Positions 1-64,000 of a stretch of 64,000 bases of DNA are shown in pieces; positions within the stretch are counted from its first letter, which is position 1, and the number at the start of each line of letters is the position of its first letter. Source of the stretch: Roseovarius mucosus. GTDB taxonomy: Bacteria; Pseudomonadota; Alphaproteobacteria; Rhodobacterales; Rhodobacteraceae. Location of the stretch: NCBI RefSeq assembly GCF_002080415.1, contig NZ_CP020474.1:3919501-3983500 (forward strand), read 5' to 3'. Both the position numbers and the translations under genes were made by a program. The notes under the pieces are model-generated. The model was not told the DNA's origin. It worked only from the letters and a program-made list of their open reading frames with translations, and did not search any database.

Positions 1-222
1 GACCCCGCCCGCTACGCGCCGCAATATGGCGGGTTCTGCGCCTGGGCGGTGGCGGAGAAGGGCCAGCTCTTTTCCACCCAGCCAGAGAATTGGGCGATTG
101 TGGAGGGCAAGCTCTACCTCAATTACAACGATGACATTGCCGCGAAATGGCAGGCGGATGTGCCGGGGTTCATCGCGCGGGGGGATGCACGGTGGCCGGA
201 AGTGTTGAAGGGGGAGGGGTAA
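1..222 (+). CDS. YHS domain-containing protein (3' part only)
   Basis: An open frame enters from the left edge in frame 1 and stops at TAA 220-222, leaving the last 73 residues. The peptide begins DPARYAPQYGGFCAW and continues with the YNDDIAAKWQADVPGFI pattern. This is the small metal-associated YHS module seen in secreted alphaproteobacterial proteins of about 150 residues, where the Tyr/Gly/Cys segment is the signature. The signal peptide and N-terminus lie outside the window. Family membership is from the motif; the substrate or metal is unknown. Confidence 0.75.
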   Translation, partial: DPARYAPQYGGFCAWAVAEKGQLFSTQPENWAIVEGKLYLNYNDDIAAKWQADVPGFIARGDARWPEVLKGEG

Positions 223-363
223 TGGGGGTTAGTGGAGCCTTGGGGTTTATCCGTGTGTGACGGGTTCCGGCCCGGAGTGGACACGGCTTTTGATGCGAAT
301 TTGCGACAGTCGACCTTCGCTGCGCAGATCGCGAACTCACGCAATGCGGGCGTTTTCAGACCT

Positions 364-762
364 TCATGATCTAGGTTCGTTTGTTGCTTCTTTAGCAAGT
401 TTCTGGATCCCCAAACTCGACCGAACATTGCCATTAGCAAGCCTAATCACAGCTTCTCTTACTATTTCGGCATCAATTTCGTTGGCCATCTTTGAGTCTG
501 CGACCCCTTCAAATTCGTAGGGTTCACAAAGAAATACGCTTCGCCGACAAATGTCGTCTATGTATTGAATAAATCCTGACATTTGCAAAACCGAAGCTGC
601 GCTTTCCAGATCACCATTACACATGTTGTCGAAGGTTCTCATGGGGCCTCTAACGGCATGAATTTCTTCCCTGTAATGCATCTCAAAAATGCATCGCGCT
701 AGCTCAAGAAGCATGCCTCGTTTTGAATAATCAGATTTAGGCAACCAAGGGGGGAAATCCAT
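364..762 (-). CDS. hypothetical protein, A+T-richer than surroundings
   Basis: This is a 132-residue frame that I do not recognise. It is predicted to be soluble, with no signal peptide or membrane segment. The N-terminal half is helical-looking (MLLELARCIFEMHYREEIHAV) and has four Cys scattered through it. The C-terminal third is charged. Base composition is visibly more A+T-rich than the flanking genes and codon choice is less biased to G/C at third positions, which suggests acquired DNA. No neighbour shares its direction closely enough to suggest an operon. It could be a small immunity-type or cargo protein, but nothing in the sequence shows that. Confidence 0.6.
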   Translation of the reverse strand: MDFPPWLPKSDYSKRGMLLELARCIFEMHYREEIHAVRGPMRTFDNMCNGDLESAASVLQMSGFIQYIDDICRRSVFLCEPYEFEGVADSKMANEIDAEIVREAVIRLANGNVRSSLGIQKLAKEATNEPRS

Positions 763-1259
763 AATGAAATTATTCTATCGTGTGTGAGTTCTAAAACAAG
801 CGACACAATGGGCTCTCACCCGGAATTTGCAGCCCTCAGCTTGAAGGTTTGGTGTCAGGAAACTGCCCAAACTTTGCAAACTCCGCTTCCTGCGCATTGG
901 TGGCCTTGGTGCGTAGTTCAGCATTGCTATCGTGATCCGATGCGCCGTGGCAGCCTCGCGCTTGGCACTCGTATCGTCGATGAGCGGACACAAGGTGCTG
1001 CCGCGCGGGGCCTGTCCGCCGGGTGGGCGCTTCAACCTCATCGGCTGGCAGTTTATGCCTACCAAATCCGTCCGCAGTATCAGTTTGGCGTGAGGTCGCA
1101 AAAGCGCCCGCCCGAGGGGGCGGACCATGCCAGAGGCATGCCTTCGGCATGACCGCTGCGCGGCGGTGCCTGCGGCACCTTGATTCCGCGCATTGGGATT
1201 TGGGGCGTGTGGCCGCTATCGTAACTGCGGTCTTGGGATTAAGACTCCGGGGTTCCCCC
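763..1259. other. intergenic gap without a convincing gene
   Basis: About 500 bases between the orphan gene and the 3' end of htpX. Frames exist on both strands, but none has a plausible ribosome binding site, family motif or consistent codon bias. The right half holds the hairpin cluster annotated separately. The left half could be decayed coding DNA, but I cannot identify the parent. Confidence 0.5.
1105..1179. repeat. cluster of consecutive short hairpins
   Basis: Back-to-back inverted repeats with tiny loops: CGCCC/GGGCG at 1105-1122, CATGCC-TTC-GGCATG at 1137-1151, CCGC-TGC-GCGG at 1153-1163 and GGTGCC-TGC-GGCACC at 1165-1179. The last three share three-base loops. The arrangement resembles REP-like intergenic palindromes. 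It lies downstream of htpX (minus strand) and could act as a transcript end or an mRNA-stabilising element. There is no U-tract. Confidence 0.55.
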
Positions 1260-2120
1260 TCACGCCCAAGGTCCCCTTTGGGCGCGCTCTCCTGCCATCT
1301 CGCGCAGGGCGCGGATGCGGTTGGCGGGGTTGGGGTGGGTGGAGAAGAGTTTGTCATGGGCATGGGCGTGCAGCGGGTTGATGATGAACATATGCGCTGT
1401 GGCCGGGTTGCGCTCGGCGGCGTCATTGTCGATGCGGGCGGCGAGGCCCGAGATTTTCTCGAGCGCCGATGCGAGCCAGAGCGGGTTGCCGCAGATTTCG
1501 GCCCCGATGCGGTCGGCCTCGTATTCGCGGCTACGGCTTATCGCCATCTGCACAAGGCCCGCCGCAAGGGGGGCGAGGATCATCAGCGCCAGCGTGCCAA
1601 TGAGGCCCATGCCGTTGTTGCGGTTGCCGCCGAAGAACATCGCGAAATTGGCCAACATCGAGATGGCCCCGGCAAAGGTGGCCGTCACGGTCATGATCGT
1701 AGTGTCGTGGTTGCGGATATGGGCCAGCTCATGCGCCATGACGGCGGCGATTTCCTCGCGGCTGAGATGGCGCAAGAGGCCGGTGGTGGCGGCGACAGCG
1801 GCATTGGCCGGGTTGCGCCCGGTGGCAAAGGCGTTGGGCTGATCGTTGTCGAGGATATAGACCGCCGGGCGCGGCATGCCGGCGGCATCGGCCATGTCAT
1901 GCACCATTTGGGTAAGCGCCGCGCCTTCGGGGCCAGAGGCGGGGCGGGCATTGTGCATGCGCAGCACCATCCGGTCTGAATTCCACCAGCTAAAGGCGTT
2001 CGTGGCGAGGGCCACGATCAGCGCAAAGAGCGCGCCGCCCATGCCGCCCAAAAGCGCGCCTATGCCCAGAAAGAGTGCGGTCATCGCCGCCATCAAAATG
2101 CCTGTGCGCAGATAGCCCAT
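1260..2120 (-). CDS. htpX: protease HtpX (M48 membrane metalloprotease)
   Basis: Membrane-bound zinc metalloprotease for quality control of inner-membrane proteins. The 286 residues begin [10 protein letters not shown]. Two hydrophobic N-terminal segments (about 6-25 and 28-46) are followed by the zinc motif HELAH at 130-134, two more membrane stretches around 145-195, and the downstream [10 protein letters not shown] segment carrying the third zinc ligand. Length matches the family. I chose the ATG at 2118-2120 because GGGGGAA sits just upstream. An in-frame extension to 2351 would add a non-conserved, Arg-rich leader. A heat-shock-like promoter lies 27-56 bases upstream. Confidence 0.95.
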
Positions 2121-2146
2121 CGGGTTCCCCCTTTTGTTTCTGCGCC

Positions 2147-2176
2147 AAATATGGCGGTTGGCACGGCGCTTGCAAG
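2147..2176 (-). promoter_or_regulatory. candidate RpoH (sigma-32 type) promoter of htpX
   Basis: Read on the minus strand, CTTGCAA (2176-2170) is followed after 15 bases by CCATATTT (2154-2147). This fits the heat-shock form CTTGAAA-N11-15-CCCCATNT. Transcription would start near 2140, about 20 bases before the htpX ATG. htpX is a known heat-shock gene in other bacteria. Promoter use here is inferred. Confidence 0.5.
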
Positions 2177-2298
2177 CCTCTCGCGGGAGGCTGGGTTCGT
2201 TAAAATCCAAGGTAATCGGGGCATGAGGGTGCTCTGGCATTAAACGGTCCTTGGGGTTTACGCGGCAGGCTTTCCGTTGAGTCCGACGGAGATATGAG

Positions 2299-3900
2299 AT
2301 GGCCACAGCCGCAGAACTGCCGATTGATACCTCTGCCAGTGCAATGGACATGGCCGAAGCCGTGTTCGGTCACGGCATCACGATTGTCTCGGCCAGCTAT
2401 ACAGGGGCCGCCAGCGCCTCGGGGATTTACAGCAATGGCGACGCGGTTTCGCCGGAGCTGACACCGTCGGATACGGGCGTGATCCTATCCACGGGCATGG
2501 CCACGTCGGTGACCAACGAGGTCAGCCTGCTTAATTTGCTGGGGGATCCGAACCTTTTGCTGGACAGCTCGACCGATCATGGCTTGGCGGGGGATGCCGA
2601 TCTATCGACGATCTCGGGGCAGGAGACCTTTGACGCGGCGATTTTCGAGGCGGAGTTCATCCCCGAAGGCAGCACGCTGACCATGCAGATCGTGTTCTCG
2701 TCCGAGGAATATCTTGAATGGGTCAACACCGGATTCAACGACTCGGTCGGGGTCTGGGTCAACGGGGTGCAGGCCGAGTTGACGGTGGGCACAGGCGACA
2801 TCACCATCAACAACATCAACAATATAAGTAACTCTAACCTCTACATGGACAATTCCTCGTCCGCAGATACCTACAACACCGAGATGGACGGGTTCACGGT
2901 AACGCTGACCCTCAAGGCACCGGTGGTGCCGGGCGAGGTGAACACGATCAAGATCGGTATTGCCGATGGTGGCGATGGGGCGCTGGACAGCAACCTGTTG
3001 ATTGCCGGGAACTCGATCCAGACATCACTTATTGCGGGCGACGATATCATCGATGTGACGCGGTTTTCGCAAGTTGAAACGGATCTTTTGGCGAATGATT
3101 CGAATGCGGCGGGCGGCACGCTGACGATCACCGAGGTCAATGGTCAGCCGGTGGTTGCCGGCGATACGGTGATCCTCAGCACCGGGGAGACGCTTCAGAT
3201 CACGGCGACGGGCTTTGTTCTTGTGTCGTCTGGAGAGGAGGTGGGCGCGTCGAACATGCTGTCCTATACAGTGGCAGACACGTTCGGCAACACCGATGTC
3301 GGGTTCATCACGATCAATACGGTGGCCCCCTGTTTTACCGAAGGCACGCAGATTGACACGCCCGAGGGCGCAGTCGCGATCGAGACATTAAAGCCGGGGG
3401 ATCTGGTGCTGACGCTGGATCACGGCCCCCAAGCTCTGCGCTGGATCGGGCGAAGCCTGCGACGGGCAGAGGGCGCGGATGCGCCGGTGGCGCTTGCGGC
3501 CAATGCGCTGGGGCGGCATGACGCGTTGGAGCTGTCGCCCAATCACCGCATCCTGTTGGCGTCGCCACATGCGGAATTGCTGTTTGGCACGCATCAGGTT
3601 TTGGTCAAGGCGGCGGCGCTGATCAATGAGTGCTCTATCACGCGGCGGGTTGATGGTGCGCCGGTGGTGTATGTGCATCTGCTGTTTGACCAGCACGAGA
3701 TCGTGCGGGGTAACGGGCTCTGGAGTGAGAGCTATCATCCCGGGCCGGTGACGCATGGCAGTTTCGATGCCGCGACAGAGGCCGAATTGCGGCGTCTTTT
3801 TCCGGTGATATTTGCCGAGGGTGGGGCAGGCTATGGGCCAAGCGCGCGCTCTGGGTTGCGGGCGCATGAGGCGCAGGTGTTGGTTGACGCAATGCGTTGA
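2299..3900 (+). CDS. choice-of-anchor L / Hint domain protein
   Basis: 533 residues in two parts. Residues about 10-250 form a choice-of-anchor-L type beta domain with the motifs [18 protein letters not shown] and [12 protein letters not shown] short Ig-like linker follows (about 250-340). From Cys345 ([13 protein letters not shown]) there is a C-terminal Hint (hedgehog/intein) domain with the [10 protein letters not shown] and LSPNHRIL motifs, which keeps the N-terminal nucleophile Cys and the block-B-like His. Such proteins are common in Roseobacter genomes and are thought to be exported, non-classically secreted or autoprocessed. Processing is inference. It sits divergent to htpX and upstream of a sulfotransferase. 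Confidence 0.85.
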
Positions 3901-3952
3901 GGTGCGCGCGAAAAGGGCTTTCACGTCGCGGCGCAGCGGCTAGGGTAGCGAC

Positions 3953-4594
3953 ATGATTATTTCGCCCGGACGCAAGTTTATCTTTGTGCATATCCCCAAG
4001 ACTGGCGGCACCGCGATGGCGTTGGCGCTGGAGGGGCGGGCGCAGGCCGAGGACATCCTGATCGGTGACACGCCCAAGGCGCGGCGCAGGCGGGCGCGGT
4101 TGAAGGGGGTTGAGGCGCGCGGGCGGCTTTGGAAACATTCGACCTTGGCCGATATCGACGGGCTGGTAAGCCAAGAGACGCTGAGCGCGTTCTTTGTCTT
4201 TACGTTGGTGCGCAACCCTTGGGACCGGATGGTAAGCTATTATCACTGGCTGCGCGGCCAAGAGTTTGATCATTCGGCGGTGCATCTGGCCAAGGACCTG
4301 CCGTTTCCTGCGTTTCTGGCCGCGCCAGAGACACAGGCCGCCCTGCGCGCGACCCCGGCGCGGCATTATGTGACGGCGGCGGATGGGCGTGAATATTGCC
4401 GTCTTTTCATCCGGCTAGAGCATTTGGAGACCGATGCCGCCCCGCTCTGGGCGCATCTGGGATTCGCGGTGACGGTAGCACCGTTCAATACGTCGGAGCG
4501 GGGGCCGTATAAGGACTATTACGACAGCCGCACAGCGCAGATCGTAGCGGATTGTGCCGCCGAAGACATCGCGCGATTCGGGTATCAGTTCTGA
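3953..4594 (+). CDS. sulfotransferase family 2 domain protein
   Basis: Predicted PAPS-dependent sulfotransferase of 213 residues. The 5'-phosphosulfate-binding loop is HIPKTGGTA (about 13-21) and the 3'-phosphate site is LVRNPWDRMVSYY (about 83-95). Both are hallmarks of the Sulfotransfer_2 group that modifies carbohydrates. There is no signal peptide, so it is probably cytoplasmic or peripheral. It lies between two Hint-domain genes in the same orientation, which suggests that it modifies a cell-surface product made or handled with them. The acceptor is unknown. Confidence 0.85.
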   Translation: MIISPGRKFIFVHIPKTGGTAMALALEGRAQAEDILIGDTPKARRRRARLKGVEARGRLWKHSTLADIDGLVSQETLSAFFVFTLVRNPWDRMVSYYHWLRGQEFDHSAVHLAKDLPFPAFLAAPETQAALRATPARHYVTAADGREYCRLFIRLEHLETDAAPLWAHLGFAVTVAPFNTSERGPYKDYYDSRTAQIVADCAAEDIARFGYQF

Positions 4595-4804
4595 CCGTCC
4601 TTGATCGTTTGTTAAGATTGCATGGGGTGTTTGTGCCAATCGCACGGCTTTGGCGGCGTTGTCCACTTGGCCGCAACGGTGCCTTATTCCTGCCGGAATC
4701 CGAGCAAAAACGGGTCATGTTAACCATGGCTTAGTCAGCTTATCGGAGTGTTGGCCTGTTGACGAAACAGGATGGGTTGTATCGGGAAAGGGATCGACGC
4801 GGGT

Positions 4805-5467
4805 ATGCTGGGTTGGTTTGGCATCAGTGAACGCGGGGCGGCGCGGACGCAGGTCGAAGAGCCTGCGGGCGTGCAAAGCGGGCTTTTGAGCGGGACGCGG
4901 GTGGCCACGGGCCATGGCTGGCGTCCGGTTCAGGCGCTCTGTGCGGGTGACCGGGTTGTGACCTTTGATGCGGGCGTGCAACCGCTCTGTGGCGTTACGC
5001 GGATTCCGGTCTGGACGGGTGAAGGCGCTTGCCCTTCGCGGTTTTGGCCGCTGGATGTGGGGCGCGGGGTGCTGGGAAACCGCGCGCCGGTGCGGGTTAT
5101 GCCACATCAGGTGCTGATGCTTGAAAGCGATCTTGCTGAAACGCTCTGGGGGGATCCCTTTGCGCTCTTGCCCGGTGTGGCGCTCGAGGCGGTGCCGGGG
5201 GTCACGCGGGTGCCGCCCACGCAGGGCGCAGAGGTGGTCGTGTTGCATTTCGAGAGCGAACAGGTGATCTTTGCCGAAAACGGGTTGATGGCGCTTTGCC
5301 CGGCGTCGTGCAACCTGCTGGATTACGCGCAAGAGCATGCAGGGCCACGGTATCACGTGCTGCCGCTGGCCGAGGCGCGGGGTTTGGTTCTGGCAATGGC
5401 GCGGCTGGAGACGTCTACGACCCTGCAGGATGGGGTGACGCCGCCCGGCCCTAGGGTTTTTGTCTGA
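4805..5467 (+). CDS. Hint domain-containing protein, nucleophile Cys missing
   Basis: 220 residues beginning MLGWFGISERG. The body resembles the bacterial Hint_2 domain (SGTRVATGHGWRPVQALCAGDRVVTFDAG, then MPHQVLML and a C-terminal block). Where the paralogue at 2299-3900 has CFTEGT, this one has GLLSGT, so the usual first-position Cys is absent and classical N-S acyl shift chemistry is unlikely. The start is at 4805; an upstream in-frame ATG at 4772 is possible. Function is unknown; Hint-like fold membership is moderately sure. Confidence 0.75.
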   Translation: MLGWFGISERGAARTQVEEPAGVQSGLLSGTRVATGHGWRPVQALCAGDRVVTFDAGVQPLCGVTRIPVWTGEGACPSRFWPLDVGRGVLGNRAPVRVMPHQVLMLESDLAETLWGDPFALLPGVALEAVPGVTRVPPTQGAEVVVLHFESEQVIFAENGLMALCPASCNLLDYAQEHAGPRYHVLPLAEARGLVLAMARLETSTTLQDGVTPPGPRVFV

Positions 5468-5486
5468 CCGGCAGGCCGATGCGCTG

Positions 5487-5500
5487 AATTTGATCAAATT
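5487..5500. promoter_or_regulatory. perfect palindrome upstream of the GAPDH gene
   Basis: AATTTGATCAAATT is a perfect 14-base palindrome 75 bases before the GAPDH start. Shifted by a few bases it also gives cTGAa-N4-ATCAA, an 8 of 10 match to the FNR-type box TTGAT-N4-ATCAA. It could be an operator. No promoter boxes around it are convincing. Confidence 0.35.
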
Positions 5501-5574
5501 GTGTTTCGGGGCTGGTGTTTCCAGACGGCGCGCAGCAATGTCAGACGTATTGACCTGTCTGCTCGGAGGATGCC

Positions 5575-6573
5575 ATGTCAGAGGACCCCATTCGCATTGC
5601 CATCAACGGGTTTGGCCGGATCGGTCGCACAATCCTGCGGATCTTGATGCGCGAGGGGGCCGCGTTTGAACTGGTGTGCATCAACGATATCGAGCCGCTA
5701 GAGACCTGCGCCTATCTGTTTCAATATGACAGCGTCTTTGGCCCCTGGCCCGGTGTCGTAACCACCCGTCCCGGTGTGCTGATCGTGGATGGGCAGGAAA
5801 TCCCGTTTCATGCGGCTCGTGATCTGAGCACGCTCGATTTGAGCGGGGTTGATCTGGTGCTGGAGTGTACCGGTATGGGCGGCACGCGCGCCGTGGCCGA
5901 GCGGGGGTTGGTGGCGGGGGCGCGGGCCGTGTTGGTTTCGGGCCCATCGGCAGAGGCGGATGCGACGCTTGTGATCGGGGCCAATGAGGGCGATCTTGGG
6001 TCGCATCGGATCATCTCCAACGCTTCGTGCACCACGAATGCCCTGGCACCTTTGGCGCGGCTCTTGGATGAGGCCTATGGCATTGTCAGCGGGCAAATGA
6101 CGACGGTGCATTGTTATACCGGCAGCCAGCCTACGGTGGACAAGCCCCGCGATGCGCCCGAGCGCAGCCGTGCCGCCGCCCTGTCGATGGTGCCCACGAC
6201 GACAAGCGCCCAGCATCAGACCGGGCTGGTTCTGCCGGGGTTGAAGGGGCGGATCGAGGCGCGGGCGATCCGGGTGCCGGTGGCGAGCGTGTCCTGTATT
6301 GATCTGGTGGTGCAATTGCAGGCCGATGTGACGGTCGCGGGGGTCAACACGCTTTTGCAAGAGGCGGCGGAACGTCATATATGGCTGGGCTGGACCGAGG
6401 CACCGCTGGTGTCGTCGGATCTGCGCGCGCGTCCCGAGAGCCTGATCGTAGCAGGGCCGCAAACCTCTGTATCGGTGGGCGGATTGCTGCGCGTCTTTGG
6501 CTGGTATGACAACGAATGGGGATTTTCCTGCCGTATGCTGGATATGGCGCGGTTGATCGGGCGGCGGGGATAG
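5575..6573 (+). CDS. gap: glyceraldehyde-3-phosphate dehydrogenase, type I (divergent paralogue)
   Basis: 332 residues. The NAD-binding start INGFGRIGR and CINDIEP keep the acidic residue that favours NAD. The active site ISNASCTTN has catalytic Cys152, and TVHCYTGSQ carries the catalytic His. Arg of the phosphate site is in ARAIRVPVASVS, and the C-terminus WYDNEWGFSCRMLDM is typical. Several usually fixed positions differ (YDSVFGPWP for YDSVHGRW; PERSRAAALSMVPTTT), so this is likely a second, divergent copy rather than the main glycolytic enzyme. It stands alone, with no pgk, tkt or cbb neighbour. An alternative substrate such as erythrose-4-phosphate is possible. Confidence 0.88.
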   Translation: MSEDPIRIAINGFGRIGRTILRILMREGAAFELVCINDIEPLETCAYLFQYDSVFGPWPGVVTTRPGVLIVDGQEIPFHAARDLSTLDLSGVDLVLECTGMGGTRAVAERGLVAGARAVLVSGPSAEADATLVIGANEGDLGSHRIISNASCTTNALAPLARLLDEAYGIVSGQMTTVHCYTGSQPTVDKPRDAPERSRAAALSMVPTTTSAQHQTGLVLPGLKGRIEARAIRVPVASVSCIDLVVQLQADVTVAGVNTLLQEAAERHIWLGWTEAPLVSSDLRARPESLIVAGPQTSVSVGGLLRVFGWYDNEWGFSCRMLDMARLIGRRG

Positions 6574-6588
6574 GCCGCCGCCCGGATT

Positions 6589-8064
6589 TTATTTGCGCAA
6601 GCTCACATTGGCAAAGCCCATCGCACGCAGGCGATCAGCCCCGGCGTCGAGCTGCGATTGTGTGGCAAAAGGACCAGCCAGCACGAGGGTCAGGGCGCGT
6701 CCGTCGCGTGTCACAGTGCCACGCCGCGCTGGAAGCCCTGCGGCCGCGATGCGCTGTGCGGCGGCCTGAGCCTGCGCCGCATCGGCAAAGAGACCGGCCT
6801 GAGCGTAGCGATGGCTGGGCGCAGTCTGGGCGGTCGTCGCAGGCGCTGAGCGGGTCGAGACTGTGGTGCGCGGGGCTGCTTGCGCAGGCTCGGTGCGCAA
6901 TTGCGCCAGTTGCCGGGTCGTCATCGGGGCGGGCACGTGGCGCCCTTGGGTTGCGACGGTGACACCGGCGGCGCGCTGCGCCTCGAAGCTGGTGTAGGGC
7001 GGTTGCAGGCCGGGGAATTGGTGAATCACATCGGCACCCGTGCGCCGGTCGATAAGGCGCTGCGGCACGGTGTTTGTCCACATCACCAACATCTGTTCGC
7101 GCCCTTCAAAGGTTTGGTGCGCTCGGTAGGGGTTGAGGCGGTCATCCTCCCACACCGGCTGCATGCCGGGGGGAACCGAGATACCGACGAGGCTGGTCTT
7201 TTGGCTGGCATAGACACGCGCCGGGGCGACGCGGGTATAGGCGGGCACGGTTTCAGGGGTGGCCGGGGTGCCGGGGCGTGGGGCAAGCGTGCGGCCCGTG
7301 TTGCTGCCGCTGGCATAGGTCACATGCGGTGATCTTTGCGGGCCGCAGCGCACCGGCGAGCCATTATGCTGCACAGTATAGGCCGCCGAGACCGCAGTTA
7401 GGTTCGCGCAAGCGCTTTGTGCCGGGTCAGGCTGTGTCAGGCGCACGGCCTTGCCAGAGGTTTTGGCAATTGGTGTGGTTTTGGGCGCGGTCGCCGGTGC
7501 CGCGGCGCGGGCCGTCACGGGACGAAGGGCCAAGGGGCGCGGATCAGCCTCGGGCCGAAGCGCGCTGAGCGGCGCTTGGGCAGAGGCGGTGCGGCGTTGT
7601 GGTTGGACCGCAGCGACGGGGGCCGGTTGCCGGACGACGCGCGGTGCGGGGGCCGGTGCCGTGGCGACGCGTGGTGCGGGGGCAGGTGCCGTGGCCGTGC
7701 GCGGCGCTGGGGCTGGTGCCGTGGCGACGCTTGGCGCTGGGGCGGCTGGCTGCGTGCGTGGGGCGGCCTGTGCCACGGGTTGCGCCGGGGCAGGGGCGGC
7801 GGCCTGAACGCTGGGCGCAAGACTAGGCTGGAAGCCACAGAGATGGTCGCGGCCACGTGTCATGCGTGGCACCCAGGTTACATTTCCCGCAACGCCCGCG
7901 CGCACGAACACACAGCCGGCACTGTCGACATATTGCCGACCCTGAAAGCTGGAGGGTGGAAACTCCGCCGGCTCCGAAGAGCCGCGAAGAGACTGCGCGG
8001 AAAGGTCGACCGTGCCAAGCAGCAGCACTGTCGAGGCCAGAATGGCAAGTGATGAAAATCTCAT
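6589..8064 (-). CDS. SPOR domain-containing exported protein
   Basis: 491 residues. The N-terminal signal peptide (about 1-23, ending near LSAQ) is followed by a Cys-containing segment (DSAGCVFVRAG, RGRDHLCGF). A long Ala/Pro-rich linker (about 90-190) has repeated APAPAPR units. A central unique part follows, then a C-terminal SPOR domain (about 415-491: AQAGLFADAAQAQAAAQRIA to GFANVSLRK). SPOR domains bind denuded peptidoglycan glycan strands at the division site, so a periplasmic cell-wall role is likely. It lies 65 bases downstream of upp in the same direction. Confidence 0.88.
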   Translation of the reverse strand: MRFSSLAILASTVLLLGTVDLSAQSLRGSSEPAEFPPSSFQGRQYVDSAGCVFVRAGVAGNVTWVPRMTRGRDHLCGFQPSLAPSVQAAAPAPAQPVAQAAPRTQPAAPAPSVATAPAPAPRTATAPAPAPRVATAPAPAPRVVRQPAPVAAVQPQRRTASAQAPLSALRPEADPRPLALRPVTARAAAPATAPKTTPIAKTSGKAVRLTQPDPAQSACANLTAVSAAYTVQHNGSPVRCGPQRSPHVTYASGSNTGRTLAPRPGTPATPETVPAYTRVAPARVYASQKTSLVGISVPPGMQPVWEDDRLNPYRAHQTFEGREQMLVMWTNTVPQRLIDRRTGADVIHQFPGLQPPYTSFEAQRAAGVTVATQGRHVPAPMTTRQLAQLRTEPAQAAPRTTVSTRSAPATTAQTAPSHRYAQAGLFADAAQAQAAAQRIAAAGLPARRGTVTRDGRALTLVLAGPFATQSQLDAGADRLRAMGFANVSLRK

Positions 8065-8129
8065 TACGCCCCCAACATCAATTGGGTGCAGGTTGCCTTA
8101 TTTTTGCCGTTTAGTAAACAGTGATTGGC

Positions 8130-8762
8130 TTATTTAGTGCCGAACATGCGGTCACCCGCATCCCCTAGTCCCGGAAGGATATAACCCTTGTCATTCAAGC
8201 GCTTGTCGAGCGCGGCTGTGACGACGGGCACATCAGGATGCGCCTCTTGCATGCGCGCGACGCCTTCGGGGGCGGCGAGCAGACAGAGAAAACGGATGTC
8301 ACGGGCCCCTGCATCCTTGAGCATAGAGACAGCCGCCGCAGAGGAATTGCCGGTGGCCAGCATCGGATCGACCACAATCGAGAGGCGCTCGCCAAGTTGT
8401 TCAGGCACCTTGAAGTAGTATTTCACGGGTTGCAGCGTTGCCTCGTCCCGGTAGAGCCCGACAAAACCCACGCGCGCCGAGGGGATCAGTTCCAACATGC
8501 CGTCGAGCAGGCCGTTGCCCGCGCGCAGAATCGAGATGAGCGCCAACTTGCGCCCGGCCAAGACTGGCGCGTCCATTTCCATAAGCGGCGTGTCGATGGC
8601 GCGGGTGGTCATTGGCAATTCGCGCGTGACCTCATAGGCGAGCAACTGGCTGATTTCGCGCAGGAGCTGGCGGAAGACGGCTGTGGAGGTTTCCTTTTGC
8701 CGCATCAGGGTCAGTTTGTGCTGAACGAGCGGGTGATCGACGATGGTGAGATTCGGAAACAT
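8130..8762 (-). CDS. upp: uracil phosphoribosyltransferase
   Basis: Converts uracil and PRPP to UMP in pyrimidine salvage, in the cytoplasm. The 210 residues match the family length. The PRPP loop is [11 protein letters not shown] (131-141) and the uracil-binding C-terminus is [18 protein letters not shown]. The start [17 protein letters not shown] is characteristic. No permease gene sits beside it. Confidence 0.97.
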
Positions 8763-8881
8763 GACGGGCCTCTTGCGCTGCGGTGTAATCCGTCATTCCA
8801 GAAAACGCCGCCAAGGGCAACGCTGCGATGCAGGCATGCAATCGGCATTGCGCGGCGCGGCGCGGCGGTGCAAGCTCGGGC

Positions 8882-8940
8882 TTGAAAAATCGCGGGGGCA
8901 TGGTATGAGCATGCCGTAGCGGTAGTTTAATATTAAACTA
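8882..8940 (+). promoter_or_regulatory. candidate promoter and palindromic operator of maeB
   Basis: TTGAAA (8882-8887), 16 bases, TATGAG (8904-8909) make a plausible housekeeping promoter with a start near 8916. Just downstream is TAGTTTAATATTAAACTA (8923-8940), a perfect 18-base palindrome in an otherwise G+C-rich gap. At about +7 to +24 it would be ideally placed for a repressor. The cognate regulator is not known. Confidence 0.5.
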
Positions 8941-8965
8941 TATTGCCCGCAGGGAGATGAGGACC

Positions 8966-11245
8966 ATGACCGACAGCCAAAAGGAAGCCACCCGTCAGGC
9001 GGCGCTCGATTATCACGCGCAGCCCCGGCCCGGGAAGCTGGAGATCCGCGCGACCAAGCCGATGGCCAATGGACGCGATCTGTCGCGCGCCTATAGCCCC
9101 GGCGTGGCGGAGGCCTGTTTGGAGATCAAGGCCGATCCGGCCAATGCCTCGAAATACACCACGCGGGGCAATCTGGTGGCGGTTGTCACCAATGGCTCGG
9201 CGGTTCTGGGGCTTGGCAATATCGGCGCGCTGGCCTCTAAGCCCGTGATGGAGGGCAAGGCGGTCCTTTTCAAGAAGTTCGCCAATATCGACTGTTTCGA
9301 CATCGAAGTGAACGAGAGCGACCCGGAAAAGCTGGCGGCGATTGTCTGTGCGTTGGAGCCGACCTTTGGGGCGATCAACCTTGAAGATATCAAGGCACCG
9401 GATTGTTTCATCGTTGAACGAATTTGCCGTGAGCGGATGAATATTCCGGTATTCCATGACGATCAACATGGCACGGCAATCGTGGTGGGCGCGGCGGCCA
9501 CCAATGCGTTGCATGTTGCGGGCAAGACGTTTGAGGAAATCAAAGTGGTCTCGACCGGTGGTGGGGCGGCGGGCATTGCCTGTCTCAACATGTTGGTCAA
9601 GCTGGGCGTGAAGCGCGAGAATATCTGGCTGTGCGATATTCACGGGCTGGTGCATGTGGGCCGTGAGGCAGACATGAACCGGGAAAAGGCGGCCTTTGCG
9701 CAGGCGACGGATTTGCGCAGCCTTGACGATGTCATCGCGGGCGCGGACCTGTTCCTTGGGCTATCGGGCGCGAATATCATGACGCCGGAGATGGTAAAGA
9801 AGATGGGCAAGCGGCCTATTGTCTTTGCTCTGGCCAACCCAAACCCCGAAATCATGCCAGATTTGGCGCGTGAGGCGGTGCCGGATGCGATTATTGCGAC
9901 CGGGCGCTCGGATTTCCCAAATCAGGTCAATAACGTGCTGTGTTTCCCGTTCATTTTCCGGGGCGCGCTGGACGTGGGCGCAACCGAGATCAACGACGCA
10001 ATGCAGGTGGCGTGTGTTCAGGGCATTGCAGAATTGGCACGCGCCTCGACCAGTGCAGAGGCGGCGGCGGCCTATCATGGCGAGCAGATGACATTCGGCG
10101 CGGATTACCTGATCCCCAAGCCGTTTGATCCGCGCCTGTCCGGGGTTGTGTCGACCGCCGTGGCGCGGGCGGCGATGGAGAGCGGCGTGGCGACGCGGCC
10201 GATGGCGGATCTGGAGGCCTATAAGGCGGGTCTGGATGCCAGCAAGTTCAAATCGGCGCTGCTGATGCGGCCGGTGTTTCAGGCGGCCTCCACCGCTTCG
10301 CGGCGCATCGTCTTTGCCGAGGGTGAGGATGAGCGGGTTTTGCGCGCGGCGCAGGCTATTCTGGAGGAAACGACAGAGCAGCCGATCCTGATCGGACGTC
10401 CCGAAGTGATCGCGCGGCGGTGCGAGCGGGCTGGGCTGTCGATCCGGCCAGAGCGGGATTTCAATATCGTGAACCCGCAGGATGACCCGCGCTATCGCGA
10501 CTATTGGGAGACCTATCACGGGGTCATGGCGCGCAAAGGGGTCACGCCTGATCTGGCGCGGGCAATTATGCGCACCAATACCACCGCGATTGGCGCGGTA
10601 ATGGTCTATCGCAATGAGGCCGATAGCCTGATCTGCGGCACCTTTGGCGAGTTCCGCTGGCATATGAAATATGTGACCAATGTTCTGGAAGACGTCAGCC
10701 GCCGTCCGCATGGCGCATTGAGCATGATGATCCTCGAAGACGGGCCGCTCTTTATTGCGGACACCCATGTGCGCGTGACGCCGAATGCGGCGCAATTGGC
10801 TGAGACCGCGATTGGTGCGGCGCGGCATGTTCGGCGGTTCGGCATTGCGCCCAAGGTGGCGTTTTGTTCGCAGTCGCAATTCGGCAACCAGCCGGATGAA
10901 GGTGCGGAAAGGTTGCGGCAGGCGATTGCGCTCTTGGATCAGGCGCCGCGCGATTTCACCTATGAGGGTGAGATGACGATTGATGCCGCCCTTGACCCCG
11001 AATTGCGCGAGCGGCTGTTGCCGGGCAACCGGATGCAGGGCGCGGCGAATGTGCTGGTCTTTGCCTATGCCGATGCGGCGTCGGGGGTGCGTAACATCCT
11101 CAAGATGAAAGCGGGCGGTCTGGAAGTGGGGCCGATCCTGATGGGGATGGGCAACCGGGCGCATATCGTCACGCCGTCGATCACCGCGCGGGGGCTGCTC
11201 AATATGGCGGCCATCGCGGGGACGCCGGTGGCGCATTACGGGTAG
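8966..11245 (+). CDS. maeB: NADP-dependent malic enzyme, MaeB type with PTA domain
   Basis: Oxidative decarboxylation of malate to pyruvate, making NADPH. The 759 residues carry an N-terminal malic enzyme domain (about 1-425; [35 protein letters not shown], nucleotide loop [13 protein letters not shown]). A C-terminal phosphotransacetylase-like domain (about 430-759) is usually regulatory, not catalytic, in this family. The start at 8966 is favoured because AGGGAG at 8951-8956 is 9 bases upstream. The ATG at 8957 would have no spacing. A palindromic operator precedes it, and prpE follows in the same direction after 214 bases. Confidence 0.95.
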
Positions 11246-11253
11246 AATCAGGG

Positions 11254-11375
11254 TTTGCAGGCGAATTCTTTGCAGGTTTGCAAAGTCGCTGGCAATTTCC
11301 GGTGAGATGAACAAACAAAGCCGCTTTGCAAAAATTTGCAGGGCGGCTTTGATCATTTCTGCAAAATTTCTGCGG
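11254..11375 (+). promoter_or_regulatory. TTTGCA-rich operator cluster upstream of prpE
   Basis: Copies of the octamer TTTGCAAA or TTTGCAGG occur at 11254, 11269, 11277, 11325 and 11335, with weaker forms near 11358 and 11368. Around them 11316-11351 is a 36-base near-perfect palindrome: arms CAAAGCCGC / GCGGCTTTG and TGCAAA / TTTGCA about a two-base centre. TTTGCAAA pairs are, from memory, the target of PccR/RamB-type short-chain acyl-CoA regulators controlling propionyl-CoA metabolism in Rhodobacter. That fits the prpE gene 85 bases further on. Confidence 0.6.
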
Positions 11376-11459
11376 CCATCTGTCCCGTGCCCCTGCATGA
11401 TGCTTGCCCCAAGGCAGGGTGATCCGTAACACATATTCAACGGATCGGAGGAGGATACC

Positions 11460-13349
11460 ATGGGATACACTGAGGTTTACGAGCGGTCGCTTGCAGATCC
11501 CGAAGGCTTTTGGATGGAGGCGGCAGAGGCGATTGATTGGGTGAAGAAGCCCAGCAAGGCGCTGTTTGAGGCCAACGCGCCGCTCTATGAATGGTACAAG
11601 GATGCAGAGGTCAACACCTGCTGGAATGCGGTTGACCGGCATGTGGCGGCGGGGCGGGGCGCGCAGACCGCGATCATCCATGATAGCCCCGTGACAGGCA
11701 TCAAGCAAAAGATCAATTATTCGCAACTGCGTAGCCGCGTGGCGCGGCTGGCAGGGGCGTTGCGCGCCCGAGGCGTGGAAAAAGGCGACCGCGTCATCAT
11801 CTACATGCCGATGGTGCCCGAGGCATTGGAGGCGATGCTGGCCTGCGCGCGGCTGGGTGCCGTGCATTCGGTGGTGTTTGGCGGGTTTGCCGCGCATGAA
11901 TTGGCGGTGCGGATCGACGATTGCCAGCCCAAGGCGATTATCGCCGCCTCTTGCGGGATCGAGCCGGGGCGGGTGGTGCATTACAAGCCGCTTTTGGATG
12001 GTGCGATTGAGCAATCCAGTCACAAGCCCGAGTTTTGCGTGATCTTTCAGCGCGAAGAAGAGGTGGCCAAGCTGATCGAGGGGCGCGATTACGATTGGCA
12101 TGCGTTTCAATATGGGGTGGAGCCTGCGGACTGTGTGCCGGTGTCGGGCGATCATCCGGCCTATATCCTTTATACATCGGGCACCACCGGCGCACCCAAG
12201 GGCGTGATCCGTGCCACGGCAGGGCATTTGGTGGCGCTCAACTGGTCGATGAAGAACATTTATAACGTGAACCCCGGCGAGGCGTTCTGGGCCGCGTCCG
12301 ATGTGGGCTGGGTCGTGGGGCACAGCTATATCTGCTATGGGCCTCTGATCCATGGCAACACGACGATTGTGTTCGAGGGCAAGCCGGTGGGCACACCCGA
12401 TGCGGGCACGTTCTGGCGGGTGATGTCCGAACACAAAGTGCGCAGTTTCTTTACCGCGCCCACGGCGCTGCGGGCGATCAAGCGGGATGATCCCAAAGGC
12501 GAGCTGATCAAGAATTACGACATGTCGCATCTGCGCGCGCTTTACCTGGCAGGAGAGCGGGCCGATCCGGATACGATCGAATGGGCGCAGCGGGTGATGC
12601 AGGTGCCGGTCTATGACCATTGGTGGCAGACCGAAACCGGCTGGGCGATTGCGGGCAATCCGGCCGGCTGTGAGGCGCTGCCGGTCAAGATCGGGTCGCC
12701 GACGGTGGCGATGCCGGGCTATGACGTGCGGATTCTCGACGAGGGCGGGCATGAGGTGGCACCGGGCACCTTGGGCGCGATTGCGGTCAAACTGCCGCTG
12801 CCGCCGGGCACCCTGCCAACGCTGTGGAATGCTGAAGAGCGCTTTTGCAAATCCTATCTCAACACCTTTCCCGGCTATTACGAGACCGGCGATGCCGGGA
12901 TGAAGGACGAGGACGGCTATCTGTGGATCATGGCGCGCACGGATGATGTGATCAACGTGGCGGGCCACCGTCTGAGCACTGGCGCGATGGAAGAGGTGCT
13001 GGCCAGCCATCCCGATGTGGCCGAATGTGCAGTGATCGGCGCGGCAGATGAGTTGAAGGGGCAAACGCCAGTCGGCTTTCTGTGTTTGACCAAGGGCGTT
13101 AACCGCGCGCATGAGGAGATCGTGAAAGAATGTGTCAAGCTGGTGCGTGACCAGATTGGCCCGGTCGCCGCGTTCAAGCTGGCAGTGGTGGTGGACCGGC
13201 TTCCCAAGACACGTTCGGGCAAGATCCTGCGGGCGATCATGGTCAAGATCGCAGACAGTCAGTCGTATAAAATGCCTGCAACCATCGACGATCCCGCCAT
13301 TCTGGACGAGATCAAGAGCGCCCTGCAAAGCCTTGGTTTGGCGAAATAA
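11460..13349 (+). CDS. prpE: propionyl-CoA synthetase (propionate-CoA ligase)
   Basis: Activates propionate to propionyl-CoA via propionyl-AMP. The 629 residues belong to the acetyl-CoA synthetase superfamily. The ATP/AMP loop is YTSGTTGAPKG (about 240-250), followed by VYDHWWQTETGWAI. The hinge region is YETGDAGMKDEDGYLWIMARTDD, and the C-terminal acylation lysine is in KTRSGKILR (about 583-591). Length and the start MGYTEVYERSLADPEGFW fit PrpE rather than Acs. SD GGAGGA is just upstream. The TTTGCA cluster suggests control by an acyl-CoA-sensing regulator. Confidence 0.95.
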   Translation: MGYTEVYERSLADPEGFWMEAAEAIDWVKKPSKALFEANAPLYEWYKDAEVNTCWNAVDRHVAAGRGAQTAIIHDSPVTGIKQKINYSQLRSRVARLAGALRARGVEKGDRVIIYMPMVPEALEAMLACARLGAVHSVVFGGFAAHELAVRIDDCQPKAIIAASCGIEPGRVVHYKPLLDGAIEQSSHKPEFCVIFQREEEVAKLIEGRDYDWHAFQYGVEPADCVPVSGDHPAYILYTSGTTGAPKGVIRATAGHLVALNWSMKNIYNVNPGEAFWAASDVGWVVGHSYICYGPLIHGNTTIVFEGKPVGTPDAGTFWRVMSEHKVRSFFTAPTALRAIKRDDPKGELIKNYDMSHLRALYLAGERADPDTIEWAQRVMQVPVYDHWWQTETGWAIAGNPAGCEALPVKIGSPTVAMPGYDVRILDEGGHEVAPGTLGAIAVKLPLPPGTLPTLWNAEERFCKSYLNTFPGYYETGDAGMKDEDGYLWIMARTDDVINVAGHRLSTGAMEEVLASHPDVAECAVIGAADELKGQTPVGFLCLTKGVNRAHEEIVKECVKLVRDQIGPVAAFKLAVVVDRLPKTRSGKILRAIMVKIADSQSYKMPATIDDPAILDEIKSALQSLGLAK

Positions 13350-13358
13350 TCAAAAAAA

Positions 13359-13386
13359 GAGGGTTCCGGAGGAAGCCGGAACCCTC
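13359..13386 (+). terminator. strong hairpin after prpE
   Basis: An 11-bp perfect stem, GAGGGTTCCGG / CCGGAACCCTC, with a six-base loop starts 10 bases after the prpE stop. There is no U-tract on the plus strand. An A-run before it would give one on the minus strand. It probably acts as a prpE transcript end or stabiliser. Confidence 0.5.
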
Positions 13387-13415
13387 ATCCCCCAGAAGGG
13401 ACATCTGGAAGAAAT

Positions 13416-13457
13416 GCTGTCTGGCGCGACGCACTCACAAACGTCAGGCCAGACAGC
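13416..13457. repeat. 10-bp inverted repeat in the prpE-crp gap
   Basis: GCTGTCTGGC (13416-13425) and GCCAGACAGC (13448-13457) are perfect inverted copies separated by 22 bases. They lie within the 304-base gap between prpE and the CRP-like gene. The role could be a hairpin or a paired operator. Nothing else in the gap looks coding. Confidence 0.45.
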
Positions 13458-13610
13458 GAGACCGGCCGATAAGTTCCCGTCATGAAGTCCGGGTGGCACT
13501 TGACCGGTGTATCCCGCACAAAAGGGTAAGGGTTTGCGATAAGAAAAGGGCTTGGGACACCCCTACACGCGAGATACCCTTACTGTATGGCAGCTTGTGC
13601 GCGAAGGTTC

Positions 13611-13626
13611 TGTGAGGCATCTCACA
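13611..13626 (+). promoter_or_regulatory. consensus CRP site before the CRP-like gene
   Basis: TGTGAGGCATCTCACA is a perfect TGTGA-N6-TCACA site, 27 bases before the chosen start codon of the CRP/FNR-family gene. The regulator's recognition helix has the Arg-Glu...Arg pattern that reads this half-site in E. coli CRP. Position close to the start suggests autorepression. Confidence 0.65.
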
Positions 13627-13653
13627 GGAATGGTTAAAAAAGGAGTCTGGCAG

Positions 13654-14328
13654 ATGTCAATTCGGGCCACGCCACAATGCGACGCACCGGGGCTGGTCGG
13701 CATTCTGGAGCGGCATGGCCGTGCGGTTGACTATCCCAAGGGCCAGATGATCTATGCAGCGGGTGCCCATGACAGCACAATGATGCTGATCCTCAAGGGG
13801 CGGGTCGAAATCAGCCGCAGTTCGGTTGATGGGCGGCGGTCTATTCTGACGCATCTGGGGCCGGGGGACATGCTGGGCGAGTTGGCGGCGCTGGATGGCG
13901 GCGCGCGCAGTGCTGATGCGGTGGCGGCCACCGCAGTGCGGGGCCGTATTCTGGAGGGGGCGCTGGTGTTGCAACGCCTGCGCGAGGAACCCGACGCGGC
14001 GCTCGACGTGATCGGCATGCTGTGCCAGCGTCTGCGCCAGACCTCGGGGATGTATACTGCGCATGTGTTGGCGGATGGTCAGGCGCGTCTGGCGCGGCTA
14101 TTGCTGCATCTGTCGGAAAAATGGGGCGAGACCTTGCCGGGGGGCAAGTTGCGGTTGGCAGAGCGGTTTTCGCAATCGGATCTGGGTGATCTGGTCGGGC
14201 TGAGCCGCGAGAGTGTGAACCGGCAGATTCGCGATTGGGAACAGGCCGGTTTGATCGAACGACAGGGCATGGGCATCGTGCTCTGTGATCCGGCGGCATT
14301 GGCGCGCACGGCGGAGCGGGCGGAATGA
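13654..14328 (+). CDS. Crp/Fnr family transcriptional regulator
   Basis: 224 residues. The N-terminal cyclic-nucleotide-binding beta-roll has the phosphate cassette GELAALDGGARSADAV (75-90), which keeps Gly-Glu-Leu and Arg-Ser-Ala as in cAMP-binding CRP. The long dimer helix is followed by a C-terminal winged HTH with recognition helix LSRESVNRQI. Arg185, Glu186 and Arg190 align with CRP Arg180, Glu181 and Arg185. There is no N-terminal Cys cluster, so it is not an FNR oxygen sensor. The ATG at 13654 has AGGAG 8 bases upstream. It overlaps the next gene by ATGA. A perfect CRP box in its leader suggests autoregulation. Confidence 0.9.
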   Translation: MSIRATPQCDAPGLVGILERHGRAVDYPKGQMIYAAGAHDSTMMLILKGRVEISRSSVDGRRSILTHLGPGDMLGELAALDGGARSADAVAATAVRGRILEGALVLQRLREEPDAALDVIGMLCQRLRQTSGMYTAHVLADGQARLARLLLHLSEKWGETLPGGKLRLAERFSQSDLGDLVGLSRESVNRQIRDWEQAGLIERQGMGIVLCDPAALARTAERAE

Positions 14329-14867
14329 GGCGTATTCTGGCCCTGCTGATCGGACTGTTGGCAGCGCCCACTGTGGCGCAGGAGGGCGGCATGCTGGAGT
14401 ATATCCCACCCCCGGCTGAGAACTGGCGCTATGTCAGCGATCAGGTGATGGGGGGCGTGTCCGAGGGGCAGGCTCAGATCGCGGGTCCAGAGGGGGCACG
14501 GTATCTGCACCTGAGCGGCACGGTGAGCACGGCCAACCGGGGCGGTTTCATTCAAATACGCGGCGATTTGGTGACGCCTCTGCCCGAAGGTGCGCAGGGC
14601 GTTGTGGTGCGCGTCAAGGGCAATGGCGAGGGCTATTTCATCCATCTGCGCACGCGCGGCACGATGCTACCCTGGCAATATTATCAGGCCCCGATCCCAA
14701 GCGGAGCGGCGTGGCAAGAGCTGCGCGTGCCCTTTACCGTCTTTCGCGCCTCGGGGGCGATGCTGCGGGATGTGCCGCGTGCGGGCGATATCAAGAGCCT
14801 GGCAGCGGTGGCCTATGGGCGGGATCATCAGGCCGATCTATCGTTTCAGTGGCTTGGGGTGTATTGA
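14325..14867 (+). CDS. CIA30 family protein (exported)
   Basis: 180 residues with an N-terminal signal peptide (about 1-19, ending PTVAQ). The following domain resembles complex I intermediate-associated protein 30 / NADH:ubiquinone oxidoreductase assembly factor (WRYVSDQVMGGVSEGQ, LSGTVSTANRGGFIQIRGDL, FTVFRASG). In bacteria the function is unestablished. The beta-sandwich may bind a carbohydrate. It starts by a 4-base overlap with the CRP-like gene and so is translationally coupled to it. A regulatory link is inferred from this. Confidence 0.8.
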   Translation: MRRILALLIGLLAAPTVAQEGGMLEYIPPPAENWRYVSDQVMGGVSEGQAQIAGPEGARYLHLSGTVSTANRGGFIQIRGDLVTPLPEGAQGVVVRVKGNGEGYFIHLRTRGTMLPWQYYQAPIPSGAAWQELRVPFTVFRASGAMLRDVPRAGDIKSLAAVAYGRDHQADLSFQWLGVY

Positions 14868-14923
14868 TGTATTTTGTAAATAAAGTGGCTTATTTCAGGG
14901 GATAGTTCCACAATAAAGTTCGA

Positions 14924-15685
14924 TTAGGTAAACTGCTCACGCAGTAACCGCTCTTCCAGGCCATGGCCCGGATCGAACAGGATGCGATGCTTGATGCGGT
15001 TTTCCGAGCGGATCTCGACCCAGAGCACGTTTTCAACCCAGCGACTGTCGGCGTCGGCCATGACCGGGCGTTTCTCGGGATCGACCACATCGAACCGCAC
15101 CACGGCGGTCTTGGGCAAGAGCGCGCCGCGCCAGCGACGGGGGCGGAATGCCGCCACCGCCGTCAGCGCCAGCACATCCGAGCCAATAGGCAGGATCGGG
15201 CCATGGGCGCTGTAGTTATACGCGGTCGAGCCTGCCGGAGTGGCGACAAGCGCGCCGTCGCACACGAGTTCCTCGAGGCGCAGGCGCCCGTCGATGGTGA
15301 TGCGCAACTTGGCCGCTTGCGGGCCGGCGCGCAGGAGCGAGACTTCGTTGATTGCCAATGCCTCGTGCAGGGTGCCGTCGAGGGATTCGGCGCGCATGGC
15401 CAGCGGGTTGATCACCTCTTCTGCGGCGGCGACGAGGCGCTCGATCAGGTCTGTTTCGCTGTATTCGTTCATCAAAAAGCCAACGGTGCCGCGATTCATG
15501 CCGTAAACGGGAATATCGAGCGCCTGTGTGCGGTGGAGCGTGTGCAGCATGAAGCCATCACCACCAAGCGCCACGATCACATCGGCCTCATCCTCGGGCG
15601 CATGACCAAAGCGGCTGGCAAGGGTGGCGCGCGCGGTCTGGGCGATGGGCGCATCGCTGGCGACGAAGGCGATCTTGCGGGGCAT
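14924..15685 (-). CDS. nadK: NAD kinase
   Basis: Phosphorylates NAD to NADP. The 253 residues contain the ATP/NAD motif [13 protein letters not shown] (39-51), NEVSLLRAG, and the glycine-rich segment [23 protein letters not shown]. This is a short form typical of alphaproteobacteria. The start at 15685 is preceded on the minus strand by AGGA. The upstream in-frame extension to 15757 lacks conservation. Confidence 0.95.
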
Positions 15686-15855
15686 GGGGTGTCCTGTTTC
15701 CAAAAGGCGATGGCATGCGGCGGATCGAACCATAATTCCCCCGCCAAGACCAGCCATGCCGGTGATACAGGTGAAATCGTCGCTTTACATTCTTTCAAAC
15801 CGGACGAGTTTCCTTTAGGAAAATGACCAATTCACCCCTTTCCGGAGTTGCCCCT

Positions 15856-17163
15856 ATGCCCCATGACGGACACCAGCCTGTTGCAGATCAAGGCTTTTTC
15901 ACCGAATCTCTGGCCTCACGCGATCCCGACCTCTTTGGTGCGATCCGCTCTGAACTGGGGCGGCAGCGCGACGAGATCGAGCTGATCGCGTCTGAAAACA
16001 TCGTCTCTGCCGCCGTGATGGAAGCGCAGGGCAGCGTGATGACCAACAAATATGCCGAAGGCTATCCCGGCAAGCGCTATTATGGCGGCTGCCAATATGT
16101 TGATATCGCGGAAAATCTGGCGATCGAGCGGGCTTGCGCATTGTTTGGCTGTAGCTTTGCCAACGTTCAGCCCAATTCCGGCTCGCAGGCCAATCAGGGC
16201 GTCTTCACGGCGCTGTTGCAGCCGGGCGATACGATCCTTGGCATGAGCCTTGATGCGGGCGGTCACCTGACCCATGGGGCAGCGCCGAACCAATCGGGCA
16301 AATGGTTCAACGCCATTCAATACGGCGTGCGGCGCGAGGACAATCTGATTGACTACGATCAGGTGCAAGCGCTGGCGACCGAGCATCAGCCCAAGCTGAT
16401 CATCGCGGGCGGATCGGCCATTCCGCGCCAGATCAATTTTGCCCGGATGCGCGAGATTGCCGATAGCGTTGGGGCCTATCTGCTTGTTGATATGGCGCAT
16501 TTTGCCGGTCTGGTGGCCGCCAAAGAGCATCCGAGCCCGTTCCCCCATGCACATGTGGCCACCACCACGACGCATAAGACATTGCGCGGTCCGCGCGGTG
16601 GCATGATCCTGACCAATGACGAGACGCTGGCCAAGAAATTCAACTCGGCGATTTTCCCCGGTATTCAGGGTGGTCCGCTGATGCATGTGATTGCGGCCAA
16701 GGCTGTGGCCTTTGGCGAGGCGCTGCGCCCGGAGTTCAAGAGCTATATCCAGCAGGTGATCCGCAATGCGCAGGCGCTGTCGGATCAGCTGATCAAGGGC
16801 GGGTTGGACACGGTGACGCATGGCACGGATACGCATGTGTTGCTGGTCGACCTGCGCCCCAAAGGCGTGAAAGGCAATGACACCGAAAAGGCGTTGGGCC
16901 GCGCACATATCACCTGCAACAAGAATGGTGTGCCGTTCGATCCCGAGAAACCGACCGTAACCAGCGGCATTCGCTTAGGCTCGCCTGCGGGGACGACGCG
17001 CGGGTTTGGAGAGGCGGAATTCCGTCAGATCGCGGATTGGATTATTGAGGTGGTTGATGGGCTGGCGGCCAACGGGGCCGATGGAAATGGCGCGGTCGAA
17101 GCCAAGGTGAAAGCCGAGGTCGAGGCGCTGTGCAAGCGGTTCCCGCTCTATCCGAACCTCTGA
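15856..17163 (+). CDS. glyA: serine hydroxymethyltransferase
   Basis: PLP enzyme interconverting serine plus THF with glycine plus methylene-THF. The 435 residues from this start contain [31 protein letters not shown] and the PLP lysine Lys241 in [13 protein letters not shown]. The start at 15856 has GGAG eight bases upstream. The ATG at 15823 has AGGA only two bases away, so it is less likely, though it would add just 11 residues. It is transcribed divergently from nadK and followed by a clear terminator. Confidence 0.96.
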
Positions 17164-17181
17164 TTTCTGCGCAGGAACATG

Positions 17182-17219
17182 CCCCGCGTGAGCCAAGGCT
17201 TGCGCGGGGTTTCCATTTT
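17182..17219 (+). terminator. rho-independent terminator of glyA
   Basis: CCCCGCG (17182-17188) pairs with CGCGGGG (17203-17209), with an inner AGCC-AA-GGCT stem, and is followed by TTTCCATTTTATTT. It lies 18 bases after the glyA stop. Confidence 0.8.
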
Positions 17220-17243
17220 ATTTCAGGATATTGGTGGGCGCTT

Positions 17244-17618
17244 TTAAAGCGGGGATTGCGAGCGGATCAGCGCATAGATCAAACCTGCGAGAAGCATCAG
17301 GTTAAGTACGATCCCCCCGACGAGGCGCAGAACGGCGGTCTTGCGCGCCTCGTGTGGGTCGAGCGTATCCAGATAGGCGTGCAGATCCGAAAAGGCGCGA
17401 TCAACTTGGCCCATGTCGAGCACGCGGGCGAGTTTGGCATGGGCCATCCAATCCTGTGCGCCCAGAACAATTGCCCCGGCGCGGCGCTGACGGCGGGGCA
17501 AGCGCCGCCCGGCACGGCGCAATTGCCGTTCAAGCGTGGGACCGCGCAGGCGCATCCGGTCTGTTAGGGCCTGCTGTAGCCGCGTAGTCTTGGTATTAAA
17601 TTCTTCTGTATCAATCAC
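17244..17618 (-). CDS. conserved hypothetical membrane-anchored protein
   Basis: 124 residues. A highly basic region (about 20-47, many Arg) is followed by a helical middle (VLDMGQVDRAFSDLHAYLDTLDPHEARK). One C-terminal transmembrane helix (about 99-118, LRLVGGIVLNLMLLAGLIYALI) is preceded by charged residues. The likely topology is cytoplasmic with a C-terminal anchor. I recognise no family. It converges on glyA and is divergent from the hydrolase at 17708. Confidence 0.7.
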   Translation of the reverse strand: MIDTEEFNTKTTRLQQALTDRMRLRGPTLERQLRRAGRRLPRRQRRAGAIVLGAQDWMAHAKLARVLDMGQVDRAFSDLHAYLDTLDPHEARKTAVLRLVGGIVLNLMLLAGLIYALIRSQSPL

Positions 17619-17707
17619 TTGGAAATCCCTCTTGAGGTAGTTTACCGCTTGCTGGGCTACGCGGCAATAGGGCTGGAAACGCTGTGATTGTGGCGGTATG
17701 AGGGGAT

Positions 17708-18463
17708 ATGTTGAACCGGATCGAACATGGCGCGCCGACTGAGCGGCCGGGATTGGTGATTGTGCATGGGCTCTACGGGTCTGCGCGCAATTGGGGGGTC
17801 ATTGCCAAGCGGCTGTCGGATACGCGCCATGTGATCGCGGTGGATATGCGCAATCACGGCGCAAGCCCTTGGTTTGAAACGCATTCCTATGAGGATATGG
17901 CTGTCGATCTGGCTGAGGTGATCAAGGGGTTGGACGGCCCATATGATGTGCTGGGCCATTCAATGGGCGGCAAGGCGGCGATGGTGCTGGCGCTGACGCA
18001 ACCGGCCTTGGTCAATCGGCTGATCGTTGCGGATATTGCGCCGGTGTCCTATGGCCACAGTCAGGTGCAGTATATCAAGGCGATGCAGGCGGTCGATCTG
18101 GCAACGGTTGAGCGAAGGTCAGACGCGGCCGCGCAATTGCAGGCCACGGTGGACAATCCGGCGCTGGTGCCGTTTTTCCTTCAGGCGTTGGATGTGGCGG
18201 AAAAGCGGTGGTTGCTGAACCTAGAAACGCTGGCGCGCGAGATGCCGAAGATCCTGAGCTTTCCGGATATTTCAGGGCCTTATGAGGGGAAGGTGATGTT
18301 TCTCACTGGGGCAGACTCGGCCTATGTGACCCGCGAGCACCGCGACCGGATCAAGGCGCTGTTCCCTGCGGCACAGTTTGCCAAAATTCCCGGTGCGGGC
18401 CATTGGCTCCATGCCGAAAAGCCGCGCGAGTTTGAGGCGGCGGTGCGCACCTGGTTGGGCTGA
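17708..18463 (+). CDS. alpha/beta hydrolase (YbfF-like esterase)
   Basis: 251 residues with the compact alpha/beta fold. The oxyanion HG appears in VIVHGLYGSARNW, the nucleophile elbow is GHSMGG with Ser85, an acid lies in FLTGADSAYV and the catalytic His in GAGHWLHAEKP near the C-terminus. It is close in pattern to E. coli YbfF, an acyl-CoA/short-ester esterase. There is no signal peptide, so it is cytoplasmic. The substrate is not shown by sequence. Confidence 0.88.
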   Translation: MLNRIEHGAPTERPGLVIVHGLYGSARNWGVIAKRLSDTRHVIAVDMRNHGASPWFETHSYEDMAVDLAEVIKGLDGPYDVLGHSMGGKAAMVLALTQPALVNRLIVADIAPVSYGHSQVQYIKAMQAVDLATVERRSDAAAQLQATVDNPALVPFFLQALDVAEKRWLLNLETLAREMPKILSFPDISGPYEGKVMFLTGADSAYVTREHRDRIKALFPAAQFAKIPGAGHWLHAEKPREFEAAVRTWLG

Positions 18464-18476
18464 GCGGCACCTTGGT

Positions 18477-18662
18477 TCAGCGCAGTTCGTAAAGCTTTCT
18501 GGCCACGATGTAGGACACCGGGAAGGCAGCGATAAATCCCAGAAGGGCGGCGACCAGGATCGGTTTCAGCGTGTCCTGTCCCATGACGAGGGCTGCGATC
18601 ACCGCAGAGCCAGAGAGCGTGGAGCCGATGAAAAGATGCAGGATGAGGCCGAGGCGTAACAT
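18477..18662 (-). CDS. small two-helix membrane protein
   Basis: 61 residues with two hydrophobic helices (about 5-27 and 33-54) joined by GQDTLKP, ending in the basic tail ARKLYELR. Small proteins of this shape are widespread in Rhodobacterales, and some carry the misleading database name CTP synthetase; nothing here resembles that enzyme. GGGAAAG precedes the ATG on the minus strand. Function is unknown. Confidence 0.7.
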   Translation of the reverse strand: MLRLGLILHLFIGSTLSGSAVIAALVMGQDTLKPILVAALLGFIAAFPVSYIVARKLYELR

Positions 18663-18753
18663 GGCGGAGACTTTCCCTTTTGGTGCGTTCGTTGATGGTA
18701 CCGCACCTCCATTGAGCGGGCCTTGATCTGGGTCAGGGACTGCTTCTGAACAT

Positions 18754-18786
18754 GAAAAAACCCGCCGGAGAGTGATCCGGCGGGTT
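18754..18786 (-). terminator. rho-independent terminator of the yccA-like gene
   Basis: On the minus strand AACCCGCCGG, a short loop and CCGGCGGGTT are followed directly by a run of T's (18760-18755). It lies 30 bases after the stop of the BI-1 family gene. Confidence 0.9.
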
Positions 18787-18816
18787 CCATTTTAGCGTTT
18801 GCGGTTCAGGCCGCTG

Positions 18817-19596
18817 CTATTCCTGTTGCCCCATGAACATCAGCAGGAACTGGAACATGTTCAGGAAGCTGATGTAGAGGCTCAGCGCACCGTCGTAGGC
18901 GGATTTGTCCAACCATTCCTGATCCCCATGTGCCGCGTGGGCGACATAGGTGTTCTTGATCTCTTGCGTGTGGAACGCGGTAAGACCGGCGAAGATCAAG
19001 AGGCCGATGGCCGAGATGGCGAACATCATGGCCGGGCTTTGCAGGAAAATGTTGATTACCATGGCGACAACAAGGCCGATCACGCCCATGATGAGGAAAG
19101 AGCCCCAACCCGAGATGTCCTTTTTCGTGGTGTAGCCAAAGAGCGAGAGACCCGCAAAGGCGATGGCGGTCACGATAAAGGTCTGGACGATCGAGAAGCT
19201 GGTGAACATCAGGAAGATCGAGCTCATCGAAATACCGATGAGTGCGGCGAAGGCGAAGAAGCCAAGCTGCACGGCGGCAGCCGAAGCCCGACGCACGAGC
19301 GCGCCCCAACCAAGGAAGATGAACGCCAGCGGGGCCAGCATCACCACCCACTTGAGCGGCGAAAGGTAAAGCGCTGCGCCAAGGCCCGTCAGCATCTTGC
19401 CATTGGGAAGTTGTGCGGCGGCGGCGGAAGGATCGGTTGTCACGGCAAGCCCCGCGATGGCCCATGCCGCAAGCGCCGTTATGAGCATGCCCACGGACAT
19501 CGTGCCGTAGACCTTGTTCATGTGCGCGCGTAGGCCCGCGTCAATCTGGGCGGTGCGTGTGCCCGTCGCCGTCCGGATCGTGTTTAACTCTGCCAT
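18817..19596 (-). CDS. Bax inhibitor-1 / YccA-YbhL family membrane protein
   Basis: 259 residues, with about seven transmembrane helices from residue 30 on. Typical BI-1 features include GWGALVRRASAAA, FTSFSIVQTF and a C-terminal YISFLNMFQFLL helix. Related proteins are pH-sensitive calcium leak channels or modulators of the FtsH protease. Which applies here is unknown. The start at 19596 has GGAGGG five bases upstream. The leader RNA folds into a clean stacked hairpin that touches the SD (separate entry). It has its own terminator, so it is monocistronic. Confidence 0.92.
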   Translation of the reverse strand: MAELNTIRTATGTRTAQIDAGLRAHMNKVYGTMSVGMLITALAAWAIAGLAVTTDPSAAAAQLPNGKMLTGLGAALYLSPLKWVVMLAPLAFIFLGWGALVRRASAAAVQLGFFAFAALIGISMSSIFLMFTSFSIVQTFIVTAIAFAGLSLFGYTTKKDISGWGSFLIMGVIGLVVAMVINIFLQSPAMMFAISAIGLLIFAGLTAFHTQEIKNTYVAHAAHGDQEWLDKSAYDGALSLYISFLNMFQFLLMFMGQQE

Positions 19597-19604
19597 GTAA
19601 CCCT

Positions 19605-19653
19605 CCGATATGTGAATGGCGATCCCGTTGTGGGACATTGCCAGTAATATCGG
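19605..19653 (-). ncRNA. structured leader RNA before the YbhL-family gene
   Basis: Minus-strand RNA. CCGAUAU (19653-19647) pairs with AUAUCGG (19611-19605); inside, UGGC (19643-19640) pairs with GCCA (19620-19617); the apical stem is UCCC (19635-19632) with GGGA (19626-19623), closed by ACAAC. The last G's of the outer stem are the first of the GGAGGG Shine-Dalgarno. A ybhL-leader RNA motif is known upstream of this gene family in alphaproteobacteria. This may be a Rhodobacterales version. Compensatory changes were not checked. Confidence 0.5.
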
Positions 19654-19815
19654 TAGGCCTGTCCGACATTTCAAGCGTTCATGCTTGTTTTAGACAGGTT
19701 TTATGCGGGGATTTTTGGCGCGCGCTTGACGCGAGAGGCGGTATCGCGGCGCGGCACCTCAGATATCCGTGGGGCGGCCGTGTCAGGGCGGGCCCTGACA
19801 CTGTGCTTGAGCAGG

Positions 19816-20019
19816 TCAGCAATGCAGCCGACGGGGCAAATCCCAGAAGGGGCGGCTTGCTTCGCGCAGCGCGGCTTCGCGGGTTAGACCAAGGTCTTCA
19901 AGCGCGGCATCGTCGAGCCGATAGAGGGCGCGGCGCTGTGTCCAGACAGCCAGCATCTCGGCAAGCCGCGGGGCGCGCAGGGCGGACCGGAGGACGGAGG
20001 TTTGGGCATGGACGGTCAT
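19816..20019 (-). CDS. DUF1127 domain-containing small protein
   Basis: 67 residues. The C-terminal half has the DUF1127 (YjiS-like) pattern WTQRRALYRLDDAALEDLGLTREAALREASRPFWDLP. Such small Arg-rich proteins are implicated in RNA-linked and phosphate/carbon regulation in other alphaproteobacteria. The start at 20019 has GGAAAG upstream on the minus strand. It is divergent to the LysR gene. A second DUF1127 gene is at 55294-55491. Confidence 0.85.
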   Translation of the reverse strand: MTVHAQTSVLRSALRAPRLAEMLAVWTQRRALYRLDDAALEDLGLTREAALREASRPFWDLPRRLHC

Positions 20020-20142
20020 GGTCTTTCCTTTCCCTTTGGTGATGTGGCTTGGGGTTTTCATTTCGGATGTTGATCTTTTGCCCGGATTCGTTCAATTTTG
20101 AAAATGAATGTTTGGCCGACTCATCATCAAGGAATGTGATAT

Positions 20143-21015
20143 ATGCGAAACCTCGACATCACTACGTTGCGCTCGTTGGTGGCGGTGGCCGACCATGGCG
20201 GTGTGACGCGCGCGGCGACGGCGTTGAATCTGACGCAATCAGCCGTCTCGATGCAGATCAAGCGGTTAGAGGAAATGCTGGATCTTACGCTTTTAGAGCG
20301 CGCCAATCGTCGGGTGTCATTGACCGCGCCGGGTGAGCAATTGGTGGGCTATGCGCGGCGTATGCTCGATCTGAATGACGAGGTGATGGGGCGGCTGACC
20401 GAAGAGACATTCGAGGGGGAATTGGCGCTCGGTGTGCCGCATGACATCGTTTATCCGGTGGTTCCACGTGTGCTCAAGCAGTTCAACGCGGCCTTTCCAC
20501 GGGTCAAGGTCAACCTGCGCTCATCCAGCACGCTGCGGCTGCGCGAGGCGCTTGCGCGGGGGGAGGTGGATGTGATCCTGACCACCGAGGAAGGCGTGGG
20601 CGAGGGGGGCGAGACCTTGACGCAGATGAATCTGCGCTGGACCGGTGCGCAAGGCGGCGTGTCGTGGAAGCGACGCCCGCTGCGGTTGGCGTTTTGCCGT
20701 CAGTGCATTTTCCGGCCCATCGTGCTGCGCAAGCTGGATGCGGCGGGCGTGGATTGGGAGTTGGCGGTTGATTCCGAGGATGATCGCGCGGTTGAGGCAT
20801 TGGTGAGCGCCGATCTGGCGGTTGGGGCGCTGCTCGAGAGCAGCATCCCGCCACATCTCGAGGCGATCCATCCCGGCGGGGCGCTGCCGGATCTGGGGAT
20901 TCAAAAGATCAACCTGTACGGCAATGCGGGCCGCGATGCGGTGCGCGCCGAATTGATGCGGATGTTGCGGCAGGGATTTGGCGCGCTGACATCGCCGGTG
21001 CTTATGTCAGCGTGA
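20143..21015 (+). CDS. LysR family transcriptional regulator
   Basis: 290 residues. The N-terminal winged HTH (about 1-62) has the LysR signature TTLRSLVAVADHGGVTRAATALNLTQSAVSMQIKRLE region; an effector-binding domain (about 90-290) follows. Only one Cys pair, in FCRQCIF, stands out. Its 3' end overlaps the convergent oxidoreductase gene by 14 bases. LysR proteins often control divergent neighbours, here the DUF1127 gene, but no target is shown. Confidence 0.93.
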   Translation: MRNLDITTLRSLVAVADHGGVTRAATALNLTQSAVSMQIKRLEEMLDLTLLERANRRVSLTAPGEQLVGYARRMLDLNDEVMGRLTEETFEGELALGVPHDIVYPVVPRVLKQFNAAFPRVKVNLRSSSTLRLREALARGEVDVILTTEEGVGEGGETLTQMNLRWTGAQGGVSWKRRPLRLAFCRQCIFRPIVLRKLDAAGVDWELAVDSEDDRAVEALVSADLAVGALLESSIPPHLEAIHPGGALPDLGIQKINLYGNAGRDAVRAELMRMLRQGFGALTSPVLMSA

Positions 21016-21964
21016 CCACGACCTTGCCGGTCGATTTGCGCAAGCGCAGCAGATCAAGCGCCTCTGCGGCCTGTTCAAGCGGCAAAAGATGCGAGACATG
21101 CGGGCGCAAGCGCCCGGCTGCATACCAGTCAAAGAGGGTGGCCATGCTCTGGGTTACCACCTCGGGGCGGAATTTGAGATAGCCGCCCCAATAGAGGCCC
21201 ATCACAGTGATATTCTTAACCAGAAGGTGATTGGCGGGGATTTGTGGCACATCGCCAGAGGCAAAGCCGATCGTCAGGATGCGCGCTTCGGGGTTGCAGG
21301 CGCGCAGTGCGGCGGTGAATTGATCGCCCCCCACCGGATCATAAACCACATCGACGCCGCCAAGCGCGCGGCAGACATCGCGGATATCTTGGGTTGCCGC
21401 GTCGATCAGGTGATCGGCCCCGGCCTCTTGGGCCACGGCGAGTTTGTCGGCGCCGCGAGCACAGGCGATCACACGCGCGCCCATCTGCTTGCCGATTTCA
21501 ACAGCCGTGAGGCCCACACCCCCGGCGGCCCCCAGAACCAACAGGGTTTCCCCCGGTTGCAGCCGCGCCTTGTGATCCAGCGCAACGTGGCTGGTGCCAT
21601 AGGCCACTTGAAAGGCCGCTGCATCGGCAAAGCTCATGGCATCGGGCAGGGGCACCGCGCGGGCGGCGGGAAAACAGCCATAGTCTGCAAGCCCGCCCTG
21701 ACCGCCAAAGACCGCGATGCGGGTGCCGGGGGCGGGGCCATCGGTGCCGGGGCCAAGGGCGTCAACCGTGCCTGCCACCTCCATTCCTAGGGTAAAGGGC
21801 GGTTCTGGCGTGTCCTGATAGGCCCCCTTGATCATCAGCAGATCCGCAAAGTTGAGCCCGCAGGCCGCGATCCGCACTCTGATTTCGCCCGGACCCGGGG
21901 TTGGCCGGGGCAGATCGGTCAAGAGGGGCTCTGCGCCCTTCGCGGGCAGGTGGTAGGCGCGCAT
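21002..21964 (-). CDS. zinc-independent MDR oxidoreductase (NADPH:quinone reductase-like)
   Basis: 320 residues of the medium-chain dehydrogenase superfamily. The GroES-like N-terminal half contains CGLNFADLLMIKGAYQDTPEPPFTLGMEVAG. The Rossmann part has the nucleotide loop VLGAAGGVGLTAVEIGKQMGA. The catalytic zinc ligands of alcohol dehydrogenases are absent, as in quinone oxidoreductase/enoyl reductase subgroups. It probably uses NADPH. The substrate is unknown. It is transcribed away from the XRE regulator. Confidence 0.9.
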   Translation of the reverse strand: MRAYHLPAKGAEPLLTDLPRPTPGPGEIRVRIAACGLNFADLLMIKGAYQDTPEPPFTLGMEVAGTVDALGPGTDGPAPGTRIAVFGGQGGLADYGCFPAARAVPLPDAMSFADAAAFQVAYGTSHVALDHKARLQPGETLLVLGAAGGVGLTAVEIGKQMGARVIACARGADKLAVAQEAGADHLIDAATQDIRDVCRALGGVDVVYDPVGGDQFTAALRACNPEARILTIGFASGDVPQIPANHLLVKNITVMGLYWGGYLKFRPEVVTQSMATLFDWYAAGRLRPHVSHLLPLEQAAEALDLLRLRKSTGKVVVTLT

Positions 21965-22276
21965 GTTGAACCCTTGTGATTCTGACGAGGCGAGATAAAA
22001 CTATGATCGTGGTTAGACGAATTCGATTCGCCCTGTCAAACCTGTGCAAGCCAAGCACAAAAAGTGGAAAACACCCTATCCAAAAGGATAGGTGCCCGCT
22101 TAGATTGTGTTTCATTGGGATAGGTCACGCAAATGGATAGCGATATTTCTTGAATTTTAACACCATCTTGGTAGGGTCTGGCACGCGCTGCTGGGATGCG
22201 TGGCGTCTTGCTCGGGGCATTTGTTTCGGGTGATCGAATTACGGTAATTCTCAGAGTAGGTAAGAAGGAACACTAT
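21965..22276. other. divergent intergenic region with a repeated octamer
   Basis: 312 bases between the MDR oxidoreductase and the XRE gene. No gene is visible. The sequence GGATAGGT occurs at 22086-22093 and 22118-22125, exactly 32 bases apart (about three helical turns). The first copy pairs with CCTATCC at 22075-22081 in a 7-bp hairpin with loop AAAA. It could be an operator for either flanking gene. Confidence 0.45.
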
Positions 22277-22651
22277 ATGCCGCACCCCGTTGATGTGCAC
22301 GTCGGCAAACGTATTCGGCACCGCCGCTGGCTGGTGGGAATGACCCAGCAGCAGCTGGCAGAGAGCGTCGGAATCAAATTTCAACAGATTCAAAAATATG
22401 AGACAGGTGCGAACCGCGTAAGCGCGTCGCGGCTCTGGGACATTGCCGAATCGCTGGATGTCGAGATCAGCTTTTTCTTTGAAGGCCTGGATCAAGAGGG
22501 CGGTGTGGAGCGCGAAAAGAGCGATCCAGCACGGGCCGACCTGATGGGCGACAAAGAGGCGCTGGATCTGGTGCGTTCGTATTACGCCATTCCCGAAAAC
22601 CAGCGTCGGCGTTTGTTCGACCTTGCCCGGGTTTTGAGCGAGGTGGCTTGA
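22277..22651 (+). CDS. XRE family helix-turn-helix regulator
   Basis: 124 residues. The HTH_3 domain (about 9-65) includes RIRHRRWLVGMTQQQLAESVGIKFQQIQKYETGANRVSASRLWDIA. The C-terminal part (about 70-124) is charged and may oligomerise (SYYAIPENQRRRLFDLARVLSEVA). The pattern is well conserved across Rhodobacterales. The start at 22277 has AAGGA upstream. An upstream frame to 22196 is not conserved-looking. hisN-like follows after 56 bases and may be cotranscribed. Confidence 0.92.
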   Translation: MPHPVDVHVGKRIRHRRWLVGMTQQQLAESVGIKFQQIQKYETGANRVSASRLWDIAESLDVEISFFFEGLDQEGGVEREKSDPARADLMGDKEALDLVRSYYAIPENQRRRLFDLARVLSEVA

Positions 22652-22707
22652 GCCGAGCCGGCCTTGGGTCTATCCCTCTGCGCAAGCGGTAGGAAAGGCG
22701 GGCCGGA

Positions 22708-23499
22708 ATGGACAAGACAGATATCGTCAGGACAGCCCACGCTGTGGCAGATGCCGCGCGTGAGGCTGTTTTGCCGTTTTTTCGCAGTGCCGGGCTGACG
22801 GCGGATAACAAGCTGCCTGAGGGGCGGTTTGATCCGGTGACAGAGGGCGACCGTGCCACCGAACGTGCCATGCGCGAGGTTCTGCGGCGGTTGCGTCCGC
22901 AGGATGGAATCCTTGGCGAGGAATATGGCGCGGTTTCGGGCACCAGCGGCCTGACATGGGTGCTGGACCCAATCGACGGCACGCGGGCATTTATGTCTGG
23001 GGCCCCGACATGGGGCGTGCTGATCGCGGTTTCTGACGAGACTGGCCCGATCTATGGGATTATCGACCAGCCCTATATTGGCGAGCGGTTTGAAGGCGGC
23101 TGGGGCACGGCACGGATGACCGGGCCGATGGGCGCGCGGGATCTGCGGGTGCTGGGCGCGCGGGCCTTGTCGGATGCGATCGTCTTTACCACATTTCCAG
23201 AGTTGGGCAGCCCGGCAGAGGCCGCAGGCTTTGCCGAGGTCGCGGCCTGCGCGAAGTTAACGCGCTATGGGCTTGATTGTTATGCATATTCTCTTGTTGC
23301 GGCGGGGCATGTCGATCTGGTGATCGAGGCTGGTTTGGCGGCCTATGATATTCAGGCACCGATTGCCGTGATCGAGGCGGCGGGCGGTATTGTCACCGAC
23401 TGGCAGGGCGGCCCTGCACATCAGGGTGGGCGGGCGATTGCCGCCGCCGGGCGCGCGCAGCATGAGGCGGCGCTGGAGATATTGTCGAAAGTGGTGTGA
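22708..23499 (+). CDS. hisN: inositol monophosphatase family, likely histidinol-phosphatase
   Basis: 263 residues with the magnesium-dependent phosphatase signature: GEEYG (about 70), DPIDGTRAF (91-99) and the late metal motif GLAAYDIQAPIAVIEAAGGIVTDW. The particular DPIDGTRAF/TWGVLIAV pattern is that of HisN-type histidinol-phosphatases, which complete histidine synthesis in alphaproteobacteria lacking a HisB phosphatase. Inositol monophosphatase or CysQ activity cannot be excluded from sequence alone. Confidence 0.85.
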   Translation: MDKTDIVRTAHAVADAAREAVLPFFRSAGLTADNKLPEGRFDPVTEGDRATERAMREVLRRLRPQDGILGEEYGAVSGTSGLTWVLDPIDGTRAFMSGAPTWGVLIAVSDETGPIYGIIDQPYIGERFEGGWGTARMTGPMGARDLRVLGARALSDAIVFTTFPELGSPAEAAGFAEVAACAKLTRYGLDCYAYSLVAAGHVDLVIEAGLAAYDIQAPIAVIEAAGGIVTDWQGGPAHQGGRAIAAAGRAQHEAALEILSKVV

Positions 23500-23508
23500 G
23501 GCGGGCAG

Positions 23509-23534
23509 TCGCTGGGCCGGGGACGGCCCGGCGA
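23509..23534. terminator. hairpin between convergent hisN and guaD
   Basis: TCGCTGGGCC (23509-23518) pairs with GGCCCGGCGA (23525-23534), ten pairs including one G-U, with loop GGGGAC, ten bases after the hisN stop. No U-tract follows on either strand, so it is at best a weak or Rho-assisted end. Confidence 0.4.
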
Positions 23535-23596
23535 TCGCGTGGCACCCTTCGGGCTTGATTCCGCGCGGGGCGCTTTGTGCAAGCGTTGACAAAAGG

Positions 23597-24886
23597 TCAG
23601 ATACGCACCGCCTTGCCCGCCACCCAAACGCCGGCAATGGCGCGGTCGTCGCCCATCATGATCGTGGGAAAGAGCGCCTCCCAGATGTCGTTTGCTTGCG
23701 CGCTGCGTTGCGCGATGGCGGGGGTTGAGGCGAGATCGAGGGCAACCAGATCGGCCTCCATTCCCGGTGCGATAGTGCCGATATGCGCGCCCATGTGCAG
23801 CGCCTTTGCCGAACCTGCGGTGGCGAGCCAGAGAAGCTGTGCCGGGTGCAGTGCTGTGCCGGTCAATTGCCCGATTTCATAGGCGGCGGCCATGGTGCGC
23901 AGCATGGAAAAGGACGAGCCCCCGCCGGTGTCGGTGGCAAGGCCCACACGCTGCCCTTCGGCCACACGCGCGGCAAGATTGAAGCAGCCCGATCCGATAA
24001 AGGTGTTGGAGGTGGGGCAATGGATGAGGGCTGCGCCCATCTCGCGCAGGCGGTCGCGCTCGCGCGTCTCAAGGTGGATGGCGTGGCCATAAAGCCCGCG
24101 CGCCCCCAAAAGGCCGTGCGATTCGTAGGTGTCGAGATAATCGCGCGCCTCAGGGTAGAGGGATTTGACCCAGGCGACCTCGTCCACCTGCTCGGACAGG
24201 TGGGTTTGCATCAGGCATTCGGGGTATTCCGACCAGAGCGCACCCAAGGCCGCAAGCTGATCCGGCGTTGAAGTGGGCGAGAACCGGGGCGTGATGGCGT
24301 AAGAGAGCCGGTCCACGCCTTGCCAGCGTTCCAGCAGTGCTTTGCTGTTGTCATAGGCCGATTGCGCGGTGTCGCGCAGCCCCTCGGGCGCGTTGCGATC
24401 CATACAGGTCTTGCCCGCCACGGCGCGCAGGCCACGCGCCTGCGCCGCCTCGAAAAACGCGGTCACGCTGGCGGGATGGATGGTGGCGTAGCTGGCACAG
24501 GTGGTGGTGCCATGGGCGAGCATGAGGTCGAAATAGCGGCCCGCGATGTCGGCTGCATATGCGGGATCGGCAAAGCGCATTTCTTCGGGAAAGGTATAGG
24601 TGTTGAGCCAGTCGATCAGGCGTTTGCCCCAACTGGCGATGATCGCGGTCTGGGGGTAATGCACATGCGCATCGACAAACCCGGCGCTGATGAGGCGGCT
24701 GCCCATGTTGGTCACGGTGGCCTGTGGGGCCTGCGCGCGTAGCTCCTGCGCGGTGCCGACGGCAGCGATCCGGCCATTTTCGATCAAGAGCGCCTCATGC
24801 AGGGTCGAGGCCCCGGCGGGGTCGCCGTCGAACGGTGAACGATCGAAGGCGAGAACTTGGCCGGTGATCAGGGTGAGTGACGACAT
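23597..24886 (-). CDS. guaD: guanine deaminase
   Basis: Zinc amidohydrolase converting guanine to xanthine. The 429 residues contain the metal motif FVDAHVHYPQT, the substrate-side FPEEMRFADPAYA, and HLSEQVDEV, GHAIHL and CPTSNTFIGSG. The late Asp is in GLATDTGGGSSFSMLRTM. The start at 24886 follows GGGGGG on the minus strand. The product xanthine could feed the gpt-type phosphoribosyltransferase at 40001-40498. Confidence 0.94.
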   Translation of the reverse strand: MSSLTLITGQVLAFDRSPFDGDPAGASTLHEALLIENGRIAAVGTAQELRAQAPQATVTNMGSRLISAGFVDAHVHYPQTAIIASWGKRLIDWLNTYTFPEEMRFADPAYAADIAGRYFDLMLAHGTTTCASYATIHPASVTAFFEAAQARGLRAVAGKTCMDRNAPEGLRDTAQSAYDNSKALLERWQGVDRLSYAITPRFSPTSTPDQLAALGALWSEYPECLMQTHLSEQVDEVAWVKSLYPEARDYLDTYESHGLLGARGLYGHAIHLETRERDRLREMGAALIHCPTSNTFIGSGCFNLAARVAEGQRVGLATDTGGGSSFSMLRTMAAAYEIGQLTGTALHPAQLLWLATAGSAKALHMGAHIGTIAPGMEADLVALDLASTPAIAQRSAQANDIWEALFPTIMMGDDRAIAGVWVAGKAVRI

Positions 24887-25021
24887 TTGCCCCCCGTGGG
24901 CTAAGGATTGCGCAGGGGGCAGGATAAGGGGGCACAAGGCCGGGGTAAATCGGCCCATTGTGATTGTTTTCCGCAAGACGGTTCTTTAATCCTGCGCGCA
25001 ACAGAAACGCAGGGGGGCAAC

Positions 25022-26413
25022 ATGGCAGAACACGAAGACGATCTGGCCCCCGAGGTGGAACAGGACGAGGATGATACGCCGCTCACGCGGTCCTTGATTG
25101 CGCGGATCATGTACGCGGTCGAGACGCAGGACCGTGAAATGCTCTGGGCCGAGATGGAGCCGCTTCATGCGGCTGACATCGCCGACCTTCTGGAACAGAG
25201 CAACGCCTATGACCGACGGCGCTTGATCGCGCTTTACGGGCAGGAGTTCGACGGCGATATTCTGTCGGAACTCGACGAATCGATCCGCGAAGAGGTGATC
25301 AACCTTCTCACGCCGCAGGTTCTGGCCGACGCGGTGCGCGAGCTTGATTCCGATGATGTGGTCGATCTGGTCGAGGATCTGGAGGATCAGCAGCAAGAAG
25401 CGATCCTGAGCGTTCTGGAAGACAGCGACCGTGCGGCGGTCGAACAATCGCTGACCTATCCGGAATATTCCGCTGGCCGTCTGATGCAGCGCGAAGTGGT
25501 GATGGCCCCCGAGCATTGGACCGTCGGCGACGCGATTGATTTCATGCGCCATGCCAAGGAATTGCCAGAGCAGTTCTATCACATCGTGCTGGTCGATCCG
25601 CGGCTGCACCCGGTGGGCAATGTCACGCTGGGGCGGATCATGGCCTCGCGTCGGGATGTGCCGCTGAAAGACATTGTGGAGGAGACATTCCACACTATTC
25701 CGGTCACGCGCTATGACGGCGATGTGGCCTATATGTTTAACCAGTATCACCTGATTTCGGCCCCCGTCGTGGATGAGGATGGACGTCTGGTCGGGGTGAT
25801 CACCATCGACGACGCGATGGCGGTGCTGGATGAAGAGCACGAAGAAGACATCATGCGTCTGGCCGGTGTGGGCGAGGGCGGGATCAACGATTCCGTGATC
25901 GAGACCTCCAAGCAGCGGGTGCCGTGGCTTGCCGTCAATCTGGGCACGGCGATTCTGGCCTCGTTGGTGATTGCACAGTTCGAATTGGCGATTGCGCAAC
26001 TGGTGGCGCTGGCCGTCCTGATGCCGATTGTCGCCTCGATGGGGGGCAATGCGGGCACACAAAGCCTGACGGTGGCAGTGCGCGCCTTGGCGACCAAAGA
26101 CCTGACCGGCGCGAATGTCTGGCGGGTGCTGCGGCGCGAAACGCTGGTAGGGTTGATCAATGGGTTGATTTTCGCGCTGGTGATGGGCGCGGTTGGGGTG
26201 GTCTGGTTTGGCGGGCCGGAATTGGGCTATGTGATCGGTGCCGCGATGGTGATCAATCTTGTCGTTGCCGGGTTGGCAGGGGCGGCCATACCGGTGATCA
26301 TGGACCGGATGGGCGTTGATCCGGCGCTGGGTTCGGGCACCTTTGTCACCACGGTGACGGATGTGGTGGGTTTTTTCGCGTTTCTGGGGCTGGCGACGGT
26401 GTTTCTGATATGA
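25022..26413 (+). CDS. mgtE: magnesium transporter MgtE
   Basis: 463 residues. The acidic N-terminal MgtE_N domain (about 35-135) is followed by a pair of CBS domains (about 140-265; VGNVTLGRIMA, PVVDEDGRLVGVITIDDAMAVL). Five transmembrane helices run from about 290 to 463 with the family motif VLMPIVASMGGNAGTQSLTVAVRALA lining the pore. It imports Mg2+ through the inner membrane and is gated by Mg2+ binding to the cytosolic domains. The start at 25022 follows a GGGGG SD. It overlaps the next gene by 4 bases. Confidence 0.96.
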   Translation: MAEHEDDLAPEVEQDEDDTPLTRSLIARIMYAVETQDREMLWAEMEPLHAADIADLLEQSNAYDRRRLIALYGQEFDGDILSELDESIREEVINLLTPQVLADAVRELDSDDVVDLVEDLEDQQQEAILSVLEDSDRAAVEQSLTYPEYSAGRLMQREVVMAPEHWTVGDAIDFMRHAKELPEQFYHIVLVDPRLHPVGNVTLGRIMASRRDVPLKDIVEETFHTIPVTRYDGDVAYMFNQYHLISAPVVDEDGRLVGVITIDDAMAVLDEEHEEDIMRLAGVGEGGINDSVIETSKQRVPWLAVNLGTAILASLVIAQFELAIAQLVALAVLMPIVASMGGNAGTQSLTVAVRALATKDLTGANVWRVLRRETLVGLINGLIFALVMGAVGVVWFGGPELGYVIGAAMVINLVVAGLAGAAIPVIMDRMGVDPALGSGTFVTTVTDVVGFFAFLGLATVFLI

Positions 26414-26991
26414 CCGATTTGACAGAGGTAAAGGCCGCAGCGCGCAAGACCGCGTTTGAGCGGCGCGCCGAGGCGCATCGCGCCCGGATGCCGGGGACGG
26501 CGGCGCTTTTGTCGGGGGTATTGGCGGGGTATCGGGGCGTGCCGCTGGCAGGCTATATGCCGATCCGGTCCGAGATTGATCCGCTGACCGCGATGGAAGA
26601 GGCGGCAGCGCATGGGCCGGTTGGCGTGCCTGTCATTCGCGGCGCTGGTCTGCCGCTTGATTTTTCGCGCTGGGGGCCGGGATGCGCGCTGCGCGAGGGG
26701 CCGTTTGGCGCGATGGTGCCCGAGGTGGACGATTTTTTCGAGCCAGAAATATTGATTGTGCCTTTGGTGGCCTTTGATCGCCGGGGCGGGCGGCTGGGTT
26801 ATGGCGGCGGATTTTATGACCGCACGCTCGAGATGCTGCGTGCCCGGCGCGGGACATTGGCCATCGGCTTTGCCTATGGTGCGCAAGAGGCGGCGGAACT
26901 GCCGCTTGAACCCACGGATCAGCCGCTTGATATGGTCGTGACCGAGGTGGAGGTGATCAGCTTTGGCACGCGCGGTCAGAGTGGGAGATAA
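26410..26991 (+). CDS. 5-formyltetrahydrofolate cyclo-ligase
   Basis: Converts 5-formyl-THF to 5,10-methenyl-THF with ATP. The 193 residues contain the signature DRRGGRLGYGGGFYDRTLEML (about 118-138) and YMPIRSEIDP near residue 50. ATGA overlap with mgtE shows translational coupling. The 3' end overlaps the convergent moeA by 16 bases. It links functionally with glyA (folate one-carbon pool) elsewhere in the window. Confidence 0.93.
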   Translation: MTDLTEVKAAARKTAFERRAEAHRARMPGTAALLSGVLAGYRGVPLAGYMPIRSEIDPLTAMEEAAAHGPVGVPVIRGAGLPLDFSRWGPGCALREGPFGAMVPEVDDFFEPEILIVPLVAFDRRGGRLGYGGGFYDRTLEMLRARRGTLAIGFAYGAQEAAELPLEPTDQPLDMVVTEVEVISFGTRGQSGR

Positions 26992-28148
26992 TCCATCATT
27001 TCCCCGGCTGCACGCGCAGGATCGCTGACCGGGCGCACCATCAGCGCCTGGGCATTGGCGAGGATGGTCAAGAGTGAGCTGTCCTGTTTATCCTCGGGAT
27101 GAATACCCTCAGGCGTGAGGGCCGCGCGCATGTAATGCTCGCGCGGGCCGTTGGCGGGCAGGGCAATCGCCAAGGGCGCGCGCAGACGCGGCGCGGGGGC
27201 GGTGCCCAAACCCAGCATGGCATTGATCATGGGCGCGATGAACACATGACCGCAGACCATGGCCGACACCGGATTTCCGGGCAGGCCGACCATGGCTGCG
27301 CCGTTCAGACGCCCGGCCATCAAGGGTTTGCCGGGGCGCATAGCGACCTTGTAAAAGGCGCGGTCCATGCCCAGATCGCCCGCCACGCGCCCCACGAGAT
27401 CATGATCGCCGACCGAGGCACCGCCGATGGTGATGATCAGATCAGCGCCTCGCGTCAGGGCAAAACATGCGGTGAGCGAGGCCACGGTATCGCGGGCGAT
27501 GGGCAGGATGCGCGCCTCTGCCCCCATCGCGTCGAGCATCGCCTTAAGGCCAAAGGTGTTGGACGCGATGATCTGATCGGGGCCGGGGGCCTCTCCGGGC
27601 ATGACCAATTCGTCGCCGGTGGACATCAGCGCCACCTGTGGTTTGCGGCGCACCGGCACGGCGGCGATGTTCATCGAGGCGAGAAGTGCAATGTCAGCGG
27701 GGCGCAGGCGGCGGGGGGCGGTGATGGTCTGACCCTTGCGGAAATCGCAGCCCAAGGGGCGAATATGATCCTTGCGGTCAAGATTTTGGCCAAGGGTGAT
27801 CTGGTCGGCGTCGCGGGTCACATCCTCTTGGATTATCACGCGGGAAGCCCCTGTTGGAATGGGCGCGCCGGTAAAGATGCGCACCGCTTGGCCGGACGAC
27901 ACGGACCCGGCGTAGGCATGGCCTGCCGCGGCCTCGCCGATCACGGTGAGGGTGGTGCCGGGGGCCGCATCAGCGCCGCAGACCGCGTAGCCGTCCATGG
28001 CAGAGGCGGCGAAGGGCGGCTGATCGCGCCGCGCGGCCACATCGCGGGCAAGGATGCGGCCTGCGGCCTGCGCGAGCGGCACCTCTTCGATGTCGAGCGG
28101 TTGAACAAGGCTGAAGAGATGCGCGAGGGCCGCGTCAACAGTGATCAT
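26976..28148 (-). CDS. moeA: molybdopterin molybdotransferase MoeA
   Basis: Inserts molybdenum into adenylated molybdopterin. The 390 residues include the N-terminal [14 protein letters not shown] motif, the central MogA-like domain with STGDELV and [11 protein letters not shown], and the C-terminal domain with [11 protein letters not shown]. It is the last gene of trpG-trpD-trpC-moaC-moeA, beginning by ATGA overlap with moaC. In relatives this cluster often continues into lexA; here moeA instead meets a convergent gene. Confidence 0.96.
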
Positions 28149-28621
28149 GTCGCCTCATACCGTCCTGATTTTCCACCATCTTTTAGGATCACGCGAAGGC
28201 CGCCGATTTCCATCGCCTTATCCACCGCCTTGGTCATGTCATAGACCGTGAGAGCGGTGACCGAGGCGGCAGTCAGCGCCTCCATCTCGACGCCGGTCTG
28301 GCCTGTGGTCTTGACCGTTGCGGCGATGCGCACGCCGGGAAGATCGGGGTCAAGGGTGAGGTCCACCGTGACTTTGGTGATGGCAAGCGGGTGGCAGAGC
28401 GGGATAAGGTCGGGCGTTCGCTTGGCGGCCATGATCCCGGCAAGGCGGGCGACGGCCAGAACATCGCCTTTCTTGGCGCGGCCTTCGGCAATGATATCAA
28501 AGGTTTCGCGGGCCATCTTGATGTGGCTTTCGGCCACGGCCACGCGCGCAGTCACATCCTTGTCCGAAACATCGACCATATGGGCATGACCTTGGCCGTC
28601 GAAATGGCTGAGCCCGGACAT
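28145..28621 (-). CDS. moaC: cyclic pyranopterin monophosphate synthase MoaC
   Basis: Second step of molybdopterin synthesis, acting after MoaA. The 158 residues contain [13 protein letters not shown] (about 73-85), [25 protein letters not shown] and the C-terminal KDGGKSGRY lysines of the active site. It starts within the trpC stop (TGATG). It shares an operon with trp genes, a known but unexplained alphaproteobacterial pairing. Confidence 0.96.
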
Positions 28622-29436
28622 CAGAATCCGCCCGGTGTCAGCGGATTGGCCAGCAAGTTGCGCGTGGCCTGTGCCACATCCTCGGCGCGCATCAGGGTTT
28701 CGCCGATCAGGAAGGTGCGCGCGCCGTAACGGGCCATGTCGGCCAGATCCTCGGGCGTGGCGAGGCCGCTTTCGCAGACGATCATGCGTTCGGGCGGCAC
28801 GAATTTGGACAGTTGCCGCGTGGTGTCGAGCGTGGTCTCGAAAGTGTTGAGATCACGGTTGTTGATGCCGATCATCCGGGATTTGAGATGGTTGGCGCGG
28901 TCGAGTTCGGCGCGGTTATGGACCTCGATCAGCGCATCCATGCCCCAATGGGTTGCGGCCTCTTCCAATTCGAGCGCTTGCGCATCCGAGACACTGGCCA
29001 TGATGATCAGGATGCAATCGGCCCCCCAAGCGCGCGCTTCGGCCACCTGATAGGGATCATACATGAAATCCTTGCGCAGCACGGGCAGGTCGCAGGCATT
29101 GCGCGCCTGTTCAAGGTAGTCCGGCGCGCCCTGAAAGCTGGGCGTATCTGTCAGCACCGAAAGACAGGTGGCCCCGCCGGTCGCATAGGCCTGCGCCAGC
29201 GCGGCGGGGTCGAAATCGGCACGGATCAAGCCCTTGGAGGGGCTGGCCTTTTTGATTTCGGCAATGAGGCCATAGCCGGTTTTGGTGGCCTTGAGCAGCG
29301 CATCCGAGAAGGGGCGGACGTGCGGAGCCTCATGGGCCAGCGTCTCGATCTCGGCCAAGGGGTGCGCGGCCTTGGCTGCGGCAATTTCTTCGAGTTTATA
29401 GGCTTTGATCTTGTCCAGAATGGTCGGCGTTGTCAT
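28621..29436 (-). CDS. trpC: indole-3-glycerol phosphate synthase
   Basis: Fourth step of tryptophan synthesis, converting CdRP to indole-3-glycerol phosphate. The 271 residues form a TIM barrel with [20 protein letters not shown] (catalytic Lys), [24 protein letters not shown] and [10 protein letters not shown]. It is a stand-alone TrpC, not fused to TrpF. It overlaps trpD by 4 bases and moaC by one. Confidence 0.97.
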
Positions 29437-30455
29437 GCAGTCTCCGATGTCAGTTTCGCAAGGGCAGCGATTTTTGCGCGGGCTGCGCCGCTGTCGATGC
29501 TTTCTGCGGCTTGGGCCACGCCGACGCGCAGGTCGCTGGCATGTCCGGCAACCGTCAGGGCGGCGGCGGCGTTGAGCAGCACAGCATCTCGGTAGGCGCC
29601 CGGCGCACCATCAAGAAGCGCGCGCAGGGCGGCGGCGTTTTCCGCAGGGGTGCCCCCCAAAATGGCCTCGAATGGATGCACGGGCAAGCCAAAATCCTCG
29701 GGATGCAATTCGGTCTCGTGGATGCTGCCGTCGTCTTCGAGGGCCGCGACCCATGACACGCCGGTGATGGTCATCTCATCGGTGCCGTCCGAGCCATGCA
29801 CAAGCCAGGCGCGGGTTGAACCCAATTGGCCCAAGGTTTCGGCCATGGGGCGGATAAGATCGCGGGAAAACGCGCCGGTGAGTTGGCGCTTGACGCCTGC
29901 GGGGTTGGTAAGGGGGCCAAGGATGTTGAAAATTGTCCGGGTGCCCAATTCGGTGCGCACCGGCCCGACATGTGCCATGGCCGGGTGATGCATGGGGGCC
30001 ATCATAAACGCGATGCCCACTTCCGTCAGCGCGCGTTCGACCACCGGCACGCCGACCATCACCTTGATCCCCATTTCCGTGAGCGCATCCGCCGCCCCGG
30101 ATTTGGAGGAGAGGTTGCGGTTGCCATGTTTGGCCACGGGCACGCCCGCGCCCGCCACAACAAAGGCCGTCGCGGTCGAGATATTGAGCGTGCCCTTGCC
30201 ATCACCACCGGTGCCGACGATGTCCATGGCCCCCTCTGGCGCGCGCACGGCGTTGCATTTGGCGCGCATCACGGCGGCGGCGGCGGCGTATTCATTCACC
30301 GTCTCGCCGCGCGTGCGCAAAGCCATGAGAAAGCCCCCGATCTGGGCAGGTGTCGCTTCGCCTTCGAACAGGATCTCAAAGGCGGTTTCGGCCTCTGTGC
30401 GACTGAGGGGGCGGTCGACAGCGGCAGCGATCAGCGGTTTGAGCTGCTCGCTCAT
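29433..30455 (-). CDS. trpD: anthranilate phosphoribosyltransferase
   Basis: Second step of tryptophan synthesis. The 340 residues contain the PRPP loop [15 protein letters not shown] (about 81-95), [21 protein letters not shown] and the GPLTNPA motif. It overlaps both trpG and trpC by 4 bases, indicating translational coupling throughout the operon. Confidence 0.97.
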
Positions 30456-31033
30456 GCCGGAACCTGCATCATGTCGATGAAATTCTTGAGCAGCGCGTGA
30501 CCGTGTTGCGATGCGATGGATTCGGGGTGAAATTGCACGCCCTGAATGGGCAAGTCGCGGTGTTGCAGGCCCATGATGGTGCCGTCTGCCAGTTCTGCGG
30601 TGATTTCAAGGCAGTCGGGCAGGCTGGAGCGTTCGACCACAAGCGAGTGATAGCGCGTCGCCTCAAAGGGAGAGGGCAGGCCAGCAAAGACGCCTTTGCC
30701 CTCATGAAGGATCTGGCCCATCTTGCCATGTACGATTTCGGAATGGCGGATAACCTTGCCGCCAAAGGCCTGACCGATGGTCTGATGCCCAAGGCAGACG
30801 CCCAAAAGCGGAATACCCGCCTCGGCGGCTGCAAGGGTGAGCGGCAGGCAAATGCCCGCCTGATCCGGATCGCAGGGGCCGGGCGAAAGCAGGATGCCAT
30901 CGGGGCGCATCGCCATCGCTTCTTGCACATTGAGCGCATCATTCCGCACAACGCGGGTTTCGGCACCCAATTCGCCTACGTAATGGACGAGATTATAGGT
31001 GAAACTGTCGTAGTTATCGATCAAGAGCAGCAT
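30452..31033 (-). CDS. trpG: anthranilate synthase glutamine amidotransferase subunit
   Basis: Supplies ammonia from glutamine to TrpE (and possibly PabB). The 193 residues are a class I glutamine amidotransferase with [13 protein letters not shown], nucleophile Cys in [16 protein letters not shown], and His-Glu in [10 protein letters not shown]. It is the first gene of trpGDC-moaC-moeA. Its partner trpE is about 4 kb away at 35378-36889. No attenuator-like leader peptide with Trp codons is evident upstream. Confidence 0.96.
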
Positions 31034-31168
31034 TCGCGCCTGTCCTCATGCAAAGGGGGCTGGAGGCCAAGGGGCCGGTCGCGGTATACTTGTTCAGTCT
31101 TGCGCGGCACCGTCAAGGGGCGCTAGGCCGGATAACAGGCAAAACAGGCAGATGTGGGGGCAAAGGCA

Positions 31169-32626
31169 GTGGCACGCGGAGTATTGGCAGGCATGATGAC
31201 GGGAACGCTGGTGTCGGGGCTGGCGTTGGGCACACTGTCTGTGCTGAGCGGGGCACCGGGTACGGTGCGGCCCGAAGCGGTGAGTTTGGAGGTGCCTGCG
31301 GGATCGGGGTTCGATCTGCGGCGCGAGGATGCAGAGGCGGCCTTGCCCGAGACGCAGGCCGCGCCCGAGACGGCAGGAGTGTCGCAGGCCGCACCGCCTG
31401 CGCCCGATGACAGCGCTGGCATCGGTGCAGTCGAGACTGCGCCGGCAGCGGTGCCGGAAACGGGGGAGGCGGCCGCCTTGGCTGAGGCCCCCGAAGTGGC
31501 GGCCGATAGTGGCGGTGTGGCGGTCGAGAGCGACGAGCCGGTTCTGCCCAGCCCGCTAGTGCCAGCGCCTGTGGTGCCGAACAGCGAGGGCGCGGTGGCG
31601 GTTTCGACCGATCCCGCGCAGCCGCCCGCACCCCCTCCAAGCGAGGAGAGTGCTGGGTTGAGCGCGCCAGAGGCGGGGCAGAGCGAGTCTATTTTTCCAT
31701 CCGAGGAGCCTGCGCCGGTGCTGATCCCTGACGCCACGGATGGCGAGGGCGTGGCGGATCTGTCGCCGGAAGCCGAGGCACAGGCAGAAGTGGCCCCTGT
31801 GCCGGAAGCGGACGCGGAGACTGTGGCCAAGACCCTGCCTGCGCTGGGCACGATCGGCAACCGGGCCGAAGGGGTGACAACCAACCGCCTGCCCAGCCTT
31901 GGCGATCCTGCGCCCGAGGTTGCCGAGGCCATCGCAGAGCCTGAGGCGGCGGAGGGTGCCTTGGTGCGCAATCGGGTGGCGTTCGACAATCCCGAGGGCA
32001 AGCCGCTGATGGCGATCATTCTGATGGATGACGGGCAGAGCCCGATTGGGATCGAGGCGCTTCAGAGTTTTCCCTATCCGCTGAATTTCGCGGTCGATGT
32101 GACCTGGTCCGGGGCGGCGGACGCGGCAGAACGCTACCGCGCCGCCGGATTCGAGGTTTTGGCCATGGCCGATTTGCCCGAAGGGGCGCGGCCCGAGGAT
32201 GCCGAAGTGGCGATGCAGGCCTGGTTTACGCAGGTGCCGCAGGCGGTGGCGGTTTTGGAAGGGGCAGGCGCGGGCCTGCAATCGAGCCGCGAAGCCACGG
32301 CGCAATTGGCCCCGATTCTGAAAGAGAGCGGGCATGGGCTGGTGATGCATCCCAACGGGCTGAACACGGCGCAAAAGCTGATCGCGCGCGAGGGCGTGCC
32401 CTCGGCCAGCCTGTTTCGGGATTTTGACGGGCAGGGACAGAATGCTGCCGCCATCCGGCGGTTTCTGGATCAGGCCGCGATGCGGGCGGATCAGCAGGAG
32501 GATGGCGTGATTATGCTGGGCCGGTTGCGGGCGGATACGATCAGCGCCCTGCTCCTCTGGGGCTTGGCAGACCGGGCCGCAAGCGTGGCCTTGGCGCCTG
32601 TGTCGGCGGTGCTTCGGGCGGAATGA
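31169..32626 (+). CDS. divergent polysaccharide deacetylase family protein
   Basis: About 485 residues. A hydrophobic N-terminus (signal or anchor, MARGVLAGMMTGTLVSGLALG) is followed by a long Ala/Pro/Glu-rich low-complexity linker (about 35-260). The C-terminal domain (about 270-485; MAIILMDDGQSPIGIEALQSFPYPLNFAVD, HGLVMHPNG) resembles the YibQ/divergent deacetylase fold. Metal ligands of true deacetylases are only partly kept. It is probably periplasmic and linked to the cell envelope. A GTG start is likely: 31169 has GGGGG nine bases upstream; GTG 31154 is an alternative. Confidence 0.8.
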   Translation: MARGVLAGMMTGTLVSGLALGTLSVLSGAPGTVRPEAVSLEVPAGSGFDLRREDAEAALPETQAAPETAGVSQAAPPAPDDSAGIGAVETAPAAVPETGEAAALAEAPEVAADSGGVAVESDEPVLPSPLVPAPVVPNSEGAVAVSTDPAQPPAPPPSEESAGLSAPEAGQSESIFPSEEPAPVLIPDATDGEGVADLSPEAEAQAEVAPVPEADAETVAKTLPALGTIGNRAEGVTTNRLPSLGDPAPEVAEAIAEPEAAEGALVRNRVAFDNPEGKPLMAIILMDDGQSPIGIEALQSFPYPLNFAVDVTWSGAADAAERYRAAGFEVLAMADLPEGARPEDAEVAMQAWFTQVPQAVAVLEGAGAGLQSSREATAQLAPILKESGHGLVMHPNGLNTAQKLIAREGVPSASLFRDFDGQGQNAAAIRRFLDQAAMRADQQEDGVIMLGRLRADTISALLLWGLADRAASVALAPVSAVLRAE

Positions 32627-32711
32627 TCCGGGCGCCTGCCTTGTGCGGTCGTTGACCGGGGCTGCCGTTCGCGGCTACGCTTGGGCCATAGTCATGCGAA
32701 ATGGAGTTTTT

Positions 32712-33212
32712 ATGATGTCCAAAAGATTGATTTTGGCACTTGGTCTTTCATTGATGGGATCGGCGGCCTTTGCGGATATGACCGTGCAATTGGGCGGTGG
32801 CTGGGATGGTCGCAAGGTGCCCGCCGGTCAGCATTGCCCTTTGTCCGGTGGCAAAGGCAGCACGCCCCCGATGACGGTATCTGGTATTCCTGCGGGCACG
32901 GTCTGGCTGATTGCCTATTACAACGACAAGTCTTACGGCCCGCTGTCGCAGAATGGGGGCCATGGCACGATCGGCTATCCTGTCAAAGGAGCCACGGCCG
33001 ATCTGCCTGCGGTGCCCGGAATGACCGCAAAGCTGCCCGGTGGCGTGCGGGTCATCAAGCCTGCGCGCGCGACCGGGGATTACGCAAGCCCGGGATATTT
33101 GCCACCATGCTCTGGCGGTCGCGGCAATCGGTATACGGTGGATATTCGGGCGGTCGATGCCGCGGGCAAGGTGTTGTCTGAGCTGAAGAACGTCGACATC
33201 GGAAAATACTGA
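32712..33212 (+). CDS. exported PEBP-like (YbhB/YbcL-type) protein
   Basis: About 166 residues with a clear signal peptide (1-22, ending SAAFA). The mature part has a pattern reminiscent of phosphatidylethanolamine-binding proteins: a GHGTIGY segment and SPGYLPPCSGGRGNRYTVDIRAVD, comparable to GPxPPxGHRYxFTLYALD. The Cys in PPCSGG could pair with the early Cys in GQHCPLS. ATG 32712 or 32715 follows GGAG. Family assignment is tentative; function is unknown. Confidence 0.65.
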   Translation: MMSKRLILALGLSLMGSAAFADMTVQLGGGWDGRKVPAGQHCPLSGGKGSTPPMTVSGIPAGTVWLIAYYNDKSYGPLSQNGGHGTIGYPVKGATADLPAVPGMTAKLPGGVRVIKPARATGDYASPGYLPPCSGGRGNRYTVDIRAVDAAGKVLSELKNVDIGKY

Positions 33213-33331
33213 GCGCTGCGCCGATCTGGCCCATTGGGCCGCGAAAGGTCCGCATCATGCCGCACCGGGGACAGCCGGGGGGACGCTATGACCGCAGGTT
33301 GGGACCACAACCATAGCGAAAGGTGCTGGCG

Positions 33332-34075
33332 ATGATCCTCTATCCGACCTTGGAAATACTGGACGGAAAATGTGTCACTCTGACGCGCGGGCGGCTGGAT
33401 GAGCCGGTCTTCTGGCATGTGGACCCGGTCGAAACCGCGCGCCGTTTTGTGGCCGCCGGGGCAGATTGGATGCACCTCACCGATATGAACGGGCTGCGCG
33501 GCGCGGGTGACAATGATGCGCTTATCGAGCAGATCATCCGGGCCGTGGGTATTCCGGTGCAGCTTGGGGGCGGGTTTCGGGGACGCGAAGCGGTGGAGCG
33601 CTGGATCGACAAGGGGGCGGGGCGGATCGTGCTGGGCACAATGGCGGTTCAGAACCCCGAAGCGGTCAAGGCGCTGGCCAAGTATCACCCGGATCAGATC
33701 GTCGTGGCGGTGGATATCTATCAGGGGCAGTTGATGACCGATGGTTGGCGCACGGCCTCTGCCTTTGGTCCGGGTGAGTTGATCGCAGCCTTTGACGGTG
33801 TGCCGCTGGCGGGGATTTTGATTACAGATATTGATGCCGATATCGAGGATAGCGATGGCAGTCTCGGGGTGATTTCCGGGCTGGCAGCCAAGACGCGGCA
33901 TGCGGTGATTGCGCGGGGCACGGTGCGGACGGTCGATGACGTGGCGCGGCTGCGCTACATTCCCAATATCGACGGCACGATCATCGGGCGCGCGCTTTTG
34001 TCCAAAGATGTCGATCTGGGCGAGGCTCTGGCGATTGCGCGGGCCGCCCCGGAAGCGAAGGCAGAGTTCATCTGA
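33332..34075 (+). CDS. HisA-related TIM-barrel protein with altered active site
   Basis: 247 residues that align along their length with HisA, the ProFAR isomerase of histidine synthesis. The second catalytic Asp is kept (VVAVDIYQG). The first, in the N-terminal PALDL motif, is Glu8 (PTLEILDG). The C-terminal phosphate loop SGG is ARGT. The loop after TDI is also longer. No his genes adjoin. It is therefore probably a paralogue with a different or weakened activity. The ATG at 33332 is preferred (AAAGGTG upstream) over GTG 33323. Confidence 0.8.
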   Translation: MILYPTLEILDGKCVTLTRGRLDEPVFWHVDPVETARRFVAAGADWMHLTDMNGLRGAGDNDALIEQIIRAVGIPVQLGGGFRGREAVERWIDKGAGRIVLGTMAVQNPEAVKALAKYHPDQIVVAVDIYQGQLMTDGWRTASAFGPGELIAAFDGVPLAGILITDIDADIEDSDGSLGVISGLAAKTRHAVIARGTVRTVDDVARLRYIPNIDGTIIGRALLSKDVDLGEALAIARAAPEAKAEFI

Positions 34076-34085
34076 GCGCGCGGCC

Positions 34086-34628
34086 TTAGCCCCGCCACTC
34101 TCCGGGGCCGAGGCCGTCGAGTGTCCAGTCCCCGATGCGCCACCGGATGAGGCGCAGGGTGGGGTGACCGATATGGGCGGTCATGCGGCGCACCTGCCGG
34201 TTGCGCCCTTCGGAGATCGTGAGTTTCAGCCAGCAATCGGGCACGGATTTGCGAAAGCGGACGGGCGGGGTGCGCGGCCAGAGGGTCGGAGGCTCTGTCC
34301 GCTCGACCCGCGCGGGCCGCGTCGGGCCGTCGCTCAGCGTGACACCGGCACGCAGGGCTGCGAGGGCTGTGTCATCCGGCAGGCCTTCGACCTGCGCGTA
34401 ATATGTTTTTTCTGTTTTAAAACGGGGATTTGCGATGCGCGCTTGAAGTTGGCCATCATCGGTCAGCAACAAGAGGCCTTCGCTGTCGCGATCCAGCCGA
34501 CCGGCGGGATAGACGCGGGGGATGTCGATGAAATCCGAGAGCGTGGCACGCGGGCTGCCCTCGGTGCCGCGATCGGTGAATTGCGACAGCACGTCATAGG
34601 GTTTGTTGAAGAGGATGAGGCGGGCCAT
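34086..34628 (-). CDS. rluE: 23S rRNA pseudouridine synthase, RluE type
   Basis: 180 residues without an S4 domain. The catalytic loop [18 protein letters not shown] carries the Asp; the N-terminal [16 protein letters not shown] and the [10 protein letters not shown] and [11 protein letters not shown] segments match RluE, which modifies U2457 of 23S rRNA in E. coli. Its 3' end nearly abuts the HisA-like gene. It lies 38 bases downstream of the rhodanese gene, probably in one transcript. Confidence 0.92.
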
Positions 34629-34666
34629 GCCCCTGTCTTGCCCGAGGGCAAGGCCCGCCGCAAGTC

Positions 34667-35284
34667 TCAGTTATAGCCGGGGCGCAGGCCTTGGCGGATC
34701 TTGTAGGTCCAGGGCAGACCGGCGTTGCGCCAGCCGTTGACGGCGCGCGCGCCGGCCTCGTTGGTGTCGCCCTCGAACCCATCCACGACGTTGTAGAGCG
34801 TCACGTCAATGCCGCCGTCGACCAGTTTGCCTATGGCCTCGGCGCTGCGCGAGCCAGAGCGGCACATCACCAAGAGCGTATCCACACCTGCAGCGGCATC
34901 ACTGGCAAGCCATGCCTTGACCTCGTCAACAAAGGCGGGGTTGTCCACCATCTTGTAAGCGCCTTTCTTGGCGTCGAAGGTCAGGGCAGGGTCCATCAGT
35001 TTTGACGGGATATTCGCAGCAGCGGCCGTGGCATAGCCAATCAGGGTCACCTCGGACGGGGTGCGCACATCAATGAGGGCGACGTTGGGATGATCGGCCA
35101 GCACGCGGGCAGCGTCGGCGGCAATCATATAGAGGCCGGGGGCCGTCTGTTTGCTCTTGCTCAGTGTGTCGACAGCTACGGGCTCTTGTAGGGTCAGGGC
35201 ACCGCCAGCCGCGCTTGCGAGCGGCGCGAGTGCCAAGGCCAAGGCCACGAGGGCCGGGGCGGCGAATCGTGTGATGCGGTTCAT
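34667..35284 (-). CDS. exported rhodanese-like protein
   Basis: 205 residues with signal peptide (about 1-25, ending APLASAA). The single rhodanese domain has [12 protein letters not shown] and the active-site loop [13 protein letters not shown] short C-terminal extension is [17 protein letters not shown]. Location is periplasmic. It probably transfers sulfane sulfur or binds a metal or anion; the substrate is unknown. The start at 35284 has GGAGGG eight bases upstream. Confidence 0.88.
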
Positions 35285-35377
35285 TGGGCTTCCCTCCATT
35301 ACATTCCTAAAGTGGAATATGATTGGAAAGACCTACGTCCGCTTGCACGCGCGCGCCTTGACCTGTGTCAAACGGGA

Positions 35378-36889
35378 TTAGCCGTTGCTGTCGCCACCAA
35401 AACGTGCGGCATCGGCAGCTGCGCGACGGATGGCGTTCGATTTATGGACGGTTTCCATATATTCCGCCTCTGGGTCACTGTCATAGACAACGCCGCCGCC
35501 TGCCTGAATATAAAGGTTCTGATCCTTGACCACGGCGGTACGCAGGGCGATGCAGACATCCATATCGCCGCCCGAGCTGAAATAGCCGACACCGCCGCCA
35601 TAGACGCCGCGTTTCTCGGGCTCCAACTCGTCGATGATCTCCATCGCGCGGACCTTGGGCGCGCCCGACACGGTGCCTGCGGGCAGACCGGCGAGAAGGG
35701 CGCTGAGCGCATCCTGATCCTCGGCCAACTCGCCCACCACATTCGAGACGATGTGCATCACGTGGCTATAGCGCTCGATGATGAATTTCTCGGTCGGATG
35801 CACGGTGCCGATCTTGCAGACGCGACCGGCGTCGTTGCGCCCCAGATCCAGCAGCATGAGATGCTCGGCCAGTTCCTTTTTGTCGGCCAAAAGATCGGCC
35901 TCAAGGGCGCGATCCTCTTCGGGGGTAGCGCCACGGGGGCGTGTGCCTGCGATGGGGCGGATCGTCACCTCTTGGCCAAACACACGCACGAGGATTTCGG
36001 GGCTGGCCCCGATCACCTGAAAGCCACCAAAGTTGAAATAGAACATGAAAGGCGACGGGTTGGTGCGCCGCAAGCTGCGGTAGAGGGAAAAGGGCGGTTG
36101 GCGAAAGGTCTGGGTCCAGCGCTGGCTGGGCACCACCTGAAAGATATCGCCTGCGCGGATGTAATCCTTGGCCTTTTCAACGGCTTGCTTATAGCCGTCA
36201 CGGGTGAAATTCGAGACCGGGGCGGCATCTTCATGGGCCTCACCCAAGCGGCGGCTGGATTGGGGCAGGGCGCGTTCCAGATCGCGGACCGCGTCCATCA
36301 CCCGCTCGGCGGCCTGCGCATAGGCGGCGCGCGCCGATTGGCCGCTGCTGACCCATGCGGGGGCCACAACCATGACCTCGCCCTTGACGCCATCCAGAAC
36401 GGCAATCACCGAGGGGCGCAGCATCACCGCATCCGGCAGGCCAAGCGGATCGGGGTTCACATCTGGCAGGTGTTCGACCAGCCGGATCATGTCATAGCCC
36501 AGATAGCCAAAGAGCCCGGCACTGGCGGCGGGCATGCCCTCGGGCAGGGCGATACGGCTCTCGGCGATGAGGGCGCGCAGGTTGGCTAGAGGGTCGCCGT
36601 GCTGATCCTCGAAGGCGTCGTGATCGAACCGGGCCTGACGGTTGATGCGGCTGGTGGTGCCGTGACACTCCCATATCACATCGGGTTTCATGCCGATGAT
36701 GGAATACCGCCCGCGCAATTCGCCGCCCGTCACCGATTCAAGCAGGAAGGCATCGCGCGCGGCACCTGTCAGCTTGAGCATCAGCGAGACGGGCGTGTCG
36801 AGATCGGCCGCAAGCCGCGCATGCACCACCTGATTTTCGCCCGATTCATAGGCGCGCGCAAATTCCTCAAAGGACGGGGTCAGTTCCAA
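35378..36889 (-). CDS. trpE: anthranilate synthase component I
   Basis: 503 residues. It makes anthranilate from chorismate with ammonia from TrpG. The N-terminal feedback region contains LLESVTGGELRGRYSIIG; the catalytic core has IRPIAGTRPRGATPEEDRALE, LGRNDAGRVCKIG, FIIERYSHVMHIVSNV and GTVSGAPKVRAMEII. It follows the PpiD-like gene by 12 bases, so it is read from an upstream promoter, unlinked from trpGDC. Confidence 0.97.
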   Translation of the reverse strand: MELTPSFEEFARAYESGENQVVHARLAADLDTPVSLMLKLTGAARDAFLLESVTGGELRGRYSIIGMKPDVIWECHGTTSRINRQARFDHDAFEDQHGDPLANLRALIAESRIALPEGMPAASAGLFGYLGYDMIRLVEHLPDVNPDPLGLPDAVMLRPSVIAVLDGVKGEVMVVAPAWVSSGQSARAAYAQAAERVMDAVRDLERALPQSSRRLGEAHEDAAPVSNFTRDGYKQAVEKAKDYIRAGDIFQVVPSQRWTQTFRQPPFSLYRSLRRTNPSPFMFYFNFGGFQVIGASPEILVRVFGQEVTIRPIAGTRPRGATPEEDRALEADLLADKKELAEHLMLLDLGRNDAGRVCKIGTVHPTEKFIIERYSHVMHIVSNVVGELAEDQDALSALLAGLPAGTVSGAPKVRAMEIIDELEPEKRGVYGGGVGYFSSGGDMDVCIALRTAVVKDQNLYIQAGGGVVYDSDPEAEYMETVHKSNAIRRAAADAARFGGDSNG

Positions 36890-36901
36890 TTTTGGCGGTC
36901 C

Positions 36902-38746
36902 TCAGTTGAAATTGGCGTGCACGGCATTGAGGGCCGCCTGATCAAGTTCGACGCCCGCACGGCTGCGGATGTCATTGGCCAGCACTTGAAACAGATCCTG
37001 TCCCAGATCGGCGGCGGCCTGATCTTGCAGGGCGGCGCGCAGGCGGGCGAGATCCTCGTCCTCTTCCGCGGGCAGGGGCGGCGCGATGCTGTCAAGGCGC
37101 AGAACAAAGAGGCGACCATTGCCCTCGATCACGCGCACCTCGCCTTGGACCATGTCAAACACCGTGTCGATGAATTCTGCGGGGGCCTCGGGGCGGTAAT
37201 CGCGGCGGGTCATGTCGGTCACTTCCGTTGCCGTCAGCCCCAGATCGGCAAAGCTGGCACCGGCGCGCAGTTCTGCGAGCTGTGGTTCGAGCTGCGCGCG
37301 CAGGGCAGTCACCGTCGCCTCAGCGCGCCAGCCACGCAGGACGGCGTCGCGCACATCCTCAAGCGGTTGGATGCGGGGCTCTACGATCCCGTCGAGACGG
37401 AGGGCAAAGATGCCGCCATCCGCCAGTTGTTCAACCTCGGGATAGTCGCCCGTTGCCACGGCCTGCGCTGCGGCGCGAAAGCTGTCATAGCCTGCCATGC
37501 CTTCGGTCAGGCCGGGGTGCCAGTCGATGCTGCCAAGTTCGAGATCGGTTTCCTTGGCCACATCCTCGAGCGTGGCGCCCCCAGCAAGTAGATCATCGAC
37601 CGTGTCGATTTTGGCCTCGATGACGCGGCGCGCGCGGTCGGCGGCCAGTTCCTCGCGCAGGCGCGGTTCCGCCTCTTCAAAGGTTGTGATCTGCGCCGCG
37701 AGAACGGCGTTGACGCGAAAGAGGGCCGGGCCAAGATTTGTGTCGATCGGTCCGACCACCTCGCCCGCCTGAGCGGAGAAGACGGGATCCGCGGCAGCGC
37801 CCAGATCCTCGCGGCTGACATCGCCCATGTCGATATCGGCCATATCCAGCCCGCGCTCAGAGACCAGCATTTCAAGCGCGATCCCGTCGTCGATCCGGGT
37901 ACGCGCGCGGGTCGCGGCCGCGGAATCGGCAAAGACCAGACGTTCGACCAACCGCCGCTCGGGCATGTTGAATTCGGTCTCGCGTTCGGCATAGGCCTCG
38001 CGCAGGGCGGCTTCGTCGACCTCGACACTATCAAGGATCATCGCGGGCGTGACCCATGCAAAGGTGATGGTTTTGGTTTCGGGTGTCGTGAAATTGGGCA
38101 GATTGCCTTGATGATAGGTCTTGAGGTCGTCCTCGGACGGGACGGGCAGGCCAGATTGCAGCGCGGCGCGGTCAAGCACGGCAAAGGCCAAGCTGCGCCG
38201 CTCGGCCAGATAGGTCATCATCGTGTCCATATAGGTGCTTGGCGTTTGCAGACCGGCGAGGGCTGCGGCCTGCACCAGTGTGCTCGCGGTTTCGGCGCGG
38301 ATGTTCTCTTCGAACTGGCCTTCATTCAGGCCGGCCTGATCGAGGGCAAAACGATACGCCTCGCGATCAAAGCTGCCATCGAGCCCCTGAAAGGAGGGAA
38401 TGTCGAGGATTTGCTCGCGCAGGTTCTCATCGCCGATGGACAGGCCAAGGCGGTCTGCCTCATGCTCTAGGGCTGCGCGGGCCACCAGACGGCCCAGCAC
38501 GTCGGTATCAACCCCGGCGGCGCGCGCCTCGGCAAAGCTCATGGCGCTGCCGCGCTCCGCCTCTAGCGCGCGGATTTCGTTTTGCAGGGCGCGGGCGTAG
38601 GTGGTCACATCAATTTCGGCGGTGCCAACATGGCCGATGCTGCGGACATTGCCAGAAAGGTTGGTTGCGCCAAATCCGGCAAGGCCCACAATCAGAAGGC
38701 CCATCAGAACCCACATCGCGCCTTTGGATATGCTGTTGCCTGCCAT
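36902..38746 (-). CDS. PpiD-like peptidylprolyl isomerase / SurA_N domain foldase
   Basis: 614 residues. One N-terminal transmembrane helix (about 11-29, MWVLMGLLIVGLAGFGATN) precedes a SurA_N-like chaperone region (about 30-200), a parvulin-like segment (about 255-360; RLVERLVFADS to GEVVGPIDTNLGPALFRVN) and a second PPIase-like repeat near the C-terminus. It acts at the periplasmic side of the inner membrane on proteins leaving the Sec channel. The parvulin core looks degenerate, as in many PpiD proteins, so chaperone activity may dominate. trpE is directly downstream. Confidence 0.88.
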   Translation of the reverse strand: MAGNSISKGAMWVLMGLLIVGLAGFGATNLSGNVRSIGHVGTAEIDVTTYARALQNEIRALEAERGSAMSFAEARAAGVDTDVLGRLVARAALEHEADRLGLSIGDENLREQILDIPSFQGLDGSFDREAYRFALDQAGLNEGQFEENIRAETASTLVQAAALAGLQTPSTYMDTMMTYLAERRSLAFAVLDRAALQSGLPVPSEDDLKTYHQGNLPNFTTPETKTITFAWVTPAMILDSVEVDEAALREAYAERETEFNMPERRLVERLVFADSAAATRARTRIDDGIALEMLVSERGLDMADIDMGDVSREDLGAAADPVFSAQAGEVVGPIDTNLGPALFRVNAVLAAQITTFEEAEPRLREELAADRARRVIEAKIDTVDDLLAGGATLEDVAKETDLELGSIDWHPGLTEGMAGYDSFRAAAQAVATGDYPEVEQLADGGIFALRLDGIVEPRIQPLEDVRDAVLRGWRAEATVTALRAQLEPQLAELRAGASFADLGLTATEVTDMTRRDYRPEAPAEFIDTVFDMVQGEVRVIEGNGRLFVLRLDSIAPPLPAEEDEDLARLRAALQDQAAADLGQDLFQVLANDIRSRAGVELDQAALNAVHANFN

Positions 38747-38793
38747 GGTGGCCCCCTGTCCGTTTGTGGCTTGTGCCCTGCTTGGGCGACTGT

Positions 38794-39999
38794 CTACGCG
38801 CTGTGGCCGGTCTGGACAAGAGGCCAGCGGAGGGCAGCCAGCCGGTCAAAGAGCGTGTCGATCCCGGCACGGTCAAGATTGGCGAAGGCTACGCGCAACT
38901 CACGCGCGCCCTGCGGGTCATCAGACGGGCGGAACATGGTGCCGGGCAGCAAGAGAACGCCCGCCTCGGGCACAAGCGCCTGCGCCAAGTGATGCGAGCC
39001 CATCGCGAAAGGATGCGCCATGTAGGCGAAATACGCACCGCATCCCAAAAGCCGCCAGCCTTGGCCTGTGAGTTTCGGCATGTTGTCATGGATCGCTGCA
39101 CGCCGGTCGAGGATTTCGGCGCGCTCGCCTGCCAGCCATTGCCCCAAATTGCGCATGCCCCAAAGCGCCGCGATCTGACCCAGTTGGTTGGGGCAGATCG
39201 TGACGGTGTCGAGGAATTTCTCGACTTCGGCCAGACGGGTCGGAGAGGCGACCATTGCGCCCACGCGGTGGCCGGTCAGGCGGTACGCCTTGGAAAAGGA
39301 ATAGAGTTGGATGAGCGTATCGGCCCAGTCGGTATCGTGAAAGAGGTCGTGCCCCGCGCCGGGGCGGGCATCGAAATCGCGGTAGGTTTCATCGACGATA
39401 AGGGCAAGACCGCGCTCTTTGGCCAAGGTGTAGAACGCATGTGTGAGGTCGGCGGGATATTCCACGCCGCCCGGATTGTTGGGGGTAACGAGCACGATGG
39501 CGCGGGTGCGGGGCGTGATGAGCGCCGCCGCGTGATCCGGATCGGGCAAAAGTTCCGCGCCCGCAGGCAGCGGGACAGCGCGCACGCCCGCCATATCGAG
39601 CCACATTTTATGATTGAAATACCATGGGGTTGGAAGGATAACCTCATCCCCTTCGGCGCAGAGGGTCGTGATCGCCGCGCAAAAGGCCTGATTGCAGCCA
39701 GAGGTGATGGCGACCTCTGCGGGTGCGATGCTGCCGCCATAGGTGGCGGACCACTGCGCCGCCACTTCGGCACGCAGGTCGGGCAGGCCCAGCACGGGGC
39801 CATAAAGATGCGCCTGCGGCTCATTCAGTGCCGCTTCGGCCACCGCGCGGCGCAGTGCCTCGGGGGGCGGGGCCACGGGGGCGGCTTGGCTTACATTGAT
39901 GAGCGGGCGATGGGGCGGGAATGTCACCCCGTCCAGCCAGCGCCGCGCCTCCATGACAGGGGGCGAAAAGGTGCAGGCGGTGCGGGGCGGATTGATCAT
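38794..39999 (-). CDS. class I/II PLP aminotransferase
   Basis: 401 residues with the fold type I signature. VTPNNPGGVEYP binds the carboxylate, VDETYRDF carries the PLP-ring Asp/Tyr, and SFSKAYRLTGHRVGAM contains the Schiff-base Lys. The substrate is probably an aromatic amino acid, aspartate or another amino acid; the sequence does not decide. It starts one base after the gpt stop. The alternative start at 40026 would overlap gpt. Its place among fabI, gpt and trpE gives no clear pathway. Confidence 0.9.
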   Translation of the reverse strand: MINPPRTACTFSPPVMEARRWLDGVTFPPHRPLINVSQAAPVAPPPEALRRAVAEAALNEPQAHLYGPVLGLPDLRAEVAAQWSATYGGSIAPAEVAITSGCNQAFCAAITTLCAEGDEVILPTPWYFNHKMWLDMAGVRAVPLPAGAELLPDPDHAAALITPRTRAIVLVTPNNPGGVEYPADLTHAFYTLAKERGLALIVDETYRDFDARPGAGHDLFHDTDWADTLIQLYSFSKAYRLTGHRVGAMVASPTRLAEVEKFLDTVTICPNQLGQIAALWGMRNLGQWLAGERAEILDRRAAIHDNMPKLTGQGWRLLGCGAYFAYMAHPFAMGSHHLAQALVPEAGVLLLPGTMFRPSDDPQGARELRVAFANLDRAGIDTLFDRLAALRWPLVQTGHSA

Positions 40000-40000
40000 G

Positions 40001-40498
40001 TCAGGCGCCCCGGTAGGGTTCGACATATTGCAGGGCCATATCCCACGGAAAGAAAATCCACGTATCCTGGCTGACCTCGGTCACGAAGGTGTTGACCTGC
40101 GCGCGGCCCATCGGCTTGGCGTAGACGGTGGCAACATGGGCGCGCGGCATATGCTGGCGCACCACCTCAAGCGTGCGGCCGGTATCCACAAGGTCATCGA
40201 CGATGAGCACGCCCGCGCCGTCGCCGATGATCGACATGTCGGGCGATTTGATCACGACAGGGGCGGTCTGGGCCTGATGGTTGTAGGATTTGACGCTGAT
40301 CGTATCGACGGTGCGAATGTCCAATTCGCGTGCGACGATCATCGCGGGGGCCATGCCGCCCCGCGTGATGGCCACCACTGCGCGCCACCCACCTTCGGGG
40401 GCCTCGCTCTGGAGCCGCCATGCAAGCGCGCGGGCATCGCGGTGCAACTGGTCCCAGCTTACGTGAAAGCCTTTTTCATGGGGGAGGCGGTCCATCAT
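40001..40498 (-). CDS. gpt: xanthine/guanine phosphoribosyltransferase
   Basis: 165 residues. It converts xanthine or guanine plus PRPP to XMP or GMP. The PRPP loop is [17 protein letters not shown] (about 96-112), with an N-terminal [17 protein letters not shown] as in E. coli Gpt. It lies 4 bases after the LysE-type gene and one base before the aminotransferase, so it is clearly in the same operon. Together with guaD it would salvage guanine and xanthine. Confidence 0.94.
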
Positions 40499-40502
40499 GG
40501 TG

Positions 40503-41108
40503 TTACCTGCTCAAGAGAAGTTTCAGCCCGAGCGCGCCCAGCAATAGGGCCGCCGTGCGGTCGATGATCGGTTTCGCTCCCAGATAGGCGCGACGCGCCG
40601 CAGCGCCGCTGAGAAGCGTGGCAAAGCCTGCGTAAAATAGCCATTCGACCAGCATATGATTAACAGTGATGAGGGCGATTTCCGAGGCTGTAAGGCCCTT
40701 GGGAAAGATCACCACAAGCACAGAGGCCGCGAACAGCACCGATTTGGGATTGCCGAGGTTGATCAGCACCCCGTCAAGAAAGGCCCGCCCGCGCGGTTTG
40801 CGTGGGCCTTCATTCACGGGCTGGCGCGCGGCACGCCACGTGGTCCACGCGATACAGAGCAGATAGGCCGCGCCCGCGATTTTGAGGGTGATATAGGCCC
40901 AAGGGAAGAGGGTAAAAAGCGCCTCTAGCCCCAAGAGCGCCGCCAGTGTCCAGAGTGCTGCGACAAGGCCAAGGCCCAGGCCCGCCGCAATACCCGCCGC
41001 GCGCCCATCGGCAAGGGCGGTGCGCAGGGCAAAGAGCAGGGCGGGACCGGGGCTGAGAATGGCGGCGGCCAGAACCGCGTTGAAAGCCAAAAGATCGAGC
41101 GCGGTCAT
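40503..41108 (-). CDS. LysE family translocator
   Basis: 201 residues with about six transmembrane helices. The N-terminal motif [18 protein letters not shown] is typical of LysE/RhtB amino acid or metabolite exporters; [15 protein letters not shown] is the second conserved segment. Substrate is unknown. The start at 41108 follows GAGAGG on the minus strand, 11 bases after the fabI stop. Confidence 0.92.
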
Positions 41109-41119
41109 GTACGAACCTC

Positions 41120-41926
41120 TCAGGTGGCGTCGATGTCGGGGGCGTCTACGGCCTTCATGCCAACAATGTGATAGCCCGCATCGACATGCAGCGTCTCGCC
41201 GGTCACGCCAGAGCCCAGATCGCTGAGCAGGTAAAGCGCGGAGCGGCCGACGTCGTCGATGGTCACGTTGCGGCGCAGCGGTGAATTCAATTCGTTCCAT
41301 TTCAGGATATAGCGGAAATCGCCGATGCCCGAGGCGGCCAGCGTCTTGATCGGCCCCGCGCTGATGGCGTTGACGCGAATGCCGTCTTTGCCCAGATCCT
41401 CGGCCATATATTTGACAGAGGCCTCAAGCGCCGCTTTGGCGACACCCATCACGTTGTAATGCGGCATGACCTGTTCGGCGCCATAATAGGTGAGGGTAAG
41501 GGCCGATCCGCCCTCACCCATCATCTTTTCGGCGCGTTGCATCACGGCGGTGAAGGAATAGACCGAGATATCCATCGTCATCAGGAAATTGTCGCGGCTG
41601 GTATCAACATAGCGCCCGCGCAATTCGTTCTTGTCGGAAAAGCCGATGGCGTGAACAACAAAGTCGAGGCTGTCCCAATGGGTGCCCAGATCGACAAAGA
41701 GCTGATCGACAGAGGCCATATTGCCGACATCGCAGGGCAATACGATGGTCGAACCCAGCTCAGCCGCCAGCGGATCAACCCGCTTTTTCAGAGCATCGCC
41801 CTGATAGCTGAACGCCAGTTCCGCCCCCGCATTGGCGCAGGCGCGGGCAATGCCCCAGGCGATTGATTTGTCATTGGCGAGCCCCATGATGAGCCCGCGT
41901 TTTCCCGCCATCAGATTGTTCGACAT
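41120..41926 (-). CDS. fabI: enoyl-[acyl-carrier-protein] reductase (NADH)
   Basis: Last step of each fatty acid elongation round. The 268 residues form an SDR with the divergent FabI nucleotide motif GLANDKSIAWGIARA, an HAIGFSDK segment, and the catalytic Tyr and Lys in YNVMGVAKAALEAS (Tyr-x6-Lys). It is the first gene of the minus-strand run fabI-lysE-gpt-aminotransferase-ppiD-trpE. It is divergent from pdxH across 165 bases. Confidence 0.96.
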   Translation of the reverse strand: MSNNLMAGKRGLIMGLANDKSIAWGIARACANAGAELAFSYQGDALKKRVDPLAAELGSTIVLPCDVGNMASVDQLFVDLGTHWDSLDFVVHAIGFSDKNELRGRYVDTSRDNFLMTMDISVYSFTAVMQRAEKMMGEGGSALTLTYYGAEQVMPHYNVMGVAKAALEASVKYMAEDLGKDGIRVNAISAGPIKTLAASGIGDFRYILKWNELNSPLRRNVTIDDVGRSALYLLSDLGSGVTGETLHVDAGYHIVGMKAVDAPDIDAT

Positions 41927-42036
41927 TCCCAGCCCCCGACCATCAGATTTTTCTGACCTTTAGGCGATTGGGGGGATTGCATCAAGGGCTGGTCATTTTT
42001 GCTGGCGCGGTGTCAAATGCCGTTGGGAACACTAGT

Positions 42037-42067
42037 TTGACACATATGGAAACATATGCGCGAGAAT
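42037..42067 (+). promoter_or_regulatory. candidate pdxH promoter
   Basis: TTGACA (42037-42042), 19 bases, GAGAAT (42062-42067). The -35 is perfect; the -10 is weak and spacing is long. Transcription from about 42074 would leave out the ATG at 42056, supporting the start at 42092. Confidence 0.35.
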
Positions 42068-42091
42068 TCGCAGACAGGAATAAGAGATCTC

Positions 42092-42694
42092 ATGGAACGC
42101 GACGGACACTTTGCAGGCGACGACCCCTTTGAGATTGCCAGAGGCTGGTTGGCCGAGGCAGAGAAATCAGAACCGAACGACCCCAATGCTGTGGCGCTGT
42201 CCACGGTGGATGCCGACGGGTTGCCGAATGTGCGGATGGTGTTGCTCAAGGAAATCTCCGACGACGGATTTGTGTTTTACACCAATTACAACAGCGCCAA
42301 GGGGCGGGAGCTCGCGGCCAACCCCAAGGCGGCGATGGTGCTGCATTGGAAATCCTTGCGCCGTCAGGTCCGCATTCGTGGTATGGTGGGTCGCGAGGAG
42401 GGTGAGGGTGCGGATGCGTATTATGCGTCGCGCTCGCTCAAGAGCCGGCTTGGTGCTTGGGCGTCGGAACAATCGCAGCCGCTCGACAGCCGGACGACCT
42501 TGATGGCGAAAGTCGCGAAGATCACCGCGCAGAAAGGACCGAATCCGCCGCGACCGCCGTTTTGGGGCGGTTTCAAGATCACGCCGGTCGAAATCGAATT
42601 CTGGGCGGATGGGGCGTTTCGCCTGCATGATCGGTTTGTCTGGCGGCGCTCGGACATAGGGGAAAGCTGGAAAATTCAACGACTGAACCCATGA
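42092..42694 (+). CDS. pdxH: pyridoxamine 5'-phosphate oxidase
   Basis: FMN enzyme making pyridoxal 5'-phosphate, the cofactor of glyA, trp and aminotransferase products in this window. About 200 residues contain [46 protein letters not shown] (FMN and PLP contacts), [13 protein letters not shown] and the C-terminal [17 protein letters not shown]. An earlier in-frame ATG at 42056 would add 12 residues. The later one fits relatives and the candidate promoter better. Confidence 0.93.
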
Positions 42695-42724
42695 ATTTCA
42701 CGTTGCGTGAAATGCAATGCATTG
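42695..42724. repeat. two adjacent palindromes after pdxH
   Basis: ATTTCACG-TTG-CGTGAAAT (42695-42713) begins right after the pdxH stop and is a perfect 8-bp inverted repeat with a three-base centre. CAATGCATTG (42715-42724) is a perfect 10-base palindrome. Neither has a U-tract. They may be operators for the cold-shock gene downstream or a weak terminator. Confidence 0.45.
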
Positions 42725-42815
42725 AAGTTATTGATTATTAACCACTTGCAAGCGGGGGTGAATATAACGCAAGTGTAATGCAGTCTTGGGGATGAAGGCT
42801 GTTAGGTAGGAAAAA

Positions 42816-43349
42816 GTGACGACACAGGATGATGATATTCGCAGAATAAAGGGGCGTGTTAAGTGGTTTGACCCTGTTAAAGGGTTTGGGTTTGTAATTG
42901 CCGATGAAGGCGGCCCGGATATTTTGCTTCATGCCAATGTTCTTAGGAACTTTGGGCAAAGTTCGGTTGCGGATCGCGCCGGGGTGGAATTGGATGTTCA
43001 GCAGACCGAGCGCGGTCGGCAAGCAGTGGCGGTGCATACGATTTCACCGCCCGATGATCTTGAACACACAGGGCTTGCTGATCTCGATGAGATTGATCCC
43101 GAGATCATTCGCAATGCTCCGTTGCAACCCGCGCGCGTGAAATGGTTCGACAAAGGCAAAGGATTTGGCTTTGCCAATACCTTTGGTCGCGACGAAGATG
43201 TTTTCGTGCATATCGAGGTTTTGCGCCGCTCTGGTCTTGCGGATGTTCAGCCCGGTGAGGCGCTGGCAATCCGCGTGATTGATGGTAAAAGGGGGCGGAT
43301 GGCAACCGAGGTATGTGGATGGGAAACGGCGGTAAAATTGTCCGAATGA
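42816..43349 (+). CDS. double cold-shock domain protein
   Basis: 177 residues with two cold-shock domains. The first (about 8-75) has GRVKWFDPVKGFGFV and DILLHANVL; the second (about 104-170) has ARVKWFDKGKGFGFA and DVFVHIEVLRR. The RNP1 core KGFGF is intact in both, and RNP2 is clear only in the second (VFVHI). It probably binds single-stranded RNA or DNA as a chaperone. GTG start with AGGTAGG upstream. It overlaps the DUF192 gene by ATGA. Confidence 0.93.
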   Translation: MTTQDDDIRRIKGRVKWFDPVKGFGFVIADEGGPDILLHANVLRNFGQSSVADRAGVELDVQQTERGRQAVAVHTISPPDDLEHTGLADLDEIDPEIIRNAPLQPARVKWFDKGKGFGFANTFGRDEDVFVHIEVLRRSGLADVQPGEALAIRVIDGKRGRMATEVCGWETAVKLSE

Positions 43350-43813
43350 TAGCGGCGGTTGTGCTTGCCGGTTTGGCGAGCACAGCAGCGGCTGAAACCT
43401 GCCGTGAGGATGTGGTGATGTTGCGCAGTGATGCCGGCAGCGCCCGCTTCAGTGTGGAGGTTGCCGATGACAAGGCGGAGCGTGCCCAAGGCCTGATGAA
43501 TCGCGAGAGTATGGCGATGAGCGCGGGCATGCTCTTTGTCTATCCCGAACCGCAAGCGGTCGGATTTTGGATGAAGAACACCTTGATTCCGCTCGACATG
43601 ATTTTCATGGACGAGACTGGCACCGTGAAAAAAGTGCATCACGAAGCACAGCCCTTGGACGAGTCGCCGATTTTTGGGGGCCAGGACATTCTGGCAGTGT
43701 TGGAAATCAATGGTGGTCTGGCGCGAAAAATCGGTATTTCCGAGGGCTGGACCATGCGGCACGCCGCGATTGATCAGAGCAAGGCCGCTTGGCCCTGCTC
43801 TGAAAGCCAATAA
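43346..43813 (+). CDS. DUF192 domain-containing exported protein
   Basis: 155 residues. Signal peptide about 1-16 (MIAAVVLAGLASTAAA). The DUF192 core has RAQGLMNRESMAMSAGMLFVYPEPQAVGFWMKNTLIPLDMIF, characteristic of this small periplasmic family of unknown function. The ATG at 43346 overlaps the stop of the cold-shock gene, so the two are coupled. A longer frame from 43313 exists but would spoil the signal peptide. Confidence 0.88.
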   Translation: MIAAVVLAGLASTAAAETCREDVVMLRSDAGSARFSVEVADDKAERAQGLMNRESMAMSAGMLFVYPEPQAVGFWMKNTLIPLDMIFMDETGTVKKVHHEAQPLDESPIFGGQDILAVLEINGGLARKIGISEGWTMRHAAIDQSKAAWPCSESQ

Positions 43814-43877
43814 AGCAGCGCGAGGCCTGTTTTTGGCTTTTCAAGCCCAGTAATCCTCAGTATGCAGGCGCACGGTC

Positions 43878-43954
43878 CGGGGCGTAGCGCAGTTTGGTAG
43901 CGCACCTGTTTTGGGAACAGGGGGTCGTAGGTTCGAATCCTATCGCCCCGACCA
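43878..43954 (+). tRNA. tRNA-Pro (anticodon TGG)
   Basis: Acceptor arms CGGGGCG (43878-43884) and CGCCCCG (43944-43950) pair fully. The anticodon stem CCTGT/ACAGG holds the loop TTTGGGA with anticodon TGG. The T-loop is GTTCGAATC. Discriminator A is followed by an encoded CCA. Confidence 0.97.
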
Positions 43955-44458
43955 TTTTACCCACAAGTGCATAACAAAGACCCTCTGGGGTCTGCGCCTT
44001 TGGGTGCGCGCGCCGCAATTTTCGACAAACGCCTGGCGCGCCAAACTTCAACCTCTTTTGCAGCTATGCCCGGCAAATGTGCCGGAAATAACGGCTTCTT
44101 TGCGGGGCCGCCTGTGGATGAATCATGTCCGCGTCCGGGGGGGCGTGACCTGAGACATAGTCAAACGATTTTTCTGCCAAAATCCGAAAAGTTTTCGTTG
44201 ACCGCCTATGGCAATATACGTCAGTTTGTGTGGACGGGCAGCAAGGCCACAACATATAGTGGCTCGCCCCGGCAGGGACATGACACCAACACTCAGGACG
44301 ACGAGATAGCGACCACTCCGCACGGCATGGCCAGAGGGCGTTTCAGGGCGCCAAACCGCCACCGTTCAAGGTTGAAACGACCGACTCACATCAGGCGAGA
44401 CGCCTGAAAATCACACGGGGCCAAAGGCCTGAAAAACGATTGCGATGGGGCAGAAGAC
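43955..44458 (+). other. non-coding region and long leader before nrdJ
   Basis: 504 bases between tRNA-Pro and nrdJ with no convincing gene. It contains the NrdR boxes and a probable promoter: TGGACG at 44231-44236, 18 bases, TATAGT at 44255-44260. This predicts a leader of about 190 nucleotides. The leader has a 7-bp hairpin TCAGGCG-AGA-CGCCTGA (44391-44407) and a GGCC-AAA-GGCC hairpin before the SD. I found no B12-box, so a cobalamin riboswitch is not supported. Confidence 0.5.
44216..44262 (+). promoter_or_regulatory. tandem NrdR boxes controlling nrdJ
   Basis: CCACAACATATAGTGG (44247-44262) matches the 16-base NrdR box (acaCwAtATaTwGtgt) at 13 of 16 positions. A weaker box, ATACGTCAGTTTGTGT (44216-44231), lies exactly 31 bases upstream, the three-turn geometry typical of NrdR operators. 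The strong box covers the predicted -10. The nrdR gene itself is not in the window. Confidence 0.7.
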
Positions 44459-47400
44459 ATGAAGATCGAAAGAAAATTCACCACCGCCGGACAAGACGCC
44501 TATGCAGCGCTTGAGTTCGTGACCACGAGTTCCGAAATCCGCAATCCGGATGGCACAACGGTGTTCCGGCTGGATGACATCGAGGTGCCCCGCGGCTGGA
44601 GCCAAGTTGCAAGCGACGTGATCGCGCAAAAATATTTCCGCAAGGCGGGCATTCCGAACCGCATCGAAAAGGTCAAGGAAGAGGGGGTGCCCGAGTTCCT
44701 GTGGCGGTCCGTTCCGGCAGCGGACAATGACGGTTTTGGCGGCGAAACCAGCGCCAAGCAGGTATTTGACCGGCTGGCGGGTGCCTGGTGCTATTGGGGC
44801 TGGAAGGGTGGTTATTTCACCAAAGAGGCCGATGCCCGCGCCTATTTCGACGAGATGCGCTATATGCTGGCGCGCCAGATGGCTGCGCCCAACAGCCCGC
44901 AGTGGTTCAACACCGGCCTGCATTGGGCCTATGGTATCGACGGTCCGAGCCAAGGGCATTACTACGTTGATTTCCAAACCGGCGAGCTGACCAAATCCAC
45001 CTCGGCCTATGAGCATCCGCAGCCGCATGCCTGCTTTATCCAGTCGGTCAAAGACGATCTGGTGGGCGATGGCGGCATCATGGACCTTTGGGTGCGTGAA
45101 GCGCGGCTGTTCAAATACGGCTCTGGCACTGGCACCAATTTCAGCAGCCTGCGCGCCGAGGGCGAAAAGCTGTCGGGTGGTGGCAAGTCGTCTGGCCTTA
45201 TGGGGTTCTTGAAAATCGGTGACCGCGCGGCGGGGGCGATCAAATCGGGCGGCACCACGCGGCGCGCGGCCAAGATGGTGATCTGTGACGCCGACCATCC
45301 CGATATTCAGGAATTCATCAACTGGAAGGTCAAGGAAGAGCAGAAGGTTGCCAGCATCGTGGCCGGGTCCAAGATGCACGAGCAGAAGCTCAACCAGATT
45401 TTCGCTGCGATCCGCGCTTGGGATGGCAGCTCTGAGGATGCGGTTGATCCCAAGAAGAACGAGCAGCTGAAAGCGGCCATTCGTGGTGCCAAGCAGGTGC
45501 AAATCCCCGAGACCTATGTCAAGCGGGTGCTGGATTACGCACGGCAAGGCTATGAGAGCATCGAATTCCCGACCTATGACACAGACTGGGATTCAGAGGC
45601 CTATGCCAGCGTGTCGGGTCAGAATTCCAACAATTCGATCCGCGTCACCGATGCGTTTCTGAAGGCGGTCAAGGATGATGCCGATTGGGCGCTGATCAAC
45701 CGCACCGATGGGTCCGTTGCCAAGACGATCAAGGCGCGCGATCTATGGGAAGATGTGGGCCACGCGGCCTGGGCCTGTGCCGATCCGGGTATTCAGTATC
45801 ACGACACCGTCAACGCCTGGCACACCTGCCCGGAGGATGGCGAAATCCGGGGCTCCAACCCCTGTTCGGAATACATGTTCCTCGACGATACCGCCTGTAA
45901 CCTGGCGTCGATGAACCTGTTGAAATTCTTTGGGGACGGCAAGTTTGATGCCGATGCCTATATGCACGCCACGCGGCTCTGGACCGTGACGCTGGAAATC
46001 TCGGTGACGATGGCGCAGTTCCCGTCCAAGGAAATCGCGCAACTCAGCTATGAGTTCCGCACGCTGGGTCTGGGCTATGCCAATATCGGCGGTTTGCTCA
46101 TGAACATGGGCTTTGGCTATGACAGCGACGAGGGCCGCGCGTTGTGTGGGGCGCTGACCGCGATCATGACCGGCGTGGCCTATGCCACAAGTGCCGAGAT
46201 GGCCGGAGAGTTGGGGGCCTTTGCGGGCTACAAGCGCAACAGCAAGCATATGCTGCGCGTGATCCGCAACCACCGCAACGCCGCCTATGGCGCGACCGAA
46301 GGGTATGAAGGGCTTGCGGTGAAACCTGTGCCGCTCGACCACAAGAATTGCCCGGATGCGCGGCTCGTTGATCTGGCGATGGCATCTTGGGACGAGGCGC
46401 TGAAGCTGGGCGAAAAGCACGGCTACCGCAATGCCCAGACTTCGGTCATCGCGCCCACGGGCACCATCGGTCTTGTGATGGATTGCGATACCACCGGTAT
46501 CGAGCCTGATTTCGCGCTGGTCAAGTTCAAGAAACTGGCGGGCGGTGGCTATTTCAAGATCATCAACCAGTCGGTGCCTGCCGCCTTGGAAAAGCTGGGC
46601 TATGGTCCGGCGCAGATCGAGGAAATCGTAAGCTATGCGGTGGGCCATGGCACTATCGGCAATGCGCCGGGGATCAACCACACGTCGTTGATTGGCCACG
46701 GCTTTGGTCCCAATGAATTGGCCAAGGTGGATGCCGCGCTCGGCTCTGCCTTTGACATCCGGTTCGTGTTCAACCAGTGGACGCTGGGCGCGGAGTTCTG
46801 CACCAATGTTCTGGGCATCCCGACGGAAAAGCTGAACGATCCGACGTTCGATATTCTGGCGCATCTGGGCTATTCCAAGCGCGATGTCGAATTGGCCAAC
46901 GACCATGTGTGCGGCACGATGACATTGGAAGGCGCGCCCTATCTCAAGGCGGATCATTACCACGTCTTTGACTGCGCCAACCCCTGCGGCAAGAAGGGCA
47001 AGCGCTATCTTGGCGTCGAGAGCCATATCACCATGATGGCGGCGGCGCAGTCGTTTATCTCGGGGGCGATTTCCAAGACCATCAACATGGCCAATGACGC
47101 CACGATCGAGGATTGTCAGAAAGCCTATGAATTGTCGTGGTCGCTGGGCGTCAAGGCGAATGCGCTCTATCGCGATGGATCGAAGCTGAGCCAGCCGCTT
47201 GCGGCAAGTTTGGTTGAGGATGATGACGAGGCCGCCGAAATCCTCGAATCCGGCACGCCGCAGCAAAAGGCGCAGGTGCTGGCCGAGAAGATCGTCGAAA
47301 AGGTGATCATCAAGGAAATCCAGAAATCGCACCGCGAGAAGCTGCCGGAGCGCCGGAAGGGCTATACGCAAAAGGCCATTGTCGGCGGTCACAAGGTTTA

Positions 47401-48139
47401 CTTGCGCACCGGCGAATATGAAGATGGCAAGCTGGGTGAAATCTTTATCGACATGCACAAGGAAGGTGCAGGGTTCCGGGCGATGATGAACAATTTCGCC
47501 ATCGCCGTGTCGGTTGGCCTGCAATACGGTGTGCCGCTGGAGGAATTCGTCGATGCCTTCACCTTCACCAAGTTCGAGCCGGCAGGCATGGTGCAGGGCA
47601 ATGACAGCATCAAGAACGCCACCTCGATCCTTGACTATATCTTCCGCGAATTGGCGGTAAGCTATCTGGATCGCACCGATCTGGCGCATGTCAAACCCTC
47701 GGGCGCGTCGTTTGACGATCTGGGGCGCGGCGAGGAAGAAGGCGTGCGCAATGTCTCGGAGATGAGCGAGGCCGCGGCCAGCCGTTCGCTGGAAGTGCTC
47801 AAGCAGATCAGTTCAACGGGCTATCTGCGCAAGCGTCTTCCGCAAGAGTTGGTGGTGTTTCAGGGCGGTCAGACCCTCGCCCGCGCCGCAGGCGATGGCA
47901 TGGACCCAATGACCATGCTGGCCACGCTGGTGCCCGAGACGGCAACAGCCACCGTGTCGGCGGCGATGACCACGACAACGGCGGTCGCCTCTGGCTCGGT
48001 CAGCATGGATGCCCGCACCAAGGCGCGGCTTCAGGGCTACGAAGGCGAGGCCTGCGGCGATTGCGGCAACTACACGCTGGTGCGCAACGGGACCTGCATG
48101 AAGTGCAACACCTGTGGTGCGACAAGCGGGTGTAGCTGA
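44459..48139 (+). CDS. nrdJ: class II (B12-dependent) ribonucleoside-diphosphate reductase
   Basis: Makes deoxyribonucleotides with adenosylcobalamin, so it works with or without oxygen. The 1226 residues are normal for the long alphaproteobacterial NrdJ; no intein. Markers include [27 protein letters not shown] (redox Cys), [43 protein letters not shown] [21 protein letters not shown] and the C-terminal Cys-rich tail [19 protein letters not shown]...CGATSGCS, which re-reduces the active site. Repression by NrdR is predicted. The last 77 bases are repeated downstream. Confidence 0.97.
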
Positions 48140-48151
48140 GGAGATTGGGAC

Positions 48152-48361
48152 ATGGGAACGGTAACAAAAATTGTGGATGGAGAATCTACTGGATTTGATG
48201 GGAGCACGGTCTTGGTAATGACTGACGGGTCAATTTATCGGCAGACACATTACTATTACGAGTACCACTATCAGTATCGCCCTCAAGCCACGATCATTGA
48301 TGATCGAGAAGTTATTCTGCCGGGAATACGATGTCCCGTAAGAGTCGAAAGGTTGCGCTAA
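48152..48361 (+). CDS. small hypothetical protein after nrdJ
   Basis: 69 residues with good SD (GAGGAGATTGGGAC) 12 bases after the nrdJ stop. The sequence looks beta-rich and aromatic (SIYRQTHYYYEYHYQYRPQ) and ends RVERLR. It is markedly more A+T-rich than nrdJ. Its stop codon falls inside the duplicated nrdJ 3' sequence, at bases that differ from the parent (GGCAAC to GCTAAC). I recognise no family. It may be recent or imported. Confidence 0.6.
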   Translation: MGTVTKIVDGESTGFDGSTVLVMTDGSIYRQTHYYYEYHYQYRPQATIIDDREVILPGIRCPVRVERLR

Positions 48362-48429
48362 CTACACGCTGGTGCGCAACAGGACCTGCATGAGGTGCAA
48401 CAACTGTGGTGCGACAAGCGGGTGTAGCT
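48353..48429 (+). repeat. second copy of the nrdJ 3' end (77 bp direct repeat)
   Basis: 48353-48429 matches 48061-48137 at 72 of 77 positions, offset exactly 292 bases. In the nrdJ frame it still reads through to a stop codon, encodes all five Cys of the NrdJ tail covered by the repeat, and ends SGCS then TAA. The five differences change four residues (G to A, G to R, K to R, T to N). No start codon or nrdJ body precedes it, so it is a tail remnant. Confidence 0.9.
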
Positions 48430-48461
48430 AACATTCAGTGCTGACCGCGAGGGGACAAGTT

Positions 48462-48701
48462 ATGGCGACAACGACATACTTTGACGAAACGATCAAGGAT
48501 CAGGATGAACGATGCAGCATGAACGTCGAGTTTGGTCGGTGCTCGTTTTATTCGGGATGTGACGTGAAGTCAGGTCAAGGAACCGATAGCATAATCCTTA
48601 AAGTCAATGACGAGTGCGTCATCATGGATATTCAGATGGCAAAAAAATTCGTCAACGCGGCTGCCGATGTAGGCCGTTATTTCGGTATTCTCGACGAGTG
48701 A
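48462..48701 (+). CDS. small hypothetical protein after the nrdJ tail copy
   Basis: 79 residues from the ATG at 48462 with GAGGGGACAAG upstream; an in-frame GTG at 48438 would add eight. The protein is acidic with three central Cys (ERCSMNVEFGRCSFYSGCDV) and one later, and a C-terminal helix (MAKKFVNAAADVGRYFGILDE). It is also A+T-richer than neighbours. No family is recognised. It lies directly behind the nrdJ tail copy and before a terminator, so it could be read with nrdJ. Confidence 0.65.
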   Translation: MATTTYFDETIKDQDERCSMNVEFGRCSFYSGCDVKSGQGTDSIILKVNDECVIMDIQMAKKFVNAAADVGRYFGILDE

Positions 48702-48821
48702 TACGCTAGAAAACATATCCATGAATCAGAGACACGGGGCGGGTGCGCTCGCCCCGGACGCGGATCGGAAGCAGGCAACAACCATAGTCGGGCAGTGAAT
48801 GACACCCGGTTCGCGAGACTC

Positions 48822-48848
48822 GAGGGGGCCTAGTGCCCCCTCTTTTTC
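48822..48848 (+). terminator. rho-independent terminator of the nrdJ region
   Basis: GAGGGGGC (48822-48829), loop CTAGT, GCCCCCTC (48835-48842), then CTTTTTCT. It probably ends the nrdJ transcript including both small genes. A weaker GGGGCG/CGCCCC hairpin lies at 48736-48755. Confidence 0.9.
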
Positions 48849-48921
48849 TGTCTAACGTGTGTCGCGCCCGATCAAAAACCGTCCCGGGCTTGACTTAGGA
48901 CCTCTTCGACGCAGAGCAGAG

Positions 48922-48942
48922 GCCCCGGCTTGGGGCCGGGGC
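48922..48942 (-). terminator. hairpin downstream of the PCuAC gene
   Basis: GCCCCGGC (48922-48929) and GCCGGGGC (48935-48942) form a perfect 8-bp stem with a five-base loop, 45 bases after the minus-strand copper chaperone stop. There is no U-tract. Confidence 0.4.
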
Positions 48943-48987
48943 GATGTGAATTTGATCGGATGCAACATGCAGGCGCCCGTGTGGGGG

Positions 48988-49458
48988 TCAGTGACCCATC
49001 TTGGAATGATCCACGCCATCGGTCGGATCGACCATGAATTCGACCTCAACCGGACCCATCTGCTCGAAAAGGAAGGTCGCGGGCACCATATCGCCTTCTT
49101 TGAGTGGGGCGGTCAGGCCCATGAGCATCACATGCATGCCACCCGGCTCCAGCACCACGGTTTCGCCTGCGGGGATGTCGATCCCGGCAATCGGCTGCAT
49201 CCGCGCCACCCCGTCGCTGCCATGTTCGGTGGTGTGCAGGGAGGTTACTTTGGCGGCGGCGGTGTCGATGCCAATCAGGCGAATCGCGATCTCGCCCTCA
49301 TTGCTGATGGCCATATAGGCCGCCGCTGATCTGGCCCCGGCGAAGGGTTCGTTGATATGGGGATGGATGATTTCGATTGCGTCTTTCTTGACGCTATGGG
49401 CTTGGGCCGCGCCGCAAAGCGACAATGTCGCCAAAATGGCCAAGGCAAGCTGTTTCAT
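48988..49458 (-). CDS. PCu(A)C-type periplasmic copper chaperone
   Basis: 156 residues with signal peptide (about 1-20, ending GAAQA). The copper-binding core has TTEHGSDGVARMQPI and EPGGMHVMLMG, the Met/His ligands of the H(M)X10MX21HXM family. An extra His/Met-rich tail is DHSKMGH. It delivers Cu(I) to the CuA or CuB centre of cytochrome oxidase. The start at 49458 has AGGA upstream. A frame extension to 49470 adds only four residues. It stands alone, without ScoI beside it. Confidence 0.92.
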   Translation of the reverse strand: MKQLALAILATLSLCGAAQAHSVKKDAIEIIHPHINEPFAGARSAAAYMAISNEGEIAIRLIGIDTAAAKVTSLHTTEHGSDGVARMQPIAGIDIPAGETVVLEPGGMHVMLMGLTAPLKEGDMVPATFLFEQMGPVEVEFMVDPTDGVDHSKMGH

Positions 49459-49565
49459 GACTGTCCTCATGTGTCTTTCGGGTGGCGGGGGCGTGCCCTA
49501 GTGGGCCACGATGCCCGATGTATAGAAGGGGCGGCGAGAGGCGTCTATGCGGCTGATCCCCGCAA

Positions 49566-49590
49566 GAAAAAGGGGCGCTCGAGAGCCCCC
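49566..49590 (-). terminator. terminator of the transaldolase-like gene
   Basis: On the minus strand a GGGGC-x-CTCGAG-x-GCCCC hairpin (49589-49572) is followed by TTTTTCTT. It lies 36 bases after the gene's stop. Confidence 0.8.
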
Positions 49591-49625
49591 CTTGATCCGT
49601 CTGTCCTTTGTCCACGAAAGCGAGA

Positions 49626-50279
49626 TCAGAGGATTTTCTGACCGGTCTTTTCCCAATCGGCCATAAAGGTCTTGAGCCCCTGATCGGTCAGCGGATGCTC
49701 TGCCATTTTCTTGATCACGGACGGGGGCGCTGTCATCACATCTGCGCCGATATGAGCGGCCTGAAAGGCGTGATTGACGGTGCGGATCGAGGCCGCGAGG
49801 ATCTGGGTCTCGAACCCGTAGTTGTCATAGATCGTGCGGATATCGGCGATCAATTCCATCCCGTCGAGGTTGATGTCATCCAGCCGCCCGATGAAGGGGG
49901 AAATGAACGTGGCCCCCGCCTTGGCCGCCAAGAGCGCCTGATTGGCGGAAAAGCACAGCGTCACATTGACCATATGCCCCTCGCCCGAGAGCACCTTGCA
50001 CGCCTTGAGGCCATCCCATGTGAGCGGCACCTTGACGGCGATATTGCCTGCGATGGCCGCAAGTTTGCGCCCCTCGGCAATCATCTCGTCGGCGGTAAGC
50101 GCCACAACCTCGGCGCTGACTGGGCCATCGACCATTTCGGCAATCTCTTTGGTGACTTCGAGAATGTCGCGCCCGGATTTCAGGATGAGCGACGGGTTGG
50201 TGGTGACGCCGTCCACCATGCCAAGGTCATTGAGTTCGGCGATTTGATCGGTTTCGGCGGTATCGACAAAGAATTTCAT
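49626..50279 (-). CDS. fsa: transaldolase-like fructose-6-phosphate aldolase
   Basis: 217 residues, the short FSA/TalC form of the transaldolase family. It contains [18 protein letters not shown], the Schiff-base Lys in [17 protein letters not shown], and [31 protein letters not shown]. Whether it acts as transaldolase or fructose-6-phosphate aldolase cannot be told from sequence alone. It is divergent from priA, with 94 bases between them. Confidence 0.92.
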
Positions 50280-50373
50280 GGGAGGGCCCTCTGTGGCGGG
50301 TTGGGTTTGCTTGGCGAAGCGTTTACCTCATGGGGGCGCAAGCCGAAACCCCTCATGCGACAGGAGCCGCCCG

Positions 50374-52575
50374 TTGACCCAAGCTTCGCCCGACTTTTAC
50401 GACGAGGGCACATTGGTGGCCGTGCTGACCGCGCAGCCCTTGGAGGGGCCGCTAGACTATCTGGCCCCTGAGGGGGGCGTGATGGCCGGGGCCTTTGTCG
50501 AGGTGCCGCTGGGCCCGCGCCGGGTATTGGGCGTGGTCTGGGGGCCGGGGCGTGGCGGCTTTGACCTCAAGAAGGCGCGCGGCATTGGCCGTGTGCTCGA
50601 TGTGGCCCCGATGCGCGTCGAGATGCAGGAGTTTCTGCGCCGGGCGGGCGAGTATACGCTGACGCCGCTGCCTGCGATGCTGCGGCTGGCCACACGCGCA
50701 CCGGGGCTGAGCGATCCGCCCTCGATGCAAAAGATTTACCGTCTGGGCGACACAGAGCCTGCGCGCCTGACCGATGCCCGCGCGCGGGTGCTGGAGGTGC
50801 TGCGCGATCATGGCGGGCTTGGGTTCACGCTAAAAGAGGTGAGTGATCTGGCGGGGGTGACATCCTCGGTCGTCAAGGGGTTGGTGGCGCAAGGGGCTGT
50901 GCTCGAAGAAGACACGCCGCGCGATACGCCCTTTGTCCCGCTTGATCCTGACCTGCCCGCCAAGGCGCTGACCGAGGATCAGGCGGCGGCGGCGGCGCGG
51001 TTGCGCATGGGGTTGCAGGCAGGCAGCTATGGCACGACGCTTTTGCGCGGTGTGACCGGATCGGGCAAGACGGAGGTCTATCTTGAGGCGGTGGCCGAGG
51101 CGCTGCGCCAAGGGGGGCAAGCGCTGGTGCTCTTGCCCGAGATCGCGTTGACGGCAGAGTTTCTGACGCGGGTCGAGGTGCGGTTTGGCACGCGCCCGGC
51201 AGAATGGCATTCCGGCGTCACCATGACCGAGCGGCGGCGGGTGTGGAAAATGGTCGGGCAGGGGGGCGCACAGATGGTGGTGGGCGCGCGTTCGGCGCTG
51301 TTCTTGCCGTTTCAGAACCTCGCGCTGATCGTGGTCGATGAGGAACACGACACCTCCTACAAGCAAGAGGACGGCGCGCTTTATCATGCGCGCGATATGG
51401 CGGTCTTGCGGGCAAGCCTGTGTGGGGCGCGGGTGGTTCTGGCCTCGGCCACGCCAAGCCTTGAAAGCTGGGCCAATGCAGAGGCCGGAAAATATGAGCG
51501 GCTTGATCTGGATGCCCGGTTCGGCGCTGCGGTGATGCCGGAATTGGCGGCGATCGACATGCGGGCGGAAACGCTGCCGTCAAACCGCTGGATTTCGCCC
51601 ACATTGCAGGCGGCGGTCAATGCGCGGGTGGCGGCAGGAGAGCAAGCGCTTTTGTTCCTCAACCGGCGCGGCTATGCGCCGACGACGATCTGCCGTGCCT
51701 GCGGGCATCAGATCGGATGCGATCACTGCGATGCGCGGATGGTCGAGCATCGGTTCCAAAAGCGGCTGATCTGCCACCAATGTGGCGAGAGTACCGCCAT
51801 GCCCGAGGCCTGCCCCGCCTGTGGTGTCGCGGGCAAGCTGGCGGCGGTCGGTCCGGGGGTGGAACGGCTGGCAGAAGAGGCGGCAGCGCTATTCCCACAG
51901 GCGCGGATTGCGGTGCTGTCGTCGGATTTGTTTGGTTCTGCGCGGGCCTTGAAAGAGCAGATTGTCGAGATTGCCCAAGGGGCGGCCGACATCATCATCG
52001 GCACGCAACTGGTTGCAAAAGGGCATAATTTTCCGCTGCTGACGCTGGTGGGGGTGATTGATTCCGATTTGGGCCTGCAAGGCTCTGACCTGCGCGCCGC
52101 CGAGCGGACGTTTCAGTTGATGCGGCAGGTGGCGGGGCGTGCAGGCCGGGCAGAGCGGGCCGGGCGCGCGCTTTTGCAGACGTTTCAGCCCGAGCATCCG
52201 GTCATTCGCGCCATTCTGGCCGGCGATGAAGAGGGATTTTGGCGCGCCGAGGCCGAGGGGCGCAGGCAGGCGGGGGTGCCGCCCTACGGTCGCATGGCGG
52301 GGATTATCCTCAGTTCCCCCGATATGCAGGCGGTGTTCGATCTGGGCGAGGCGCTGGCGCGGCGTGACGGGCCCATTCGGGCGGTTGGGGCGCAGGTCTT
52401 TGGCCCGGCACCAGCACCCATTGCCCGTATCCGGGGGCGGCACAGGGTGCGTCTGTTGGTCAAGGCCCCCAAGGGGGCGGCGATACAGGCGGCGGTGTCC
52501 GAGTGGATTGCGCAGGTGCGGTTGCCTGCGCAAATGCGCCTGACGGTCGATATTGATCCGCAGAGTTTTTATTGA
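50374..52575 (+). CDS. priA: primosomal protein N' (replication restart helicase)
   Basis: 733 residues from a TTG start, chosen because AGGAG lies seven bases upstream and the family N-terminus begins here; no ATG or GTG fits. The order is N-terminal DNA-binding 3'BD (about 15-110), winged helix (about 130-190), and helicase core with Walker A GVTGSGKTEVYLE and DEEH box VVDEEHDTSYKQED. Zinc-binding Cys follow in CRACGHQIGCDHC and CHQCGE...CPACG. It restarts stalled forks by loading DnaB. Confidence 0.95.
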   Translation: MTQASPDFYDEGTLVAVLTAQPLEGPLDYLAPEGGVMAGAFVEVPLGPRRVLGVVWGPGRGGFDLKKARGIGRVLDVAPMRVEMQEFLRRAGEYTLTPLPAMLRLATRAPGLSDPPSMQKIYRLGDTEPARLTDARARVLEVLRDHGGLGFTLKEVSDLAGVTSSVVKGLVAQGAVLEEDTPRDTPFVPLDPDLPAKALTEDQAAAAARLRMGLQAGSYGTTLLRGVTGSGKTEVYLEAVAEALRQGGQALVLLPEIALTAEFLTRVEVRFGTRPAEWHSGVTMTERRRVWKMVGQGGAQMVVGARSALFLPFQNLALIVVDEEHDTSYKQEDGALYHARDMAVLRASLCGARVVLASATPSLESWANAEAGKYERLDLDARFGAAVMPELAAIDMRAETLPSNRWISPTLQAAVNARVAAGEQALLFLNRRGYAPTTICRACGHQIGCDHCDARMVEHRFQKRLICHQCGESTAMPEACPACGVAGKLAAVGPGVERLAEEAAALFPQARIAVLSSDLFGSARALKEQIVEIAQGAADIIIGTQLVAKGHNFPLLTLVGVIDSDLGLQGSDLRAAERTFQLMRQVAGRAGRAERAGRALLQTFQPEHPVIRAILAGDEEGFWRAEAEGRRQAGVPPYGRMAGIILSSPDMQAVFDLGEALARRDGPIRAVGAQVFGPAPAPIARIRGRHRVRLLVKAPKGAAIQAAVSEWIAQVRLPAQMRLTVDIDPQSFY

Positions 52576-52631
52576 AGGGGACCATGGCGCAGCCTCTCGC
52601 CAAGCCAGCGTCTTGGGCGTAAAGGGAACCC

Positions 52632-53864
52632 ATGAGACCACAGTTTCCCTTGGGCAGAGCGCAAGAGCTGCCGTTCTGGCGCAGGCCTGTCACGCTGCTC
52701 TTTCTGATGGCTGCCGCGATGCCGGTGGCCTTTGCCACGTGGTCGGCGCTGCTCAATAATTTCGTGATCGAAGTGGCCGGGTTCAACGGCTCTGATATCG
52801 GCTGGCTGCATACGGTGCGCGAAATCCCCGGATTTCTGGCAATTGGCGTGATCGCGCTGATCATGTTCATGCATGAGCAGGTGCTCGCGCTGGTGTCGTT
52901 GCTTCTTTTGGGGGTGGCGACCGCGATTACCGCCCATTTCCCAAGTCTCGGTGGAATTCTTGCGATCACCATGCTCAGCTCCATCGGGTTTCACTATTTC
53001 GAGACGGTGAACCAATCGCTGCAATTGCAATGGCTGGACAAGCTGCGTGCGCCGCAGATGCTGGGCTGGTTGATGGCGGGGGGATCGGCGGCGACGCTGG
53101 TGGCCTATGTTCTTATTGTGCTGACGTGGCAGGCCTTTGATCTGAGCTATAATTTCGTTTACATGGTCTCGGGCGGCTTTACGGCGGTGATCGCGGTGTT
53201 CTGTCTGATGGCCTATCCCCGGTTCGAGGCCCCCAATCCGCAACTCAAAAAGATGGTGCTGCGGCGGCGCTATTGGCTTTATTATGCGTTGCAATTCATG
53301 GCGGGCGCGCGGCGGCAGATTTTCATCGTCTTTGCGGGCTTCATGATGGTCGAGAAATTCGGCTTTGAGGTGCATGAGGTGACAGCGCTCTTTCTCATCA
53401 ATCTTGTGGTCAACATGATTTTCGCACCGCTGATGGGCAAGGCCGTGTTCCACTTTGGCGAGCGGCGCACGCTGATGTTTGAATATGCCGGGCTGGCGAT
53501 TGTGTTTCTGGCCTATGGTGGCATCTATTTCTTTGGTTGGGGCGTGGTGCTGGCGGCGACGCTCTATGTGATCGACCATATCCTGTTTTCGCTGGCTCTG
53601 GCGCTCAAGACCTATTTTCAGAAGATTGCCGATCCCGGTGATATTGCGCCCACCGCGGCCGTGGCTTTTACCATCAACCATATTGCGGCGGTTTTTCTGC
53701 CTGCGGCACTGGGCTATCTGTGGCTGGTGTCGCCTGCGGCGGTGTTTTTTGGGGCGGCGGGCATGGCGGGAATTTCCTTTGGCCTTGCGCTGTTGATCCC
53801 GCGCCATCCGGAGCCAGGCAATGAGACGATCTTTGCCCGGTTTCTGCCTGCCCCCGCCGAATGA
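52632..53864 (+). CDS. MFS transporter
   Basis: 410 residues with about 12 hydrophobic helices in two halves, separated by a basic cytoplasmic loop around 195-215 (NPQLKKMVLRRRYW). I see no drug-efflux signature beyond the general fold and cannot name a substrate. AAAGGGAA precedes the ATG. It lies between priA and prmA on the same strand with short gaps (56 and 26 bases), so it may be cotranscribed with prmA. Confidence 0.85.
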   Translation: MRPQFPLGRAQELPFWRRPVTLLFLMAAAMPVAFATWSALLNNFVIEVAGFNGSDIGWLHTVREIPGFLAIGVIALIMFMHEQVLALVSLLLLGVATAITAHFPSLGGILAITMLSSIGFHYFETVNQSLQLQWLDKLRAPQMLGWLMAGGSAATLVAYVLIVLTWQAFDLSYNFVYMVSGGFTAVIAVFCLMAYPRFEAPNPQLKKMVLRRRYWLYYALQFMAGARRQIFIVFAGFMMVEKFGFEVHEVTALFLINLVVNMIFAPLMGKAVFHFGERRTLMFEYAGLAIVFLAYGGIYFFGWGVVLAATLYVIDHILFSLALALKTYFQKIADPGDIAPTAAVAFTINHIAAVFLPAALGYLWLVSPAAVFFGAAGMAGISFGLALLIPRHPEPGNETIFARFLPAPAE

Positions 53865-53890
53865 TCCCGATCCTCTGAAAAGGAAACTGC

Positions 53891-54763
53891 ATGCCGACCT
53901 ATACCGCCCTCACTACCCTGCCCGGACGCGCCAATGCCGAGGCGCTGGCCGAAGCGTTGGAACATCTGGAGCCGGAACCAACCGGAGTTGGCTCGTTCGA
54001 GATGGAGGATGGATCGGGCCTTTGGGAAATCGGTGCCTATTTCGAGACGGCCCCCGATGAGGTGGCGCTGGCGCTTTTGGCCAAGATGCACGGGGCCAAG
54101 CCCTTTGTTATCTCCGAACTGCCCGAGGTGGATTGGGTGGCCAAGGTACGCCGGGATTTAACGCCCGTCGTGGCGGGGCGGTTCTTTGTCTATGGCAGCC
54201 ATGATGCCGATAAGGTGCCCCAGGATTGCGAGCCGCTTTTGATCGAGGCGGCGATGGCCTTTGGCACCGGGCATCATGGCACGACGCAGGGCTGTCTCAA
54301 GGCGCTGGATCGTTTGGCGCATACCGGCTTTGTTGGGCGGTCGGTGCTCGATCTGGGATGCGGCACGGCGGTGCTCGCGATGGCGGCGGCACGGATCTGG
54401 CCCGGTGTGATGCTGGCCAGCGATATCGACGCGGTGGCGGTTGAAGTGGCGAACGCCAATGTCACGGCCAATGCGCTGGAGGGGCGGGTGGAGTGTATCG
54501 AAGCCGAAGGGCTGGAGCATCCGCGCCTGAGTGCTGCGGCACCTTATGATCTGGTTTTTGCCAATATCCTGAAAGGGCCGTTAATCCTGCTGGCACCGGG
54601 GATCACGGCGGCGCTGACGCCGGGCGGTAAGGTGATTCTCTCGGGTATTTTGAACGAGCAAGCGGATGAAGTGCGCGACGTTTATTGCGCGCTTGGAAAC
54701 AGTCTTGAGCATCGCGAAGAGATTGGTGACTGGACCACGTTGACCCTATCTAAAAGTCTATAA
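53891..54763 (+). CDS. prmA: ribosomal protein L11 methyltransferase
   Basis: 290 residues. It transfers methyl groups from SAM to L11. The N-terminal substrate-recognition domain (about 1-100) precedes the Rossmann methyltransferase with AFGTGHHGTTQGCLKAL, DLGCGTAVLAMAAARIWPG and the product-site FANILKGPL (NxL variant of N[IV]L). SD AAAAGGAAA precedes the ATG. Confidence 0.93.
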   Translation: MPTYTALTTLPGRANAEALAEALEHLEPEPTGVGSFEMEDGSGLWEIGAYFETAPDEVALALLAKMHGAKPFVISELPEVDWVAKVRRDLTPVVAGRFFVYGSHDADKVPQDCEPLLIEAAMAFGTGHHGTTQGCLKALDRLAHTGFVGRSVLDLGCGTAVLAMAAARIWPGVMLASDIDAVAVEVANANVTANALEGRVECIEAEGLEHPRLSAAAPYDLVFANILKGPLILLAPGITAALTPGGKVILSGILNEQADEVRDVYCALGNSLEHREEIGDWTTLTLSKSL

Positions 54764-54871
54764 AAATGCGTCAGGATTGGGGCTGACCCGCACGGTTGCC
54801 TTGGTTTTGCCACAATTTGGACCTAGCTTTTCCTCATCGCGGTGGGGGTCGTGATAATGGGATGTCTCGAT

Positions 54872-55216
54872 ATGAGTGACGCATTTCAGGGGTTCGACTC
54901 GCGCCTTAAGGCGATTGGCCGCAAGCGCACGCGACTGGCGCAGGGCTATGTCAGCAAAGTCGGCAAAGACGGTCTGATCATTTTCCGCCCCAAGCGGCGC
55001 AAGAGCGGACTTCCCCTACGCGGTCTTTTCTATCTCGCGCTTGGTTTTACCTTTTTCAAGGCGGTGATCATCGCGCATTTGGGCGCGCCGCTCTATGGTG
55101 ATCGGCTGGCGCAATTGGCGCAAGGCAGCATTGTGGAACAGGCGGGCGCCGTTGTGATGCAGACTGATCCGGTCAGTGAACTGCTTTCGACCTATATTCG
55201 GCCGATCCTGCGCTGA
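54872..55216 (+). CDS. conserved hypothetical membrane protein
   Basis: 114 residues. A basic N-terminal half (RLKAIGRKRTRLAQGYVSKVGKDGLIIFRPKRRK) is followed by one transmembrane helix (about 49-68) and a C-terminal part likely outside the membrane (LAQGSIVEQAGAVVMQTDPVSELLSTYIRPIL). The KDGLIIFRPKRR segment recalls a short beta motif. No family is recognised. Earlier in-frame starts at 54842 and 54857 are possible. Confidence 0.7.
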   Translation: MSDAFQGFDSRLKAIGRKRTRLAQGYVSKVGKDGLIIFRPKRRKSGLPLRGLFYLALGFTFFKAVIIAHLGAPLYGDRLAQLAQGSIVEQAGAVVMQTDPVSELLSTYIRPILR

Positions 55217-55235
55217 ACGCAGGCGAACTGGACAG

Positions 55236-55275
55236 AAAAAAACCCGCGCGGTTGATACCGGCGCGGGCTTTTTCA
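55236..55275. terminator. bidirectional terminator
   Basis: CCCGCGC (55243-55249) pairs with GCGCGGG (55261-55267), with A-run before and T-run after (CTTTTTC on plus; GTTTTTTTC on minus). It sits between the converging genes at 55216 and 55294 and serves both. Confidence 0.88.
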
Positions 55276-55293
55276 TGTGATCTGAGGCAGTGA

Positions 55294-55491
55294 TCAGATC
55301 TGGCGTGCCACCAGATCGATGTCGCCACGGCTCAGGCCGATGTCGTCAAGTTCGCGATCCGAAAGGCGCGACAGGGCGGCGCGGGTGGCGCGACGTTCGT
55401 TCCATGCAGCAAGAACCGAGAAGGCGCGGGCAAAGATTGCGCCGAAACCGGCGTGAGAAGCGTGTGAGCGGGTGCTATCAAGAGCGGCCAT
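55294..55491 (-). CDS. DUF1127 domain-containing small protein
   Basis: 65 residues. The C-terminal DUF1127 pattern is AWNERRATRAALSRLSDRELDDIGLSRGDIDLVARQI. The start at 55491 has AGGA eight bases upstream on the minus strand. It is a paralogue in type of the protein at 19816-20019 but closer to the family consensus. Such proteins may act in RNA turnover or stress adaptation. No direct evidence is seen here. Confidence 0.88.
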   Translation of the reverse strand: MAALDSTRSHASHAGFGAIFARAFSVLAAWNERRATRAALSRLSDRELDDIGLSRGDIDLVARQI

Positions 55492-55749
55492 GATTTTATT
55501 CCTAGTGAATGAGGGGACAGAGCATGTCTGTTTCTGAGCCGCAGGTAATCCCCACCTATCGTTCTCGCAAGGCGAGTTTATTGCATAGTTCTTATGCGTT
55601 TTATGCATGGGTATAACAAGGCGTAACCACATTGTTTTTAAAGGGTTTAATATTTCGCCGCACATGCGTGCCATCCCAAAGCGCGACATTTCTGCAACGC
55701 AGCGATGGCAAAACGGGCAGTTTATGAACGCGCATTCTGCTTGGTGCTT

Positions 55750-55764
55750 GTTCTCGTTTCGTGC
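55750..55764 (+). promoter_or_regulatory. candidate LexA (SOS) box before ruvC
   Basis: GTTC-TCGTTTC-GTGC matches the alphaproteobacterial SOS direct repeat GTTC-N7-GTTC at seven of eight positions, 37 bases before the ruvC start. ruvCAB is SOS-controlled in several alphaproteobacteria. The single mismatch leaves this tentative. Confidence 0.4.
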
Positions 55765-55801
55765 TATTGCTGAAAAAAACCAGAACGGGCAGGGCAGTGA
55801 G

Positions 55802-56308
55802 ATGCGGGTATTGGGCATTGATCCGGGGTTGCGCAACCTCGGTTGGGGCGTGATTGAGGTGTCGGGCAGCAGGCTAAGCCATGTGGCCAATGGCATCTGC
55901 CATTCAAGCGGCCCTGATCTCGCGGCGCGGCTCTTGTCGCTCTATGAGCAGCTCACGGATATTCTGCACCGGTTTGATCCGCAGGCGGCGGCGGTCGAGC
56001 AGACCTTTGTCAACAAGGATGGGGCGGGCACGCTGAAACTGGGACAGGCGCGGGGCATTGCCTTGCTCGTGCCGGCGCAATACGGGCTGACGGTGGGGGA
56101 ATATTCGCCCAACACGGTCAAGAAAACGGTGGTGGGCGTGGGCCATGCCGCCAAGGAACAGGTGGCGCATATGGTCAAGGTGCAATTGCCGGGCGTTGTG
56201 CTGGCCGGGCCGGACGCGGCGGATGCGCTGGCGATTGCGATCTGTCATGCGCATCACGCGCGGTCCTCAGACATGCTGGCGCGGGCGGTGGCGAGGGCCA
56301 GCGCATGA
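55802..56308 (+). CDS. ruvC: crossover junction endodeoxyribonuclease RuvC
   Basis: 168 residues. It resolves Holliday junctions. The acidic residues of the active site lie in [17 protein letters not shown] (Asp7), [11 protein letters not shown] (Glu) and [18 protein letters not shown] chose the ATG at 55802, which begins the conserved sequence; the upstream frame is non-conserved. It overlaps ruvA by 4 bases (ATGA). Confidence 0.96.
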
Positions 56309-56967
56309 TCGGGCGTGTCGCCGGACGGATTGATTATCGCGGAACCGATCATGTGCTGATCGACGTGCGCGGGGTCGGCTATCTGGTCTATTGTTCCGAG
56401 CGGACGCTGTCGGCGCTGCCTGCAGTCGGCGGCATGGCCGCGCTCTATACGGATTTGCTGGTGCGCGAAGACCTCTTGCAGCTTTTCGGCTTTCCCACGC
56501 TGGTGGAAAAGGAATGGCACCGCCTGCTGATGAGCGTGCAGGGGGTGGGGGCCAAGGCCTCGCTTGCTATTCTGGGGGCGCTTGGACCGGATGGCGTTGG
56601 CCGGGCGATTGCGATTGGGGATTGGAATTCCGTAACGGCGGCCAAGGGCATCGGGGCCAAGACCGCGCAGCGCGTGGTCAACGAATTGAAGGACAAGGCC
56701 CCGCTGGTGATGGCGATGGGCGCGGCCCCGGCCCCTATGCCCGCCGCGCCGGACACAGGCGAGGTGATCGAGACTGCATCTGTGCCCACACCCCCTGTGC
56801 CCCCCAGCCCCGGGGCACAGGCCGAGGCGCTGTCGGCGCTGACCAATCTGGGCTATACCCCCGGCGAGGCGGCGGGTGCCGTGGCGCAGGTGGCGGGTGA
56901 GACGCCCGAGGCCACCACAGCGGAGTTGATCCGCGCCGCGTTGCGGCGGCTGGCACCGAAAGGGTAA
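56305..56967 (+). CDS. ruvA: Holliday junction branch migration protein RuvA
   Basis: 220 residues. Binds four-way junctions and docks RuvB. The N-terminal OB fold ([28 protein letters not shown]), two HhH motifs ([35 protein letters not shown]), a Pro/Ala linker (about 140-170) and the C-terminal RuvB-contacting domain ([16 protein letters not shown]) are all present. It is translationally coupled to ruvC, and ruvB follows after 3 bases. Confidence 0.96.
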
Positions 56968-56970
56968 AGC

Positions 56971-57999
56971 ATGACTGAGCCAGACCCGACCCTGCGCGGC
57001 GCAGCTTTGCCAGAGGATCAGGACCGCAGCCTGCGGCCCCAAGCCCTGTCGGAATTCATCGGGCAGCGCGAGGCGCGGGCCAATCTGGCGGTGTTCATCC
57101 AATCGGCGCGGCAGCGCGGCGATGCGATGGATCACACGCTGTTTCACGGCCCCCCCGGCCTGGGCAAGACGACGCTGGCGCAGATCATGGCGCGCGAATT
57201 GGGGGTGGGCTTTCGCATGACCTCTGGCCCGGTGCTGGCCAAGGCCGGGGATCTGGCGGCGATCCTGACCAATCTGGAGCGCAACGATGTGCTCTTTATC
57301 GACGAAATCCACCGTCTTAACCCAGCGGTGGAAGAGGTGCTCTATCCCGCGATGGAGGATTTCGAATTGGATCTGGTGATCGGCGAGGGGCCAGCGGCGC
57401 GCACCGTGCGGATCGAATTGCAGCCCTTCACCTTGGTGGGCGCGACGACGCGGCTGGGCCTGCTGACAACGCCCTTGCGGGATCGGTTCGGCATCCCGAC
57501 GCGGTTGCAATTCTACGAGATTGACGAGCTGCACGAGATCGTGACGCGCAACGCCAAGCTCTTGAACATTCCCACCGATCCTGATGGCGCGCGCGAAATT
57601 GCCCGCCGCGCGCGCGGCACCCCGCGTATTGCTGGGCGTTTGCTGCGCCGCGTGGTGGATTTTGCCGTGGTGGAAGGGGGCGGGAAGATCAGCCGCGCGC
57701 TGGCCGATAGTTCGCTGACCCGGCTGGGAGTGGATCATCTGGGGCTGGATGGCGCCGACCGGCGCTATCTGCGCCTGATTGCCGAGGCTTATCAGGGCGG
57801 GCCGGTGGGAATCGAGACCATCAGTGCGGCGCTGAGTGAGAGCCGCGATGCGCTGGAAGAGGTGATCGAGCCGTTTCTCTTGCAACAGGGCCTGATCCAA
57901 CGCACCCCGCGCGGGCGGATGCTGGCGCAAGGTGGCTGGGCGCATCTGGGGCTGGCCGCACCTGGGCCGAAAGGGCAGAGTGATCTTTTCGGCAAGTGA
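56971..57999 (+). CDS. ruvB: Holliday junction helicase RuvB
   Basis: 342 residues. AAA+ motor of branch migration. Walker A is [16 protein letters not shown] (about 57-72), Walker [13 protein letters not shown], sensor 1 [19 protein letters not shown] with the Arg finger, and C-terminal winged helix [14 protein letters not shown]. Last gene of ruvCAB. In many relatives ybgC/tol-pal follows; here an uncharacterised gene does. Confidence 0.97.
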
Positions 58000-58106
58000 C
58001 GCGTCGGGGGCGGGCGTTGAAGGTGAGTATTTTCACCAAGAAGAATGCTGGATTTGCGAGACGCAACTTGGCTTGATACATGGGCGCAAAAATCGGAGAC
58101 CTGCCC

Positions 58107-58751
58107 ATGACCGACACCCTGACACCTGACGAGATCGCGGCGCTGTTTACGCGTGCGGATGGGCAATTTCTCTTTGCTCGCTGGGGGCGGCCCATTGTGC
58201 CGGTGGTGTTTGGCACGGATGACGCGACGCTGAGCGTGGTCAAGGGCGCGGTCGAGGCGGTGGTGGCGCTGGCGGGGCATCAAATGGCCGAGACCGACCC
58301 GGAACTGGGGGCGAACCTCATGCTCTTTTTCTTTCGCGACTGGCGGGAATTGCCTGAGGTGCCGGGGCTGGACCGGCTGATCCCCGATCTTGGCCCGCTG
58401 GTGGCCAAGCTGGAGGCGACCGAGGCCAATCAATACCGCATTTTTCGCTTTGACGAGCGGGGCGCGATCCGGGCCTGTTTCGTCTTTCTGAGGATGGACG
58501 TGCATCTGAGTGCGGTTCCCGCCGAGACATTGGCGCTGAGCCAGATCGTGCAGAGCGTGCTGCTATGGTCGGATGCCGCGTTTCAGGATCGCTCGGCTCT
58601 GGCGGCCCTGCCGGGGGGCGCTGTGGTGTTGCGGCCCGAGATTGGGGCGCTGATCCGGGCCAGTTATGATCCGGTCCTGCCCATGGTCAGCCAAGAGCCA
58701 AGCCACGCGCTGCGGCTGGCGGCCCGGCTTGGGCAGAGCGGCGCGCATTGA
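58107..58751 (+). CDS. conserved hypothetical protein
   Basis: 214 residues, soluble, no signal peptide. It has FARWGRPIVPVVFGTDD near the N-terminus, FFFRDWRELPEVPGLDRL in the middle and a C-terminal ending ALRLAARLGQSGAH. I know no function. The ATG at 58107 is chosen because GGAG is eight bases upstream; ATG 58080 is in frame but lacks an SD. It follows ruvB after 107 bases and lies 87 bases upstream of the LysM gene pair. Confidence 0.75.
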   Translation: MTDTLTPDEIAALFTRADGQFLFARWGRPIVPVVFGTDDATLSVVKGAVEAVVALAGHQMAETDPELGANLMLFFFRDWRELPEVPGLDRLIPDLGPLVAKLEATEANQYRIFRFDERGAIRACFVFLRMDVHLSAVPAETLALSQIVQSVLLWSDAAFQDRSALAALPGGAVVLRPEIGALIRASYDPVLPMVSQEPSHALRLAARLGQSGAH

Positions 58752-58838
58752 GCTTGCAAAGCGCGGCGGCGGGACGGAAACGTCTTGACCGAATCTGCCG
58801 GATTGGCCTTAGTGCCTCCGTATCTGGGGGAATGTTTA

Positions 58839-59921
58839 ATGAGGAACGCTATTGGTGGGGTGGTGTTGCTTCTGGCCGGGGTTTTGGCCGGGCATTCTCA
58901 GGCGCAGGGCTGTGGCGGCAGCTATGTGGTGCAACGCGGCGATAGCCTGACGCTGATTGCAGCCAGTTTTTATCAGGATGCGGGCAAATGGACCGCGATC
59001 CACTCTGCCAACATAGATCAGATCGGCGAAGACCCCAACAACCTGCGGGCGGGTATGCAGTTGCGGCTGCGCTGTATTGACGGCAGGCCAACGGGTCTGG
59101 AGGGCGGTACGACCGCGCCAGCTTTGCCACTTGCCGCCGCTGCGCCGCTGGTTGTAACCCCCGGCAATGCCGCCACCCGGCGCAAGATCAATATCCTGAC
59201 AGGGGGCGATTTCTGGCCCTTCACCGACAGGGACGCGCCGAATGGTGGGATGCTGACCGAGGTGGTGCAGGCGGCGATGCAGTCGGCCAATCCGACGCAG
59301 GGTTTTGCCATCCATTGGGTTGATGACTGGGCGGCGCATCAAGAGCCGCTCTTGTCCAATGCGCTTTTGGATATCGGGTTTCCTTGGCTCAAACCGGAAT
59401 GCGCCAATGACCCCGAGAGTTATGGCTGTGCCAATCTGCTCTACTCTGGGTCGATGTTTGAAGTGCTGATGCTGCTCTTTGTCGACAAGTCGCGCCCAAT
59501 GGCCTTTCAATCGGACGCGGATATGCAGGGCAAGACCCTGTGTCGGCCTGCGGGCTATCCCACCTTCATGTTGGATCAACGCGGGCGGAACTGGCTCAAG
59601 AACGGGGTGATCACGTTGAAGACGCCCCAATCGCCCGGCGACTGCCTGCGGCTCTTGGTCGAGGGCGAGGTCGACGGCGTTGTGCTTAACGAGTTTCTGG
59701 GACGGGGTAAGATCAAGGACATGGGTCTGGGCGAGCGTGTTGGCGTGGCCGAAGGTAAGCCGATTTCGATCGAGGGCATGCATATGGTGGTGCATCGGTC
59801 GCATCCCGATGGGCCAGCATTTCTGGCGGTGTTCGAGCGGGGGCTGGCCGATATTCGCGCGAACGGACGCTATCAAAGCATCATCGAGGCGCATATGAGC
59901 CGCGTTTGGGCGGGGTTCTGA
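58839..59921 (+). CDS. exported LysM plus solute-binding (SBP family 3) protein, copy 1
   Basis: 360 residues. Signal peptide about 1-23 (ending SQAQ). A LysM peptidoglycan-binding domain follows (about 28-78: YVVQRGDSLTLIAASFYQDAGKW to MQLRLRC). A short Ala-rich linker leads to a periplasmic substrate-binding fold (about 115-358) with ILTGGDFWPFTDRDAPNGGMLTEVV, DIGFPWLKPEC and GKTLCRPAGYPTF. SBP_3 proteins bind small ligands such as amino acids. The Cys pairs (PEC, LCRPAG) suggest disulphides. No ABC permease or ATPase is next to it. A close paralogue follows after 4 bases. Confidence 0.85.
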   Translation: MRNAIGGVVLLLAGVLAGHSQAQGCGGSYVVQRGDSLTLIAASFYQDAGKWTAIHSANIDQIGEDPNNLRAGMQLRLRCIDGRPTGLEGGTTAPALPLAAAAPLVVTPGNAATRRKINILTGGDFWPFTDRDAPNGGMLTEVVQAAMQSANPTQGFAIHWVDDWAAHQEPLLSNALLDIGFPWLKPECANDPESYGCANLLYSGSMFEVLMLLFVDKSRPMAFQSDADMQGKTLCRPAGYPTFMLDQRGRNWLKNGVITLKTPQSPGDCLRLLVEGEVDGVVLNEFLGRGKIKDMGLGERVGVAEGKPISIEGMHMVVHRSHPDGPAFLAVFERGLADIRANGRYQSIIEAHMSRVWAGF

Positions 59922-59925
59922 GGTG

Positions 59926-60948
59926 ATGCGGGGCGGGATCGCAGCCGCAATTCTGGGGATTGGTCTGATGCTGCCGCAGGCTGCGCGCGCGCTCTGCGAT
60001 GTGACCTACCGGGTGCAGCCCGGCGATACGCTGGCTAAGGTGGCCGAGACGCATTACGACGACGCCGAGCAATGGACACTGATTTACTACGCCAATCAGT
60101 CCGTGCTTGCGGGGCAGGGGCAAACGCTGATTGCGGGGAGCGACCTCTATCTTCCATGCCCGGCAGAGAATCCGGTGCCAGATGCCACGCCGCTGCGGCA
60201 AAGCGGGGCGGAGCTGACTTTGCTCACTGCCGGGGGGGATATGCCCTTTGCCGATCAGGATTGGCCCGGCGGCGGCATGATCACGGAACTGGTCAATGCC
60301 GCGCTGGAGCTGAGCCCCTCGCCGGTTCCTTATGAAATCGTGTGGGACCCGGATCTCAGCCAGCATCTGGAGCCGCTGCTGGGGCAGAAACGTTATGATG
60401 TGGGCTTTCCTTGGATCAAGCCCGACTGCGGCCTGACGCCAGAGGTGACGCTCTGCAAAGAGTTTCACTTTTCCGAGGCCTTGATGGACCTGCCGGTCAT
60501 GTTGTTCCGGCGCGCCGATAGCGATTTTCGCTATGGCGAGGATGCTGATATTCTTGGCAAGCGGCTCTGCCGTCCGATGGGGCGCTTTACCCATGATCTG
60601 GACCGGGCCGACCGGCGCTGGATGGCGGACGGCAAGATCAGCCTGACCCAGCCCGGTAGCCCCGAGGAATGCTTTGCTCTGTTGATGGCGGGCGCGGTGG
60701 ATGCCGTCAGTCTTGATGTCTTTGAAGGTGCGGCCAAGATCGTTGCCATGGGGCTGCGCGGGCAGGTGGTGCCGGTCGATCAGCCGCTATCGCGTGAGGC
60801 GCTCTATGCGGTGATTTCCAAAACCCATTGGCGCGGCACGACGCATCTTTACCGGCTCAATGCGGGGCTGGCCAAGCTGCGCGAGAGCGGGCGCTACGGC
60901 GAGATCGTGCAACGGCATCTGGCGCTCTTTTGGGAAGCGTTGAAATAG
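59926..60948 (+). CDS. exported LysM plus solute-binding (SBP family 3) protein, copy 2
   Basis: 340 residues. The architecture is the same as the preceding gene: signal peptide (about 1-23, ending AARA), LysM (about 25-75, VTYRVQPGDTLAKVAETHYDDAEQW) and SBP domain (about 95-335) with LLTAGGDMPFADQDWPGGGMITELV, DVGFPWIKPDC and GKRLCRPMGRFTHD. The start is ATG 59926; GTG 59923 is also possible. Spacing of 4 bases to the upstream stop shows one operon. The two differ enough to bind different ligands or form a heteromeric pair. Confidence 0.85.
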   Translation: MRGGIAAAILGIGLMLPQAARALCDVTYRVQPGDTLAKVAETHYDDAEQWTLIYYANQSVLAGQGQTLIAGSDLYLPCPAENPVPDATPLRQSGAELTLLTAGGDMPFADQDWPGGGMITELVNAALELSPSPVPYEIVWDPDLSQHLEPLLGQKRYDVGFPWIKPDCGLTPEVTLCKEFHFSEALMDLPVMLFRRADSDFRYGEDADILGKRLCRPMGRFTHDLDRADRRWMADGKISLTQPGSPEECFALLMAGAVDAVSLDVFEGAAKIVAMGLRGQVVPVDQPLSREALYAVISKTHWRGTTHLYRLNAGLAKLRESGRYGEIVQRHLALFWEALK

Positions 60949-60979
60949 GCTGATCGCTTTGGCCCGTGGCGGGTTGGGG

Positions 60980-61519
60980 TTAGAGCCCGTCGAAGGCGCA
61001 GAGGGTGTGCACGTCCATGCCCATATCTGTCAGCCGCTTGTGGCCGCCCAAGTCGGGCAGATCAACGACAAAGGCGCACCCGGTGATAATTCCGCCCAGA
61101 CGCTCGATGAGGCGAATGCCTGCCGCCGCCGTTCCGCCGGTGGCCAATAGGTCATCGACCAAAAGCACGCGCTCGCCGGGTTGGATGGCGTCATCATGGA
61201 GTTCAACCACCGCCTCGCCATATTCGAGCTGATACTCCTCGGAGATGACTGCGCCGGGCAGCTTGCCCTTTTTGCGGATCGGCACAAAACCAACCGAGAG
61301 CTGATGCGCGATGGCACCGCCAAGGATGAAGCCGCGCGCCTCGAGCCCTGCCACCTTGTCGATCGGCTGGCCTGCGTAGGGGTGCAGCATCTGGTCGATG
61401 GCCATGCGAAAGCCGCGCGGATCAGCAAAGAGCGTGGTCACATCGCGAAAGAGGATACCGTCATGCGGAAAATCGACGATGGTGCGGATGTAATCCTGAA
61501 CGGTCTTGAGGGGCGGCAT
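60980..61519 (-). CDS. apt: adenine phosphoribosyltransferase
   Basis: 179 residues. Makes AMP from adenine and PRPP. PRPP loop [17 protein letters not shown] (about 120-136); N-terminal [22 protein letters not shown] and [31 protein letters not shown] are family-typical. It lies downstream of mtnP on the same strand after 247 bases; mtnP releases the adenine that this enzyme recycles. Confidence 0.96.
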
Positions 61520-61766
61520 GGGGTGGCTCCGGCTATGTGCGGCGCATGTTGTGGCGCGGGTGGTACGTAGATGCAAGGGCTGAGTGCGTGATCCGGTAAA
61601 GCGCGATGGCCTTGATCCGCGAGGGCGCTGAGGGTGAGGCCCAATGGGTAATGGTGACAATTGGTAAGTTTCTCGATGCGATAGGCCATGCCCGCGTTAT
61701 CGGGCATGGCGCGCGCGGGCGTCCCGTGAGGTGACACCCTGCGTTTTAAAGAGTGAACGCTGGCGA

Positions 61767-62642
61767 TCAGCCCAGCACCCGACCCGCAACCGCATCGAGC
61801 CGCGCCAGAACGGCGGGGTCGCGTTTCTCGGGGGCGGTGATAAGGGCAAAGTCGAGTGCGCGGTCGCAGCCATGCGGGCAAGGCGCACGGTCTGGGCCGA
61901 GGAGAGCGGGCAGGCGGCGGACCATGTCGCGCCCCTTGTCGGCATTGCCGGTGAGGGTCGCGATGATGGCGGTGATATCGACCGCGCCGTGATCCGGATG
62001 CCAGCTGTCATAATCGGTGATCATGGCGACAGAGGCGTAGCACAGTTCCGCCTCGCGGGCGAGTTTGGCCTCGGGCATGCCGGTCATGCCGATGACATCG
62101 CAGCCCCAGACAGTGCGATAGAGGTTTGACTCGGCCAGTGTCGAGAATTGCGGGCCTTCCATCGCCAGATAGGTGCCGCCCCGATGCACGGTGATGCCCG
62201 CGTCCTGTGCTGCGGTTTCACAGGCGTCCGAGAGGCGGGGGCAGGTGGGATGCGCGACGCTGACATGCGCCACGCAGCCGGGGCCAAAAAAGGATTTCTC
62301 GCGCGCGAAGGTGCGGTCGATATACTGATCTATGACAAGAAAGTCGCCCGGTGCCAGATCTTCGCGGAACGAGCCGCAGGCCGAGACCGAGATGACATCC
62401 GTGACACCCAGCCGTTTGAGCGCGTCAATATTGGCGCGGTACGGAACAGAGGAAGGGCTATGCACATGGCCACGCCCATGGCGGGGCAGAAAGGCCATCG
62501 GCACCCCATCAAGCGTCCCGGTCAGGATCGCATCAGAGGCCGCGCCCCACGGGGTTTCTACTGCGCGCCATTCGGCCCCTTGCAACCCGTCGATCTCGTA
62601 AAGCCCGGAGCCGCCGATCACTCCGATCATGGTCTTTGTCAT
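61767..62642 (-). CDS. mtnP: S-methyl-5'-thioadenosine phosphorylase
   Basis: 291 residues. Phosphorolysis of MTA to adenine plus methylthioribose-1-phosphate in polyamine/methionine salvage. Motifs: IGVIGGSGLYEIDGLQ, PRHGRGHVHSPSSVPYRANI, SVSACGSFREDLAPGDF, YLAMEGPQFSTLAESNLYR and VIGMTGMPEAKLAREAELCYA. The 3' side is next to apt. No other methionine-salvage genes lie nearby. Confidence 0.96.
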   Translation of the reverse strand: MTKTMIGVIGGSGLYEIDGLQGAEWRAVETPWGAASDAILTGTLDGVPMAFLPRHGRGHVHSPSSVPYRANIDALKRLGVTDVISVSACGSFREDLAPGDFLVIDQYIDRTFAREKSFFGPGCVAHVSVAHPTCPRLSDACETAAQDAGITVHRGGTYLAMEGPQFSTLAESNLYRTVWGCDVIGMTGMPEAKLAREAELCYASVAMITDYDSWHPDHGAVDITAIIATLTGNADKGRDMVRRLPALLGPDRAPCPHGCDRALDFALITAPEKRDPAVLARLDAVAGRVLG

Positions 62643-62699
62643 GTGCCGCTATCCTGTTTGGTGCCTCTTTCTGCCATGGTTACGACGGTTCGCGGCAAA

Positions 62700-62734
62700 T
62701 GAAAATGCCCGCGCGGTCCGTGATCCGCGCGGGC
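62700..62734 (-). terminator. terminator of the isochorismatase-type gene
   Basis: GCCCGCGCGG (62707-62716) and CCGCGCGGGC (62725-62734) form a perfect 10-bp stem. On the minus strand ATTTTCATTT follows. It ends the gene at 62781 before mtnP. Confidence 0.8.
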
Positions 62735-62780
62735 CTGCCCGCCTGTCCTCCTCGGCAGGCGGGCGCTGTGGCGGCGGGCG

Positions 62781-63593
62781 TCAGCCCAGCATCGCCACGA
62801 CCTCTTCGGTGGTCCAGACGGCGTTGGCCATGTAGCGGAAATTGATAAGCGCCGCGAGATAACCATCGCCTTCGGGCAGCATCGCGGCGGCGGTGGCGTC
62901 CTTGATCACGGCCACCTCGAATCCTTGTTCCAGCAGTTCGCGCATATGGGCTTCGGTGCACAGATTGGCGGACATGCCCGCGAGGATCACTTGGTCGATG
63001 CCCTGTTTGCGCAGTTGCAGGGCAAGGTCATTATGCTCTGGCCCGTAGAGCTTGTGCGGTGAGGTGACGATGGTCTTGCCGTCATGGATATAGGGTTTGT
63101 AAAGATCGAGGAAATCGGCACCGGAGCCTTCGAAGCCTTCCAGTGACAGGGGATCCTTGCGATCGAACATGCCGATGTTGTGCATCAGCTTTTCCAATGC
63201 GCCTTCGAATTTCCAGCCGTGATCGACGGGATAGTAATAATGCGGCGACACGGCGACCGTGATGCCCGCAGCCTTGGCCGCTTTGAACAGGCTTTCGATA
63301 TTGGCGACGGTGTTGTTGCGCTCGACGCTGGCACCGACCACACCCCAGGTTACGCCATTGGGGCTGAGAAAATCGTTCTGCGGATCGGTGACGACAAGGG
63401 CGACGCGGGAGAGGTCAATTTTCATATCGCTGGGCGGAAGGGCGGGCTCTGCAGGTTCCGCGTAGGGGTTTTCCTGCGCCTGTGCGCCGGTGGCGGCAAG
63501 GCCGGTTGCAGCGGCGGCAATGGCCACGGTGCCGGTCAGCGCCTGACGGCGGGTGAGTTTCGGCTCGTGGTCGTGGTCATGATTGTTGCACAT
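62781..63593 (-). CDS. Tat-exported isochorismatase-type cysteine hydrolase
   Basis: 270 residues. The N-terminus has a twin-Arg motif TRRQALTG and hydrophobic stretch ending near TGAQAQ, so Tat export is predicted. A His/Asp-rich start (CNNHDHDHEP) could bind metal. The hydrolase domain (about 60-265) keeps the triad Asp in VVTDPQNDF, Lys in SPHKLYGPEHNDL and Cys in SANLCTEAHM. Substrate unknown. A probable AraC-type regulator is divergent, 130 bases away. Confidence 0.88.
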   Translation of the reverse strand: MCNNHDHDHEPKLTRRQALTGTVAIAAAATGLAATGAQAQENPYAEPAEPALPPSDMKIDLSRVALVVTDPQNDFLSPNGVTWGVVGASVERNNTVANIESLFKAAKAAGITVAVSPHYYYPVDHGWKFEGALEKLMHNIGMFDRKDPLSLEGFEGSGADFLDLYKPYIHDGKTIVTSPHKLYGPEHNDLALQLRKQGIDQVILAGMSANLCTEAHMRELLEQGFEVAVIKDATAAAMLPEGDGYLAALINFRYMANAVWTTEEVVAMLG

Positions 63594-63723
63594 GGTCTGT
63601 CTCTCCTGAGTGGGTGTTGAATAAAGAATGTCTGACAGGGGCTATGTGCCTTTGCGTCCCGAATTCGGGCGTGAGCAATTATTTCTGTGCCAATACGACC
63701 GCAGCCGTGCCAGTCTATCGACC

Positions 63724-64000
63724 ATGCAGATCACAGAGACCCATGACCGTATCCTGAGCGAGCTCGATATACAGCCCGAGCCCTTTGCGCTTTGCGCGCT
63801 GGAGGGGGTGTGTAGCCTTGGGTTGGGGCGGGTGCCGGGGGCGACCTTGCATTACGTGCTGAGTGGCGAGGGGTATCTAAGCCTGCAAGGCCATGCGCCG
63901 ATCCTGCTGGCCCCGGGGCGTCTGGTGCTGGTGCCGTCTTGTGCGCGGCATTCGCTGAGCCACACCGGTGCCGGCGCAACAATGGTGCCTGAATGCAGGC
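63724..64000 (+). CDS. probable AraC-type regulator, N-terminal cupin part (cut by window end)
   Basis: 92 codons open to the right edge. The sequence HYVLSGEGYLSLQGHAPILLAPGRLVLVPSCARHSLSH is the cupin pattern of AraC regulators of the Cupin_6 type (VLSGxxxL, APGxLVLVP, H). The DNA-binding half would lie beyond the window. Divergent to the isochorismatase-type hydrolase, so it may control it. A stand-alone cupin protein is the alternative. Confidence 0.7.
   Translation, partial: MQITETHDRILSELDIQPEPFALCALEGVCSLGLGRVPGATLHYVLSGEGYLSLQGHAPILLAPGRLVLVPSCARHSLSHTGAGATMVPECR

Follow-up and report, generated by a model that had tools for sequence, protein, structure and literature searches.

The interval between the stop codon of nrdJ, a core metabolic gene, and a conserved structured RNA at its 3' end has repeatedly served as a docking site for small cargo genes, most of them pointing in the nrdJ direction. 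The site is described here from a stretch of 64,000 nucleotides of Roseovarius mucosus (NZ_CP020474.1, 3,919,501-3,983,500, forward strand), hereafter the window, and from the corresponding nrdJ 3' ends of its relatives. At some of these sites a second copy of the nrdJ tail lies behind the cargo, and the chances are slightly better than even that such sites arise by displacement, in which cargo would be exchanged without an integrase through recombination in nrdJ and an illegitimate joint, the old tail being kept downstream as copy 2. The features of the window on which the argument turns are as follows.

44459..48139, + strand: nrdJ, class II (B12-dependent) ribonucleotide reductase of 1226 residues with a Cys-rich C-terminal tail (NCBIfam NF005736 equivalog, ORF)
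48061..48137, + strand: tail copy 1, the nrdJ 3' end in use (direct repeat; right flank compared with the empty site of relative G024)
48138..48143, + strand: GAGGAG, Shine-Dalgarno-like stretch ahead of orf69, overlapping the nrdJ stop (sequence)
48152..48361, + strand: orf69, first cargo gene, its stop inside tail copy 2 (ORF, homologue search)
48153..48713, + strand: full extent of the cargo block, judged against the empty sites of G019 and G024, with approximate edges set by eye (GC 0.48 for the interval from the nrdJ stop to the RNA block)
48353..48429, + strand: tail copy 2, interpreted as the former nrdJ end left stranded, and in the window probably not translated (direct repeat, codon comparison)
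48450..48454, + strand: AGGGG, Shine-Dalgarno-like stretch of orf79, in the leader directly 3' of copy 2 (sequence)
48462..48701, + strand: orf79, second cargo gene, with one relative (P0002, 64%) (ORF, homologue search)
48735..48855, + strand: conserved structured nrdJ 3' RNA with an intrinsic terminator at its end, hairpin and T-run at about 48822-48847 (profile, covariation)

The nrdJ gene is intact, its product scoring 2220.7 bits against the NCBIfam NF005736 equivalog (cut-off 1737). An initial annotation of this DNA had reported that 77 bases of the nrdJ 3' end recur at an offset of 292 with 72 of 77 identical, and sequence comparison of 48061-48137 with 48353-48429 bears this out. No other direct repeat of the 64-kb window is comparable: the next best within 2 kb matches at 39 of 45 bases, and no repeat of at least 30 bases appeared in 20 mononucleotide shuffles of the window in 2-kb blocks. 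The stop of orf69 (TAA, 48359-48361) does form within the second copy, as had been read. Of the two small genes orf69 alone is bounded by the repeats; orf79 lies outside them, in the order copy 2, orf79 leader, orf79, 3' RNA. Both small genes had been called orphans. This stands for orf69, which has no relative but itself among 5.8 billion proteins, but not for orf79, which has a single distant relative (P0002, 80 residues, 64% identical) and no match in the other 393 of the 394 family genomes searched. Scans with family and domain profiles assign neither protein to a known domain or defence family at cut-off, and the search for phage DNA resembling the window insert found none.

Tail DNA was sought in 84 genomes of GTDB Roseovarius, the own genome included, and found in 79, in G077 by 23 bases only; full-length matches across the genus are 82-98% identical to the tail of the window. 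The nearest relatives (G019, G024 and G036) have empty sites, in which a single tail is separated from a conserved GC-rich block by no more than a few dozen bases. A total of 141 nrdJ 3' ends was compiled, comprising (i) 77 of the 79 matching genus genomes (without G026 and G077), (ii) 50 loci of other genera and (iii) 14 loci added for other reasons. The other-genus set is biased towards similar tails because it was drawn from the top of the ranked list of tail matches, with five skipped. A profile of the GC-rich block, which corresponds to the structured 3' RNA, matches 120 of the 141 ends, and the distance from nrdJ stop to block is either at most 168 or at least 239 bases, with nothing between; cargo was scored as present when this distance exceeds a cut of 200 bases. 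Filled sites make up 14 of the 63 scorable genus loci and 13 of the 48 scorable family-sample loci from other genera, a further 14 genus and 2 family-sample loci being unscored for want of a recognisable block.

These 27 unselected cargo loci were joined by five with the block and five lacking it, several of them found through their cargo or second tail, to give 37. The commonest cargo is an IrrE/M78-like peptidase, which occupies 18 of the 37 loci as one blastp-linked cluster (9 of the 27 unselected); the remaining cargos form about a dozen groups without mutual blastp similarity, and at locus G179 the interval is filled yet holds no ORF of 40 residues. In three genomes, a small ORF precedes an IrrE-like peptidase as a two-gene cargo behind nrdJ (L081 in G469, L172 in G457 and L146 in G054, two of them from other genera). 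A family of small proteins of 91-96 residues recurs as nrdJ cargo in L023 (G009), L009 (G003), L031 (G012) and L173 (G312), with a similar ORF (MAKMSY...) present in G026. The nrdJ strand was the one on which cargo was read; three of the 32 block-bearing cargo loci (G038, G039 and G345) have their longest ORF on the opposite strand. Read-through from nrdJ into the cargo is likely, judging from gene spacing, because the longest forward ORF begins 5-14 bases past the nrdJ stop in 13 of these 32 loci.

Among the relatives, then, some sites are empty, others have a single tail and different cargo, and still others combine two tails with unrelated cargo, which upholds the proposal of the initial annotation that a cassette was inserted behind nrdJ. 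The comparison of the downstream region that it had advised turned up single nrdJ ends with different cargo, and arrangement and cargo both vary among relatives, rather than showing the uniform pattern with invariant cargo that was to count against the proposal. Inspection by eye of the ORFs listed for the 37 cargo loci, a scan confined to the cargo intervals, revealed no recognisable integrase or transposase, and neither did Pfam scans of ten cargo proteins. Titles and abstract openings of the open-access literature, a collection that leaves most subscription papers outside, gave no description of a docking site at the nrdJ 3' end.

The RNA that bounds the site downstream is supported by covariation: across 34 sequences, 17 of 19 pairs change on both sides, against a shuffle mean of 5.7, and structures slid along the alignment score at most 0.132 against 0.321. 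In its own genome the RNA model finds one high-scoring match, at 86.4 bits, with the next at 14.8, and Rfam gives no match above thresholds in 47900-49100. A class-wide search with stricter filters found the RNA in 3 of 96 genomes, two of them of the own family and one a weak match outside; weak matches lie at G293:C1:659261-659373 and G567:C104:8922-9039.

A second copy of the nrdJ tail, as distinct from a separate nrdJ, is present in five genus genomes: G000 (own), G001, G034, G063 and, across a contig break, G026. In the family sample a 33-residue tail query matches 364 of 394 genomes, nine of which have two matches; inspection showed tandem copies in six (G000, G115, where a run of N separates them, G120, G160, G444 and G469) but not in three. 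The second matches of G193, G272 and G387 are not tandem and were dropped. The class-wide search gave a tail match in 86 of 142 genomes, and the 84 of these outside the own family include no sure tandem case; in G544, outside the family, a contig break intervenes and the locus is uncounted. The 23-base second matches of G004, G013 and G077 were dropped, and G018 was rejected since its second full-length nrdJ is on another contig. The two nrdJ genes of G018 (L065 and L066) represent a second gene or contamination. G115 and G026, in the latter of which two contigs end inside the tail, look two-copy and were kept apart from the resolved set. There remain ten resolved tandem loci with several cargo families, namely the window, G001, G034, G063, NBU2976 (G444), UBA3080, Pararhodobacter, G160, G120 and G469, which by our own count represent about seven independent events. 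Among the 27 unselected cargo loci, four have a second tail (own, G001, G034 and G063).

The edges of the repeats are informative about how the second tail came to be there. In ten of ten loci the repeat reaches the nrdJ stop and the copies diverge 0-4 bases beyond it, whereas the left edge varies by locus; with the stop counted, the repeats are 56-123 bases long, and that of the window is 79. The later filling of a tandem duplication by foreign DNA, which the initial annotation had offered as one origin, fails to account for ten of ten repeats halting at that stop. A fixed right edge and a variable left edge are expected from homologous joining on the left combined with non-homologous joining in the resident tail on the right. 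In the displacement favoured here, an incoming nrdJ 3' end with its stop and cargo would pair with the resident by homology within nrdJ; the incoming right-hand end, lacking homology, would be closed by an illegitimate joint inside the resident nrdJ tail; and the resident tail fragment, together with whatever lay behind it, would be shifted downstream and left as copy 2. In the window, the resident would already have borne orf79 and the newcomer would have brought tail copy 1 and orf69. The joint would lie at about 48353, which is why orf69 would end inside copy 2.

The layout of the loci is consistent with this direction of displacement. At the resolved tandem loci the second nrdJ tail comes after the first cargo, and the orf79 leader comes right behind copy 2 in the window, as expected for an older end pushed down. 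In G001 it is copy 2, not copy 1, that carries the flank of empty relatives such as G010 and G020, which argues that copy 2 is the resident end there. For the window, a block of orf69, tail copy 2 and orf79 may instead have been inserted once into the 3' UTR, because the flank of copy 1 looks native as well: its right flank agrees with the empty site of G024 at 13 of 16 positions, the best among 140 loci (median 6). The two window copies have in common two synonymous-site variants (the third base of GGG/AGG, and ACA) that are absent from G019, G024 and G036, so either donor and resident were of one lineage or the copies were converted. The comparison covers one genome per species, a set with neither donor molecule, intermediate nor before/after strain pair.

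Insertion with a long target duplication would likewise leave direct repeats around the first cargo. Long direct target repeats of variable length bound the first cargo at the ten resolved loci, and the two copies show no difference across the repeat in G034, G063, G160 and G469, as if the duplication were fresh. The right edge is not arbitrary, however. On our reading of such insertions the repeat ends should be unrelated to gene structure; here all ten coincide with the nrdJ stop, and selection for an intact NrdJ would bar shorter repeats but not longer ones. Copy 2 of the window, moreover, sits within the cargo block and not at its edge. This origin is therefore regarded as unlikely.

A different kind of exchange is conceivable, in which tail-flanked cargo excises as a circle and re-enters any nrdJ through a single RecA-dependent crossover of the Campbell type. 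The range of tail identity across the genus given above would allow it, and the copies of one sister pair behave as if recombining. The nrdJ and peptidase trees each place NBU2976 and UBA3080 as sisters, and the left repeat edge is the same in the two (123 bases each), yet their copies differ at 4 and 11 of 123 bases within a genome against 16-17 between the genomes. This similarity of copies within a species suggests that the tail copies convert each other, which is the simplest account of copies closer within than between genomes. Outside this pair, support in the nrdJ and peptidase trees is too weak to show transfer. Against the circle stands the joint between cargo and tail 2, which differs among lineages with the same peptidase family although a circle would bring one joint. 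At least four joints occur in the 200-residue family, their spacings counted by eye: (i) a spacing of 26 nt in three Roseovarius, (ii) 88-89 nt in NBU2976 and UBA3080, (iii) that of Pararhodobacter and (iv) a degenerate remnant in Pseudooceanicola. The joint is therefore not carried by one fixed mobile circle, and exchange through such circles is very doubtful.

Whether copy 2 is itself maintained as a gene bears on how the repeats should be interpreted. In the window, copy 2 differs from copy 1 by no indel and retains all five Cys that it covers, so the earlier statement that frame and Cys are kept holds at the level of the letters; the frame, though, is probably not read, because a stop precedes the repeat by four codons and no ATG, GTG or TTG follows before it. 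The four codons that differ are all changed non-synonymously, apart from the stop (TGA to TAA), as had been observed, and the chance of four out of four is about 0.32, by itself not unusual. Taken together with the frame lacking a usual start, these changes make the window copy look released from constraint.

Other second tails are suggestive of translated mini-proteins, and on one reading copy 2 is retained because its translation yields a short NrdJ-tail peptide, coupled to the cargo gene in front of it. In G001, G063, G444, UBA3080 and G160 an in-frame ATG or GTG lies at the cargo stop or at most 25 nt away; 5' of the internal ATG of the tail, by contrast, the window has no start codon, G034, G120 and G469 have only CTG (in G469 no ATG, GTG or TTG lies ahead of the second tail), and L111 has TTG/CTG. 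Translational coupling was rejected as a general rule, since an NTG arises automatically when the cargo stop is TGA in the -1 frame and since the window and G469 are without ATG, GTG or TTG. The 26-nt spacing from cargo stop to tail, again a count by eye, is constant in the three Roseovarius even though their spacers are not conserved in sequence; it may be chance, because G120 has the same spacing with a different cargo. Codon differences outside the window number 3 non-synonymous against 12 synonymous (P = 0.0017 under a simple model with a neutral copy 2). The P value rises to 0.03 when the four codons of the window are added, and a synonymous excess would also result from two functional nrdJ sources or from conversion. 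A functional second tail is accordingly thought rather improbable as an explanation of the repeats. One may picture, with slim odds, a more specific form in part of the family, where a second tail of 31-53 residues would be translationally coupled to the IrrE/PprI-like peptidase and, as a decoy, would make up with it a module that targets the redox-active C-terminus of NrdJ or uses it for sensing, a role that the window tail, beside other cargo, would have lost. In G034 (L062 / L060) the peptidase cargo has an in-frame stop near its start and both nrdJ tails are identical (72/72), as if the cargo decayed faster than the repeats.

The inspected loci with the peptidase of 200 residues number 12, and at 11 of these it comes immediately after nrdJ: 8 of 8 in genome contigs, G022, G454 and G034, the last found via nrdJ itself. 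The cargo protein of G001 is identical to an R. marisflavi record. The twelfth locus, L204 (G450:C88, about 768-1361, minus strand), is not behind nrdJ; its peptidase gene is convergent with a gene resembling uvrB, which we take to be another DNA-repair gene end. A protein collection includes 196 relatives, and some among the best 120 of the 196 are named IrrE-like. The family scores 14.1 and 16.2 bits against Pfam M78, below the cut-off of 22, and at E 0.01 13 of 45 members match M78 and 29 of 45 match M48; H100, E101 and H104 (HExxH) are invariant in the 45 members. There is no sequence match in the PDB. The predicted structure (pLDDT 89.4) comes nearest in fold to PprI/IrrE: its best PDB matches are PprI at a probability of 0.98-0.99, yet the E-values are weak (0.04) and TM is at most 0.46. 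The peptidase cargos of G080, G120 and G054 do pass the M78 cut-off of 22, at 53.2, 37.0 and 63.5 bits. PprI senses DNA damage through binding of single-stranded DNA, according to PMC10904395, and a PprI-like peptidase behind nrdJ may be linked to dNTP supply.

Displacement of this kind calls for rare events and a source of DNA. Homology-facilitated illegitimate recombination occurs at 3x10^-10 per recipient in E. coli conjugation (PMC3240628, in part) and elsewhere lies orders of magnitude below normal recombination (PMC5361080, in part). Rhodobacter gene transfer agents carry fragments of about 4.5 kb (extract of PMC9690577), and by analogy such agents would be a candidate natural vehicle for cargo exchange. 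Spread by virus or plasmid was rejected: the search of viral contigs confirmed no relative of the 200-residue peptidase among 50 stretches matching the pattern, none was found on plasmids, and insert-like phage DNA was likewise lacking.

The site has several uses. The end of a core gene serves as one defined address in the chromosome where environmental bacteria gather small and mostly unstudied genes with no recognised integrase, and the joints preserved there allow the mechanism of exchange to be read. It also ties a zinc-peptidase-like gene family closely to the enzyme that makes dNTPs. The orphan cargo genes and the conserved 3' RNA form a ready test list, and if the copies do convert each other, the site lets recombination between short repeats be assayed under natural conditions in this group.

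Several known systems bear comparison. Integrative elements use gene 3' ends as att sites, insertion preserving an intact end, and an att-like logic had been suggested for the window. The nrdJ site differs in having no recognised integrase or transposase and no fixed core, which leaves the att-like reading unsupported; its left repeat edge is variable (56-123 bases), and only 4 of the 27 unselected cargo loci have a second tail. The orphan toxin tips of Rhs and CDI systems form strings of 3' ends orphaned through homology at a conserved gene. They resemble the nrdJ site in these orphaned ends, whereas NrdJ itself is invariant and only the genes behind it vary.

Restriction-modification genes insert with long target duplication (Nobusato et al. 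2000, as summarised in part of PMC3031569). As at the nrdJ site, one or more small genes then lie beside long, variable target repeats with no transposase; unlike those insertions, the nrdJ repeats always end at the stop of one gene, and no restriction-modification gene was recognised among the nrdJ cargo. A parallel in construction is offered by the type VI secretion effector-immunity arrays of V. cholerae, for which sequential displacement akin to homology-facilitated illegitimate recombination has been proposed (PMC5361080, in the part available). Both have a conserved upstream anchor, and in both old 3' parts are moved downstream and kept as an array. In contrast with the V. cholerae arrays as that part describes them, the anchor at the nrdJ site is a core metabolic gene outside the exchanged system, the stranded piece is a fragment of nrdJ, and the cargo is often unrelated between loci. 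The conserved anchor, the variable non-homologous joint and the retained old end that mark sequential displacement by homology-facilitated illegitimate recombination are all present at the nrdJ site.
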